From the NCBI GenBank assembly GCA_031260145.1, contig JAIRKL010000002.1, positions 1 through 61,159 of the forward strand: a stretch of 61,159 nt of DNA, given 5' to 3'. The stretch is from Mycoplasmataceae bacterium. Its GTDB lineage: Bacteria > Bacillota_I > Bacilli_A > Mycoplasmatales > Mycoplasmoidaceae. Shown piece by piece: positions 1 to 61,159 of this stretch. Numbering within the stretch: position 1 is the stretch's first letter; each line of letters opens with the position of its first letter. The position numbers were made by a program, and so were the translations under genes. A model generated the notes under the pieces. That model was not told the DNA's origin. It saw nothing but the letters and a program-made list of their open reading frames with translations, and did no database searches.

Positions 1-11
1 AAAAAAAATTA

Positions 12-97
12 TGGTGCTGAAAGAGGGACTTGAACCCTCACGATATTGCTATCACAGGATTTTAAGTCCTGTGCGTCTACCATTCCGCCACTTCAGC
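12..97 (-). tRNA. tRNA-Leu (anticodon TAA)
   Basis: On the minus strand the sequence folds as a class II tRNA. The acceptor GCTGAAG pairs with TTTCAGC (one G-U), a discriminator A and an encoded CCA follow, the anticodon loop contains TAA and the variable arm is long, as in tRNA-Leu. It is the last of four tandem tRNAs read leftwards behind greA. Confidence 0.95.
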
Positions 98-98
98 A

Positions 99-173
99 TG
101 GTGCCCCACCCGAGACTCGAACTCGGGACCCCTTCATTAAAAGTGAAATGCTCTACCGCTGAGCTAGTGGGAC
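99..173 (-). tRNA. tRNA-Lys (anticodon TTT)
   Basis: Minus-strand cloverleaf with acceptor GTCCCAC against GTGGGGC, anticodon loop CTTTTAA giving TTT, a GGTTCGA-like T-loop (GAGTTCGAGTC) and an encoded CCA. It lies one base from tRNA-Leu and directly after tRNA-Gln, so the cluster is processed from one transcript. Confidence 0.95.
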
Positions 174-248
174 TGGTTGGGAATCCTGGATTCGAACCAG
201 GGCATGGAAGAATCAAAATCTTCTGCCTTACCGCTTGGCTAATTCCCA
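174..248 (-). tRNA. tRNA-Gln (anticodon TTG)
   Basis: Minus-strand cloverleaf with acceptor TGGGAAT against ATTCCCA, anticodon TTG in the loop ATTTTGAT, T-arm GGTTCGAATCC and an encoded CCA. Its 3' CCA abuts the tRNA-Lys 5' end with no spacer. Confidence 0.95.
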
Positions 249-251
249 AAA

Positions 252-336
252 TGGTGGGCAGAGACGGATTCGAACCGCCGAAACCGGAGGTGCCTGATTT
301 ACAGTCAAGTGCGTTTAGCCACTTCGCTATCTGCCC
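252..336 (-). tRNA. tRNA-Tyr (anticodon GTA)
   Basis: Minus-strand class II tRNA with acceptor GGGCAGA against TCTGCCC, anticodon loop ACTGTAAAT giving GTA, a long variable arm and an encoded CCA. Its 5' end is only 9 nt downstream of the greA stop codon, so it is probably co-transcribed with greA and released by RNase P. Confidence 0.95.
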
Positions 337-345
337 AGGTAAGGA

Positions 346-804
346 TTAAGAGATACTCTTAATCTTAACTTTGTAAGGTTTTTCAATCCCTAAAATAGCA
401 ACTTCTTCTCCGGCCTTATGGCCAAGTAGAGCTATAGCAAAAGGAGAAACATTTGAAATTTTATCTGAAAAAATATCAGATTCAATTTCACCAACTATTG
501 TACATTCATATTCTTTTCCATTTTTTTCATATTTAATTTTTGAACCAACTCCAACAATGTCAGTTTTTGAATCAGAAATAATTTCATAATTATTTAAATA
601 TTCGACAACTTCTGCAATACGTGCTTCAATTAAACCTTGTTCTTCCTTTGCGGCATGATAATCAGCATTTTCACTTAAGTCACCATTTTCACGAGCAATT
701 TGAATTGCTTCAATTACTGCTGGACGTTTAATGTATAAAAGTTCATGTAATTCTTTTTGCAATTCATTTAACTTTTCATTAGTGATTAAACTCTTTTGTG
801 CCAT
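346..804 (-). CDS. greA: Transcription elongation factor GreA
   Basis: GreA enters the RNA polymerase secondary channel and stimulates cleavage of backtracked transcripts. The 152-aa product has the normal family length. Its N-terminal coiled coil carries the acidic tip in GDLSENADYHAAKEEQG (about residues 40-56). The C-terminal FKBP-like half ends with the segment SPFAIALLGHKAGEEV. A TATAAT box on the minus strand (818-813) lies 8 nt before the ATG, so the mRNA is probably nearly leaderless. The tRNA cluster Tyr-Gln-Lys-Leu starts 9 nt after the stop, suggesting a joint transcript. Confidence 0.97.
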   Translation of the reverse strand: MAQKSLITNEKLNELQKELHELLYIKRPAVIEAIQIARENGDLSENADYHAAKEEQGLIEARIAEVVEYLNNYEIISDSKTDIVGVGSKIKYEKNGKEYECTIVGEIESDIFSDKISNVSPFAIALLGHKAGEEVAILGIEKPYKVKIKSIS

Positions 805-865
805 ATATGTTTATTATATACATTTAATATTTTTTTTTTATTAGTTTTATTAATAATGTAATATA

Positions 866-1363
866 TTAATAATTAGTATTTTGCCTTTGAATATTAACTT
901 CATGTTTATTTTCATAAGCATCTTTTATTTGTTTTTCACTATAACCTAGAAAATAACCAAATTCTAAATATTTTTTGAAAAATTTAATCACATGTTTTTT
1001 TGAATTAATTTTTGAACTTAACTTAAATAGTTTAAGCATTTTTTTTGTTAAAAAACTATTATTGACAGTTTGTGGAATTTTGTTTTTAATTTGAAAAATT
1101 CCATTAAATGAATATTGAATAGCAAACCCACTTATAAAGTGTAAGCCATCTGCATATTCATCTAAAATTCTTTCATCACTTCCTCTTGGTTTTACAGATC
1201 AATATTTAAAACTTCTTATTTCATTTGCTAATTCTGAAAGTTCAACAAGTAATGCTAATTTTCTTTCCTTAAAAGTTATTTCATAATTCTTTTCAAATTT
1301 GTTCATGATTTCATTATCTAACTTTCTTTGTTCTGCAATAATATTGCTAAAATTCTGAATCAT
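866..1363 (-). CDS. dUTPase, dimeric all-alpha type
   Basis: The 165-aa protein matches the dimeric dUTP diphosphatase/MazG-like superfamily (dUTPase_2). It has the metal-binding helix LVELSELANEIRSFKYWS (about residues 40-57) and the second motif DEYADGLHF (about residues 68-76). The reaction is dUTP to dUMP plus PPi, which keeps uracil out of DNA and feeds thymidylate synthesis. One TGA is read as Trp in the conserved KYWS motif, supporting code 4. The start ATG is preceded by a TATAAC-like box 8 nt upstream. It follows the lipoprotein at 1450-3056 on the same strand across an 86-nt gap. Family assignment is strong; dUTP specificity rests on the motifs alone. Confidence 0.85.
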
Positions 1364-1449
1364 ATAAATATGTTATATTTAAATTACTTATTTTTTAGAA
1401 TTTTAGTTAACAAATAAATTAAAATTTTGGAGTTATTTATTAATTAAAA

Positions 1450-3056
1450 TTAATCAACAATAAATAAATTATTATCATTAACTAAATTTATAGTAAAGGA
1501 ATCATAATCATTATTAAATTTGAAACATTTATTAAAAATTATTTTAACATTTAATTTATTTTCATTTATTAAATTAAAGTTTAATCTACTTAAAAATTGG
1601 TAATAAGGAAGAGAAAGTACAATAGAAGGTTCTTCTAGATTGATTTGTAAGGTTTTTCAATCTTTATTATTTTCACAACTCATCATATTAATAAATATCA
1701 CCTTTTGTGCTAGATTTTCAAAACAAAAAGCATTTTCATCTTTTTTAAATTCTTTAAACTTATTTAAAAAGTCTTTTTTTAGATAAAATTTAAATTTTTC
1801 TTTAAAATCTGTTGGTACTATTATCGGCTCTATATTTTTAGTTTTTAAAAGATTAGAAATTTCATCAGCTTGTTTTTCTTCTGAATATGAATTGATGTCG
1901 AGAACTTTTTCTGTAAATTCTTTTCCATTTAGATTGTAACAAGGAATTCAAAAACCAGCATTTTCACCAGTTGCTCACATATCAGATGCAGTTCCTAAAT
2001 TTCCATCTCCATTTAAAAAATAGTAATATTTTATATTGTAATTTATCAAATTTGCAAAATTAGCTTTAAAATCTAGATGATAGTATGAATCTTCATCAAT
2101 AGGAACTAGTGAAAGAAAATTCCCTAATAAAATTCTTTTTCGATCATTAAGAATAGTTTTATAAGAAGAATCTCTTGTAAAAGCTCCGATGATTTTGTAA
2201 TTTTTCATTTCAAAATTCAAGATTACTGAAAAAGGGAACATCCCTAAAGCTTTACCACTAATATTTAATTTAACAGAAAGATTTATAAAAGCTTTTGTTG
2301 ACATATCATAAGTGTATTCGAAATCCGATTGTTCGATTTTATCAATATTTATAGTTAGCCAAAAAGGAACTTTTAAAGCAAAACTCAAGTCAGTTACTTT
2401 AAGAGAAGAAAGAGTATATAAGAAATAACAAACTAAATCTGATTGAAGAATTTGTCTTATTTCTCTATATTTTTCTTCATCATATAAATGTGTACTTTCA
2501 TTTGGTAAACCAATATCTAAAAAATCAATTGCTGATAATGTGTTTTTTGAAGAATTGTCAATAAAATATTTATCTTCTAATTGTGGCTTTTCATTTAAAG
2601 AAACTTGAAATTTTTCTTCAATGATAGGAGAATAAAGATTTTTATAAACTCGTATTGGTTGAGTTTTTTTAACTATTGAAGAATCAGAAGTTGAAAAGAA
2701 TACTATTTTCAATGAGAAATATGAAAAACTTTGTTGAGGAATTTCAGAAGAAAGAGGAATTTCTACATATTTTGTATTTTTAATAACTGTTGTTTTTGAA
2801 TTTTGTAAATCAATATATTTTCATTCAAAAAAATCCCCCGGTTCTATTCTTCAAGAAAAATCATCAGGATTTAAACCTCAAAAATCACAATATGCTTCAA
2901 TTTTTGAACCTGGTGAATAATTTGATGGATCTTTTTTATTTACTTTTATGAATGTTTTTGAAACCGAACAAGAAGTTAAAGGAAATAAATTGAATGCAAT
3001 TAATGGAGTTATTAAAAGTGAAGTAAAGTGTATTTTTTTTTTTTTATAAAAAGCAT
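1450..3056 (-). CDS. Putative lipoprotein, out of frame at a poly-A tract (phase-variable or frameshifted)
   Basis: An open frame runs on the minus strand from about 3081 to a stop at 1450-1452. It encodes roughly 535 aa with a lipoprotein signal: basic start, hydrophobic stretch LLITPLIAFNLFPL, lipobox LTSC. No ATG exists in that frame. The only plausible start, ATG at 3056 (MLFIKKKK), runs through 13 A residues (3033-3045) and then hits a stop within about 15 codons. With 11 or 14 A residues the ATG joins the long frame exactly (MLFIKKKKIHFTSLL). This is the usual architecture of a phase-variable mycoplasma lipoprotein; a miscounted homopolymer is the alternative. The mature region matches no family I recognise, is rich in S, N and K, and contains several TGA-encoded Trp. 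Confidence 0.75.
3033..3045 (-). repeat. 13-nt homopolymer (A13 on the coding strand)
   Basis: Thirteen T on the plus strand, A13 in the coding direction, lie 11 nt after the candidate start ATG of the lipoprotein at 1450-3056. A tract of 11 or 14 would restore the frame and 13 does not. This is the longest homopolymer I noticed near a start codon in the window and a likely slippage switch. Confidence 0.8.
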
Positions 3057-3108
3057 ATCATTTAAGATTAATACAATTAAATTAATAGTTTTTAATTGAT
3101 TAGAAAAA

Positions 3109-4383
3109 TTATATTTTTTTATTTTTAAAAAATTCAATTATTTCTTCTTCCTTGATAAATTCTTCTTTTTTATTTTTTAAATCAATAATTTGAATTTGTT
3201 TTTTTTCAATTTCTTTTTTTCCGAAAAGTATTAAAAAATCAGCTTCATTTTTTTCTGCATAATTAAATATATTATTAATTTTTCGTCCTTCATTATATTT
3301 TGGTGCACAGTTAATATTAGAATCTCGTAGAACATTGACTAATTTTAAAATATTAATATCATATTCTTCCATTCTGGAACTTATAATAATATTCAAATTC
3401 TTTTCCTTTTGTAAACTTTCTATATCAATATTCATTTCAGAAAGAACTGTTAGAATACGTTCTGGAGAAAAAGCTAATCCTACTGAACTCAAATCATCAC
3501 CGCCAAATTCTTCTACCATTTTTGCATATCTCCCGCCTGCTCCAATTGAACTAAAACCTTCCACTTTGAATTCAAAAACAGTGTTGGTGTAATAATCTAA
3601 CCCACGAACCATATTTGGATTAATTTTAAAATTTATTCCAAACTCATTTAAACATTTTTGTAAAAATGAAAATTCTTGTTTATCTTTCTCTGTTAAAAAA
3701 TCAATTATCTTTGGTGCATTTTTCACAAACTCTAATTCACCATCTATTTTATCATCTAATATTCTTAAAGGATTTTTTTCTAATCTAGTTTTTGAAATTT
3801 CACTCAGTTTTTCTTTGAATGGTATTAAATAGTCCTTTAGTGCTTTTGTGTAGGTTAAAATAGTTTCACTGTTTCCTAAAAAATTTATTTCAACATAGTA
3901 TTTATTTAAAAATCCAATTTTATCATATATTTTGCACGCAGTTAAAATACATTCAATATCATCAAAAATATTATTTGTTCCAATTATTTCGATATCATAT
4001 TGTGTAAATTGTCTCTTTCGTCCACTTTGAGGATTTTCATACCTAAAAACAGGACCGTAGGAGAAAATTCGTAATGGTAAATTTTCAGAAATTAATAGTT
4101 TATTTTCAACAACAGCACGAATTAAAGGAGCAGTAAGTTCAGGACGCAGTGCAATATGTCTATCACCTTTATCTTTAAAATCATAAAATTCTTTCATTAC
4201 AATATCAGCGTTTTCATTACTACGATGGAAAACATCAGCAAGTTCAATGATTGGAACTTTTATTTCATTAAAATTGGCTAAATTTAATTCATTTAAAACT
4301 GTTTTTTCAAGGATATTTCATTTTAAAATTTCTTTTCCAAAAATATCATCAACTCCTCTTAATTTTTGTATTTTTTTATTCAC
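3109..4383 (-). CDS. hisS: Histidyl-tRNA synthetase
   Basis: HisRS charges tRNA-His, whose gene lies 28 nt upstream. The 424-aa length is normal for the family. Visible motifs are the motif 2 region RYENPQSGRKRQFTQYDIEI, the histidine-specific motif GLDYYTNTVFEF and GAGGRYAKMVEEFGG, followed by a C-terminal anticodon-binding domain (LNIIISSRMEEYDINILKLV). There is no upstream ATG in frame. The GTG at 4383 gives the conserved N-terminus (VNKKIQKLRGVDDIFGKE), and a TATAAT box 6 nt before this GTG supports leaderless initiation there. Confidence 0.95.
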
Positions 4384-4411
4384 AATGTTATTATAACATT
4401 TACTTCGTTTA

Positions 4412-4489
4412 TGGGGCGTCTATTCGGACTTGAACCGAAGAGTGCCTGATTCACAATCAGGTGCGTTAACCAGCTTCGCCATAAACGCC
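4412..4489 (-). tRNA. tRNA-His (anticodon GTG)
   Basis: Minus-strand cloverleaf with an encoded G-1 opposite discriminator C73, acceptor GCGTTTA against TAGACGC, anticodon GTG in the loop TTGTGAA and an encoded CCA. A TATAAT box (4503-4498) lies 8 nt upstream. It is directly upstream of hisS on the same strand, which pairs the tRNA with its synthetase. Confidence 0.95.
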
Positions 4490-4525
4490 ATGAATTAATT
4501 ATATTTTTTATATTTTTTGCATTAT

Positions 4526-4553
4526 ACTAGGCTCAAAATGTGGAATAACTTTT
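4526..4553 (-). repeat. Dispersed ~30-bp motif, copy A
   Basis: On the minus strand this reads AAAGTTATTCC followed by ACATTTTGAGCCTAGT. It matches other copies at 22954, 26959 and 43775 at most positions. Here it points towards tRNA-His and sits about 22 nt before that gene's TATAAT box. It also forms the left edge of the intergenic space before the orphan gene at 4667. Confidence 0.5.
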
Positions 4554-4666
4554 TTCATCAAAATTACTTAAAACTTACACTTTTTTAATTATTTTTATTT
4601 ATATAAAAAAACCTTATTTTATTACCTTATTTTACCTTTTTTTAGTATAACATTTATGACTAGAAA

Positions 4667-6988
4667 ATGACTAATAAACAAAGACAAAGAAAAGAGTTAA
4701 TTCAAGCAAATTTTAATAGATTTTTTAATAAAATTATTGATGATTGGTATAACGCAAATCCACCAGTACGTCCAGATGATGCACCTGCTGTTACAGATAA
4801 GGATAAAAAAGATGCTTTTGAAGAACATTTTAAAATAATTAATATATTATCTGGTGATGTGGATGGAGAACTTGATCCTGATGTTAAAAAAACACACCTT
4901 AAAGATTTTTGTAAATATTTATTATCAAGACCAAACGATGCTATTCAACACCTTATTGATTTAGTTGCAAAATTTGAATGAAATGAACATGAAATAAATT
5001 TTGAAGGTTTCTCAACAAGAAAAGAACCATATCTAAGAAAAAAATCTTCAAATAATGAAGATACCTTTAATTCTGACGAATTTTTCACTGACATCCAAGA
5101 AATAATAATTGAGGCTATTAATGAAGAATTAGTTGGTGATAATGAAGAGATAGTTCAAAGAAGAGAACAAACAATTGATTTTACTACAGGCTTTAGAAAA
5201 GAATTATTTTTTCATAGAACACTAACTTTATTTAATTCTAATGTAAAAAATCCAGCCATCGATGGCAGTGAATCTTTTACTTCTCATTTTGGTTATTTGC
5301 TTGATCCATATAATGATTTTTTTGGAAAAAGAGCTATTTCTTCTTTAGATTCTGAAACATTTGATCGATTTAGTTTATTAGTCGCTTATCAAATGCAATA
5401 TTTTATCAAACAAAGTTCTGAAGTTTTTAATCAAAAAGTTGTAAGCATATTAGCAGAATTTAAAAAGCCAGAAGGATTCTTTCCTGATATTCTTGATGTT
5501 TCTGATAGACAAAAAATAATAATGCATTTTCGAGAATTGGCAAGTGGTGAAGATAACCCTTATCGAGGAAATATCAATTCTTTTATAAGAATTTTCGAGG
5601 AAGCAACACAAGAAGATTTCTCAAAAACTGATTTACAACGTGTGTTACTTGATTTACAAGAACGAAAAATTTTTGAAATCAATTGTGAAAAAGATGCTAA
5701 AATTGAGTTTAAAGAGTTGATTTCAGATGAATATGATTCTAATACTGAATTACCTAATGAATCTTTTATATCCTTTATTCAAGAATTTATTATTGCTGTG
5801 CCTGGTGATATTAATGATTTATCAATTGATATTTTAGAAGAAAAGATGAATGAAATACTTCGGCTTCCAAGAACTTTACAAAATCGTTTCCGTGTTTCTA
5901 TATTGCAAGAAGTAATAAAAGAAACGCGTGATTTACAAGAACAAATGGGCACCGAAAATGAAAAAATACAAGAATCTTTTAAAAGAAAAATGGATACATT
6001 GGCAAGAATTAAAAAAGATTTTTTTCCTACACCAACTAATTTGGAACCAATAAAAGGAAGTGTTGTTAAAATAATTCAATCTTCTTCTGAAAAAAATTCA
6101 CATGAAACGCAAAAAAGTCTTTTAAGAAGACAAATTACTTGCATAGAAACTTATAAAAGTACAGTTGGTAAATATGAAAACACTAAAAAAACATTTATTT
6201 TTGATGCAAAAAGACGAATTGAAGAAATTGAATCGTGATATAAAGAAGGAATTATTAGCGAAAATAGACGTGATTCTTTAATTGCTTTAAAAAGAGAAGA
6301 GATAGTCACTTTGGAAAGTTCAACAAATACTCACTCTCGTTTTGGTATATTTTTCCGTCCTTCGAGACAAAAATATACCAAGGATGTTATTTTAGAAGAA
6401 GAAGGTGATTTTCCACAAAAGGTTTTACATCGCACAAATGATGTAATTGTTCATTATCTTTACACTAAGGATGTAATAGACGATAATGGCGAAATTATAC
6501 ATCATAAAGGTGAACGAATTGTTTATGATTCTGATGTTATAAATCCTAATGCTTTTGATGAAAATCATCAAAGGGTTCCAAGACAAAACTTATTTTTGCA
6601 TAGAAAAGGTGAATTTGCAAGTGAAAAAGACGTTGTTAGATATTGCGAACGCAATCAAAATGATTTAGGCCTTTCATTTATTCAACCAGGAGAAACTAAA
6701 CCTTATTTTGTGACAACAAAAATTCCTTTTGAAGAAAGTGGTACTGTAAAAAAATCATTATTAGATGTTAGAAAAAAAACACAAGAAGTTGTCCAATTAA
6801 CTTTTATGGATAAATTAACTCGTTTCTTTTATGGAGAAAAAAACTTTACTACTTGAAAAACTTGTGAATTAATAGAGAAAGATAGGAAATTAATGCAAGC
6901 TTCTAGATTACCCCCAACAGAAGGAGAAGAAAATCAAGGAGTTACAACTTTAAAGCATTTTACAGCTCAAATGACAATTCAACGGTAA
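4667..6988 (+). CDS. Hypothetical 773-aa protein, unrecognised
   Basis: A single code-4 frame of 773 aa, interrupted only by TGA codons. I recognise no family. There is no signal peptide and no membrane segment, so it is probably cytoplasmic. The sequence is acidic to neutral and mostly helical in character. A long charged stretch around residues 400-540 (for example EETRDLQEQ-like heptads near 5910-6010) could form coiled coil. The C-terminal third contains short beta-like repeats (YLYTKDVIDDNGEI). A TATAAC box at 4646 precedes the start. The gene stands alone, flanked by copy A of a dispersed motif on the left and a weak similar sequence near 6986-7016 on the right. A phage or plasmid origin cannot be judged from the sequence. 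Confidence 0.75.
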
Positions 6989-7088
6989 AAAGTACTTCAT
7001 ATTTTTTAGTCTTCATCGTTTTGATAAAATTGTAATTAGAGTATATTTCTTTTAAAGAATATTTGTTAATAAAATTGAATAAACATTT

Positions 7089-7130
7089 AAAAGTTCACTT
7101 TTTCATTTATTTTTACAATATAAAGGTTGT
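7089..7130 (+). promoter_or_regulatory. Shared DUF16-like/sigma upstream module, copy 1
   Basis: The palindrome AAAAGT-TC-ACTTTTT (7089-7103) is followed by an AT spacer and ACAATATAAAGGTTGT directly before the ATG at 7131. The same module precedes the genes at 23189, 43262, 52519 (minus) and 28524 (minus). If TATAAA is the -10 box, the start codon lies 6 nt downstream, which is the leaderless spacing seen at many genes here. Confidence 0.75.
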
Positions 7131-7514
7131 ATGGTATTTAATAAGAATCAAGAAAATAACACAAACAAAGTGTTGAAATCAAAAAACACCAATTCTTCCA
7201 GTTCTATAATTAATAAGAAAATGGGAAAAGAAAGAAATTTCATAGTTAACAGAACCTCAAGTAATATACTTGAACAAGGAACTGATTTTAGTGCAATAGA
7301 ATATACTTATTCCAGAAGAACACCAAAACTAGATATTATTAATGAGATTTTAAAAAGATTAGAAAAGATTGATTCAAAACTTGATATCCAAGGAGAAGAA
7401 ATTAAAGAAATAAATGTTAAGATTGCCAATATTGAATTAGTTCAAAAAATCCAAGGAGAAGAAATTAGAAAAATAAATAATGTTATTATTTTAAATAATT
7501 TAAAAACAGAATAA
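7131..7514 (+). CDS. DUF16/UPF0134-like coiled-coil protein, paralogue 1
   Basis: A 127-aa protein of a family with four full-length members in this window. It has a polar N-terminus (MVFNKNQENNTNKV), a central block with RNFIVNRTSSN and DFSAIEYTYSRRTPK, a conserved EILKRLEKIDSKLD helix, then heptads with QGEEIKEI and QGEEIRKI, and the terminal motif VIILNNLKTE. The layout resembles the M. pneumoniae UPF0134 (DUF16) proteins, which are trimeric or dimeric coiled coils of unknown function. It has no signal peptide. Its central block is nearly identical to that of the 43262 copy and differs from the 23189 and 52127 copies, so there are two subtypes. Relationship to DUF16 is inferred from architecture. 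Confidence 0.75.
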   Translation: MVFNKNQENNTNKVLKSKNTNSSSSIINKKMGKERNFIVNRTSSNILEQGTDFSAIEYTYSRRTPKLDIINEILKRLEKIDSKLDIQGEEIKEINVKIANIELVQKIQGEEIRKINNVIILNNLKTE

Positions 7515-7606
7515 TTTTACCAAATTTTAAAGTTATTAATTGAAATATATTAATACATGAAATAATAATTCTTCTATTAGCATGAATAAAATCAGTATTA
7601 AAAATA

Positions 7607-7636
7607 TTATTTGTTCCATATTTTTAGTCTGATTTA
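7607..7636 (+). repeat. Dispersed ~30-bp motif, copy B
   Basis: This reads TTTGTTCCATATTTTTAG then TCTGATTTATT, similar to copies E and F. It lies about 95 nt downstream of DUF16-like paralogue 1 and 47 nt upstream of the folD start codon, with a TATAAT box at 7656-7661 between motif and gene. Confidence 0.45.
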
Positions 7637-7683
7637 TTATGGAATTTATTAAAAATATAATTTTTTTAATTAAATATTTTAAA

Positions 7684-8544
7684 ATGAACCTTATTAGTGG
7701 AAAAATAATAAGCGAACAAATAAAGGAAGAACTTTTACAAGAAATAAAACAATTGCAAAGTTTGAATATAAATCCGAGTATCACAATAATTCAAGTTGGT
7801 GAAAACCAAGCTAGTTGTGTTTATGTTAGAAATAAACTAAAATTAGCACAAGAATTAAAAATCAAGGGCGAACTAATTAAGTTAAAAGAAGATATTGAAG
7901 AAAATGAGCTAATTTCAATTATTAAAAAATTAAATGATAGTAGAGATGTTAATGGTATTTTAGTCCAATTACCACTTCCTAACCATATTAATGAAAATAA
8001 TATTATTGAAACAATAAATCCTATTAAAGATGTTGATTGTTTCTGTTTACAAAATGTTGGAAAATTATGAACTGTTAAGAAGGATTTTAATGGTATTTTA
8101 CCTTGCACTCCAGCGGGAGTTATTGAAATGTTGAAAAGGAGTAATATTGAAATAAAAGGTAAAAAAGTCGCAATTATCGGAAGAAGTAATATTGTAGGAA
8201 AACCACTTGCTGCATTATGTTTATTAGAAAATGCTACCCCAATTATTTGTCATAGTCAAACACAAAATTTAAAACAAATTTGTCAAGAATCTGATATATT
8301 AATTCCTTGTTTGGGAAAAGCAAAATTTATTACAAAAGAATTTACCAATTCTAAGCAAGTTATTATTGATGTAGGAATCAATAGAGATGAAGAAGGAAAA
8401 TTATGTGGTGATGTTGATTTCGAAAATATTTGCGAACATGTTCATTCCATCTCGCCAGTTCCAAAAGGTGTTGGACCTATGACAATTATTATGTTATCAA
8501 AAAATCTTATTAAAGTAACTAAGATGCAAAATAACCTAAAATAA
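7684..8544 (+). CDS. folD: Bifunctional methylene-THF dehydrogenase/cyclohydrolase FolD
   Basis: FolD interconverts 5,10-methylene- and 10-formyl-tetrahydrofolate with NADP, supplying one-carbon units for initiator tRNA formylation and purines. The 286-aa product has the family length. Signatures are YVRNKLKLAQELKI (catalytic Lys region), VQLPLPNHINENNII, CTPAGVIEML, the nucleotide-binding IIGRSNIVGKPLAALCL and the C-terminal SPVPKGVGPMTIIMLSKNL. The ATG at 7684 fits the usual N-terminus (MNLISGKIISEQIKEEL). The in-frame ATG at 7639 would add 15 hydrophobic residues and is not preferred. One TGA encodes Trp. Confidence 0.96.
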
Positions 8545-8558
8545 GTTTAAATATAGAT

Positions 8559-9665
<1,107 letters not shown>

Positions 9666-9711
9666 CTAAAAATCAATTTTTTAAATTATATTTTTGCTTT
9701 TTTTTAAATAC

Positions 9712-9729
9712 TAATATTTGTAAATATTA
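9712..9729. terminator. Short hairpin in the rnj-mnmA gap
   Basis: The perfect inverted repeat TAATATTT-GT-AAATATTA lies in the 119-nt gap between the stop of the RNase J gene and the start of mnmA, both on the minus strand. It is AT-only and weak, so a terminator or processing role is tentative. Confidence 0.35.
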
Positions 9730-9784
9730 AATAATTTAATTAAAAAATTATTGTCTTAATTAAAGGCTTTTTATTTTTGTATTT

Positions 9785-11446
9785 TCAAGTATAAAATTCA
9801 GTGGTTGATTCAATAATTTTTTTAATTTCACTATCATTAATATTAGTTTCCTTTGAAGTCATAGAAGATTCGAGATTTTGTTTTATTGAATTAGTGATAA
9901 TATCTGCTAAATGTTTTGAGTTAGCAATGTTAAAACATCCCTTAGTAGATATATGAGGAAAATCAACAACTTTTTTTGCTTTTTTATCTACTTTTATAGC
10001 AACAGCAACAATTCCATTTTCACTTAGTTTTAGTCTATTATTGTATAATTCAACACTATCTTTATTTAATTTATTATTAGAATCGATGAAGTTAGGATAA
10101 ATATCAACAAACTCATCAGAAATATAGGCTTGATGATTTTCATATAACTTGATTTTTTGTCCATTAACAACAACTAAAAGATTTTCATGAACAACTCCAC
10201 AAAATTCTCCATTTTTCTTTAATGCTGTCATTTGATCAAAACTTCCATGAACTGGAACAATATATTTTGGTTGAATTAATTTAATTAAAAGTTGAGATTC
10301 AGTTTGTGTTGCGTGTCCAGTTGAATGAATGTTTTTTTCACTGCTATTAACATTAACCTTAATTCCTGTTTTATAAAGTTTGTTTACTAAATTTTCAACT
10401 TGTTCATAATTTCCAGGTATTGGGTTTGAAGAAAGAATAACTAAATCTCGATCATTAAATTGGATAGAAGAATGTTTATTTGAAGCAATAAGATTTAAAG
10501 CTGCCATTTCTTCTCCTTGACTTCCAGTCATTAAAAAGAATAATTTATCTTCTGGAAGTTGAGATTCATTTAAATCTTGAACAGAAATTATTTCTGATTT
10601 TGGAACTTTCAAGATTCCAGTTGAAATGCTTGAATGAACATTGTTAATCATAGCTCTTCCTAATAAAACCACTTTTCTTTTATTTGCTATTGCAGTTTTG
10701 ATTATCTCATCAATTCTGTTCATATTAGAAGCGAAAATACTCATAAAGATTCGTCCTTTTGCGATCTTTATTTCTCTTTTTAATTCGTCAACAACATATT
10801 TTTCACTATTACTAAAACCAGGAGATAAAGCATTTGTTGATTCACAAAGTAAAATGTCTATTCCTCTTTTTCCAATTTCGGTCATTTTTCACATATTACT
10901 TTGATCACCAGAAGCTAGGAAATCAAATCGAAAATCACCTGTTTGAACTATTTTGCCACTTGGTGTTTGTAAACAAACTCCAAAGGAATCGGGAATAGAA
11001 TGACGTACGCGAAAGAAATCAATTGTGAAATATTTCGATTGTAAAACTGTATTATCACTATATTCAATAATTTCATATTTGTTAATATTTTTGTGTTCTT
11101 TTAATTTGCCTTCAATTAATGATTTTGCCATTTTACCAGCATATATTTTTAAACCAACTGCACCAAGAAGATAAGGCACTCCACCTATGTGATCTTCATG
11201 TCCATGAGTGATAATTAAACCTTGAACTTTGTCGATATTTTTAACAACATAATCAAAAGGGCAAACAATCGCATTAAATCCCATGGAAAAGGCAGGATTG
11301 GTGAATTTTATACCGCTATCAATTATTCACATCTCATCTTTATATTCGAACAAGAACATATTTTTTCCAATTTCTTCGATTCCGCCAAGGGAAAAAATAT
11401 TAGTGCAGTCTTTATTTAAAAGTTCAGTAGGAATAGAAATACCCAT
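9785..11446 (-). CDS. rnj: Ribonuclease J (active copy)
   Basis: RNase J is a metallo-beta-lactamase/beta-CASP endo- and 5'-exonuclease central to mRNA decay and rRNA maturation in bacteria lacking RNase E. The 553-aa protein keeps all metal ligands: THGHEDHIGG (H81, H83, D85, H86), RHSIPDSFG, TGDFRFD, then the beta-CASP segments STNALSPGFSNSE and PVHGSFDQMTAL. The start ATG (MGISIPTEL) was chosen because an in-frame TGA (Trp) precedes the later Met. A degenerate paralogue lies 3 kb away at 14557. There is a 24-nt leader after a TATAAT box, longer than at most genes here. Confidence 0.95.
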
Positions 11447-11516
11447 AGTTATCGTGAAGAAGTTAAATTAATTATATTGTTAATATACGGAAAGTATAAT
11501 AAATAAGTAGAATACA

Positions 11517-13319
11517 CTATTCCTCAATGTCTTCTAAAAAAACCTCCACTAAAGAATTAAAAAGTTCTTCTCATAATACAGCTTTTGAATTAATATAAAT
11601 AATATCAAAAATTGAATTTTCTTGATATACATTCGATAAACAAGGGGCTAAAAGAAGATAAGAATCTGTTTTTTTAATATTTTCGAATAACCATTCAAAT
11701 GTTTTATTTTTTAAATCTATATTAGAGAAACCATCTGTTATATTATTTATTTTTTTGCCAACATTTGAAAGAGGTTGATCACAACAATTGGAACCACCTA
11801 TTATTGAAATAATATTAAATGAAAAGAATTTAAAAGTGGCGGCAATAAAATTTGATCAATCATTCATATTTTCACCTCTTAAATTGATGTTAGAAATATA
11901 TGGTGTGAAAGTTGGATGAATTCTTTCAATTAATATAGGATTCAAAAAAACTTGTTGAAAAGTTGAATCTTCATTAATTTTATTTGTTTTAGCGAGTTTA
12001 TTGTATGCAGAGATAAACTCATCAACCACGTTATTTCTGTTATAAACATATGTCCCGATTAATTTAGAAGAATTACTTGTAACAACTATGGTGTAATCAA
12101 TCAATGTTATCAATGTTTTAATTGAAATTCTTTCAAAATTTAATTTTTTTATAAAATCCAAAATTTTATTTTCACCTAAGAAATATTTACTGATGAAATT
12201 GTATTTTACATATTGTATAGATATTTCTCTTAGAAAATTAATAATAGCATTTGAAAACTTTTCTCATTTTAAAGTTTCTGTTGAAAAAAATTTTGATTTA
12301 AAACTTGATGAATTTAAAAAACTTTTAATTGCAGAAATTTTCCTATTTTCATTTAAAGAACCTTCTTCTTGCTCTATTAATCATGGACATGTATTATCAA
12401 TTTTTAGAACAACTTCTAAAAATTCAGAAGCAGAATTGTTATTATTTTGAAAAGAAGCTTCCAATATTGTTAAATTTTTTTCAAATTCATTCAAACAATC
12501 TATTTCATAATTTAGCTCTGAACAAAGGTAAGTTGAATATTCACAAAGAAATTTGTTTTGTTTAATTAAATAACAAAAATCAGAATATATTACAGCAAAT
12601 TCTAATAAAATATTATTTTTTGATTCTTCTAATAAATTATGATTATTTTTAAATGTAGATGAAGTTAAAAAAGAGTTTAAAGAATTAAATGTTGTATTTT
12701 CATTTATTGAATTTTCATTTCCGTTAATTAAAGAATTAAAAGAATTTTGTATTTTTTTCCCAATACCTTTTTCAATAAATTCAAATTCTGAGATAATTTT
12801 TTTATTTCCATACGCTCCAGGGTCTGCTAATATATTCGAAGTAGATAAGGTAATATTAATAATTTTCTGTGATGTTATTTTTTGTGCTGATAATGTTTTC
12901 AAATCAATTTTTTTAATTAAAATATTTAATTTTAGCCAATCTTCATTATTTTTTATATCTTTATTTAATAAATTTTTCAAAATAATAACTAATTCTGAAA
13001 ACACACTAACATGTGTTGAAAAACTTAAAGAAATTAAAAATTTAGCACTTAGTAGAGAAAGTAAATCTTTAATAATACCATTTTCTTCATCTTCTTCTAA
13101 AATATCAATAGCAAAAGTGGATAAAGATGCATTTTGATAAAGTTTCACAATATCAATTTCACTAAGTTCTTTTAATGATTTAATAGCTTCTTCTTTATAG
13201 TTAATTTCTTTAACCTTATTTTCTTTGCAAGATGTTAAAGCGATTAAACTACTTATTGAACTAACTATCGCAACAGGGATTAGGAAAAATTTGAAAATGT
13301 TAATTTTTTTAGCAAACAC
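11517..13319 (-). CDS. Lipoprotein of unknown function, 600 aa
   Basis: A prolipoprotein with signal MFAKKINIFKFFLIPVAI, a hydrophobic stretch and lipobox LTSC (C31), predicted to be lipid-anchored outside the cell after Lgt modification. The mature part is rich in S, N, I and K and largely helical, with no recognisable domain. Two TGA codons encode Trp. The start is GTG at 13319; a TATAAT box on the minus strand (13332-13327) ends 7 nt before it, the spacing seen at other leaderless genes, which supports this start. It lies between the active RNase J and a decayed lipoprotein on the opposite strand. Confidence 0.85.
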
Positions 13320-13415
13320 AAGATAAATTATATTGAAAATATAAAAGTTAAAATTTATATTAAAAATCTTTTGATTTATTCCTTCAAATTACTCAAACTT
13401 ATAATTAAAATTAAT

Positions 13416-13667
13416 ATGGCAAATTTATACAAATATAAAATAACAAAAAGAACAAGTGATGATAGCGGCGAGGTATTAGTTTCAAAAATGGGATCAAAAA
13501 CTCCAAAACCACCAGCTTGATTTTCTTTTTGAAGCGAACAAAAATTTGAACCTTTGGTTGAAAAAGTGGATAAAATTGAAAAAAGAATGGATAACCTCGA
13601 AACTAAAGTGGATAAAATTGAAAAAAGAATGGATAATGTAATACAATTAAATAACTTAAAAGAATAA
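13416..13667 (+). CDS. Short DUF16-like coiled-coil protein
   Basis: An 83-aa code-4 frame (two TGA-encoded Trp in PPAWFSFWSEQ). The C-terminal half repeats VDKIEKRMDN twice and ends with VIQLNNLKE, closely matching the VIVLNNLKTE end of the four larger DUF16-like proteins. The N-terminal half differs (MANLYKYKITKRTSDDSGEV). It lacks the AAAAAGT/ACTTTTT upstream palindrome and instead has a TATAAT box 10 nt before the ATG, so it appears to be under different control. It probably forms a short parallel coiled coil; function is unknown. Confidence 0.6.
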
Positions 13668-13677
13668 AATAAAAAAA

Positions 13678-14352
13678 TGAAAAAATCACTTTTTACCATT
13701 ATTATTTTTCTTCTCTGTTTTTAATCACTTCTCCTTTCTTATTATTTTTTCTTTTTTCTTGTAAACAAAAATCAAATGTTAAAGGAAAATATGTTTTTAA
13801 AACTTTAGTAAAAGGGAATATTTTTTCTTCTGGACTTTGATATGGTAGACTTGGAAATTCTGATAACTTAATTCATTTTAATTTTCCTGATTTTTTATAT
13901 GATGATATAAACTTAGAAGAATAAAATAATGATGTGGAATTTTCCCACCTTTCTTATATCCCTAATATTTTATCATTATTAAAAAACACATGAAACAAAT
14001 TCTCTTCTTACAAAAGAAAATAAAAATATTGATGCTTTTCCTATGAATTATGATTTTGTTCTATTGAAAATAGAATAAACCATCTTCTTTCAACAAAAGT
14101 GAGTTGGGTGGTTTGAATGAAAATATATAGAAATTCTCTTTTTTTAAACAATAAAATCAATTTCTTTGAAAAAGATTCTTTTTATCGACAAAGTTGTGAA
14201 ACAATTATGTACCCTTTATTAATTCTTTTTGTAAAAAAAATTTCTTTATAATGAGTTTGTTTATTTATGAAATATTCATAAAACTTCAAATTCTTACGAT
14301 AAAAGTATTTATAATCAAAATCCCCCTAATACTATTTAAGAGGAAACTTTAA
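13678..14352 (+). pseudogene. Decayed lipoprotein gene
   Basis: ATG at 13678 starts MKKSLFTIIIFLLCF and stops. Other frames continue with a lipoprotein-like FFLFSCKQKSNVKGK, then GRLGNSDNLIHFNFPDFL, then NIDAFPMNYDFVLLKIE, and further fragments to about 14350, each ended by stops. At least three frameshifts or stops are needed to join them. This is the debris of a several-hundred-residue lipoprotein. The family cannot be fixed; a solute-binding lipoprotein is possible. It is the only content of the 889-nt gap between the genes at 13416 and 14557. Confidence 0.6.
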
Positions 14353-14556
14353 TAAAATGCTGAACTTTAACTTTAATTAGCAATAAAACAAAATGATTTT
14401 TAAATCAAGATATAATCATTCTTCTTCAAACTTTTTTTACTATGAAGTATAAATTTACAAAATTAGCTAATATTAATTTTTTTAATAATTTAATTAAAAA
14501 TTATTCAATTAAATAACAAAAAAATAAAAAATATTTGATAAAATATAATATTTAAA

Positions 14557-16239
14557 ATGAGCGATAAAATAAGTTTCCTAGCTCTTGGTGGTTTAGATGA
14601 AAAAGGAAAGAATTGTTATGTATTAGAAATTAATAATAATATTTTTATTCTTAATTTTGGTATTAGTTTTCCTACAAACTTAATATTAGGAGTGCAAGGT
14701 TTTATTCCTGATGCAAGATATCTTATTGAAAATAAAGATAGAATAAAAGGTATATTTATTGGAACACCAAGCGAAAAAAATTTTGGCGGTTTAAATTATT
14801 TACCTACTGAACTTTCTAATATAAAAATTTTCACTTCTGAATTTAATGCTTTTTATATTAAGAATTTTATTCAAAAAGAGTTAAATTATGAAATAGTTAA
14901 GAATTTGGTTTCTTTTAATATTGAAAATATCAAAATTACACCATTCAAAATTTCTAATGCATTACCTATGAGTTATGGTTTTATATTTAATATCAACAAT
15001 CAAAACATTATATATACTGAGGATTCGGTAATTAACACTTTTAAATCAGAGATATTAACAAATGATATTTTGAAACTTTATTTAATAATTAAACCAGAAC
15101 AAAAAAATCTTTTATTAACATCAACTGGTCTTGTGAGTTCTTCTTCTGGTTTTACAAGTCCAACATTTCAAATTCAAAATACACTTCGTGAAAAATTTGA
15201 TGATGTTGAAGATCGTATTATTGTTGGATGTTTTAGTAATGATATTTATAGAATTAACAGCGTTATCAATGCTGGTTTTTTATCTAATCGTGCCATTTGC
15301 TTTGTTAATGAAAAAACACTTTCAATTTTTAAAAAAATGAATGAACTTAAGTTTATTAATATTTTTGATATTGATCCAAAAACAAATAAACAACGAGTTG
15401 AAATAATACCTTTCGAAGAACTTAAAAATGATAAAAAAGATGTTGTCATTATTATTGATGAATTTCCAAATAATTTCTATGAATTTATGGAAGAAATATG
15501 CGACAATAAATTTGAAAATATAAGTTTAGACGAACATGATACTTTTGTTTATACATGTCCTACTATCAATGGTTATGAAAAGAAAGAAGCTGATTTATTT
15601 GATGACATCTCCAGAAGTGGTGTGCATAAAAAAATAATCTTGGATAAAAAGTTCTTGGTTCTTTCTCCTTCTCAAGAGGATTTAAAGTTTGCATGTTCTA
15701 TATTTAATCCTACATTCATAATTCCGATTTCCGCTTTATTCATGGATTTTTCTAATTACAAATCAACAATTGCAAAAACAGGATTTAATAAGAAAAATAT
15801 TCTTATCTCTTCAAATGGAAAGAAGATAACTTTTGATGATATGCAAGCTGTTAATGTTTCTTCAATTGAATTAATCCCACAAACAATAACATTAGGTGGA
15901 AGTATAGAAGAAAAAGATAATTCCATTTTTGAACGGAAAGTAATGAGAGATAATGGTGTTATATTTGCTTCTTTTCTTCTTGATAAATCCAATTTAAATC
16001 TTATTTCTAGTAAATATGAGTGTATTGGAATCTTTGATAATGCTGGCCAAAATGCAGAAAAATCAAACTCCGCTAATAACAAAGCAACAAATGAATTAAT
16101 TGAATTTATCAAAGGTATTCCTAGTGGCAAACTCAATATTAAAGAAGTTCGAGAGGCTATTAAAAAAAGGCTAACTAAGGACTATGAAAAAGAATTCAAT
16201 AAAAAGCCCATGGTTTTAATAACATTATTATTTAATTAA
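14557..16239 (+). CDS. RNase J paralogue lacking active-site residues
   Basis: A 560-aa protein that follows the RNase J fold from end to end: N-terminal LALGGLDEKGKNCYVLEI, beta-CASP region, and C-terminal domain ending EIREAIKKRL-like (NIKEVREAIKKRLTKDYEKEF). The metal ligands are gone. The HxHxDH site reads GTPSEKNFGG, so the histidines become T70, S72 and N75 and the aspartate becomes K74. The HSIPD histidine and the GDF aspartate are also replaced (SNALPMS, TEDSVIN). It is therefore probably a non-catalytic RNase J2-type partner of the active enzyme at 9785-11446. A TATAAT box (14544-14549) ends 7 nt before the ATG, implying a leaderless mRNA. The frame is intact without TGA codons. Confidence 0.85.
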   Translation: MSDKISFLALGGLDEKGKNCYVLEINNNIFILNFGISFPTNLILGVQGFIPDARYLIENKDRIKGIFIGTPSEKNFGGLNYLPTELSNIKIFTSEFNAFYIKNFIQKELNYEIVKNLVSFNIENIKITPFKISNALPMSYGFIFNINNQNIIYTEDSVINTFKSEILTNDILKLYLIIKPEQKNLLLTSTGLVSSSSGFTSPTFQIQNTLREKFDDVEDRIIVGCFSNDIYRINSVINAGFLSNRAICFVNEKTLSIFKKMNELKFINIFDIDPKTNKQRVEIIPFEELKNDKKDVVIIIDEFPNNFYEFMEEICDNKFENISLDEHDTFVYTCPTINGYEKKEADLFDDISRSGVHKKIILDKKFLVLSPSQEDLKFACSIFNPTFIIPISALFMDFSNYKSTIAKTGFNKKNILISSNGKKITFDDMQAVNVSSIELIPQTITLGGSIEEKDNSIFERKVMRDNGVIFASFLLDKSNLNLISSKYECIGIFDNAGQNAEKSNSANNKATNELIEFIKGIPSGKLNIKEVREAIKKRLTKDYEKEFNKKPMVLITLLFN

Positions 16240-16250
16240 TAATTAAATAA
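16228..16250. terminator. Palindrome at the end of the RNase J paralogue
   Basis: A perfect inverted repeat with 11-nt arms (TTATTTAATTA and TAATTAAATAA around one central A) overlaps the stop codon at 16237-16239. It lies between two convergent genes, so it could act as a bidirectional terminator. It is AT-only, so stability is modest. Confidence 0.4.
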
Positions 16251-16282
16251 ATTAATCAATTAAATTAACGTTATATTTTTTA

Positions 16283-17458
16283 TTATTTTACTTTAGGATT
16301 TTGAACTTGTATTTTTGGTTGTAAAATTAAATGCTCATGTTGATTTCTTGCATAATAAAAATCGGTTAATAAAATTAATCCAGCAGCATTTGATAAAGTT
16401 CCACCAAATACAATAGTTAAAATATCAAATCATTGATTTCTTTTTTCATTTCTTCTTCTAACACTTTTTCATAAAGAAACGAATATGAAAATATCAGCAA
16501 TTAAATAGGTGAAAATAATGCATGGAATTGTGATGTATAAAACTCAAAATTTAACATCTTCACCATTAAATAAATTATTAATTTGAGGAATAAATAGGAC
16601 TAAACATATTAATATACTAGAAATGATAAGAGTTAGAAAAATATCAAATAAGGAAAGATATAAAGCGACAACCTTTTTATGATGAAAAATATTTTTTAAT
16701 GTTTCCCCATCTACTTTTTTATTAATTTGATATTTTTTAAGATTAATATGAACATCATGACCTCATTTAGTTTTAACTTCGTGAATATAAACAATAACCA
16801 ATTTTACTTCATAAATAGCAACAAGGAAAGTAACAATAAAGAAAATCATTCCAATAGGGGTAAAATAGTTTGAATAATGTCATCCAGATATTTCATCACC
16901 TTCAATTATAAATTTAGTGATAAGATTTTTTCAGCTAGTAAAAGCACCACCATTTTGAGAAATAATATCATAATTAATTGGCAAGGAAAAAAAAGAAAGT
17001 GTTCAAGTGGAAACAGATAATATAATAACAGGAATAACCATAAAATAGGATATTTTATGTTTTAAAAGTTTAAAATGTCAAGTGTGATCAAGAATTAAAG
17101 AAATAACAAAAAAAAGAATAATAAGAGATGCTGAAGTAATTGAGACCCAAAATTCTCATCCTAAAAAGAAATTATTATTCGAACCTTTTATTGAATAAAG
17201 GCCAAAGTTTCTGCCAGTTAAATCAAGATTAATATCAGCTAAAGAATCAACAGGAGAAGAAAAATTAATATATTGAAAGAAAAGTATGTATCATAAAAAA
17301 CCAAGAAGAAGTAAAGATAAGATAAAGGATATTATTAAAAAAAAGTGTGTAATAAAAATATGTTTTTTAATATCAAGTTTATGAATATGTTTATGGAATA
17401 AATTAAGACTTTGTCCTTTCGTCATCTTATTATTCTTATATACTTTATTATTTATCAT
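16283..17458 (-). CDS. Polytopic membrane protein next to the BspA-like protein
   Basis: A 391-aa minus-strand frame, hidden under the standard code by many TGA codons. About seven hydrophobic segments are visible, among them FLIISFILSLLLLGFLWYIL, ISYFMVIPVIILSV, MIFFIVTFLVAIYEVKLV and FDILTIVFGGTLSNAAGLI. Loops between them are up to about 60 residues, for example after the third helix. I recognise no family. It starts 14 nt after the stop of the giant surface protein, with AAAGAG upstream of the ATG at 17458, so the two form a transcription unit. A role in export, anchoring or sensing of that protein is possible but unproven. Confidence 0.75.
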
Positions 17459-17472
17459 ATTCTCTTTAATTG

Positions 17473-20400
17473 CTAAAATCCTGTGGAACTTTCTTTTTCC
17501 ATCTTTTCCTTTCCAAAATTACTTTTAATTTCAAATTTAAAGGAGGAAGAACTTCCGCTTCGTTCTCTTTCTTCATTTTCTTCTTCTTTCATTAATTTAC
17601 GAGCTTTTGCTTTTGTAACAAATACTTTTATAAGAATAATTCCAATTATTAACACAACAACAATAACCACGATAATAATAATAGTTGAAGAAGTGTGATC
17701 GACAACCACTGGGTGGATATTAAAATAGATTCCAAAATTATAATTAAAGTCACTTGCACCACCATATCAATCTTCTTTACTGAATTTAACACTTGTATTT
17801 AATGTATATTTTCCTCAAAAATTAGAATACTCATTAGGGTGTTTTGAAATTGCTTCTGCATGTAAATGGAAAGGCTGACCAAATTTTTCTGCATTTAAAA
17901 TTCCACCATTATGAATATCATATTGTTCCACTTCCACTTTTAATCATAAAGGCAGTGGATTACTACTTGAAATTTGTTTTGAATTTAAGGATATAACATT
18001 CGAGCTTGAGCGTTCTAGTCTATTAAATCATAATAATCATACAGCCTCATTAGTGTTTTTCTCAATAGGTGTGTAATCAGTTTTAAAAGAATATTCTACA
18101 AATATGTATTCATCAATAATATTATCTTTAATGGTAAAATCAATAGTTGAACCATTTTTAATTTCTTTCTTAGTATTATTTGCACCATATTGGTAATAAT
18201 GTGCTGTTATTCCAGTTATTTTGCTTATATAACAATTGAAGATAAAACTAGAAAGTGCTAATATTCTATTTCCTTCATGAGTTACAAAAGTATTCAATGA
18301 GAAAGAAAAATCACTAAATGTTGGAAGAGATGGGACAAAAAAAGAAATATCAAAAACAGCTTTACCATTTTGCATTTCTGTTGGTTTTGTTAATTCTGAT
18401 AATTTTGCTGTAACAATTTTGGAAATATCATGATTTGAATTTGTAATTTCACATTCATATTGTGTATCATTACCAAAATAGTTATTTGCCGCATGCGGAA
18501 TTGAAACTTCATATTTTATAGTTCTTTTATCTAATGGAGAAAAAACAAGATATAAATTTGATGAATTATCAAATATATAATCGCCCCTATTTGTAGGATC
18601 TTTAATATTGGATGTGAATTTTTTATCACTTGATGAAACAACAATATTGCATTTCCCTTTTTTGGAAGTTAAATTATTCCCTTCTTTATTTGACCAAGTT
18701 TGGTTTGAAAAAGAATAACTTGAATCATCGGTGGAAGCATGCAAAACTGCTAATGATTCTTTTGCGTTATCATTTGAGTAATTTGAATTTTTAACATCAA
18801 TATAAAAACCGATATCAAAAGAATATTCACCTTCATCACTCAAACCAGCTGCGCTTGAAAAATCTTCTCCATTTCAATATACAATTCCATCTTGTGAGAT
18901 TTTAAAAAGTTTATCTTTTTTTTCTTCAACTAATTCATAGCTGCCATCTACTTTTTTCTTTCTTAAACCAAGAATGGAGTAATGATATGAAAAGTTTTTA
19001 TCATAAGATGAGTTTAAAGGATTTGCAAATTGTGAATTGCTAGCTCAATCGGAGTTAATTAAAAAAGGTTTTTCAAAAGAACCAGTATCACCTAACGAAA
19101 TAAAAGCAAATGAGGAACCGGTAGTTGTTAATTCTGTTGGTTTTGATGATTTTTTGATAATATTAACATTGTTTACGGGAATAGAAACATTATTTATTGG
19201 TATCTCTATTTTTTTTGTATCTTTAAAATTAGAGTCACTATATGTGAAACTTGAAATTAGGAATGAAAAATCGCTTGGAAAATTTGTAGAAAAATTTTGT
19301 AATTTTTCAAAAGTAAGTTTTAGTTTATATGTTGTTTCATCTTTTTCACATTTTAAAGTTTCTGAGTTTCATAAAACGTCATTAAAATTAAAGTTTGGTG
19401 TTAAATCATAAGATAAATTAGGAGTAATAGAATATAAAAAGTTTGGTGTTAAATTAAAGTTCATTAAATCAATTAAATCACTTGTTTTTGTTTTTGCTGA
19501 ATCAAAATAGATATTTTTAGGATTTGATGATGTTGGCTGATCAATTATTGAAATAGTAGGTTGTGTCATTTTGAAAGTATTAAGTGTAAAATTAATACTA
19601 TGCGCATTACCAGATACTGGAGTGAAAACTAATGAAAATAAAAATGAACCAGGTATAGTGATATCTTTTCAATTATTTTTTACATAAACAATTGTTTTTA
19701 AAGGAGTACTTCCTTCTTTAGAAACAGGTGAGATTGCAAAATATTTTAAAATATTTTCTTGAGAAATTATTGAATTTTTAGAAACAATACTTCATGCACC
19801 TTCAGAAGGAGTAGTAGCACTTAATTTAAATGTTAATTTACCAATATATGAGGTATCAACTAAAGCTGGTAAATTATTTAATAAACCAATAGGGAAAGAA
19901 GCCGAAGAATCTATATATGTTGTTGTATCAAATATTCCTAAAGAATCATTAGTTTCACTTCCTCTTTCAATTAATCAATTATCAGTGTATCCTTTAACAA
20001 AAAGGTTACATGTTGTAAAAGAACTTATATTTGAGTCTTGGTTATCTTTAAGTGTAATAGTAAAACTAAATTTCTTTTCATTTTCTCCCTCATTAGTAGG
20101 AATATCGTTTTTTATAATTGAACCTGTTAATATGCAAGAAAAAGAACCATTTTCAGAAGTTGATTGAGGTGTGTCTTTCAATGTTAAAGAGGTGCTTGCT
20201 GTGCGCATTACATCATTTGAAACAGTGGAATATGTAATATCAACTTTATTAGATGGGAAAACAGAACCAGTTATTGATGAAGTTATAGGACAAAAATCAT
20301 TAGCATAAACAAAATGATAATTTCCTGAATATGTGGTATCAGGTAAACTGAAAGATTCAGCTTCATTAATAAAAGGATTAAAATAATGGTTTATTGATGG

Positions 20401-22920
20401 ATTTGAAACTAAAGAAGTACGAAATCAAAAATCAAGTTTGAATGAAGAAGAAGTTTTTAATACTCTTCCATTAATATTATTATGAAGTTCAAAACTAATT
20501 GAATAAGAACCACATAAACTAGTATTTTGAGAGTTTTTTATTATTATTTTTCCTATATAGCATTTGTTTGCAGTATCATAAGTAATAACTATTTGGAATA
20601 GTGAATAATTATAAGTTGTTATTAAATTTGAGGTTTGTTCCACAAATGGCTCTTCTGAAATTTTAGAAGGAAAAGAAATGTTTGGAATAAGTGAAAAATT
20701 CTTATGAATCAATTCAGAAGATAATTCATTTCCAGAAGCGAGTAAAGGAGTTATTTTTACTTCATCAAGATTATTTGCAAAATTAGTGCTTTCAGAAATT
20801 TTTTTAACGATATGGAAATTTGATGAAGTATCACTTCATGAAGAATCTTTTCCATATTTAAAACTTTGAACACTTGCTTCTGATCAAACTTTTATCTCTT
20901 GAATTAAATTTGTAATTTTATGAACAGAGGAAGAAGGAGAAGAAAAAGTTAAATTAATTTTAGAAATTCCTTCAGGAATATCCTGTGTTAGTTTGTATGA
21001 AGGACACAAGTAAAAGGAACCATCTGATGCAATATATTTATCTTTTTTAACACTAGAATTATCAGGATTGATTACTACTTTATTATTATCACAAGTTACA
21101 GAAATTAAATTAAAATCATCTTCTGTAAAAGCAGCATGATGAGGCAATGTTGTTATTTTTCAAGCATAATCATCATATTTTCCTTTTGTTCAATCACCAT
21201 CAAAATCATTAAAATTTTTAAATTCTGAACTTGAAGAAGTTTTTGCATAAATAGAGGTGATATTTTTTGGTTTAACTAAGGAAACAGAAGCAGGAGTTAT
21301 AAAATCAAATTGAATATCAGTTCTTCTTGTTCCAGATAAAATGTATTTGGCGTAAATTGAATCAGAAGCAGTGTATGAAGGTTTTTCTTCTGGTTTTTCT
21401 TTATAGTTATAAGGTACATGAATTTTCAAAACCTTTCCTTCGTACCCAGGTTTTGAACCAGGAAGTGGCATTTTACTTAAACTATTAGTTAATCCAACAA
21501 GAAAGTTACTACTTGGATTAGGATCAGGCAAAAATATTTCGTCAAGCATATCGACAGTTTCTCCAAAAATATCATTAGCGCACTCTAATATACCTGTTTC
21601 CCCTTTTGAAATATCAGGCTCAGGGAAATAGATTTTTTTACTATATTTTGTGGAAGTTCCAGCGTTAGCAAAAGCCTCTGAACCAATATAAGCTACTGAA
21701 TTCGGAATAAAAAAACTATTTGTTCCTGAAACACCATTACTATTAAAAGAAGAAAGATTAATGGCATTTTTAAACATTCTTGCTGGAATTGATTTGAGGT
21801 ATGAATGATAAGTTTTTGTAGCATCAGAATATTGACCAGAATGTTGTTGATGAAGTTCAACATTGGTTAGTAAAGAATCATTTTCAAAAATTCCTAATCT
21901 TTCCGAATAATCAGCACCATCAGATTGATAAAAGGGTTTAGGAGTGATATTCGGAAAGTTTTTATAATCTTGTACTTGTGCAAAAGAAGGAGAATTAAAT
22001 TCATCTATATATGTAACACGATTTGAAGGACCAAAATCGACTTTCTTCAACTTATTAGCATTAGCAAAAGCGCCAGCATGAATTACCTTAATTCCCATTA
22101 ATGCTTTTAAATCATTTTCAGTTGATTCTGAACTTTTTTTAACATTAAGATCTTTAAATTCAACTTCTTCCAATGATGAAAAAGCAGGAGCATTATCGGT
22201 TACGTGTTTTGAGTCGTGGTAATATGAATGAACTAATGGATTAGTATTATTGAATATACGAGCTTGTGAAGAAAAACAAAAATATCCAATTTCTGTTAAC
22301 GGTGAATAATATTCTTTTACTTCTCCTTCCACTGGATGAAAAGTGATATTATTTTCTCTTCCATCAGTGATAGTGACTTTTGTTATTTTACCAATATTAT
22401 TTTTTGAACTATCACCTTCTAAATAAAATGCTGGAATTGAAAGGTTAGTTGATATTAATGAGTCATTATTGAAATCAAGCATATTAATTTCATCAACAGC
22501 ATTACTTCCGACAGGAGTAGTTCCAGAAGTGTAATTGAGATATATTTTATCTCCTACTGCATTTTTTGGAGTGTTTATAAAATTTAATTGTGTTCCCAAG
22601 TCATTGTAACCATCATTATTAATAGGATATGTTTTATTATCATTTGTAAAAACTGGCGATTGTAATCTTGCAAGAATTAAATTATTTTCAGGACTTGAAG
22701 ATAAAATATATTTTCGAGCTGATAAAGCAAAAGGGTTTGAAATTTTATATTCATTGGTTTCAGAATTTTTTACACTATTTTTTCATTTTGAACTATTATT
22801 TAAAGATGAATTGGGAGTGGTATTCGTTGTAACAACATTTAAAGCAAAATAAGGGAATAGATTTAGAAATGTTAATGAAATAGGAACACAAAATAACAAT
22901 ATTTTGGAAAATTTACTCAT
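17473..22920 (-). CDS. Giant BspA-like leucine-rich-repeat surface protein
   Basis: A single code-4 frame of 1815 aa. Residues 1-28 form an N-terminal signal or anchor (SKILLFCVPISLTFLNLF). Residues about 100-580 contain BspA/TpLRR-type motifs: IHAGAFANANKLKKVDFGP, IFENDSLLTNVEL, IPARMFKNAINLSSFN and FIPNSVAYIGSEAFANAG. The middle 1100 residues look like repeated beta-rich modules of about 150 residues. A single transmembrane helix (about 1745-1768, STIIIIVVIVVVLIIGIILI) is followed by a ~45-residue charged cytoplasmic tail. BspA-like proteins mediate adhesion in mucosal bacteria and trichomonads. A TATAAT box lies 8 nt before the ATG. The membrane protein at 16283 follows in the same unit. 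Confidence 0.85.
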
Positions 22921-22953
22921 ATAAACTCATTATATTTTAATATATCATAATAT

Positions 22954-22983
22954 TAGATTAAGTCCAAAATGCAGGATAACTTT
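22954..22983 (-). repeat. Dispersed ~30-bp motif, copy C
   Basis: Minus strand: AAAGTTATCCTGCATTTT then GGACTTAATCTA. It points towards the giant surface-protein gene and sits 20 nt upstream of that gene's TATAAT box. Together with copy D in opposite orientation it brackets the DUF16-like gene at 23189 (22954-23661). Confidence 0.6.
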
Positions 22984-23145
22984 ATCTTTAAAAATGAAAA
23001 TCTAAAGATGTTCAAATTTTCAAAACTTTATTCAAATTATTCGACTTCTTATTCTAAGAGCAACTTTCATCTTTAAAAGAAAAAAATATTCAAAATATTT
23101 GCTAAATAAATGGACTATTTTAAAAAAATTTTACTTATTATTCTT

Positions 23146-23188
23146 AAAAAGTTAACTTTTTCATTTATTTTTACAATATAAAGGATGT
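23146..23188 (+). promoter_or_regulatory. Shared DUF16-like/sigma upstream module, copy 2
   Basis: The palindrome AAAAAGT-TA-ACTTTTT (23146-23161) is followed by spacer and ACAATATAAAGGATGT directly before the ATG. The centre differs from the other copies (TA versus TT or TC) while the arms are kept, as expected for a dimer-bound operator. Confidence 0.75.
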
Positions 23189-23530
23189 ATGGTATTTAAC
23201 AATAATAAATCAAACAACACTAATAAAGCACAAAATTCCAAAAAACAAGAGTCTATAATTAAAAAGATAGGCAAGAAAGAAAATTATTATGTTAATGAAT
23301 CTACTAATAAATATATAAAGGAAGGAGATGAGATAGTAATGAGTAAGTTTATTTATTCTGGAAGAGTACCAAAACCAGATATTATTGGTGAGATTTTAAA
23401 AAGATTAGAAAAGATGGATTTGAAATTAGATAATATCGAATTAGTTCAAAAATCTCAAGGGGAAAAATTAGATAAATTGGAAATAAAACTTGATAATATT
23501 ATTGTTTTAAACAATCTAAAAACAGAATAG
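23189..23530 (+). CDS. DUF16/UPF0134-like coiled-coil protein, paralogue 2
   Basis: A 113-aa paralogue of the second subtype: polar start MVFNNNKSNNTNK, central NYYVNESTNKYIKEGDEIV with MSKFIYSGRVPKPDIIGEI, the conserved LKRLEKMD helix, then heptads (DNIELVQKSQGEKLDKLEI) and the end VLNNLKTE. It shares the central block with the 52127 copy but has fewer heptads than it. No signal peptide or membrane segment. It is the only gene between inverted copies C and D of the dispersed motif. Function is unknown; oligomerisation by coiled coil is inferred from the heptads. Confidence 0.75.
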   Translation: MVFNNNKSNNTNKAQNSKKQESIIKKIGKKENYYVNESTNKYIKEGDEIVMSKFIYSGRVPKPDIIGEILKRLEKMDLKLDNIELVQKSQGEKLDKLEIKLDNIIVLNNLKTE

Positions 23531-23631
23531 TTTTATCAAATTTTCCAAGTGTATATGAAATAAAAAAGATATTCTATCATTATGAAACAAAATGTTGTTA
23601 ATAATTGAACTTCTTCTTTATAAAAAGTAAA

Positions 23632-23661
23632 AAACTTGTCCTATATTTTAGGATTAATCTG
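23632..23661 (+). repeat. Dispersed ~30-bp motif, copy D
   Basis: Plus strand: AAACTTGTCCTATATTTT then AGGATTAATCTG. It lies about 100 nt downstream of DUF16-like paralogue 2, in inverted orientation relative to copy C. Confidence 0.45.
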
Positions 23662-23682
23662 CCTTTAACTATTTATTTTAAA

Positions 23683-24102
23683 TTATCCATGATGATATGG
23701 ATGATTTTTAAAAATTTCTTGGCTTCGATAAATTTGTTCCATAAGGAATAATCGACACATTTCATAAGTGAAAATTAATTTGCTTAATTTTCAAATAAAA
23801 TTTGCTCTTTTTCTAACTTCCTCATTTACTCCAAAAGGTCCTCCAATAACGAAAACTAAATTATGACTAAAATTACAAATAATATCTTTGAGTTTCATAT
23901 TATTAATTTCTTCGCCTCTTTCATCTAATAAAATAATGTATTCATTGGATTTTAATAATGATAAAATCTTCACACTTTGGTTTTGTTCAGAAATATTTAT
24001 TGTTTGAATTTTAGTTTGAAAAATGCCATTCAATCTATCATTATAATATTTTATCTTTTCATCGAATTCTGTGGTTTTTCCAACACAAATAATTTTTATC
24101 AT
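23683..24102 (-). CDS. rlmH: 23S rRNA pseudouridine-1915 N3-methyltransferase RlmH
   Basis: RlmH (SPOUT family) methylates pseudouridine 1915 in helix 69 of 23S rRNA on assembled ribosomes. The 139-aa frame carries MIKIICVGKTTEFDEKIKYY, the cofactor loop FVIGGPFGVNEEVRKRANF and the terminal YRSQEIFKNHPYHHG, all diagnostic. One TGA encodes Trp in the last third. It is divergent from gyrB with 65 nt between start codons. Confidence 0.96.
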
Positions 24103-24167
24103 CTTATCATTAATCTTACCATTAAAATATTAGCAAAAATATGTTAATTTTAATATAATAAAATTAT

Positions 24168-26279
24168 ATGACGAGTGAGGAACAAACAAATAATAATTTC
24201 GATTACAATAGTGGTAGTGGAATTCAACAATTAAGAGGACTTACCAAAATCTCAATGAGGCCTGGTATGTATATTGGCGGTACTGGTGTTAAATCATTAC
24301 ACCATTTAATTTGAGAAGTAGTTGATAACTCTGTTGATGAATGTATGGCAGGATATGCCTCACGTATTTTTGTTAAATTATGTACTGATGGTTCGATAAT
24401 TGTTGATGATGATGGAAGAGGAATTCCTACTGCTATCAGTAAAGATGATGAAAAACAACGTAGTGGGCTTGAAATAGCATTATCTGAAGTTCATGCTGGT
24501 GGAAAATATGATAAAAATGCTTATAAGATTTCTGGTGGTTTAAATGGTGTTGGTGTTAAAGCAGTTAATGCTTTAAGTGAACAATTACAAGTTTGAGTTA
24601 ATAGAGATAATAAAGTTTATTATTTAGAATTTAATAAAAATGATTGATACCATAAACCAAAAGGACAACAACCGAATGCTATGGAACTTTTAGATGGCTC
24701 TTCTAATACGCCAGGCGAATTGCCAAATGTTAAACCTCATGGAACAATTATTAAATTTAAACCTAATTTCGAAATTATGGAAGAAAATAGATGAGAATAT
24801 ACCACTATTGCAGGAAAACTTAAAAATACTGCATATTTAAATGCTGGTGTTAAAATAATTCTTATTGATGAATACACTAATCCTGCAAACCCCACTAAAG
24901 ATGAATGATGTTTTGAAGGTGGTTTAAAACAATATGTCAAAGATTTAAATGCTGATAAAGAAGTTTTAGCTCCAACAATAATTTATGGAAAAAGAGAAAT
25001 GGATGTTAAAGCGCCGAATAAAACAGATGAAAAATATCATATTGTTTGTGAAGTAGCATTTCAATATAGTAAAAACTATACATCTTCTCTTTATTCTTAT
25101 TGCAACAATGTTTCCACTCCTGAAGGTGGAACACATGAAGAAGGTTTTAAACTTGCATTAGTCCGTTTAACAAATAAATATGCAGTTGAAAAGAAGGTTA
25201 TGAAAGATATTGATGAAAAAATTTCAAAAGATGATGTTATTGAGGGTTTAACTGCAATTATTTCATTAAAACACCCAGAACCTCAATATAAAGGGCAAAC
25301 TAAGGGTGAATTAGGAAATACTGAGGTTCGACCTTTTGTTAATGATATTGTTAGTGATATTTTTGAAAAATATATATTAGAAAATCCAAAAGAAACTGAA
25401 GATATTATTAAAAAAATTGTTTTTGCTAAACAAGCAAGAATAAAAGCACGTGAAGCTAGGGAAGCTACAAGAAGAAAGTCACCTTTTGATTCTGGTTCAA
25501 TGCCTGGAAAACTTTCTGATTGTTCTTGCAAAGATTCATCAATTTGTGAAATTTATTTAGTTGAGGGTGATTCAGCTGGTGGTTCTGCTAAAATGGGAAG
25601 AAATAGTTTTTTTCAAGCGATTCTTCCTCTTCGTGGTAAAATTTTAAATGTTGAGAAAGCAAAGACTGAAAGAATTTTTGAAAATGCCGAAATAAATGCT
25701 ATGATTACTGCTTTCGGTATCGGTGTCGCACCAGAGTTTAAATATACTGATCAACCACTATTAAATGAGAATAAAGAACCAATTCTTGATGAAAACAATT
25801 TACCAATTGTTAATAAAGTTCTTAAACCTCGTTACAATAAAGTGATTATCATGACTGATGCTGATGTTGATGGCGCTCATATTCGAATTCTATTATTAAC
25901 CTTCTTCTTCCGTTATTTAAAACCTCTTATTGAAAATGGATTTATTTATTCTGCTGTTCCTCCACTTTATAAAGTGTTTGATGCTAAAAATAGTGATTAT
26001 GCATATTCCGATGAAGAATTAGAACAAATTAAAAATAAGTATGGAATTGATCGATATTCAAAAATGACTACTCAACGATATAAAGGTTTAGGAGAAATGG
26101 ATCCCGAGCAATTATGAGAAACTACAATGGATCCAAAACAAAGAATTTTAAAACAGGTTACCATTGATGAAGCTGCTTATGCTGACCAACAATTTTCTTT
26201 CCTGATGGGTGATGATGTTGTTCCAAGAAAAGATTTTATTATTAAGAACGCGAAATTTGTTAAGAATATTGATATTTAA
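24168..26279 (+). CDS. gyrB: DNA gyrase subunit B
   Basis: The ATPase subunit of a type II topoisomerase. The 703-aa protein has the GHKL ATPase motifs ([38 protein letters not shown]), the TOPRIM motifs ([23 protein letters not shown]) and the end [24 protein letters not shown] and [14 protein letters not shown] favour GyrB over ParE. It is about 50 residues longer than typical mycoplasma GyrB; one insertion lies between the TOPRIM motifs ([18 protein letters not shown]). gyrA does not follow, unlike the usual gyrBA order. A TATAAT box ends 8 nt before the ATG. Confidence 0.92.
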
Positions 26280-26299
26280 TATTTTAAGTTTAAAAAGAA

Positions 26300-26946
26300 A
26301 AGGTTCATTCGTTAGCTAACCCTTTCCATAAGGACACATTTTCTCTTTTTTGACATTCTTATTTCTTTTTCTGAAATAGAAGGATTAATTTTATGTGCAT
26401 TGCTCAAATTTTTTCTCTTCCGAAATTGTTGTTTAATTTGTTTTCACTAATTATTTTAAAAACTATTCTATCAACATATTTATGTCTTTCTTCAATCTTA
26501 ATTCTCTTTTCAGTTTTTTCTTGTTTTTTTCGATAAAAAGTAGTATAAGAAAAATTTAAAAAACTAAGAGTTCTTTGAATATTTGTTTTTTTGTTAAATT
26601 TTTTTTAATTATTTACTTAAGTTTTTCATTCGAATATTTGTTTTCATCAACAAGATCAGTTAAAATATTTATTAAAAAATCCTTATCATCATTAGTCATT
26701 TTTTTAAGAAGTTCTTTTCGTTTTTCCTTATCTTTTTTTGGTTTCATTTTGTACAATTTTTATATTTGAAATTGTTGCTGCACCAGGTTTGAAATTAACC
26801 TTCTTATAGTGGTAGGCTTTGCATTTTATTCTTTTTGTTTTATAAAAATATTCATTTATTGAACTTGTTTTAAATTTTAAAAATATTGTTAAAAATAAAA
26901 TAAAGCATTTTGTTTGATATTGTTTTAAAGACCTTTTGATTTTCAT
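26300..26946 (-). pseudogene. IS3-family transposase relic
   Basis: Minus-strand fragments in shifting frames resemble IS3-type OrfA then OrfB. They begin MKIKRSLKQYQTKCF at 26946, continue MKPKKDKEKRKELLKKM with ILTDLVDENK, then LNFSYTTFYRKKQEKTEKR with NNNFGREKIWAMH, recalling the OrfB N-terminal 'Y.RRKI' region. Stops and frameshifts interrupt every block, and the catalytic DDE part is missing. A copy of the dispersed ~30-bp motif (26959-26987) sits just outside the OrfA start, where an IS end would be. The assignment rests on short motifs. Confidence 0.5.
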
Positions 26947-26958
26947 TTTTTAAAGATG

Positions 26959-26987
26959 AAAGTTGTCCCATATTTTGGACCTGATTA
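26959..26987 (+). repeat. Dispersed ~30-bp motif, copy E
   Basis: Plus strand: AAAGTTGTCCCATATTTT then GGACCTGATTA. It borders the transposase relic on its OrfA side, which is the main hint that the dispersed motif may derive from an IS terminal repeat. Confidence 0.55.
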
Positions 26988-27113
26988 GTTGTAGCTTGAA
27001 TTGGTGAATTTGTTTAAAATGTAACCAGATAGTTTAATAGTAAAAATATAAATTGTAACTAAACCGGTTTTATTCTTAAAATAGATGGATGTTTTAAAAA
27101 CATTAAGCTTTCT

Positions 27114-27606
27114 CTAAATCAATCTTTTATATTTAAATCTTTTCAGCTCATTTTCGATATCTTTATACTTTTTACTAGCAAGCATACTCTCCATAATGAA
27201 ATCTTCTTGTGTTGCATCGCCAGGAACACATTTAGGATTGATGAACTTTTGTTGAAAACATCCACATTTGCTTCATACCTATTGATTAGAACACAATATC
27301 TTTTCTTACTTACACTTCTTTTATTAACTATTGATAACACATCAAACTTTTCTTTTGTTAATGGTATTGTTTTTTAATATGGGAAGAAGCATCATCCTTA
27401 TTTATTTGAACTTTCTTGGCAATTTCGTATTTGTCTCCTTTTTGTCTTAACCTTAATTTTGTTTTTAAATTTTCTTGAGGGATGTAAATATCTGTAACTC
27501 GTTTAAAAGGTTGATTCAAAATTTCGGAAGGAATTTGCTTAGCTAAAAAAGTAAGTTCATTTTCTTTCTCTTGATTTAATTTTAAAATGTTATTTATTCT
27601 TTTCAA
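27114..27606 (-). pseudogene. CYTH-domain protein relic
   Basis: Three frame segments together match a mollicute CYTH (triphosphate tunnel) protein. The first is TFLAKQIPSEILNQPF with DIYIPQENLKTKLRLRQKGD. The second, after a +1 shift, is IPLTKEKFDVLSIVNKRSV with VLINRYEANVDVF. The third, after another shift, is PGDATQEDFIMESMLASKKY. CYTH proteins hydrolyse triphosphates such as thiamine triphosphate or inorganic triphosphate. At least two frameshifts and an internal loss make it non-functional. It lies in the same graveyard as the transposase relic. Confidence 0.7.
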
Positions 27607-27948
27607 AAATGTATTTTTCTACTATTACCTTTTCTCATTAAAAGTTCACGTTGGCTTTTAAACATCTTTTTTTGAAATAATTCAGTATTTGGGAAATTTG
27701 TTTAGCTATTTAAGGTTTCTTTATATAACCTAGGCAAAATTATATTAGAAAATGTAAATAGTGGAAGATTATTTATCAAACCAGTAGAACCAGGAATATC
27801 AACTTTGCTCAAAATTAAAAGTTCATTAATTTTCTAATTAAGTTAAAAGTAAAATTGGTATTTTGGCAAATAGATTTCAAAAAAAGGTGTATCTTGATTC
27901 GCAAATACTTTTATTCAAGGACATTCTAACGCTTCTATTTAATTAATT
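27607..27948 (-). other. Gene-poor stretch with a possible relic
   Basis: No intact gene. On the minus strand, short open pieces such as IPGSTGLINNLPLFTF and KVFANQDTPFFEIYLP are separated by stops and could be remains of an unidentified protein. I see no RNA gene, repeat or promoter of note here. Confidence 0.3.
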
Positions 27949-28524
27949 CTAATAATAATTCTCAACAAATTTTTTTATCGAAACAATCTTGCTTCTTAAC
28001 TTTTTATCATCAATATTTAATTTTTTACGAATTTCCCTATTTTTGTATCCAATATATTTTAAATTTGTTATTTCATGATATTTTTTAGGAAGAATATCTA
28101 AAACTCTTTCCATTTTTGCTTCATTTTCTTCACAAACTAAAAACTCTTCCATTGGATCAGGTTCGTTATTACTTATTAAATATTCTCGTCTTTCTTCATT
28201 CATATTATCGAAATAAAGAGTTTTTATATTTCATTTTTTCTCCTTATGTGTAAAACAACGACATTGTTCCTTGATTTTTAATGTAAGTATATTATTAACT
28301 AGTTTTTCAAACCCTTTTTCACCAGTCTCATTATCTCATATTTCCAAAGAAGTTTTTAATGCTAAAAATTTAAGTTTGCAAAAATCACTAGGGTCTAAAT
28401 CTTTATATTTACTAACCATTATTTGAATTATTTTTGTTAACCTTTCATCATATTTAACATAGATTAAATTCATTAAACTTCTGTTTAATTTTTCATTTTT
28501 TGCTGCGTTTAGTAATTTTACCAT
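27949..28524 (-). CDS. Sigma-70-like (MG428-type) regulatory protein
   Basis: A 191-aa code-4 frame, intact although surrounded by decayed genes. Residues about 10-90 fit sigma region 2 (LNLIYVKYDERLTKI-type start, KYKDLDPSDFCKLKFLAL, W-D-N-E-T-G-x-K-G-F, then an I-K-E-Q helix). Residues about 135-190 fit region 4: a helix-turn-helix LDILPKKYHEITNLKYIGYK, NREIRKKLNID, KLRSKIVSI. Mycoplasmas encode one small alternative sigma of this kind (MG428 in M. genitalium, which activates recombination genes); homology here is inferred from layout and size. Its promoter module is nearly identical to that of four DUF16-like genes, which suggests autoregulation. An alternative is a non-sigma HTH regulator. 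Confidence 0.7.
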
Positions 28525-28568
28525 ACATCCTTTATATTGTAAAAAAAAATAAAAAAGTAAACTTTTTT
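28525..28568 (-). promoter_or_regulatory. Shared upstream module in front of the sigma-like gene
   Basis: Minus strand: AAAAAAGT-TT-ACTTTTTT (8-bp arms), an AT spacer, then ACAATATAAAGGATGT directly before the ATG at 28524. The arrangement and spacing are the same as upstream of the DUF16-like genes at 7131, 23189, 43262 and 52519. Confidence 0.8.
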
Positions 28569-28593
28569 AATTATTTTCACAAAATAACCAATA

Positions 28594-29313
28594 TTAAATA
28601 GGTATATATTGCCCTTTCTTACTTGCGCTATTTTTTTGTTTTTTTATTTCCTTTGCTTGGGATAAAAACTCATTTCTTTTTCGTTTTTTTGTTGAATAAA
28701 TCATATATTCTAAAGCACCAGCTACTGCTTTAATTGGAACGAGATTCTTTTCTCCGCTTCCTCAAGGAATAACAATATCAGAAATGAATTTTTTTGGTTC
28801 TACATATTCATGATGCATAGTAATAACATTTTCTCTTCACATTTGAATAGTTTTATTGATATCAGTATTTCTTGAACCAATGTCACGAAGTAATCTCCTT
28901 ATTAATCTTTCATCATCAGGAACATCAATAAATAATTTGATATCTGCATATCTATTAACATCTTCATTAGTTAGTGATAATATCCCTTCTAAAATAATAA
29001 CATCAGCAGGTTTGATTAATTTTTTTGTTGTTATTGTTTGCGTTAAAAAATCATAAATTGGAACCTTCGTTTCTTGTCTTTCTTCAATTAAAAATTTTAT
29101 TGCTTCTCGAACTTCAAATCAATCAATTGATTCTGGAGAGTCATAATTTTTTGTTTGAATGCGATCTTTTGAAAGATAAAATCAATCCAAAGAAAGAACT
29201 TCACAAGTTGCCGTTTTTGGCATATTATCACGAATTAATTCAGCAACAGTTGTTTTCCCACTTCCAGAACCTCCGCAAATTATGACTAAAATTGGTTTTA
29301 TATTCTTTGTCAT
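28594..29313 (-). CDS. udk: Uridine kinase
   Basis: Phosphorylates uridine and cytidine for pyrimidine salvage. The 239-aa product has the P-loop CGGSGSGKTTVAELI (about residues 13-27), LSLDWFYLSKDR, the YDSPESIDWFE segment, VPIYDF and ILEGILSLTNEDV, then RLIRRLLRDIGSRNTD, which match the uridine kinase/phosphoribulokinase family. Four Trp are TGA-encoded, so most of the gene is invisible under the standard code. It is divergent from the giant permease with 201 nt between; that gap holds ATATAGT-TAACTG-ACTATAT, a 7-bp-arm inverted repeat near 29325-29345 that could be an operator. Confidence 0.92.
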
Positions 29314-29514
29314 TTGTTAAGATTATATAGTTAACTGACTATATTTAAATTAATATTAAACTAGTTATTTTGAATTAATTTTAGTATTTAATTAAAATAA
29401 TTAAAATGGTTAATTTGTGTATGCTAAATCTAGTATTTTATAGTCTAGAATTTGCAAAAACATATTAATTTTTATGAAAAATTAAGATTCGGAGTTATAA
29501 TTTAGTAACATAGA

Positions 29515-32500
29515 ATGTTAAATCTATTCAAAAATTCCTTTCGTAGTTTATGAAAAGAAAAACTCATAACTATATCATTAACATTTTTGATGTTTATAAC
29601 AATTTTGTTATTTACAATTTTTTCTTCAACCAGTGCTAATTTAAATAATACATATACAAATATTTCTAAAAAACATAATTTACATGATTTCACAATAAGT
29701 GAAAATTATGTTCTTTCTAATCCTAATTATCAATTGCGTAACACTAATAATTACCACCCGTACATTGATGAAAATGTTACAATTGAAGATTTTAAATTCC
29801 ATACTTTTGCAAAAACAACAGAAACAGAACCCTCAGAAATATATGAAGCTATAACCACCTTTGGTGTTTTAAGTGTTGAAGAAACTAATGCAGTTGAAGG
29901 AGGAGCTATTTACGTTAAAGAAGCACCTGAAAAAACATATACAAACTATTTATTGTATTTTCCTAATATTTCTGATACAAGAGATGAAATGTATCAATTT
30001 TTACATTCTAATTTTTATGAACATGATACTTTTTTATCTCATATTTATAGTGAAGAAGAGAAAGAGATTTCAAATATTATTTTTCCTGTAATTAAACTAA
30101 TAAATCAAGAAAAAAACTTCGATTCTATGAATTCCAAAGATTTTAACGAATATGTTCAAACTAATAATTTAGAAATAAATAAAAAACTTTCCAATGCTTC
30201 TAATACATTAATTAATTTTGTTAAAAAAAACTTCAATCCTTTACAAAATTTTCTAAATAATCAACTTTCCACTGAAATAGAATTTCGTAAATTTAAAAGT
30301 TTTAATATTTCAAATTCTAGTGATAATTTAAACTATAAAATCATTGACAGCAATCCTGGTGATAAAATTGATTCACTATGTTTAATAAATTACAATGGAA
30401 AAGAAAATGGAAGAACTAATTTCTCTTCTTCATCCTTTGCCCCTTTGGGATATGATGGAGGAGAAGAAAATATTTATCAAATTTTAAAGTATAATGGGAA
30501 TGATGAAATAAAATTACTTAATAAATATCGATTATTGTTATCAGGGCAATGATCTGATAGTTTTGTTTTAACTTCTGAGGAAAAAAAAGCATGTTTTAAT
30601 TCAAAAACATCTACCGAATTATTAAATTCACTAAATGATAATTCTAAGACACATTTGGAATATGTTAAAGGCAATTATGATGTTTTTGACAAAAAATATA
30701 AATACACAATTCAATCATCAACTGGTTTAACTCCTATTACTTGTGTCATTGAGAATTGAACTTCTTTTTTTACTGTTTTAAATCCTCAATTCTTAGATTC
30801 ACATAATTTATCGCCAATTTCATCTAATTTAGTAGAAATAAACCCAACAACTTTAAATAATATGACAACAAGTGAAATTCTTTCTCATTTTCAAAAAATT
30901 ATAAATGAACATCAAAATAATATTTTGAAAATAGATGGTGGAATTCCCTTTATCATTTTAGGAAGTGGAATTACACCTGATTTTTTATATCCCAGTATTG
31001 GATTCGAAAGTATCAATCCTAATTTTATAAAAGATGCTATTTTATTTACAAATAATGTTGGCTATTTACGTGTTTATGATTCTTATCCGAATCCACAAGA
31101 AATTTATATCGTTGCAAAATTTTTGCATTCAAATAATCATAATGAAATTCTGAAAAAAATTAATGAGTTTGGGAAAAGAAATATGCCTTTAATGCAAGGA
31201 AATAAAATTGCTTTTTTAGCTGATGATACTTCTAATTTTTTAAACTCTTCATCAATGCGTATTTCATTTATTCCAAGACTTATTAATAATATTGATTCAC
31301 TATGTTTTTTTCTAACTATTACTATTATCCTTCTTACAATTATTGTAGTCTTAGTTGTTATTAGTAAGTTTATTTCTGCAAATAGACAAAACTTAGGAAT
31401 ATTGTTAGCTAATGGAATTAGTAAGAAAAAAATTATATTTTCTCTACAACCGTTTGCTTTTTTTCCATCATTAATTGGATGTTTTTTAGGATATTTTATT
31501 GGTTTATTTTTACAAAAACCAACAATTGGACTTTTGCATAATTATTGAACAATACCAACTTCTGTTGTTTCTTTTTCTTGAATAACACTATGTTTTTCTA
31601 TTCTTATCCCTTTTCTCATTATTTCATTAACAACAATGATTATTGGATATTTTAGATTAAGAACAAATACTGTCACCTTAATGAAGAGTGGTAGTGAATA
31701 TAAAGTTAATTTGTTAGCAAAGGTTGTTAAAAAACCATTTTCACGTTTCAATATTATTTTCCGTTTCCGTACTAGTTTAGCACTTTCATCTATGCCTAAA
31801 TTAATTATTTTAACTTTTTTAACTAGTGCAACAATTTCATTGTTCACATTTTCGATTAATACTTTTGGAAAAATTACTAATAGTGTTAACACATCATTAA
31901 ATTCTAAACAATATTCTTTTGCAGTTGATTTATATACCCCAACTAATCAAGGGGGACAATATACTCCTGTTAACGCTGATTTTTGAGGAGATGCAGGAAT
32001 AATTCAAACTAATGAAGGAAAAAATTATTTTCCTGAAGTTTTATTTGAAAATTCAGATGGAAAAAAAGGTGATTTTTTTCAAATTTTTTCTTCATATTCT
32101 TCTGATGTTAATATTTCAAAAGAATATTCTTATAAGAATTCTTTAAAAAGTTTTGATATTTCGAAATTAAGCAATGAAAATAAGCATCATTTTAATAATA
32201 TAATCCCATGCATTAGTGATAATTTTGGACAAAGAACTGATTTACAATACTTAAAGAATAAAACTCTTGAAAAAACAGGAACTGATTTTAATATTGGTGC
32301 TTTAGGAATCTCTTCTAACCCTTGAAACATTGTTACAAGTTTAGCACCAGATAACCAAATAAACAAAATGGATAGTGTTGCTTCTAATCTCTTTAATTAT
32401 GCAGGATATAAAGCGTATCCAAAAATGGTTACAAAAGTTTATGGTATTAAAGATAAAACATTAGTTGAATCAAAAATAAATGAAAGTTCAATAACAACAA

Positions 32501-34458
32501 ATTTAACAAGTCCATATGATATTGAAGAAAATACTTGAAAAAATAAATTTGGAAATGAAAATAAAAACTTTTTTTTAATTCCTTTATATAAATATGAAAA
32601 TGAATGAAGATACGGAAGTGTTGAAAATAATGCATCCAACCCAGCTAATATTTCCCCTAATATCCTTCCTATAAATAAAATCACAAATTTTGATGCTTCA
32701 AAAATTGAGGATATTAAATTTGTTCTTTGATCTTCTAATTGTGCTTCTGTGTATGTTGTACCAGATTTCCTATTAATGCTTTCTTTAATTCATGATGATT
32801 TAAAGATTGGGAAAGCAAAGGAAAAAATATTTAATCTTAAAAATAAAGATTTAATCCAAAAGGTTGATGAAAATAATTATAATCTTCAATATTGTTCAAT
32901 CCCTTTAAGGGAAAATGACGAAACTTATACATATATTTTAGCAGATGGTATTGATGGAGAAAAAGTAAGACTAAAAAATAATACGAAAATAATGGGCATC
33001 AAATCTAATACAAAATATATAAAATTAAAAGATACAAATGGTAATCCTTTACTTCATAAATTATTTGTAAATATTGATCCTTATAAAATTTACAAGGATG
33101 AAGCTTATATTCCCGTTATAATTAATGAATTTACAAGTTATAAATATGGTTTAATAATAGGCGATAAAATAAGATTTGATATTACAAATCATGCTGACAG
33201 GTTAAGCAAACAAATTAAAAATAATTCCACAATTCATGAAGCGATAGTTGAAGTTGTTGGAATTTCCGATGGAACAATAGGAGAAGAAATTTTTATGAAT
33301 CAAGATATTGCTAATTATTTATTAGGTTTGAAAAGCGATTTTGCAAAAGAAATTAAGAAAAAAGATACATCTTTTAAAATCCAAATACCTAATCAATATT
33401 ACATCGATAATAAGGCATATACTGATTCTAATGATATAGGATTAGTTTCCCAAATGTTTAGTACCAATGATAATGGAAAAGGTAACACATGAGGTGGAAG
33501 CACAGATAAAAACCCTTCAAAAACATTGTGAAATTTCGCACTTCTTGATGAAGATTTAACGAGTGATGGCAATAGTTCTTTACCTTCAAATATGAAAAAC
33601 AAACAAGAACTTGAAAACACACAAATAAATATTAATCCATATGGATTCAATGGTGTTTTTACACAAGATAATGATGGTTCTACAATTATTGCAAATTCCA
33701 TTTCTTTATACTCTCCTAGTGGAATATTTATGGCTAACCAATTTTTTGATTCAGAAGCTTCTAGAAACGTTTTAAAATACGGTTCTAATGCTATGATTGC
33801 AGCACAAATTGCTGGTTTTTGAAACTCTGATTCTTCAAAATCTACACCATTAGGTGATAAAATTTATCAAGAATGAAAAATGTGAATTGATAAAGAAACA
33901 GCTTCTCGAAGCAAATACTTTATTTCTAATGAACTTTTAGAAGAATTAATTTTTAATTTAAAGAAAGTTTTTGGTGAAAGTCAATTTGTTAACCTTGTTA
34001 ATTTTGCTTCTGATAAAAATTCTTCTGTTTTAATTTATCAAAGTATAAATAGCACAATTAATCAAATTGAAATTGTTATATTAACCATCATTAGTTTAAT
34101 GACTATTTTGATTATTTTCATGATTACATTAATGATAATTGATGATTCAAAATCTATTAATGCTATTATGAATGCAATTGGATATAGAGATAAAAGAAAT
34201 CTTGCTAATGTTTTATCAATATATGGACCGATTCTTTTCTTATCTATTCTTATTTCTCTTCCAATTTCCACAATTTTAAATGTTGCTTTTTCATCTTTTA
34301 TTTTTAATAACTTGAATATTTTTATTAATATTAATTTCAATTGATATTCATTATTTTCAAGTATTACTGGTGTATGTGTTATATTTGCAGCTTCTGGTAT
34401 TGCTGGTTATTTTAATTTAAAAAAGAATAAAATAATTGATAGAATTAAGCAAATATAA
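29515..34458 (+). CDS. Giant FtsX/MacB-type ABC transporter permease
   Basis: A single code-4 frame of 1647 aa. One helix lies near the N-terminus (ITISLTFLMFITILLFTIF), followed by an extracellular domain of about 550 residues. A central bundle of helices comes next (LTITIILLTIIVVLVVI, FAFFPSLIGCFLGYFIGLFL, a third near residue 690 and one near 765), then a second large domain of about 750 residues. The terminal bundle includes IISLMTILIIFMITLMII and ILFLSILISLPISTIL. This 1+3/1+3 FtsX-like layout and size match the M. genitalium MG468 family; the ATPase follows 22 nt downstream, like MG467. The substrate is unknown; lipoprotein or peptide handling is plausible. A TATAAT box lies at 29496-29501. 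Confidence 0.85.
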
Positions 34459-34480
34459 AAATATAATAAAATAACAAGTT

Positions 34481-35629
34481 ATGAGCATACCTATGAATAT
34501 AAATGAATTTATAAAAAATAATGAATCAATTACTAAAGAACTTAATATTTCCAATTTTCCTTTAATAGTAAAAGAAATGAAAAATACAAATGATACAGAT
34601 AAATTTTATGATTTTTTAGTTAAAATTCAAAATAGTGCTAATAATAACCAATTCTTCGTTAACAAGCATTTTTTAAAGAAAATTATTAATTCTTGCAAAA
34701 GACAAGAAAAAATACAAGAAATATTAAAATCCTTTTCTAATCTACAAAGTATAAAAAAACAAAAATTAGAAAAGATGTTGTTTGAAGAAAAAAACTATGT
34801 TCAACTTTTACCGAAAGAATATGTTAATAAATTCATTTCAAAATGTGTTAAGATTTTAGAAAGAATGAAGAAAAATGAAGAACAAAATCCAAGTCCACAA
34901 AATATTATCTATCTAAAAAATGTTGTAAAATATTACCAAAATAATAATATTTCTTTTAGAATTCTTGATAAAGTTAATTTAACAATTGAATCTGGAAAAT
35001 TTGTTGTTATTTTAGGACCTTCTGGAAGTGGAAAAACAACATTGTTAAATTTAATAAGTGGAATGGACACACCTACAAGTGGACAAGTTATTGTTTGTAA
35101 CGAAAACTTAATAAATATGAATGCTTCAAAATTAACTGAATTTAGAAAAAGAAATATTTCTTACGTTTTCCAACAATATGGATTACTCCCTAATTTAACA
35201 GTTAAAGAAAATGTTGAAATTGGTGCTAATTTACAAGAAAACAAAAATCTTAAATTAGACATTAATAAGGTTTTAGAATCAGTTGGTATGCTTGAATATA
35301 AGAAAAAAATGCCTTACCAACTTTCAGGTGGTCAACAACAACGTGTTTCAATTGCTCGAAGTATTGCAAAAAATCCAAAAATACTATTTGGCGATGAACC
35401 CACTGGAGCTGTTGATCAAAAAAATTCTGATAATATTATTAATTTATTTAAAGATATTAATAAAAAATTTGGTACAACGATTGTAATTGTTACTCATAAT
35501 CCTGAAATAGCAAATGTTGCTGATATGGTTGTTTATGTAAATGATGGCAAAATAACTGTGAAAACTAATATTCCTAATTCTTCCAATAATTCAAACAATA
35601 ATTCTAATACTGTTGAGAAAATAGATTAA
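34481..35629 (+). CDS. ABC transporter ATP-binding protein, partner of the giant permease
   Basis: A 382-aa MacB/LolD-type ATPase. Walker A is GPSGSGKTTLLN (about residues 179-190), the Q-loop region is YVFQQYGLLPNLTV, the signature is LSGGQQQR and Walker B is ILFGDEPTGAVD, followed by VTHNPEIA. A 140-residue N-terminal extension, helical and lysine-rich, precedes the ATPase domain and is unusual for the family. The C-terminus ends in an N/S-rich tail. It starts 22 nt after the permease stop, so the two form one unit. An in-frame ATG at 34493 is an alternative start. Confidence 0.93.
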   Translation: MSIPMNINEFIKNNESITKELNISNFPLIVKEMKNTNDTDKFYDFLVKIQNSANNNQFFVNKHFLKKIINSCKRQEKIQEILKSFSNLQSIKKQKLEKMLFEEKNYVQLLPKEYVNKFISKCVKILERMKKNEEQNPSPQNIIYLKNVVKYYQNNNISFRILDKVNLTIESGKFVVILGPSGSGKTTLLNLISGMDTPTSGQVIVCNENLINMNASKLTEFRKRNISYVFQQYGLLPNLTVKENVEIGANLQENKNLKLDINKVLESVGMLEYKKKMPYQLSGGQQQRVSIARSIAKNPKILFGDEPTGAVDQKNSDNIINLFKDINKKFGTTIVIVTHNPEIANVADMVVYVNDGKITVKTNIPNSSNNSNNNSNTVEKID

Positions 35630-35707
35630 AAGTTTCAATAATTTTATTTATTATTACTTATTTTTCAATGTTATTATTTTAAATTTATTAAAATAGATAC
35701 CAAATAT

Positions 35708-35724
35708 CTACTTAAATTAAGTAG
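35708..35724. terminator. Palindrome between convergent genes
   Basis: The perfect 17-nt inverted repeat CTACTTAA-A-TTAAGTAG lies just past the rpsQ stop codon and between two convergent genes. It may act as a bidirectional terminator. Confidence 0.4.
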
Positions 35725-35728
35725 TAAA

Positions 35729-36034
35729 TTACTTAGTTTTTTCAGTTATTTTCAATAATCTATAAAATTTTGTTTTACTTAATGGTTTTGTTTCACAAAT
35801 GGTTACTTTGTCTCCAATTTTAGCTTCTTCCTTTTCATCATGCGCATGATATTTTTTATGAGAAATAACCAACTTGCCTAACTTTGGGTGCAAGAATTTT
35901 CTTTCAACATTAACAACAATTGTTTTATTCATTTTATCAGAAATAACAACTCCTTGAAAAGTTTTATGAATCTTTTTTTTAGCAACTTCAATATTCTTGT
36001 TTGTATTGTTTTTTTTGCTTTTATTTCCTACCAT
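35729..36034 (-). CDS. rpsQ: 30S ribosomal protein S17
   Basis: S17 binds 16S rRNA early in 30S assembly. The 101-aa product has the diagnostic KTFQGVVISDKMNKTIVVNV, the segment YHAHDEKEEAKIGDKVTICE and ETKPLSKTKFYRL. It carries a basic N-terminal extension of about 20 residues. Normally it follows rpmC within the S10 operon; here it is on the opposite strand, divergent from rplP, with only 33 nt between start codons. A minus-strand TATAAT (36046-36041) ends 6 nt before its ATG, so the mRNA is probably leaderless. Confidence 0.96.
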   Translation of the reverse strand: MVGNKSKKNNTNKNIEVAKKKIHKTFQGVVISDKMNKTIVVNVERKFLHPKLGKLVISHKKYHAHDEKEEAKIGDKVTICETKPLSKTKFYRLLKITEKTK

Positions 36035-36067
36035 AATATAATTATATTATAATATTGTTATTAGAAT
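36035..36067. promoter_or_regulatory. Symmetric divergent promoter rpsQ/rplP
   Basis: The 33-nt gap contains the self-complementary stretch AATATAATTATATT. It supplies TATAAT on both strands: plus 36048-36053 for rplP and minus 36046-36041 for rpsQ. Predicted starts fall about 8 nt before rplP and at the rpsQ ATG itself. Confidence 0.6.
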
Positions 36068-36499
36068 ATGTTACAACCTAAAAGAGTTATACGTCGAAAA
36101 ATGCACCGTACTTCATACACTGGTAAAGCTAAGGGGAATAAGTATGTTGCTTTTGGAGAATATGGCTTAATGGCTACAACTGGAAGTTGAATAACTGGAA
36201 ATCAATTAGAAGCAGCTCGTATTGTTATTTCTAAAAGTTTAGGAAAAGTTGGTAAAATGTGAATGAGAGTATTTCCGCAATTATCCATTACTAAGAAACC
36301 GATAGGAGTTCGTATGGGTTCTGGTAAAGGTAATCCTGAATATTTTGTTGCTGTTGTTAAAGAAGGAACGGTTATTTTTGAAATAGCTGGTATCCCTGCT
36401 GATGTCGCAAAGGATACTTTAAGAAAAGCTGGTAATAAATTAAGTGTTATTTGCAAAGTTGTAAGCAAAGAAGAAACTGAATTTGAAAGGAGTAAATAA
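36068..36499 (+). CDS. rplP: 50S ribosomal protein L16
   Basis: L16 organises the peptidyl-transferase and tRNA-binding region of the 50S subunit. The 143-aa product shows [39 protein letters not shown], the motif [18 protein letters not shown] and the tail [19 protein letters not shown]. Two TGA codons encode Trp. It is the first gene of rplP-rpmC-ileS-tsaD; its stop overlaps the rpmC start (TAATG) and an AGGAG site lies within its last codons. Confidence 0.97.
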
Positions 36500-36983
36500 T
36501 GAGCAAGAAAAATCAAACAATAATTGACATGAATAAAAAGACTAATGAAGAGTTAGCGACTATGGTTTTTCAACTTAAACTTCAATTAATGGAATATCGA
36601 TTTAAGAAAACATCTGGCGAATTTAAGAACACTCATATTATCAAAGAAGCAAAAACAATTATTGCACAAGCTCTTACTGTTTTGAAATCAAGAAATATTG
36701 AAATCACAATAGGTTCTCATGGACTTGCAATGTATGATAGAAAAAACAATATTGTCACTTCCTTAAATCAACAAGTTAAGGATACTATGCATAAACAAGA
36801 TCTTGCTTCTGCGACAGAATCTGCTTCTTTAAATATTAATCAAAATGAAAATAATGAAGAAAAAAACAATTCTATTTCTGATATTTCAGAACTTAGCCAA
36901 ATTAATAATAATAAAAAACTTGGTCAAGTTAGTCAAAAGAATGTGGAAAAAACAATTCGTAAAACTCAAGGCGGAGGTCAATA

Positions 36984-36984
<1 letters not shown>
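36499..36984 (+). CDS. rpmC: 50S ribosomal protein L29 with long C-terminal extension
   Basis: L29 sits at the polypeptide exit tunnel. Residues 1-60 are the L29 core (MNKKTNEELATMVFQLKLQL, then RFKKTSGEFKNTHIIKEAKT). The remaining ~100 residues form a polar, N- and E-rich extension (QNENNEEKNNSISD) ending TIRKTQGGGQ; typical bacterial L29 has 60-70 aa. It overlaps rplP by 1 nt and ileS by 1 nt. GGCGGAGGT near its end serves as ribosome site for ileS. Confidence 0.93.
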
Positions 36985-39707
<2,723 letters not shown>

Positions 39708-39718
39708 AATAAGAATTA

Positions 39719-40645
39719 GTGAAAAAAGAAAAAATAATATTAGGGATTGAAACAAGTTGTGATGATACCAGTTTGTCACTTTTTAAAAATTCTTCCCACA
39801 TTGATACAATTACAAGTACAAGTAGTTTGGAACATGAAAAATATGGTGGAATTATTCCTGAAATAGCAGCAAGAAAACATGAAGAAGTCATAAATGATGT
39901 ATTTTTAAATTTGTTAAAAAAAAATAATGTTAAACCCAAACAAATAACTCATATTGCATACACTGCTTTTCCTGGTCTTGCTGGTAGTTTACATGTTGGA
40001 AAAATGTTTGCAAAAACACTTAGTTTTTTACTTCAAAATAAATTAGTTCCTATTGACCATATGAATGGGCACGCTTTCAGTTATGCAATTGATGAAGTGG
40101 AGAAAATAAGTTTTCCTCTTCTTAGTCTTGTAATTAGTGGCGGAAACACCATTCTTTATCTTTACTCTTCTTGCAAAAAAAGGAAAATAATCAATCAAAC
40201 TACAGACGATGCTATTGGAGAATGTTTAGATAAGATTGGTCGAGTCCTAGGTTTTTCTTACCCTGGCGGGATAGAACTTGATAAGAATTTTGATAAGGAG
40301 AAATCAAATTTTAAGACAATAAAACAGCTTCCTGATGATACAAATTTTAGTTTCAGTGGGATTAAAAGTTTTGCAACAAATTTCGTTAATAAAAATAAAG
40401 AATTTGATAAAATCGAAATTGGTTCTTCTTGTTTAAAATGGTGCATGCAATCAATAATTAATAAACTTAAATATTATTCTCAAAAATTCAATGTCCATAA
40501 TATTGCAGTAGGAGGAGGTGTTGCAGCTAATTCTTTACTAAAAAAAATGTGTGAAGAAAATAATTTACATGTTTATTTTACAAAAAGAGAATTTTGTGGT
40601 GATAATGCAACAATGATTGGTTTTTATGCTTCTTTAATTTTATAA
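39719..40645 (+). CDS. tsaD: tRNA threonylcarbamoyladenosine synthase catalytic subunit TsaD
   Basis: TsaD transfers threonylcarbamoyl to A37 of ANN-decoding tRNAs with TsaB and TsaE. The 308-aa product has GIETSCDDTSLSL, GGIIPEIAARKHEE, the metal site DHMNGH, VISGGNT and the ATP segment AVGGGVAANS with FCGDNATMIGF. GTG at 39719 is the start, 11 nt after ileS. MtaB, which acts on t6A37, is also in this window (52593). No tsaB or tsaE is visible here. Confidence 0.95.
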   Translation: MKKEKIILGIETSCDDTSLSLFKNSSHIDTITSTSSLEHEKYGGIIPEIAARKHEEVINDVFLNLLKKNNVKPKQITHIAYTAFPGLAGSLHVGKMFAKTLSFLLQNKLVPIDHMNGHAFSYAIDEVEKISFPLLSLVISGGNTILYLYSSCKKRKIINQTTDDAIGECLDKIGRVLGFSYPGGIELDKNFDKEKSNFKTIKQLPDDTNFSFSGIKSFATNFVNKNKEFDKIEIGSSCLKWCMQSIINKLKYYSQKFNVHNIAVGGGVAANSLLKKMCEENNLHVYFTKREFCGDNATMIGFYASLIL

Positions 40646-40668
40646 AATTATTTTTTATTTTGCTTGTT

Positions 40669-41439
40669 TTATTTTTTTTTATTTAAATAACAAACACTAT
40701 CAACAACTTTTTTTCTTGATTTAACAAATTTATTTATTCCAGATTTTTGAAATTCATTTATTAAAGAATATTTTCCTTTTTTAATTATTTTTCCTTCTTC
40801 AATAATGACTACATTTTCTGGTTTAATTAATTTTAAAAAATTTGCATTATGAGAAATTAAAATTATTATTTTTTCTTTTTTTACTTCATTAATGTACTTT
40901 GCAATTTTTTTAATCGATTCATAATCAACTCCACTATCTATTTCGTCAATTAATAAAATATCAGGATTAATTATGGATGCTTGTAAAAGTTCCATTTTCT
41001 TTTTTTGTCCACCACTAAATCCTTCATTAAGATTTCTAGTCAATAACTCTTCAGATAAACTATATTTTTTTAAAAATTCTTTGATTTTAGTATACAAGGA
41101 AGAAAAAGGTATTTTATGGTTATTATCATTAATATTTTTTAAAAAACTTAATGTTTGAATAGAATTGAATTCAACAGAATTTTGAGGAATATATAAAATT
41201 CCTTTTTTTGAAAGTTCATATGTATTCAAATTTGTTATTTGTTCGTTATTTAAAGATATTTCGCCAGATATTATTTGTGTTGAAAAATGGTGCATTAATG
41301 TTTTTAATAATGTTGTTTTTCCTTGACCATTATTTCCTAAAATTAATAAAATCCCTGGTTTTGTAATTGAAAAATTTATATTCTTTAAAAATGGTTTTTC
41401 CTCAATTTTAGAACTTAAATTTTTGACACAAAAATTCAT
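40669..41439 (-). CDS. sufC: SufC-like ABC ATPase
   Basis: A 256-aa ATPase with Walker A GNNGQGKTTLL, Q-loop region GILYIPQNSVEFNS, signature FSGGQKKKMELLQA and Walker B LLIDEIDSGVDYES. The NEGFSGGxKK and EIDSGxD signatures are those of SufC, the ATPase of the SufBCD iron-sulfur scaffold. sufB, sufD, sufS and sufU are not in the window. The ATG at 41439 is preferred over 41445 because the minus-strand TATAAT (41451-41446) ends 6 nt before it, predicting a transcript that starts at this ATG. Another ABC ATPase of similar type cannot be excluded. Confidence 0.75.
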   Translation of the reverse strand: MNFCVKNLSSKIEEKPFLKNINFSITKPGILLILGNNGQGKTTLLKTLMHHFSTQIISGEISLNNEQITNLNTYELSKKGILYIPQNSVEFNSIQTLSFLKNINDNNHKIPFSSLYTKIKEFLKKYSLSEELLTRNLNEGFSGGQKKKMELLQASIINPDILLIDEIDSGVDYESIKKIAKYINEVKKEKIIILISHNANFLKLIKPENVVIIEEGKIIKKGKYSLINEFQKSGINKFVKSRKKVVDSVCYLNKKK

Positions 41440-41445
41440 ATTCAA

Positions 41446-41467
41446 ATTATATTTTGTAAAATATAAT
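41446..41467. promoter_or_regulatory. Symmetric divergent promoter sufC/tRNA-Gly
   Basis: The 20-nt perfect palindrome TTATATTTTGTAAAATATAA (41447-41466) carries TATAAT on the plus strand (41462-41467), 8 nt before tRNA-Gly, and on the minus strand (41451-41446), 6 nt before the inner sufC ATG. Confidence 0.6.
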
Positions 41468-41475
41468 ATTTATGT

Positions 41476-41549
41476 GCGGATGTAGTTCAATGGTAGAACC
41501 ACAGCCTTCCAAGCTGTTTACGTCGGTTCGATTCCGATCATCCGCTCCA
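41476..41549 (+). tRNA. tRNA-Gly (anticodon TCC)
   Basis: Plus-strand cloverleaf with acceptor GCGGATG against CATCCGC, anticodon loop CTTCCAA giving TCC, T-arm GGTTCGATTCC, discriminator T and an encoded CCA. A TATAAT box ends 8 nt upstream. Confidence 0.95.
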
Positions 41550-41594
41550 TTTTCATTTCTTTACCAAAATGTAAAAAAATATAATTTAATTGAG

Positions 41595-43127
41595 ATGTTG
41601 ATAATAAAAAACACTTTATTAAAAAACAAACTTGTAAATATCTTTATAGAAGGAAAAAAAATAAAGTATATTAAACCTTATACCAAATGCATTGAAACTT
41701 CGAAAGAAGATGAAGTTATCGATGCTGGTGAAAATTTAATTCTCCCAGGTTTAATCGATTCTCATTTACATACTTTTGCATCTTCAAAAAATAATTTAAT
41801 TTTAACTATTGATTTTTCTGATATTACTAGTTTAAAAGAGATAGAAGAAAAACTTATTGAAACTGTAAAAAAAAATAATGAAAAAAAATGAATAATTGGA
41901 AAAAATTTACATGCAATTAATTTTAGAAATGAAAAAAATGAATATTTAATTAATAGACAATTTTTAGATAAAATTTCAAAAGATTCATATATTTATATAA
42001 CCAGTATATGCTTGCATGTTGGTTTTGTTAATGAAAAAGTAATTAAAGATTTGAAACTTTGTAATGATAAAGATACAAATATTGAAACAGGAATTGTACT
42101 TGATAAAAAACTTGGAGAAATTTCTTTTTCTATTCCTTGCCCTGATATGCAAACGATTCTTTTAAATACTTTAAATGAATATAAAAAAGTCGGATTAACA
42201 AGTGTTATAAGTAATGATTTAGGTTGAGGAAAAGAATCTGAAGAAATTTTTAAAGCATTCTCATTATTATCAAAAGAAAAGAAAATGCCTGTTCGAGTTT
42301 TTCAACAAGTTAAGGTCAATAATTTACAAGAAGCAAAAGAAAGAATAGAATATTTTAAATATTCACAATATGGTCTTTTTAATATTTCAATGTTTAAAAT
42401 AATATGTGATGGTTCTTTTGGAGCAAAAACTGCTTCATTAATAGATACTTATAAAGATTCAAATGAAAAAGGAAGATTGCTAATAGAAACTAATGAAATC
42501 TATAAAATAGTTGAATTTGCAAATCAAAAACAAATTCCAGTTGCTATTCATACAATTGGTGATAATGCTTTGAAAACAGTTATTGATGCTTTAAAGAAAA
42601 TAAGAAACAAACATATTAAAAATCAAATTGTTCACTGTTCATTAGTAAATAAAAAATTATTAGCAGATATTAAAAAACTTAATATTCAGTTATCTATTCA
42701 ACCTTGTTTTTTATATGATGATTATGAATTTATTAAAAATATTTTAGATGATAAACAATTAAAATATTGACAGTTATGTAAAACTTTTATAAAAGAAGAA
42801 ATTAATATAGCTGGTTCTTCTGATTCTCCTATATGTAGTTTTAATCCATTCACCGGTATCGATGCAACAGTTAATAGAAAAATTAAAGGTATTGACATCT
42901 TTCCAAGTGAAAAAGTGACTTTGCAAGAGGGGATTGATATGTATACAAAAAATGCTGCTAAATTAACATCCTTAAAAGATATTGGTGAAATTAAAGAAGG
43001 ATTTTTCGCGGATTTAATTATTGTTAATCAAAATTTATATAAAATTGATAGTTCTCAAATCATTAATACAAAACCAATTTTTGTAATAACTGATGGCAAA
43101 ATCGTTTATAAAAAAGCAAATAAATAA
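41595..43127 (+). CDS. Amidohydrolase family protein (YtcJ-like)
   Basis: A 510-aa metal-dependent hydrolase of the Amidohydro_3 group. Motifs: N-terminal metal site LPGLIDSHLHTFASS (HxH), central FKIICDGSFGAKTASL, VAIHTIGDNALKTVID (third histidine), IVHCSLV, and SSDSPICSFNPFTGI (catalytic Asp region), then the small beta domain GEIKEGFFADLIIVNQNLYK. Substrate unknown; family members hydrolyse formamide or N-acyl bonds. Five Trp are TGA-encoded. A TATAAT box (41580-41585) lies 9 nt before the ATG. Confidence 0.9.
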
Positions 43128-43137
43128 AAAATATAAA

Positions 43138-43162
43138 TTAATTCAATTCTATATTGAATTAA
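43138..43162 (+). terminator. Hairpin after the amidohydrolase gene
   Basis: Inverted repeat TTAATTCAAT (43138-43147) and ATTGAATTAA (43153-43162) with loop TCTAT, 10 nt past the stop codon. It has no T-run, so the termination strength is uncertain. Confidence 0.45.
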
Positions 43163-43218
43163 ATCCAAATACAAATATTAGATAATACTTAACTTTAAAA
43201 AAATTTACATAACTTATT

Positions 43219-43261
43219 AAAAAGTTTACTTTTTTATTTAATTTTACAATATAAAGGATGT
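43219..43261 (+). promoter_or_regulatory. Shared DUF16-like/sigma upstream module, copy 3
   Basis: AAAAAGT-TT-ACTTTTT (43219-43234), spacer, then ACAATATAAAGGATGT directly before the ATG at 43262. Identical in arrangement to the module of the sigma-like gene. Confidence 0.8.
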
Positions 43262-43615
43262 ATGGTATTTAACAATAATCAAGTAAATAACACTAATAAA
43301 GAACAAAAATCAAAACACACTAATTCTTTCAGTTCTATAATTAATAAGAAAATGGGAAAAGAAAGAAATTTCATAGTTAACAGAACCTCAAGTAATGTGT
43401 TTGAACAAGGAATTGATTTTAGTGCAATAGAATATACTTATTCCAAAAGAACACCAAAACCAGATATTATTAATGAGATTTTAAAAAGGTTAGAGAAAAT
43501 CGATTCAAAATTAGATATCCAAGGGGAAGAAATTAAGGAGATAAAAGAAAGAATTGTAAAACTTGAAAATAAGGTCGATAATGTTATTGTTTTAAATAAC
43601 TTAAAAATAGAATAA
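43262..43615 (+). CDS. DUF16/UPF0134-like coiled-coil protein, paralogue 3
   Basis: A 117-aa paralogue of the first subtype: polar MVFNNNQVNNTNKEQ, central RNFIVNRTSSN and DFSAIEYTYSKRTPKPDI, helix EILKRLEKIDSKLD, then heptads QGEEIKEIKERIVKLENKVD and end VLNNLKIE. The central block is almost identical to that of the 7131 copy; the coil differs, so coil and head appear to be exchanged between paralogues. Soluble, no export signal. Function unknown. Flanked by copy F of the dispersed motif on the right, with a degraded inverted relative near 43153-43198 on the left. Confidence 0.75.
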   Translation: MVFNNNQVNNTNKEQKSKHTNSFSSIINKKMGKERNFIVNRTSSNVFEQGIDFSAIEYTYSKRTPKPDIINEILKRLEKIDSKLDIQGEEIKEIKERIVKLENKVDNVIVLNNLKIE

Positions 43616-43774
43616 TTTTATTAAACTTTTTCTATATGTTAATATATAAATGATGAGGCTTTTATTGATATGAATCAAAATAAAATAAAAAACTATTCAT
43701 TACTTTAAAATAAAAGCAGATTTTTCACAGATTTTAATGAATAAATAAACTATTTCTTTTTTAAAAAAAAGATG

Positions 43775-43804
43775 AAAGTTGTCACATATTTTTGACCTAA
43801 TCTA
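43775..43804 (+). repeat. Dispersed ~30-bp motif, copy F
   Basis: Plus strand: AAAGTTGTCACATATTTT then TGACCTAATCTA. It is 29 nt upstream of the TATAAT box of the UPF0154 gene at 43846 and about 160 nt downstream of DUF16-like paralogue 3. Confidence 0.55.
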
Positions 43805-43845
43805 TATAAATATGGATACAAAAATATAAAAAATATAATTAACAT

Positions 43846-44082
43846 ATGGATACTTGATTAATTTGTTTAGTTGTTATTTTACCAATTCTTTTTGGGATAA
43901 TTGCTGCTTTCATTGGCTATAAACTTGCTGCATCAAAAATTAAAAACAAATTAAAACAAAAACCACCTTTTAATAGAAATCAAATAAGAGCAATTTTTCG
44001 TTCAATAGGAATTCCAATTAGTGAATCTAATGTTGCGTCTTTTGAAAATGCTTATAAAAATGCAATGGAGGAAAATAAATAA
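43846..44082 (+). CDS. UPF0154-type small membrane protein, copy 1
   Basis: A 78-aa protein with one N-terminal transmembrane helix (LICLVVILPILFGIIAAFIG) and a cytoplasmic tail KPPFNRNQIRAIFRSIG like the YneF/UPF0154 family. Function is unknown in the family. A TATAAT box (43834-43839) ends 6 nt before the ATG, implying a leaderless mRNA. One TGA encodes Trp at residue 4. Its stop overlaps the start of a second family member (TAATG), with GGAGG just upstream of that start. Confidence 0.75.
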
Positions 44083-44309
44083 TGGTTGTTGGTATTATTT
44101 TACTTTGTACACTTATTCCTCTTTTTATTCTCATAGGTTTTTTCTCTGCTTTTTATATTGCAAAATCAAAAATGGAAAAGATGATTAAAGAACAAACTGG
44201 TTTCGATAAAAAACAAGCTGAAGTTCTTTTTAAAACATATAAAAATGGTAAAAAGCCAAGCCCTAGTCAAATTGATGCTATGATGAGTGCTTATAAGAAA
44301 AATCAATAA
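44082..44309 (+). CDS. UPF0154-type small membrane protein, copy 2
   Basis: A 75-aa protein: an N-terminal membrane helix (IILLCTLIPLFILIGFF), then KMIKEQTGFDKKQAEVLF and the family-typical end KPSPSQIDAMMSAYKKNQ. It closely follows the UPF0154 consensus. It is translationally coupled to the upstream paralogue with a strong GGAGG ribosome site. Tandem copies suggest a hetero-oligomer or dosage; no function is known. Confidence 0.8.
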   Translation: MVVGIILLCTLIPLFILIGFFSAFYIAKSKMEKMIKEQTGFDKKQAEVLFKTYKNGKKPSPSQIDAMMSAYKKNQ

Positions 44310-44401
44310 GTTAAAATATCATAAAAATAATAAAAAGCAATAAATCTTAATCTAAAACTCAAGCTAATAGATAGATTTAATAAAAAAATATTACTTTGTT
44401 A

Positions 44402-44665
44402 TTAATCAGGTTTTCTTTCAATAACTTCAACTTTTGTTTTAAATCCTTTATAAGGAGAATATTTAACAATTCCATCTTTTAATGCAAAAAGACTAAAATC
44501 TTTTGCTTGTCCAACATTTTTACCGGGTCAAATTTTATTTCCACGTTGTTTATAAATAATTGAACCAGCTGCAGCAAGTTGACCATCATACAATTTTTGT
44601 CCTAAATATTTAGGATTACTATCTCTTCCGTTTTTTGTTGAACCGGTACCTTTCTTACTTGACAT
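44402..44665 (-). CDS. rpmA: 50S ribosomal protein L27
   Basis: L27 reaches the peptidyl-transferase centre with its N-terminus. The 87-aa product reads [39 protein letters not shown] and [15 protein letters not shown]. It lacks the N-terminal propeptide with FFA that Firmicutes and many mollicutes remove with the Prp protease, so no Prp cleavage would be needed. A minus-strand TATAAT ends 6 nt before the ATG. rplU and obg, the usual neighbours, are absent. Confidence 0.95.
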
Positions 44666-44688
44666 AATATTATTATATTAAATATAAA

Positions 44689-45243
44689 TTATTCTTCATT
44701 TATTGAATTTTTTAGAGCTTCTTTTACTCCTTCATTAAATTGAGATTTTGTAATAGTTTTTGAATCTTTGAGTTTTTTAAGATCAAGTAATCTTTCCATT
44801 ATTTTTAATCTATCTTCCTTTTTAACTGTGATATTTTTAACATTTAGGGTAACATTTTTATTATTTAAATTTTCATTAGTTAACAGTTTTAATCATTCTA
44901 ATATGTCGCTTGTTTGTTTTTTTATTTCAAATTTAAAGTTTCCTTTATTTGTATATAAAAAATAACTATTATCACAAAGACAAAATTTGCATTTAACAAT
45001 TTCATTATTTTGAATATCATATTTTTTACTTTTACTACAAAAAAGATAGATTATTCCTGGAATAATAAAGAAAAGGAGTAAAATAACAAGTAATAATACA
45101 CTTCGTTTCGTAGTTATTTCTATTTGATTTTGTGTTAATGAAACACTTTTTACACATTTTCCATCAAATTCCTCTTCTTCATAATAATGGTAAAGGTTTT
45201 TCTTTTTATATTTGATTTTCTTAATATTCTCTTTTTCATTCAT
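44689..45243 (-). CDS. Membrane protein with SHOCT-like C-terminus
   Basis: A 184-aa protein: charged N-terminus (ENIKKIKYKKKNLYHYYEEE), one hydrophobic hairpin (VLLLVILLLFFIIPGIIYLF), a cysteine-containing middle (VKCKFCLCDNS), and a C-terminal helix pair IMERLLDLKKLKDSKTITKS followed by QFNEGVKEAL, the pattern of SHOCT oligomerisation motifs. Function unknown. One TGA encodes Trp. It ends 23 nt before the start of rpmA on the same strand. Confidence 0.7.
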
Positions 45244-45339
45244 GGTTTATTATTTTATTTTATACTTTATATTATAAAGTATTTTTATTGGAGTTTTGAA
45301 TTATTTTATTTTTTATTCTTTATTGTAAACTTTTATCGA

Positions 45340-46041
45340 TTAATCAATATTGGAATAATAAAATCTTTCAATCATTTTTAATGAATCTGCAACACTTATC
45401 AGAGGAATAAAACCATAATTAAAAATGTAAAATTCTTCAATTAATGAATTTATATATTCAAATTCTTGTGGTTTTTTGAAAAAAATATCAAATGCCTTCT
45501 TTTTAAGTTTGCTAAAGTAAGGACTTGTTTTTTTAAATAAGGTTGAAGTTGTTTCAAAAGAACGTTTCAAACAATTATTGTAATATGTAAATTTAAAATC
45601 GCATATTTTTATTCCTTGTTCAATAAGATTGTTTATTCCGGAAAACAAATAATATTTTACTTTATTTTCAATTTCATAACTTTTAAAAAAAGAATTAAAG
45701 AAAGATTTTTCGAAAATTTCAAGTTCAGAACCATATTCTTCTAAAAAATCAAGTATTTTTTCAACATCAATGATTTTTACTTCATGTTTTTTAAGAAGAA
45801 AAAGTAGTGAATCAAAAGTTTCTTTTTTTCCTTTTTTTGTTCCTTCTTTTTCTATGAATTCTCTTTTTAAAATATCGTTTTCTTTTTTTAATTGCATTAT
45901 TCTTTCAACATCTTTTAAAGGCAAAGTGATATCTTCTAATAATTCATGAATTATCGTTGAAGCTTCATTTATTTTTCCTTCATTATTTAATTTTAAAATT
46001 AAATTACAAGTTTCCTTAAATTTCGTATTTTTAATTTTCAT
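45340..46041 (-). CDS. Hypothetical 233-aa protein downstream of the DUF402 gene
   Basis: A helical, charged protein (LILKLNNEGKINEASTIIHE, KDVERIMQLKKENDILKRE) without signal peptide, membrane segment or a motif I recognise. ATG at 46041 (MKIKNTKFKE) is preferred over the ORF-extending 46101 because it overlaps the stop of the upstream gene (46031-46033) in a translational-coupling arrangement. The 11-nt overlap ties it to the DUF402 protein. Confidence 0.65.
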   Translation of the reverse strand: MKIKNTKFKETCNLILKLNNEGKINEASTIIHELLEDITLPLKDVERIMQLKKENDILKREFIEKEGTKKGKKETFDSLLFLLKKHEVKIIDVEKILDFLEEYGSELEIFEKSFFNSFFKSYEIENKVKYYLFSGINNLIEQGIKICDFKFTYYNNCLKRSFETTSTLFKKTSPYFSKLKKKAFDIFFKKPQEFEYINSLIEEFYIFNYGFIPLISVADSLKMIERFYYSNID

Positions 46042-46561
46042 TACTAATTTTAAAAAAATCTTTGTATTTTTCAATGTGTTTATTGAAAAAACCAATTTCA
46101 ATTAGATTTTTGACTTTTTCTTTCACTTTGATTATTTTTTCTTTTATTTTTTCTGGATATTTCATTTCATTTGAATTTTGTTCATATTCATCCATATCTA
46201 ATAAATCCCATTCTTTTTTAGAATTTATATCCTGCGTTTTATAATCAATGTCAAAATCAATGTATTTAATTGCTTCTTCTTCAAAAAGAAAAGGACCAGT
46301 TATATTTATATAGCAATAAATTTTATTGAATTTGTTTGAATAAATAACATTAAAATATTCTTTTTTAAAGAAGAATCATAACGTTGCTCTGTTTATTTTT
46401 GAATAAACATTTTTATTTTCCTTTAAAAAAATTACTTTTGAAAATGTAGCATCAATACATATAAAATCATCATTTTCTTCAATAATAGTTGGAAATTCAT
46501 AACTTCTATACAATTTAGAATTGAATTTATATGCATGCACCGAAATCTTTTTTTGGTTCAT
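46031..46561 (-). CDS. DUF402-family protein (putative nucleoside di/triphosphatase)
   Basis: A 176-aa protein that follows the DUF402/Ntdp family: HAYKFNSKLYRSYEFPTI, ATLWFFFKKEYFNVIYS, the segment YCYINITGPFLFEEEAIKYI followed by D-F-D-I-D, and LLDMDEYEQNS then MKYPEKIKEKI. Family members hydrolyse nucleoside tri- and diphosphates using acidic residues in the EEEAIKYIDFDID stretch, which is intact. TGA encodes one Trp at W62. Start ATG 46561. The downstream gene overlaps by 11 nt. Confidence 0.8.
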
Positions 46562-46609
46562 GTATAAGATTATTATAATCTTAGAAAACTTATAATAAAC
46601 CTATAAATA

Positions 46610-47362
46610 GTGAATCTAAAAAAAATATTTAATAAGAGAAATTTTAATTTATTTTACATTGCTTCATCAGTAATATTTTTAATCATTTTACTTACTCTTG
46701 CTTGTTTACAAATAAATTTGAATTCTGATAAACCTTTTAGAATAGCTAGTATTATTATGATTCTTTTTATGTCTTCTTTTTCTATATTTGGCAATGGAAT
46801 AAAACTTTGGAAACAAGAATTTAAAAATAATTTTTTAATCTTTTTAGCAATAATCTTTTGTACTCTTTCAGAATCTGCAAAACTTATTCCTAACATTGGA
46901 ATTTACTGAGTTATCTTTTTCTTTGGAACTCATATTTGTTTAGGATTATTTTTTTTAAAACTGAGACCATTTAAAAAAACTGACACAATTCTTTTATCAT
47001 TCCTTTTAATAGTTGGAATATTTTTCTATATTTCTTTATTTCAATATTTTCATAATGATTCACAAGGCATATTACTTAAAATCGGAGTTCCTTTTTACTT
47101 GCTCGTCTTAATTTTTAGTTTATGACGAGTGCTATTATGCTATGAAAATCCTAAAGCTTTATACATTATTATTGGTGTTGTTTTATTTCATATTTCTGAT
47201 TATATTGTTATAACAACATTAGTTGCAAATAATAATGAAGATCCTTTAAGTATGATTGTGTGATTAACATATATTATTGCGATTTGATTAATTAGCATAT
47301 TTGATAAAAATGTTTTTCAATTCGAACAAACAATGGTTAATTCTGAAACTAAATCCGAATAA
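46610..47362 (+). CDS. YhhN/TMEM86-like membrane protein (putative lysoplasmalogenase)
   Basis: A 250-aa protein with about eight hydrophobic helices. The pattern follows the YhhN family: NSDKPFRIASIIMIL, FLAIIFCTLSESAKLI, FFFGTHICLGLFFLKL, PFYLLVLIFSLWRVLLCYEN and GVVLFHISDYIVIT (conserved SD). The GD pair of the consensus is replaced by ES. YhhN/TMEM86 enzymes hydrolyse the vinyl-ether bond of lysoplasmalogens, releasing a fatty aldehyde. GTG at 46610 is the start. Its stop overlaps the start of an aldehyde dehydrogenase (TAATG), which fits that reaction. Assignment by pattern only. Confidence 0.6.
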
Positions 47363-48753
47363 TGGAAAATATTATTTATGATGTTTATAAAAAACAAACT
47401 GATTTTTTTAAAACAAATACTACTAAAAATAACGAATTTATTATTCAAAAATTAAAAAGATTAAAAAAAGAAATATTAAGTAATTATGAAAATATTGTTG
47501 ACGCTTTAAAAAAAGATTTAAATAAATCTGAACAAGAAAGTTATATTAGTGAATTTTTAATAGTTGTTGAAGAATTGAAAACTATTTTAAAAAATATTAA
47601 AAAATGATCAAAAATAAAAAAAGTAAAAAGAAATCTATTAACAATATTTTCAAAGTCAAAAATTATTAAGGAACCTTTAGGAACTGTTTTAATTATTAGT
47701 CCATGAAATTACCCTTTTCAATTGTGCTTAGTTCCATTAATTTATGCATTAGCAGCTGGAAATACCGCGATATTATACCCCTCTTTATTTACTAAAAAAA
47801 TAAATCAAGTTATTAAAAACATAATCTCCTCCGTTTTTGAAAAAGAATATGTAAATATTGTTACATATGAAGAATGTGGATATGAAGAAATATTAAAACC
47901 AAATTATAGTTTTATTTTTTTTACTGGTGGTGTTGAGACAGGAAAAAAGATTATGAAACAAGCTAGTGAAGCTTTAACACCAATATGTTTAGAATTGGGT
48001 GGCAAATGTCCTTGTATCATTGATCAAACTGCTGATTTAGATATTACTGCAAAAAGAATTATTAGAGGTAAAATTTTAAATTCAGGACAAACATGTATAG
48101 CACCAGATTATATTTTGGTTCAAAAAAATATGGAAGAAGAATTAATTAAAAAATTAATAAAATATATTCAAGAATTTTTTGTTTCGGATTCTTATGAACA
48201 AAATACTAAAATCATTAATGAATTTCATTTTGAAAGAATAATTAACCTTTTAAAAAAACAAAAAATATTATTTATGAATGGAAAAATAGAAAAAGAAAAA
48301 CTTTTTATTCCTTTTGCTTTGGTAAAAGTAGATAATTTTGAAAATATTTTAATGAAAGAAGAAATATTTGGACCCATTCTTCCAATTATTAGCTTTGAAA
48401 ATATAAATGATGAAATAAAGAATATTCATAAGTTGTATAAACCACTAGCACTATATATATTTTCAAATTCAAAGCAAAACCAAGAATTTTGCATAAAAAA
48501 CATTTCAAGTGGTTCTGTTTGTATTAATGACACAATTATGCATCTTGTTAATTCTAATCTTCCTTTTGGCGGTGTTGGACATAGTGGTTTTGGAAAATAT
48601 CATGGTATTGAAGGATTTAATCTTTTTTGCAATATTCGTTCTTATTTGAATACATCGAATCAATTAGATTCAAATCTTTTCTATCCTCCTTGAACTGATA
48701 AAAAAATCAAATTTCTTAAAAAATTCACAAGGACAAATTATTGCAAAAAATAA
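47362..48753 (+). CDS. Aldehyde dehydrogenase, class-3 (fatty aldehyde) type
   Basis: Oxidises aldehydes to acids with NAD(P). The 463-aa length and sequence fit the short ALDH3 class. Visible are the nucleotide-binding segment LIISPWNYPFQLCLVPLIYA, FFTGGVETGKKIM, the general base in CLELGGKCP (E211), the catalytic cysteine NSGQTCIAPDY (C245), KEEIFGPILPIISF and NLPFGGVGHSGFGKYHG. No C-terminal membrane anchor is seen. Translationally coupled to the YhhN-like gene (TAATG), suggesting that it removes the fatty aldehyde product. Two Trp are TGA-encoded in the first third. Confidence 0.9.
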
Positions 48754-48804
48754 TACTATTTTAATTCAAAAATATTAATGTTTTAATATAACATATTAAA
48801 TAGT

Positions 48805-49616
48805 ATGGCAAATATTTTGAATGAAAAAGTAAAAAAGATTAATAGAGAGAGAGAGACGAAAAAGTAATTTGAGCACTATTTGATGATGCGGAATCATCAG
48901 ATATGAAAGCAATAAAAAAGTATTTTAATGGACAATTTGAAGTTCATTGTTTTGGAATTAACGATATCGATGTTCAAAACCCCAAAAGTGGATTTGATTT
49001 TAAAAAATATTTTTATCACAAAATAGATTTATCAATAATAAATTTTAATCTAATTTCTTTATTAGAAAAAATACCAAAACCAGATATCATTCTTGCATCT
49101 CCTCCTTGCGAATCTTGAAGTGGAGCTGATTGTGGAGGAAAAATGTTTAGGACAATAAATTATAAGGGAGATTGACATGTGAAAAATGCAAAATATTATG
49201 ATGAATATTTAAAGAAATGTCACCCTGTTAAAAGAAGGTACTTTTTACAAAAAGAAGCTTCTAGGATTCTAGGAGAAGCCACTAATGGAGCTGTTTTAAA
49301 AATTATTCAATATTTCAAACCAAAAATTTGAGTTATTGAAAACCCACAAACATCAAAAATTTGAGAATATCAAAAAAAACATTGAAATTTTGAAGGTTTT
49401 GAAAATTTAACTTATTATTCTGCTTATGATAATTCATTTAGTCTTAAACCAACTATTTTTAAATCAAACATCAAATTAATTTTAAAATCTCAAAGAATTA
49501 AGGGAAATAATAATCATATGGCAAAAGGTTCCTATAATACAAGAAGTTCTATTCCTAGCGAATTAATAAAAGATGTAATTGAACAAATATTAGTATCAAA
49601 TAAATTTGAAAAATAA
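48805..49616 (+). CDS. DNA methyltransferase, out of frame at an (AG)6 tract (phase-variable)
   Basis: ATG at 48805 (MANILNEKVKKINRER) runs into a stop at 48865. The body, in another frame, runs from 48846 to 49616: motif I region KVIWALFDDAESSDMKAIKK, then ILASPPCESWSGADCGG (PC motif of cytosine-5 enzymes), WVIENPQTSKIWEY (ENP) and a C-terminal target region. The frames join if the (AG)n tract at 48844-48855 has 5 or 8 units instead of 6. The only in-frame ATG downstream (48903) would cut off motif I. A restriction enzyme gene starts 4 nt after the stop. Exact base specificity is unknown. Confidence 0.75.
48844..48855 (+). repeat. (AG)6 dinucleotide tract inside the methyltransferase 5' end
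   Basis: Six AG units, followed by AC, lie about 40 nt after the start ATG. Six units give a stop at 48865; five or eight units would read straight into the methyltransferase. Two-base slippage would therefore switch the gene. Confidence 0.85.
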
Positions 49617-49620
49617 TATC

Positions 49621-50838
49621 ATGGATTCTTTAAAAATTCAAAAAATCCTTGACACCTTTCAGAAAAATAAAGCTAAAAGTTGAGAAATTGGAACCAACTT
49701 CTATCAATCAATGAAAATTCTTGCAGAAAAAATTGAAAATTTGGCGATTTCAAAAATATTAATCAAACAAGTTTTAAGAGATAGATTTGAAATATGAATG
49801 GATAATAAGAACATTACACCTACCACGAGAGGAAAATATGCTGCCAAATCTACAATTAGGCAATTTTTACAAGAATCATCAGCATTAAGTTATATTGCTT
49901 ATTCAAGTGGAGATAAGATTGAAGATGGCGTTTTTTTTAATTGTGCACCACGATTATTTTTATTGAGAAAAAATGAAATCTCAGAACATATTTTTTTTCT
50001 AATAGTTAGATCTGTAACTTCACTCATAAGTTATGAAAAAAATATGGGTTATTCTTTATTTATTTGTTGATTAATTAAACAAAATGATTTTCATTCTTTA
50101 AATATAAAGCATCAAGTATTTCCTATACAACTTAGTAAAGTTACAAGAACTGCATGAGGTTGTGAAATAAAGGAAGAAAAAGTTATTGAGTATATAAACC
50201 ATTTTTATGGCAAGAAAACCAATAAATATGGGAGGGGAAAAAATACATACATTGAAGCTATCAAAGAACTTGAAAAAAGATATTCTTTTGATAAACTTGT
50301 TGATATGTTAGATAAATATATTAATAACCCAAAAAGTATCGAAATGTTTGATGAATTCGAAAAAGAAAAATACGATTTTGAAAACGAATATTTAAAATAT
50401 TGCAGAGAAATTGATAGCCTTAGAAGCAAAATTAGAGAAAATGCAAAATCTCTACGTGTTGATAAGGAAAACGAAAAATATTCTGATTTAGAAAACTCTC
50501 CAACTAATAAAACTTATTTTCAATCTTTAGAAGCTTGTCATATATTCGATATTTGTCAAATAAAAGAAAAAGTTAAAGAATATTTAAAAAATAATAAAAA
50601 ACCTGATTTTATTGATTGAACTAATAATCCTAATAATTGCATTTTTTTAAATTCTTCATGTCATAATTTATTCGATAGATTAGTTTGTTGATTCGATCCC
50701 GAAAACGGTAAATTAATATGTCGTAATGAAAATAAGGATTGAGTAGGAGAACAATTTGGCAATAAAAATTTAGAACAAATTCATATTAAAAGTTCTATTT
50801 TAAATGATGAAATGAAAAAATTTATAAAAATGAGATAA
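49621..50838 (+). CDS. HNH-type restriction endonuclease
   Basis: A 405-aa frame intact under code 4, with ATG 4 nt after the methyltransferase stop. The C-terminal part has an HNH nuclease signature: EACHIFDI (about residues 303-310) and NNCIFLNSSCHNLFD (H-N..H-x-x-F-D, about 337-352). The N-terminal two thirds, helical with KYAAKSTIRQFLQESS and GRGKNTYIEAIKELEKR, probably bind the target DNA. Gene order MTase-REase and the spacing indicate a type II restriction-modification pair. Recognition sequence cannot be read from the sequence. It is intact while the methyltransferase is out of frame, which is a paradox for the cell. Confidence 0.8.
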
Positions 50839-50929
50839 TATTTTTTTCTTATAAGCATTGTGCAAAATTCGAAATAAAAAGATTCAAGAATAAAAATTAA
50901 GAAATATAATTATTTTCAATAATTAATTG

Positions 50930-52036
50930 GTGACAAATATTATTCAACATAAAAAAGAGAATTTATGATTACTTTTAGTTCCAATAATTTTTTCTTTTCT
51001 TTTATTTATTCAATTATTAGATAGTTTTTTTCTTTCTAAATATTATCAAAAAGATTTTTTTTTCAATTCCGCGTGATCATATTTGGAAACTTCTGTTTTT
51101 TCTTTAGTTTTAAGTTTATGTAATTCTATTCCATATTTTGTTAAAATTATTCGTCTTAAAAACACCTCTTCATTTGCTACGTATACATTAGCGGCAAAAA
51201 CGGGTTCTGGTTTTTGTACACTTTTTAATCTTACTTCAAGTTGTATACTTGAAATGTTACTTTTTTATAATAGCACTTATTGATGATTATCATCTTCAAT
51301 TTATAGTAAGGGAGTTGGAGTAAGTTATCAAAGTAGTTTATGAATAATGTGAATTCGTTGATTAACGGATATTTTAGGAAATATTGTTTCATGATCTGCG
51401 GCTATTATTGCTCTTGTTTATAAAGTAAAATTACGAAAAAATATTGATGAGCATTATAAACCGGAATGAAAAAAACCAAAGTTTGTTATTATTATTTCTA
51501 TTTTCTTTGTTCTTTCTTCTCTTGCGTTTATTATTGCTCTTTTTCACAAATTACATGGTTTTGATATATCAAAATATCAAAATGAAACTTATAAATATGT
51601 TTATGAAAATAATGGAGAATTCATTATAAAAGCTAAACAAGGTGATTATGGAAATTTTGTTGAAAAAATATGTACTAAAAATCTTCCAGGTTTTCGTTTT
51701 GGTTTATTTATTTTAACTACTATCGGAACATGTTTTTCTGCTTATAGTGCAGCACCAACGATAGTTAAATTAATAATGACAAAAAATACTTATTCAATTT
51801 CATTATTTTCAAAAGTTTCTTTGCTTTCTTCAATGTTTGTATGGACTGTTTTAGATATTCAAACAGCAAGTGATATGGAACATTTTATTCCAGTAATTGT
51901 AAGTGATGGATTTACAATTCTTTGAACAATTATTTACATATTAATTAAAACTAAAAATCTAATTATTGCTAAACAAAGAGGTATTAGTGAAAAAGAATTG
52001 ATAGAAAGTTATAAAACTAAACTTCCAATTAAATAG
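50930..52036 (+). CDS. PQ-loop-like multi-pass membrane protein
   Basis: A 368-aa protein with about seven helices, largely hidden by TGA codons. A PQ-loop-like repeat is visible twice: LVLSLCNSIPYFVKIIRLKN with TSSFATYTL, and FSAYSAAPTIVKLIMTKNTY with SISLFSK. This two-repeat pattern belongs to the PQ-loop/SWEET-type transporter group, although the PQ dipeptides themselves are changed to IPY and AP. A ~50-residue extracytoplasmic loop (YQNETYKYVYENNGEFI) separates the halves. The start is GTG 50930 (or TTG 50927). Substrate is unknown. Confidence 0.65.
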
Positions 52037-52062
52037 ATTAGATCTAAAGTGCAGAACCTAAT
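52034..52062 (-). repeat. Dispersed ~30-bp motif, copy G
   Basis: Minus strand: AGGTTCTGCACTTTAGA then TCTAATCTA, a weaker match. It overlaps the stop codon of the PQ-loop-like gene and lies 65 nt downstream of DUF16-like paralogue 4. Confidence 0.35.
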
Positions 52063-52126
52063 TCAAAGAATTTTATATCAACACCAACTAGTATATACTA
52101 ATAAATCACTTTAAAATTCGGTAAAA

Positions 52127-52519
52127 TTATTCTGTTTTTAAACTGTTTAAAATAATAACGGTATTGAGTCTTGCATTTATTTTTTTAATTTCTTCTCCTT
52201 GAAGTTTTTGAGCCTCTTTAATTTCTTTGATTTCTTCTCCTTGAACTTTTTGGATTAATTCAATATTATCTAATTTCGAATCCATCTTCTCTAATCTTTT
52301 TAAAATCTCGCCAATAATATCTGGTTTTGATACTCTTCCAGAATATGTAAATTTACTCATTACTATCTCATCTCCTTCTTTTATATATTTATTAGTAGAT
52401 TCATTAACATAATAATTCTCTTTCTTGCCTATCTTTTTAATTATAGGATTAGAAGAATTAGCTTGTTTTGATTTTTGTTCTTTATTTGTGTTATTTGCTT
52501 GATTATTGTTAAATACCAT
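52127..52519 (-). CDS. DUF16/UPF0134-like coiled-coil protein, paralogue 4
   Basis: A 130-aa paralogue of the second subtype: MVFNNNQANNTNKEQKSKQ, NYYVNESTNKYIKEGDEIV, SKFTYSGRVSKPDIIGEI, helix LKRLEKMDSKLDNIELIQ, then heptads VQGEEIKEIKEAQKLQGEE and an end VIILNSLKTE. The coil is longer than in the 23189 copy although the head is nearly the same, showing gain or exchange of QGEEIK-type heptads. No export signal. Function unknown. Confidence 0.75.
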   Translation of the reverse strand: MVFNNNQANNTNKEQKSKQANSSNPIIKKIGKKENYYVNESTNKYIKEGDEIVMSKFTYSGRVSKPDIIGEILKRLEKMDSKLDNIELIQKVQGEEIKEIKEAQKLQGEEIKKINARLNTVIILNSLKTE

Positions 52520-52561
52520 ACATCCTTATATTGTAAAAATAAATGAAAAAGTAAACTTTTT
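52520..52561 (-). promoter_or_regulatory. Shared DUF16-like/sigma upstream module, copy 4
   Basis: Minus strand: AAAAAGT-TT-ACTTTTT (52561-52546), spacer, then ACAATATAAGGATGT directly before the ATG. It has one A fewer than the other copies before GG. Confidence 0.75.
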
Positions 52562-52592
52562 ATTTTTTTGTTTATTAAAATTTAAATATAAA

Positions 52593-53897
52593 CTATATTT
52601 TTTCAATTAATCTTCCAAAAACATTATTAGCTTTATCAATTTTATTTATTTGAACTATATATTTTTGATTTTGAAGTTTTCTTTTTGTTTTTACATATAT
52701 TGAAAAAAAGTATTGACTATGTCCATTTGCATAGCCTTCTTTTTTCTCATTTTCAAAAACAACCTCAACTTTCTTATTTAAAAAACTAGACAAATATTTA
52801 TTTTTCAATTGATTGTTAAGTTTTTCAATGGTTTGAAAATATTTTTTCTTTAATGAAGTAGAAACTAAATTTTTAATTCCATAAGCTTGTGTTCCTTTAT
52901 GCAATGAAAAAGGGAAAATGTGCATATTTGCAAGTTTTATTTTTTTTAAATTAATAATTGATTTTTTAAATAATTTTTCATTTTCACTTGGAAAACCCAC
53001 AATATAATCAGTTGTTAGACTTACAAAAGGATTTATTTTTCTTGCATAATTGCATAATGATAAAAATTCTTTAAAAGAATACTTTCTTTTCATATCTTTT
53101 AAAATTTCATTAGTTGAGTTTTGCAGACAAATATGCAAAGAAGGACAAAAAATATTATTTGTTAAAATAAATTTAATCATAGGTTTTGTAATTTGAAATG
53201 GTTCTATTGAACTTATTCGAAATCTAATGTTTAGTTTTTCATATTTCTTTTTTATATCTTTTAATAAATCAAAGAAACAATATCCATTATCATTGTAACC
53301 AGCTGTATTAACACCTGTTAACACTATTTCTAAATAACCATTATTGATGGTATTATCTATTTCTTTAAACAATTCTTCTTTTTTACAACTTCTTTGTTTT
53401 CCTCTAACTAATGGAATGATACAATAAGAACATTTGAAATTGCAACCATCTTGTATTTTTAAAAAAGCACGGGTAGTTTTTGAGTTTGAATAAGAAGTTT
53501 TTTCAAAATCTTTTTCTTCTAATAAGTTTTCAATTTTAATAATTTTTTTATCATTAAATTCTTCAATTAAATCAAAGATTTTATTCTTATATTTGTTTCC
53601 TAAAATTAGTTTAACTTTTGGATTTTCTATTTCTTTAACATATTGAGAAAAACAGCCGCAAACACAAATGAAATTAACGTCTTTATATTTGCTAATTTTA
53701 TTAATAAGATACAATGATTTACTCATTGCTTTATTTGTAACGCAACAAGTGTTAATAATAACGATTTCGGCTTCTTTTTCTTCTTTTGTATATTCTAAAC
53801 CTCTTTTTATTCCTTCTTCAATTATTGCTGAAGATTCACAAATATTAGTTCTACATCCTAGAAAAAGAACGATGAATTTTTTATTCTTAATTTCCAT
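52593..53897 (-). CDS. mtaB: tRNA t6A37 methylthiotransferase MtaB
   Basis: Radical SAM enzyme converting t6A37 to ms2t6A37 in tRNA. The 434-aa protein has the N-terminal cluster cysteines (LGCRTNICESSAI, INTCCVTNKAMSK, CVCGCFSQ), the radical SAM CxxxCxxC in DGCNFKCSYCIIPLVRG, IVLTGVNTAGY and PSLHICLQNSTNEILKDMKR, and a C-terminal TRAM-like domain. TsaD, which makes the t6A substrate, is at 39719. The product needs two iron-sulfur clusters, in line with the SufC-like gene nearby. Confidence 0.93.
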   Translation of the reverse strand: MEIKNKKFIVLFLGCRTNICESSAIIEEGIKRGLEYTKEEKEAEIVIINTCCVTNKAMSKSLYLINKISKYKDVNFICVCGCFSQYVKEIENPKVKLILGNKYKNKIFDLIEEFNDKKIIKIENLLEEKDFEKTSYSNSKTTRAFLKIQDGCNFKCSYCIIPLVRGKQRSCKKEELFKEIDNTINNGYLEIVLTGVNTAGYNDNGYCFFDLLKDIKKKYEKLNIRFRISSIEPFQITKPMIKFILTNNIFCPSLHICLQNSTNEILKDMKRKYSFKEFLSLCNYARKINPFVSLTTDYIVGFPSENEKLFKKSIINLKKIKLANMHIFPFSLHKGTQAYGIKNLVSTSLKKKYFQTIEKLNNQLKNKYLSSFLNKKVEVVFENEKKEGYANGHSQYFFSIYVKTKRKLQNQKYIVQINKIDKANNVFGRLIEKI

Positions 53898-53929
53898 TAT
53901 TTTTTATTAATTTTATTTTTTGCATAAAA

Positions 53930-54322
53930 TTATAAAATTTTATCCAAGATTGCATTAATAAATTTGTAGCTATTTTTTTCACTATAGTTTTTAGCATTAA
54001 CAATAGCTTGATCAATGCTTACTTTTTTTTCCAATGAATTTGCAAATGATTCGCAAATTGCAGTAATAATTATTGCTTTGTCGACTAATTTTGTTCTTTC
54101 TCAACTTCATGAAGAAGAATTAATATTTTGTTTAATTTTTTCAACAATATTTGTGAAGTTAGTGGAAAAATATTCAATTGTTTTTAAGAAATATTCATCT
54201 TGATTTTTTGTTTTTTTAATTATTTCTTCTTTTGAATAATTATTAGAAAGACATTCAAAAATGTATCTAAAAGTGTCGACTCTTTTCTTTCATTGTTGTT
54301 TTTCTTGCGTGTTTTCTTGCAC
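53930..54322 (-). CDS. nusB: Transcription antitermination factor NusB
   Basis: NusB with NusE supports rRNA antitermination. The 130-aa frame fits the all-helical family: RVDTFRYIFECLSNNYSKEE, then SSWSWERTKLVDKAIIITAI and SIDQAIVNAKNYSEKNSYKF ending FINAILDKIL. Three Trp are TGA-encoded. GTG at 54322 is the start; a minus-strand TATAAT (54342-54337) ends 14 nt upstream. Only 25 nt separate it from the divergent PPTase gene. Confidence 0.9.
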
Positions 54323-54344
54323 GATATAATTATATTATTATATC
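54323..54344. promoter_or_regulatory. Symmetric divergent promoter nusB/PPTase
   Basis: Outer arms GATATAAT and ATTATATC surround TATATT. TATAAT occurs on the plus strand (54325-54330) and on the minus strand (54342-54337). Predicted transcripts in both directions would have leaders of about 8-11 nt. Confidence 0.55.
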
Positions 54345-54347
54345 GTT

Positions 54348-54869
54348 GTGATTTACTTAAAATTCGTTAATGTTGAAGAACAACCAGAATTTTGTTTTAA
54401 GTACTCAAAAAGTGATTTAAAATATGAAAAAATAAATGACCGCAAACTATCTTTTGTAAGTAATTTTCTAAAAAAAAATAAAGAGGAAAATTTTTTTTCA
54501 ATTTCTCATTCATATCCCTATTGTTTTATTGCAGAAAGTAATGAACCAGTGGGATTGGATATAGAAAATATTAAAAACGAACAAAAAAATTATAAAGAAA
54601 TTGTTAAACGTTTTTTTAATAAAGAAGAACAAAAAATCAATAATTATTATGAGTTTTTAACACTTTGAATTATTAAAGAAAGTTATTTCAAATTAACTCA
54701 GGATAAAAAATATCTAAGTGCTTCGTTGGAAAAGATAAAAAATCAAAATAATTGTTGTTTTGCTGCTGGAAAGTTTTTTTCAAACATTGTTTTTTGTGTT
54801 ACGTGTTTTAAAGATAATTCAACACAAAAGATAATTACTAAAAAAATTGATTTGCAAAGGCTAGATTAA
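54348..54869 (+). CDS. 4'-phosphopantetheinyl transferase, Sfp-like
   Basis: Transfers phosphopantetheine from CoA to carrier proteins. The 173-aa product shows VGLDIENIKN (magnesium-binding Asp and Glu) and the signature LWIIKESYFKL (W-x-x-K-E-x-x-x-K), with FFNKEEQK between them. This is the Sfp-type core rather than the shorter AcpS pattern. GTG at 54348 is the start. The frame contains A9 and T8 runs and is intact. No acyl carrier protein is visible in the window, so its target is elsewhere. Confidence 0.75.
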
Positions 54870-54907
54870 TATTTTAATAAAATTTATAAAAAATTAGTAA
54901 AACTTAA

Positions 54908-56020
54908 TTAAAAATTATTGTATCAAAGCATCTCATTTGGTTTCTTGACGAATTCTTTTTTTATATTTGTATATTCATTTTGATAAATTTGTTTTTTTGA
55001 ATGATTAAAAAGCATTTTGAAAAATATGCCAATGCTTAAAAAACTAAATCAAATAATTCTTTTATTTCTGGTGTATTTATAAAAAACAAAGGTATTCAAA
55101 ATTAATAAGATTATCCCACCTGTAATTAAAATATAGGTAGTAATCATATTCATAGTTTCTCCATCACTTCCACCGCCATTCATTCGCAGAGGTGTCATTA
55201 ATGCACGTACAATTCCATATCAAACAATATATAAAATACCTAAATTTCCACATTTCCTTATTTTTTTATTTGTAATAAATTCGCATCCAAAATATATTGT
55301 TAAAATTCCAGAAAGATTACCAATTTGTTCATAAAAAAAAACAGGGGTTCTTCATTCGTTTTCAATATACATTCAAGGAAAGAAAGTTTGCAAAAAATTA
55401 ATCATATTTTCATTTTTAACAACAGGACCATAGATTTCTTGATTAAAATAATTGCCAAATCTGCCAAGAATTTGTCCAATGAAAATAGTAGGCATAACAA
55501 CATCAACATAGTTTCAAAATGAAACTTGTCTTAAAACTATGTGTTCTTCATTGGTTTCATCTCTAAAAAAATATTTTTCATTTCTTAATATCAAAGGGAA
55601 GAAAATGCATGCAATAAAAACTACAAATAAGATTCCTCATTCAATTGCTAAACCAGAACCAAAATTATGAAAGAATTCGTTTCATGAAGTTTGTCCAATT
55701 ATACAAGAGCCCAATCTAGCCCCAAAAATTGCACATGGAACAGCTATGCATGTGAAATAATATAAAGGTTCAATAGGTAATTTGTTTTTGTATATTTTTA
55801 AACATGAAAGTGCTATTGCGGAAATAAAACCAAAAAAAATAAAAATTGCATATCATTGAACTTTTGAATTAAGAAAAATAAAAGCAGTTTTAGATTCTTC
55901 CGATGCTTTTATTTGCCTACTATATAAACAAACAAACAAAAAAGAAAAAATAACAATAAAAATAACAATTGATGAGGAAGCAAGAAACCAAATCTTATTC
56001 CTTCTCTTTTTATCAAACAT
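54908..56020 (-). CDS. lgt: Prolipoprotein diacylglyceryl transferase Lgt
   Basis: Lgt attaches diacylglycerol to the lipobox cysteine of prolipoproteins such as those at 1450-3056 and 11517-13319. The 370-aa frame, masked by about ten TGA codons, has seven helices and the signatures FGARLGSCII, the block GQILGRFGNYFNQEIYGP, then RTPVFFYEQIGNL and WYGIVRALMTPLRM. An N-terminal extension of about 90 residues with an extra helix precedes the family core. A minus-strand TATAAT ends 8 nt before the ATG. Confidence 0.93.
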
Positions 56021-56257
56021 TTTTAAAGATTATATTTTTAAAAAAATACTACAAAATTTAATTTTTGTTGAAAGATGAAGTATTAGTTTTATGATGATTA
56101 TTAAGAAGAATTTATGATTTCTTATGATTCTTTTTTTGGTATATTGATAAAGTTAATCATGTTAGTTATTCAAATATAGAAATAAGAATTAATTTTTCTT
56201 TTGAAGAAACTATAATTAATGCATAAAAGTTGAACCTTTTAACATAGAAAAAAATAA

Positions 56258-58249
56258 GTGAGATTTGAATTAAGTTCTAAAAATACACCAAAAGCTGATC
56301 AAATAATAGCAATACAACAATTAGTTAGTAATATTGAAGAAGGCAAGAAAAACCAAGTTCTTTTAGGTGCTACTGGAACAGGAAAAACTTTTACAATTGC
56401 TAATGTTATTCAAAAAATACAAAAAAAGACTATTATTATTGCACACAATAAAACTTTGGTTGGACAATTATATTCAGAAATGAAAGAACTTTTTCCAAAT
56501 AATCATGTTGAATATTTTGTTTCTTATTTTGATTTTTACCAGCCAGAAGCTTATAAACCAAGCACTGATACTTTCATAGACAAATCAGCTACTTCTAATA
56601 AAGAAATTGAGATGATGAGATTAAGTGCGTTGAATTCGATTTCAACAAATGATGATGTAATTATTGTTGCTTCTGTTGCTGCTATATATTCAACTATTAA
56701 CCCAGCTGATTTTTTAAAATTTCGAATCATTCTAAAAGTTGGCGGAAAAATAAATAGAAGAGAGTTTTTACATAAACTTATTGAATTTCAATACAAAAGG
56801 AATGAAAAAGAAAACTCTTGTGGAAATTTTAGGGTCAGTGGTGAAATGATTCATATTTTCCTTGGTTACACCAATAGTTTTAGTGTTAGGATTTTTTTAA
56901 ATGATGACATTGTTGAACAAATTCAAATTATGAAGCCAAAACAAGAAAATATCGATGATAATAATTTCATTATTTCATCAAAAGTTTCCATTTTCGAAAT
57001 ACCACCAGCAAATGAATATATTGGAAATAAAGAAAATTTTCCAATTGCTATTTCCAATATTAAAGAAGAATTACAAGAAAGAATTACTTTTTTTACACAA
57101 AAAGGTAAATTATTAGAAGCACAGAGAATAGAAGAAAGAACTAATCAAAATATCGAAATGCTTCAAGAACTTGGATATTGCAATGGTATTGAAAATTATT
57201 CAAGACAATTAGAATTACGTTCACCAGGTTCAACTCCTTACACAATATTTGATTATTTTAAAAATCAGGATTGATTATTAGTTATTGATGAATCACATAT
57301 CACAATCCCACAAATAAGAGGGATGTATAATGCTGATAAATCAAGAAAAGAAACACTTATTGAATATGGTTTTCGTTTACCAAGTAGTTTAGATAATCGA
57401 CCTTTAAATTTTGAAGAGTTTGAACAGAAAATAAAAAATGCAATTTATGTTTCCGCAACACCTCAAGAATGAGAAAAAAAGAAATCTAATGATATTATTA
57501 TTCAGCAAATTAATCGTCCAACTGGTTTATTAGATCCCACTATTGAAATTATTAAAACGGAAGGGCAAATTGATAATTTAATAATCCAATTAGAAAAACA
57601 AATTTTAAAAAAAGAAAAAACCTTTATTACTGTGATTACCATTTTGTTAGCTGAACAATTATCTAATTTTCTTCATAAAAAAGGTTTTAAAGTTGCATAC
57701 TTGCATAATGAACTTGATACACTTGCACGTTCAAAAATAATTAACGATTTAAGAAAAGGTATTTTCGATGCAATAGTTGGGATAAATTTATTAAAAGAAG
57801 GTTTAGATGTGCCTGAAGTTTCACTTGTTTGTATTTTTGATGCTGATAAACCGGGATTATTTAGAAATAAAACTTCATTAATCCAAATAATTGGAAGAGC
57901 CGCAAGAAATGAAAATGGTCACATTATAATGTATGCCGATTCAATCACTTTAGATATGAAAGAAGCTATTGATGAAACTTATAGAAGAAGAAAAATTCAA
58001 GAAGAATACAATAAGGTTCATAATATTATACCTAAAACCATTATTAAACCAATATTTGAATTAACAAATAATGAAGGAGGAAAAATAATCAATGAAGTTC
58101 TTAAAAAAGGCGTTAAAGGTGTTAAAAACAAAACCAAAGCAATAACAAAATTAAGGAGTGAAATGAAAAAAGCTGCAAATAACCAAGAATATGAAATTGC
58201 TGCTTCTTTAAGAGATGCTATTATTGAACTTGAAAATAATTTAAAATAA
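56258..58249 (+). CDS. uvrB: Excinuclease ABC subunit UvrB
   Basis: UvrB verifies DNA damage and recruits UvrC for nucleotide excision repair. The 663-aa protein has Walker A GATGTGKT (residues 37-44), the beta-hairpin region [26 protein letters not shown] (Walker B), [17 protein letters not shown] and [13 protein letters not shown], and the C-terminal UVR domain [23 protein letters not shown] at 56258 gives the conserved N-terminus. Two helicase segments are joined across two TGA-encoded Trp. uvrA is not adjacent. Confidence 0.97.
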
Positions 58250-58371
58250 AAAAAATAAATTTACAAATTTAGCATTTTTATTTTCTAAATATTATTGCTT
58301 GCTATTTATTATGTTAATTTATCTGCTTCTTTATGCTATAAATATCTTATTTAAAATTATTAAAATAAATT

Positions 58372-58403
58372 AAAGTTAACCCCTACATTTTGAACTTGAT
58401 TTT
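58372..58403 (+). repeat. Dispersed ~30-bp motif, copy H
   Basis: Plus strand: AAAGTTAACCCCTACATTTT then GAACTTGATTTT, with two extra bases in the middle. It sits 20 nt upstream of the TATAAT box (58423-58428) of the glycosyltransferase gene. Confidence 0.45.
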
Positions 58404-58439
58404 AAAATTTTGAATATATATATATAATATCATTAATTA

Positions 58440-60182
58440 ATGATAAAAAATATTTATCAAAAGGTATCATTTTTAATACCTTATTACAACAAAGGGAATT
58501 TTTTTGAAAGAACTTTTAAAAGTCTCATCAACCAAAATTTTCCACATGAGTTAATAGAAATAATTATTTGTGATGATTGTTCTAAAATAGAAGAATTTGA
58601 ATTATTAAAAAAAATAGTGTCAAATAATAAAACTAATATCGATGTTACCATTTTACAAAATTCAAAAAATCTTGGTTTACATTGGACACGTAAATATTTA
58701 TTTGAAAATGTCAAAACACCATTTTTTGCTTTCATTGATGCAGATGATGCAATTCATAAAAATTTCTTGATTAAATGTATGAAGAAACAAGTAAAAAAAG
58801 ATTATGATATTGTTGAAGCAAAAATTTGATGGAAGGATATTTCCTTTAGTAAAAAAAATTTTAAGGTTTCAACTTGAAGTATGTGTGGAAAAATATTTAA
58901 AACAGAATGATATAAAAAAACAAATTTTACTTCAAAACAATTTAGAATATTTGAAGATTCAGCTTTTTTTTATATCAATAAAAATATTGAAAGAAAAACT
59001 GCATTAGCAAGTTTTTTTCCTCTTTATTTTTATTTTCATGATGACACTAATTCAATATTGAGAACCTATGATATTACTAAGAATCAACAAAATATTATTA
59101 AATGTTCTTTAACACTTTCATCACTTTTTGAAGAAAAAGGTTTTTTTAATGATATGGAATATATCACAAAAAATATTTTCCAAATTGAAACCAATCTTCC
59201 CGAAATGATGAAATATATTGAAAAGGACAATATAATTGCAAAGGAAAATTGTGATAAATATTTTAAAAAAGAACTTTTATCTTTGATAAAAAAGCTTCAA
59301 GAATCTAAATTAAATAAACTAATAAATAAAAAGATGTGATATATTTTTTTTAAAAAAATAAATACTAAGAATGTTAACCATTTTGATTTTGTTGGAGAAA
59401 CCATTTATAATAAAAAGAAGAAAGAAACTTTTATTGAAGAATATTCTTTTTTAAGAAATAATATCAATGGTATCGAAGAGCTTTATGATTCTTTAGATTT
59501 GCCTGGAAAGGTGATTCTATTTTATTGAATAAAGTCAAAACTTATTTTTTCCTTAAATGAAATTAAAAATATAGAAAATTTAATAACTTCTAAAAATTTG
59601 CAATATCTTGATACTGATTTCTTTACTTTCTCCGAAGAGGAAATTTATATTAATTGTGGTTGCTATGATGGAAAAGATTTGCTAAATTTCGCAAATATTA
59701 CAAATAATAAATATAAATTTTTAGTAGGTATTGATACAATAAAAAAAAATATTGAACAAACCAAAAATTATTTAATTAAAAATAATATTTCTAACTTTAA
59801 ACTTTTAAATAATGCTCTAGGTTCTTCTGAAAGAACAATATTAGTTGATCAATTTGCTGATATGTCTGTTCTAGAACTCAAAAATGAAAAAAACAAGGAA
59901 AAAATAAAACAAATAATTTTAGATTCATTAAAATTTGATAATAAAAATTTTACTTTTTTATCATTGGATGTAGAAGGATATGAAATAGAAGTTTTAAAAG
60001 GTGCAAGTAAAGTAATTGAAACGCAAAAACCAAAATTAGCAATTTCAATTTACCACAAACCTAAACATTTAATTGAAGTCTTTAAATTATTAAAAGATTT
60101 AAATCCAGAATATAAGTTTTCTTTACAAAAGATTAAAAACCCTGGATTATATTTTACCGAATTAATATTACTTGCAAAATAA
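58440..60182 (+). CDS. Glycosyltransferase family 2 - FkbM-type methyltransferase fusion
   Basis: One frame of 580 aa across several TGA codons. Residues 8-120 form a GT-A fold: VSFLIPYYNKGNFFERTFKS, IIICDDCSK, NLGLHWTRKYLFEN and FIDADDAIHKN (DxD-like). Residues about 385-575 form an FkbM methyltransferase: EEIYINCGCYDGKDLLNFA (SAM motif I) and FLSLDVEGYEIEVLKGASKV with KPKLAISIYHKPKH. The middle is helical linker. It probably adds and O-methylates a sugar on lipid or surface glycans at the membrane. A GT8 gene begins 0.9 kb downstream. The fusion order is unusual for a mycoplasma. Confidence 0.85.
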
Positions 60183-60184
60183 TT

Positions 60185-60313
60185 ATGAAAATATTACTTT
60201 TGCTCCCTCATGTGCATTGGCATAAAAAGATTAATAAAGGAAATATTAATTCAATATATTTTAACAATAAAAAATTAACAATTTCAATTATAAAATTTAT
60301 TTATTTTTTATAA
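60185..60313 (+). CDS. Short ORF of 42 aa, doubtful
   Basis: ATG two nucleotides after the fusion gene's stop starts MKILLLLPHVHWHKKINKG and ends at 60313. The first residues resemble the N-terminus of a glycan enzyme (KILLLLPH), so it may be the truncated head of a lost gene. No other support. The following 155 nt to 60468 hold nothing recognisable. Confidence 0.3.
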   Translation: MKILLLLPHVHWHKKINKGNINSIYFNNKKLTISIIKFIYFL

Positions 60314-60468
60314 AAAATCCTTCACACCATTTTATTTTTTTGATCAATCAATTAGATATTTTTTCATATAAACTTTGAAATAAAATTGTCTTTTTTTAAA
60401 AAAACAAATCAAAATTCATTTTTCCTTATATTTTTTAGATTCAAGTATAAACTACGTCAAAGTTGAAA

Positions 60469-60878
60469 ATGAAAATAAATTCTTTAAATGAAAAATTCTT
60501 AAATAATTTTGAAAATATTTTCACCTTTGTTCCTCAAGATGCTTTTAATTACAAAAGGCAATTTATCAATTATCTATTTGAATGTTACAAAAATCTTAAT
60601 GAAAAAATAATAAAAAAATAACAAAAGAAGAAAGAACAAAATATATTACTTCATACATTTACGATGTTGCAGGCGAATGAAGAGCAAAATCTTTATCTTT
60701 TATTCAAAAAAATTTGAAAAACATAACACCTTTTTTTTATTTTTGATGTAAGACAAATCGTTTAATTTTCGCAAAAAGGGAATTGGATTATCTTGGTTGT
60801 GCAATTCATTTTACTATTAAATATAACAAAAAAATAATCGCTGATTCCAAACTTTGTTTTGATAAAGTCAATGAGTAA
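60469..60878 (+). pseudogene. Hypothetical gene frameshifted at an A7 tract
   Basis: ATG at 60469 opens MKINSLNEKFLNNFENIF and stops at 60619-60621 just after A7 (60612-60618). With A8 the frame continues through ITKEERTKYITSYIYDVAGE and ELDYLGCAIHFTIKYNKKI to a stop at 60876, giving about 136 aa. I recognise no family. It overlaps the next small gene by 8 nt. Either a slippage switch, a recent decay or a homopolymer miscount. Confidence 0.5.
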
Positions 60879-61055
60879 AAATAAAATTAGATATATTGAA
60901 GATTTTAAGAATATCACTTCTTTAGGTATTGAATGATGTAAAAAAAAATAGATAATTCTTCATATTTTAAAGATGCTTTAAAATTAATTGATTATGTTTT
61001 TTCAAAAGAAATAATCAAATTAGATTTCGAACTAATTCAGATTAATATTGTATAA
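60871..61055 (+). pseudogene. Second hypothetical gene frameshifted at an A9 tract
   Basis: ATG at 60871 opens MSKNKIRYIEDFKNITSLG and stops at 60949-60951 after A9 (60940-60948). With A10 the frame continues IDNSSYFKDALKLIDYVFSK to a stop at 61053-61055, about 61 aa. Unrecognised. Like its upstream neighbour it is one A short of the longer frame. Confidence 0.45.
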
Positions 61056-61078
61056 AATATAATTTATACATAAAAATA

Positions 61079-61159
61079 ATGGAAATAAATATTTATTATT
61101 CTGCAGATAATGGAAGAAAGAATTATATGATGACTTTTCTTTCTATCATCTCTTTATGT
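61079..61159 (+). CDS. Glycosyltransferase family 8-like protein, 5' end only
   Basis: The window ends after 27 codons. The N-terminus INIYYSADNGRKNYMMTFLS resembles the opening strand and helix of GT8 (lipopolysaccharide-type) glycosyltransferases, which begin with a short beta strand, a D-N/D-D pair and a helix with S-x-x-S. Together with the GT2-FkbM fusion upstream it suggests a glycan-modification locus that continues outside the window. Confidence 0.55.
   Translation, partial: MEINIYYSADNGRKNYMMTFLSIISLC

Follow-up and report, generated by a model that had tools for sequence, protein, structure and literature searches.

A probable SigH/MG428-type sigma factor regulon of recombination, DNA-uptake and DUF16-like genes in a Mycoplasmataceae bacterium

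The 61,159-nt stretch of DNA analyzed here (the window) is contig C28 of the 658-kb, 33-contig genome, 79% complete, of an uncultured Mycoplasmataceae bacterium. It encodes a predicted sigma-70 family protein of the SigH/MG428 type, whose gene is preceded by a promoter module shared with a regulon that consists mainly of recombination and DNA-uptake genes, together with about 29 DUF16-like genes. Sequence comparisons make it very probable that this sigma factor directly reads the module, including the copy before its own gene, as the regulator of a competence/recombination programme. Mycoplasmas are generally taught as having almost no transcriptional regulation, and a second sigma factor whose promoter is legible in the genome sequence represents a rare defined mycoplasma regulon. 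The relevant features of the window are as follows.

27949..28524 (-), sigma-70 family protein, 191 aa (P0001), SigH / MG428-sigma20 type, genetic code 4
28525..28566 (-), sigma-gene promoter module, AAAAGTTTACTTTT-N12-ACAATATAAAGGATGT, putative autoregulation
28594..29313 (-), udk (uridine kinase), upstream of the sigma gene
7089..7130 (+), promoter module, copy 1, before the DUF16-like gene at 7131
7131..7514 (+), DUF16-like coiled-coil protein, 127 aa, centre type A
23147..23188 (+), promoter module, copy 2, before the DUF16-like gene at 23189
23189..23530 (+), DUF16-like coiled-coil protein, 113 aa, centre type B
43220..43261 (+), promoter module, copy 3, before the DUF16-like gene at 43262
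43262..43615 (+), DUF16-like coiled-coil protein, 117 aa, centre type A
52520..52560 (-), promoter module, copy 4, before the DUF16-like gene at 52519
52127..52519 (-), DUF16-like coiled-coil protein, 130 aa, centre type B; PF01519 E=2.5e-4, under the gathering score

Identity of the sigma protein

As judged by profile matches and predicted fold, the 191-aa protein is a member of the sigma-70 family, and the suspicion of a sigma factor raised by a sequence-only reading of the window is thereby borne out. Residues 21–188 match TIGR02937 (sigma70-ECF) with E=3.1e-7, at 30.2 bits against a curated NCBIfam cut-off of 42.9; the same model is matched by 10 of 13 orthologues, and a Pfam search with the 191-aa protein alone gave no match. 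The best solved structure in the PDB for a profile of the 13 orthologues is the sigma-H factor 3mzy (E=7.6e-8). An AF2 model calculated from two sequences (mean pLDDT of 70, with a poor linker at residues 90–116) matches sigma factors throughout. Foldseek ranked 9a4r_A, an RPSH-RPOB model, first, with no E-value below 0.001, and the region-2 domain can be superposed onto SigW with a Z-score of 9.5 and an rmsd of 3.1 Å over 88 residues.

The promoter module and its genome-wide copies

The module of about 42 nt reads AAAAGTT-N-ACTTTT-N12-ACAATATAAAGG-A-TGT-ATG and abuts the start codon of each of the five genes that carry it in the window. All five copies lie where the earlier reading had placed them (7089+, 23147+, 43220+, 52560- and 28566-), and its claim that the other window genes lack the module also holds, a scan of the whole window having found no sixth exact copy. 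The 14-bp palindrome alone is not very rare and is only mildly enriched in this AT-rich window, with 6 matches at one mismatch or fewer versus 3.0 ± 2.0 expected. The full composite is far above chance: AAAAGTNNACTTTT-N12-ACAAT has 36 exact matches genome-wide, and two mismatches or fewer yield 54 matches, compared to 5 for the reversed control pattern.

Inspection of the ORF that follows each copy resolved about 40 modules in the genome, 29 before DUF16-like genes and 11 before other genes; the recU site required a relaxed search and was added to the composite matches. The eleven other carriers are listed by contig.

C28, sigma gene
C16, recA (RecA E=4.5e-102)
C27, ruvA, with ruvB directly behind (RuvA_C E=7.6e-9)
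C18, recU (RecU E=4.7e-27), site from the relaxed search
C12, comEC ('Competence' domain E=6.9e-13), module with two mismatches
C12, OB-fold/SSB-like protein, 87 aa
C27:72000-73985, C39-peptidase exporter, 595 aa (C39 E=5.9e-17)
C27:43203 (-), double-glycine peptide, 99 aa (locus L031/L052)
C2, conserved protein, 344 aa, no function assigned
C14, conserved protein, 348 aa, no function assigned
C21, conserved protein, 135 aa, weak MAG1140-family match

None of the roughly 40 copies stands before a housekeeping gene, a genome-wide result in line with the single regulon that the earlier reading had proposed from the window. The genes serS, behind the peptide gene, and an ecfA-like ABC gene, behind recU, are downstream neighbours only, and neither sporulation nor comG pseudopilus genes were seen among the module targets. 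As the DUF16-like copies were duplicated as units of promoter and coding sequence, some sharing 100–220 bp of upstream flank, their common promoter is not independent evidence. Independent evidence for a shared promoter comes from the eleven non-DUF16 genes, which are not homologous to each other. Among these eleven modules AAAAGTT, ACTTTT and ACAATA...A are kept, while position 8 is free and the spacer is loose; across non-homologous genes, the module is thus conserved only where it matters.

The sister species and the proposed mode of recognition

When 84,980 species genomes were searched for the joint pattern, with the window's own genome left out, the sole named organism matched was the sister species G016, Mycoplasmataceae bacterium Nm470_bin117, a metagenome-assembled genome (MAG) that we take to be from termite gut. 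Its sigma protein is 39% identical to that of the window and has the same udk synteny. In this species the palindrome reads AAAAGTTAACTTTT and keeps its spacing to a -10 that is itself different (about RCWATATAT). It precedes recA, ruvA, comEC, the counterparts of the window species' three unknown proteins, coiled-coil genes and the sigma gene of the sister species. In the last case, it stands about 130 nt before the gene, followed by a degenerate second copy closer to the start; the two modules there (on contig C9) form a tandem of a perfect and a degenerate copy.

Region 4.2 is 77% identical between the two sigma proteins and region 2 is 34% identical, the largest excess of region 4.2 over region 2 among 190 sigma pairs. 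The palindrome and region 4.2 are thus shared, and the -10 and region 2 have diverged, which is what direct recognition by the sigma factor would predict and suggests, from this one pair, that the palindrome is largely a -35 element read by the sigma factor, rather than an operator for a dimer. We propose that the sigma protein would bind core RNA polymerase and directly recognize the module, with region 4.2 reading a -35 of about GTTNAC within AAAAGTT-N-ACTTTT, and region 2 reading a -10 of about AATATA within ACAATATAA, at a -35/-10 gap of 19 bp. Transcripts would start at the ATG or a few bases before it and would be near-leaderless, as the -10 positions suggest to be the rule in this genome. 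Among the window's 31 larger genes, Shine-Dalgarno-like sequences precede 2 of 31, and many have TATAAT 7–8 nt before the ATG.

The module before the sigma gene would provide positive feedback, making a self-amplifying switch over the other ~39 modules. Once on, such a switch would be expected to raise the recombination genes recA, ruvAB and recU; the DNA uptake and processing genes for ComEC and the OB-fold/SSB-like protein; the double-glycine peptide, related to MPN313, which would be secreted via the C39-peptidase transporter; and three conserved envelope or unknown proteins, along with the ~29 dispersed DUF16-like coiled-coil proteins.

Other species

A generic module search in 37 relatives rose clearly over controls only in the window's own genome and in the sister species; motifs elsewhere have diverged. 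Two distant species (G029 and G032) have a DUF16-like gene 5 nt before the sigma gene, in an apparent operon at the rpmG-secE-nusG locus; the gene order there (L089, L090) is rpsO, DUF16-like, sigma, rpmG, secE, nusG. The promoter motif of this operon, AAAAGATACTTTTCTTGTGCCTCTATTTTT, recurs 4 and 8 times in the two genomes (0 in controls), ahead of other DUF16-like genes, of an SSB-like gene with 36% identity to that of the window species, and of an apparent C39 exporter start. Together with the sister species, these comparisons indicate that the content of the regulon is kept while the promoter sequence drifts. The leaders of recA were also tried as a source of the motif in congeners and abandoned, most of those read being ordinary and without a module; recA membership is a lineage-specific recruitment. 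In another genome (G009, L041/L068) the sigma gene immediately precedes that of a C39-peptidase exporter, and a TATTTTTACAATATAA box stands before the sigma start. A motif search in that genome returned only the sigma promoter itself, with no second copy and no regulon seen.

Alternative explanations

The palindrome could instead be an operator bound by a dimeric activator or repressor distinct from the sigma factor, with sigmaA reading TACAAT and the sigma-like gene merely one target, a reading close to that first given to the window and one that we regard as unlikely. Its appeal lies in the arms AAAAGT and ACTTTT, which are complementary, are perfect in nearly all copies of the sister species, and have no need to be palindromic in a sigma -35. 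TACAAT is, moreover, one base off TATAAT and could be read by sigmaA with an activator, and TATAAT is found at a similar distance from the ATG in housekeeping genes of the window. However, the distance from the palindrome to the -10 is constant in 40 of 40 copies, and position 7, the first central base, is T in all 40, while its dyad mate at position 8 varies (T>A>C/G). The site is therefore not a symmetric palindrome with a free centre. The arms are conserved, as had been noticed from the window, with substitutions in recU (one mismatch), comEC (two mismatches) and two DUF16-like copies; the accompanying description of two variable central bases has to be revised to one. The palindrome is also kept along with region 4.2, in contrast to the changed -10 and region 2, the sigma-operon motif of G029/G032 has a conserved core other than the palindrome, and no gene for a dimeric regulator was recognized among the eleven non-DUF16 targets. 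The fixed spacing to the -10, the invariant centre base and the co-conservation with region 4.2 lead us to prefer a -35 element to an operator. The proposal of one regulon comprising the sigma factor and the coiled-coil family has survived the sequence-based tests; a separate dimer operator is not favoured.

It is very improbable that the module is a hitch-hiker on a dispersed DUF16-like cassette, a copy of which reached the sigma gene by chance. The DUF16-like copies do share promoter and coding sequence, in some cases along with as much as ~220 bp of upstream flank, and many of them are located at the ends of contigs. Nevertheless, ten further unrelated genes, mostly for recombination and DNA uptake, have the module without any DUF16-like sequence, and the sister species keeps the same regulon with a different -10. 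Pure hitch-hiking was dropped, being contradicted by these non-DUF16 carriers.

Least probable of all is that the AT palindrome and its T-run act not as a promoter element but as a weak terminator for the gene upstream. The sigma locus just behind udk (28525-28590, -) folds better than shuffles (z=-3.6), but two DUF16-like modules tested do not (z=+0.9 and +1.2), and the module always faces the downstream start codon and adjoins it at a constant distance; the terminator reading was dropped. As a separate matter, the folded RNA at 28525-28590 could act on the sigma gene as a terminator or attenuator, reminiscent of ter625, by which MPN626 is silenced in M. pneumoniae (PMC12494982).

Distribution and origin of the sigma gene

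Of the 36 genomes in the genus, 32 gave some match to a sigma profile at E<=0.01, and about 28 of these matches are convincing. In ten congeners the sigma gene lies immediately upstream of rpmG-secE-nusG; that of the window is not at this locus and adjoins udk, as in the sister species and in G002, which have the same udk-sigma order. In the window genome, the sigma gene has moved to its place beside udk. The sigH gene of Firmicutes likewise sits by nusG and has a role in competence (PMC3364868). Orthology was assigned from profile scores and synteny, the sequences being too diverged for a confident tree.

The sigma-family profile also reaches an osmC-like - sigma - ptsI locus in a 0.6-Mb genome (G061) with E=5.6e-10. 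We take this locus to be MG427-MG428-MG429 of Mycoplasma genitalium. By profile, the MG428/sigma20 factor and that of the window belong to one family, which is probably descended from SigH. The link to an MG428-type sigma, named in the earlier reading, is confirmed by this match and by the modules before recA, ruvAB and recU.

The DUF16-like family

The term 'DUF16-like' used at the outset proved apt: the best copy scores 35 bits against PF01519 (E=2.2e-8), and the gathering score of 40 bits is reached by no copy tested. The proteins are modular, with common ends and at least three central types. Among the 29 copies genome-wide, several are cut by contig ends and one has an early stop. Copies stand at the ends of contigs C3, C15, C21, C27, C30 and C31; the repeat probably broke the assembly, in which case the true number exceeds 29. 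As a speculation, the copies may be substrates of the recombination with which they would be co-induced.

The double-glycine peptide and the C39 exporter

The 99-aa target has a double-glycine leader, MVKLTQEQKKEINGG, followed by IGPMLLW, and a tail related to RLSPxPxRSxxxP. It scores 18.4 bits against the MPN313 family model NF045747, compared to a cut-off of 100; three genomes of genus g17 pass this cut-off, and intermediates link them to the peptide of the window species. The MPN313-related family was found in 49 of 298 genomes of the order, and almost every sequence inspected retains both the GG and the tail. Members from Mycoplasmoidaceae-like genomes (loci L148-L177) show a conserved hydrophobic start after the GG and an RLSPxPxRS-like tail. 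Rather than being cytosolic accessory proteins, the members of this family may be secreted peptides. MPN313 is, we assume, the M. pneumoniae orthologue of MG220/RrlA; if so, RrlA becomes a candidate secreted peptide and the C39 exporter its candidate processing enzyme. Our literature search found no paper describing RrlA as a secreted double-glycine peptide.

The exporter scores 62 bits against PF03412, compared to a cut-off of 22. No ABC_tran match was found in its 595 residues, and its match to NF045998 covers model positions 2-486 of 673; it shows a peptidase and a membrane part and seems to lack an ATPase domain, which calls for caution in reading a peptide loop into these data. Co-occurrence of C39 exporters and GG peptides is uninformative, as ABC proteins match in 298 of 298 genomes.

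On this basis we raise, tentatively and as a possibility that we think doubtful, a wider scheme in which the MG428/sigma20 system would be a SigH-derived, peptide-gated competence programme. The MPN313-family protein (RrlA, if MPN313 is MG220) would then be a GG pheromone or bacteriocin, cleaved and exported by the C39 protein and feeding back on the sigma factor, and the DUF16-like proteins would be competence/recombination effectors.

Comparison with known systems

The DUF16-like proteins resemble DUF16 (PF01519) of M. pneumoniae in being multi-copy and in having a short N-terminal domain followed by a heptad coiled-coil of variable length. Unlike DUF16, they have their own conserved N-terminus and an NNLKTE tail, and their genes are tied to a sigma-type promoter. 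The 99-aa peptide shares the GG leader of double-glycine and class IIb bacteriocin peptides but differs in its mature part of 65–85 aa, with cleavage here only predicted, and no immunity gene was identified for it.

The closest parallel is the MG428/sigma20 regulon (MPN626 in M. pneumoniae), which likewise combines a small sigma-70 protein with recA and ruvAB as targets. The presence of an MPN313-related protein among the targets of the window species would parallel RrlA of the sigma20 system, provided that MPN313 is MG220. The sigma20 promoter consensus of M. genitalium is reportedly TTGTCA-N18/19-ATTWAT, from which the promoter of the window species differs. The latter species also adds comEC, recU, the SSB-like OB-fold gene and about 29 DUF16-like genes, and its sigma gene has its own module directly before the ATG. 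In M. genitalium, sigma20 controls recA, ruvA and ruvB, and RrlA (mg220) and RrlB are required for its activation (PMC9262362).

The SigH (sigma-30) factors of Firmicutes resemble the family in the position of the orthologues upstream of rpmG-secE-nusG in ten congeners and in its best matches, 3mzy and the RPSH-RPOB model; the window sigma differs from SigH in standing beside udk, in its length of 191 aa and in its low sequence identity. SigH drives competence genes in Lactobacillus sakei (PMC3364868).

The MG428/sigma20 regulon itself is thus known; what is new is the DUF16-like family, comEC, the SSB-like gene and the probable SigH ancestry, as well as the recognition, from leader and tail motifs, of the MPN313/RrlA-family protein as a putative double-glycine peptide. 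The regulon ties recombination, DNA uptake and a peptide exporter together and provides a first regulatory home for the DUF16-like genes. It suggests that the recombination sigma factor of M. genitalium descends from the competence factor SigH of Firmicutes and may be fed by a secreted peptide.
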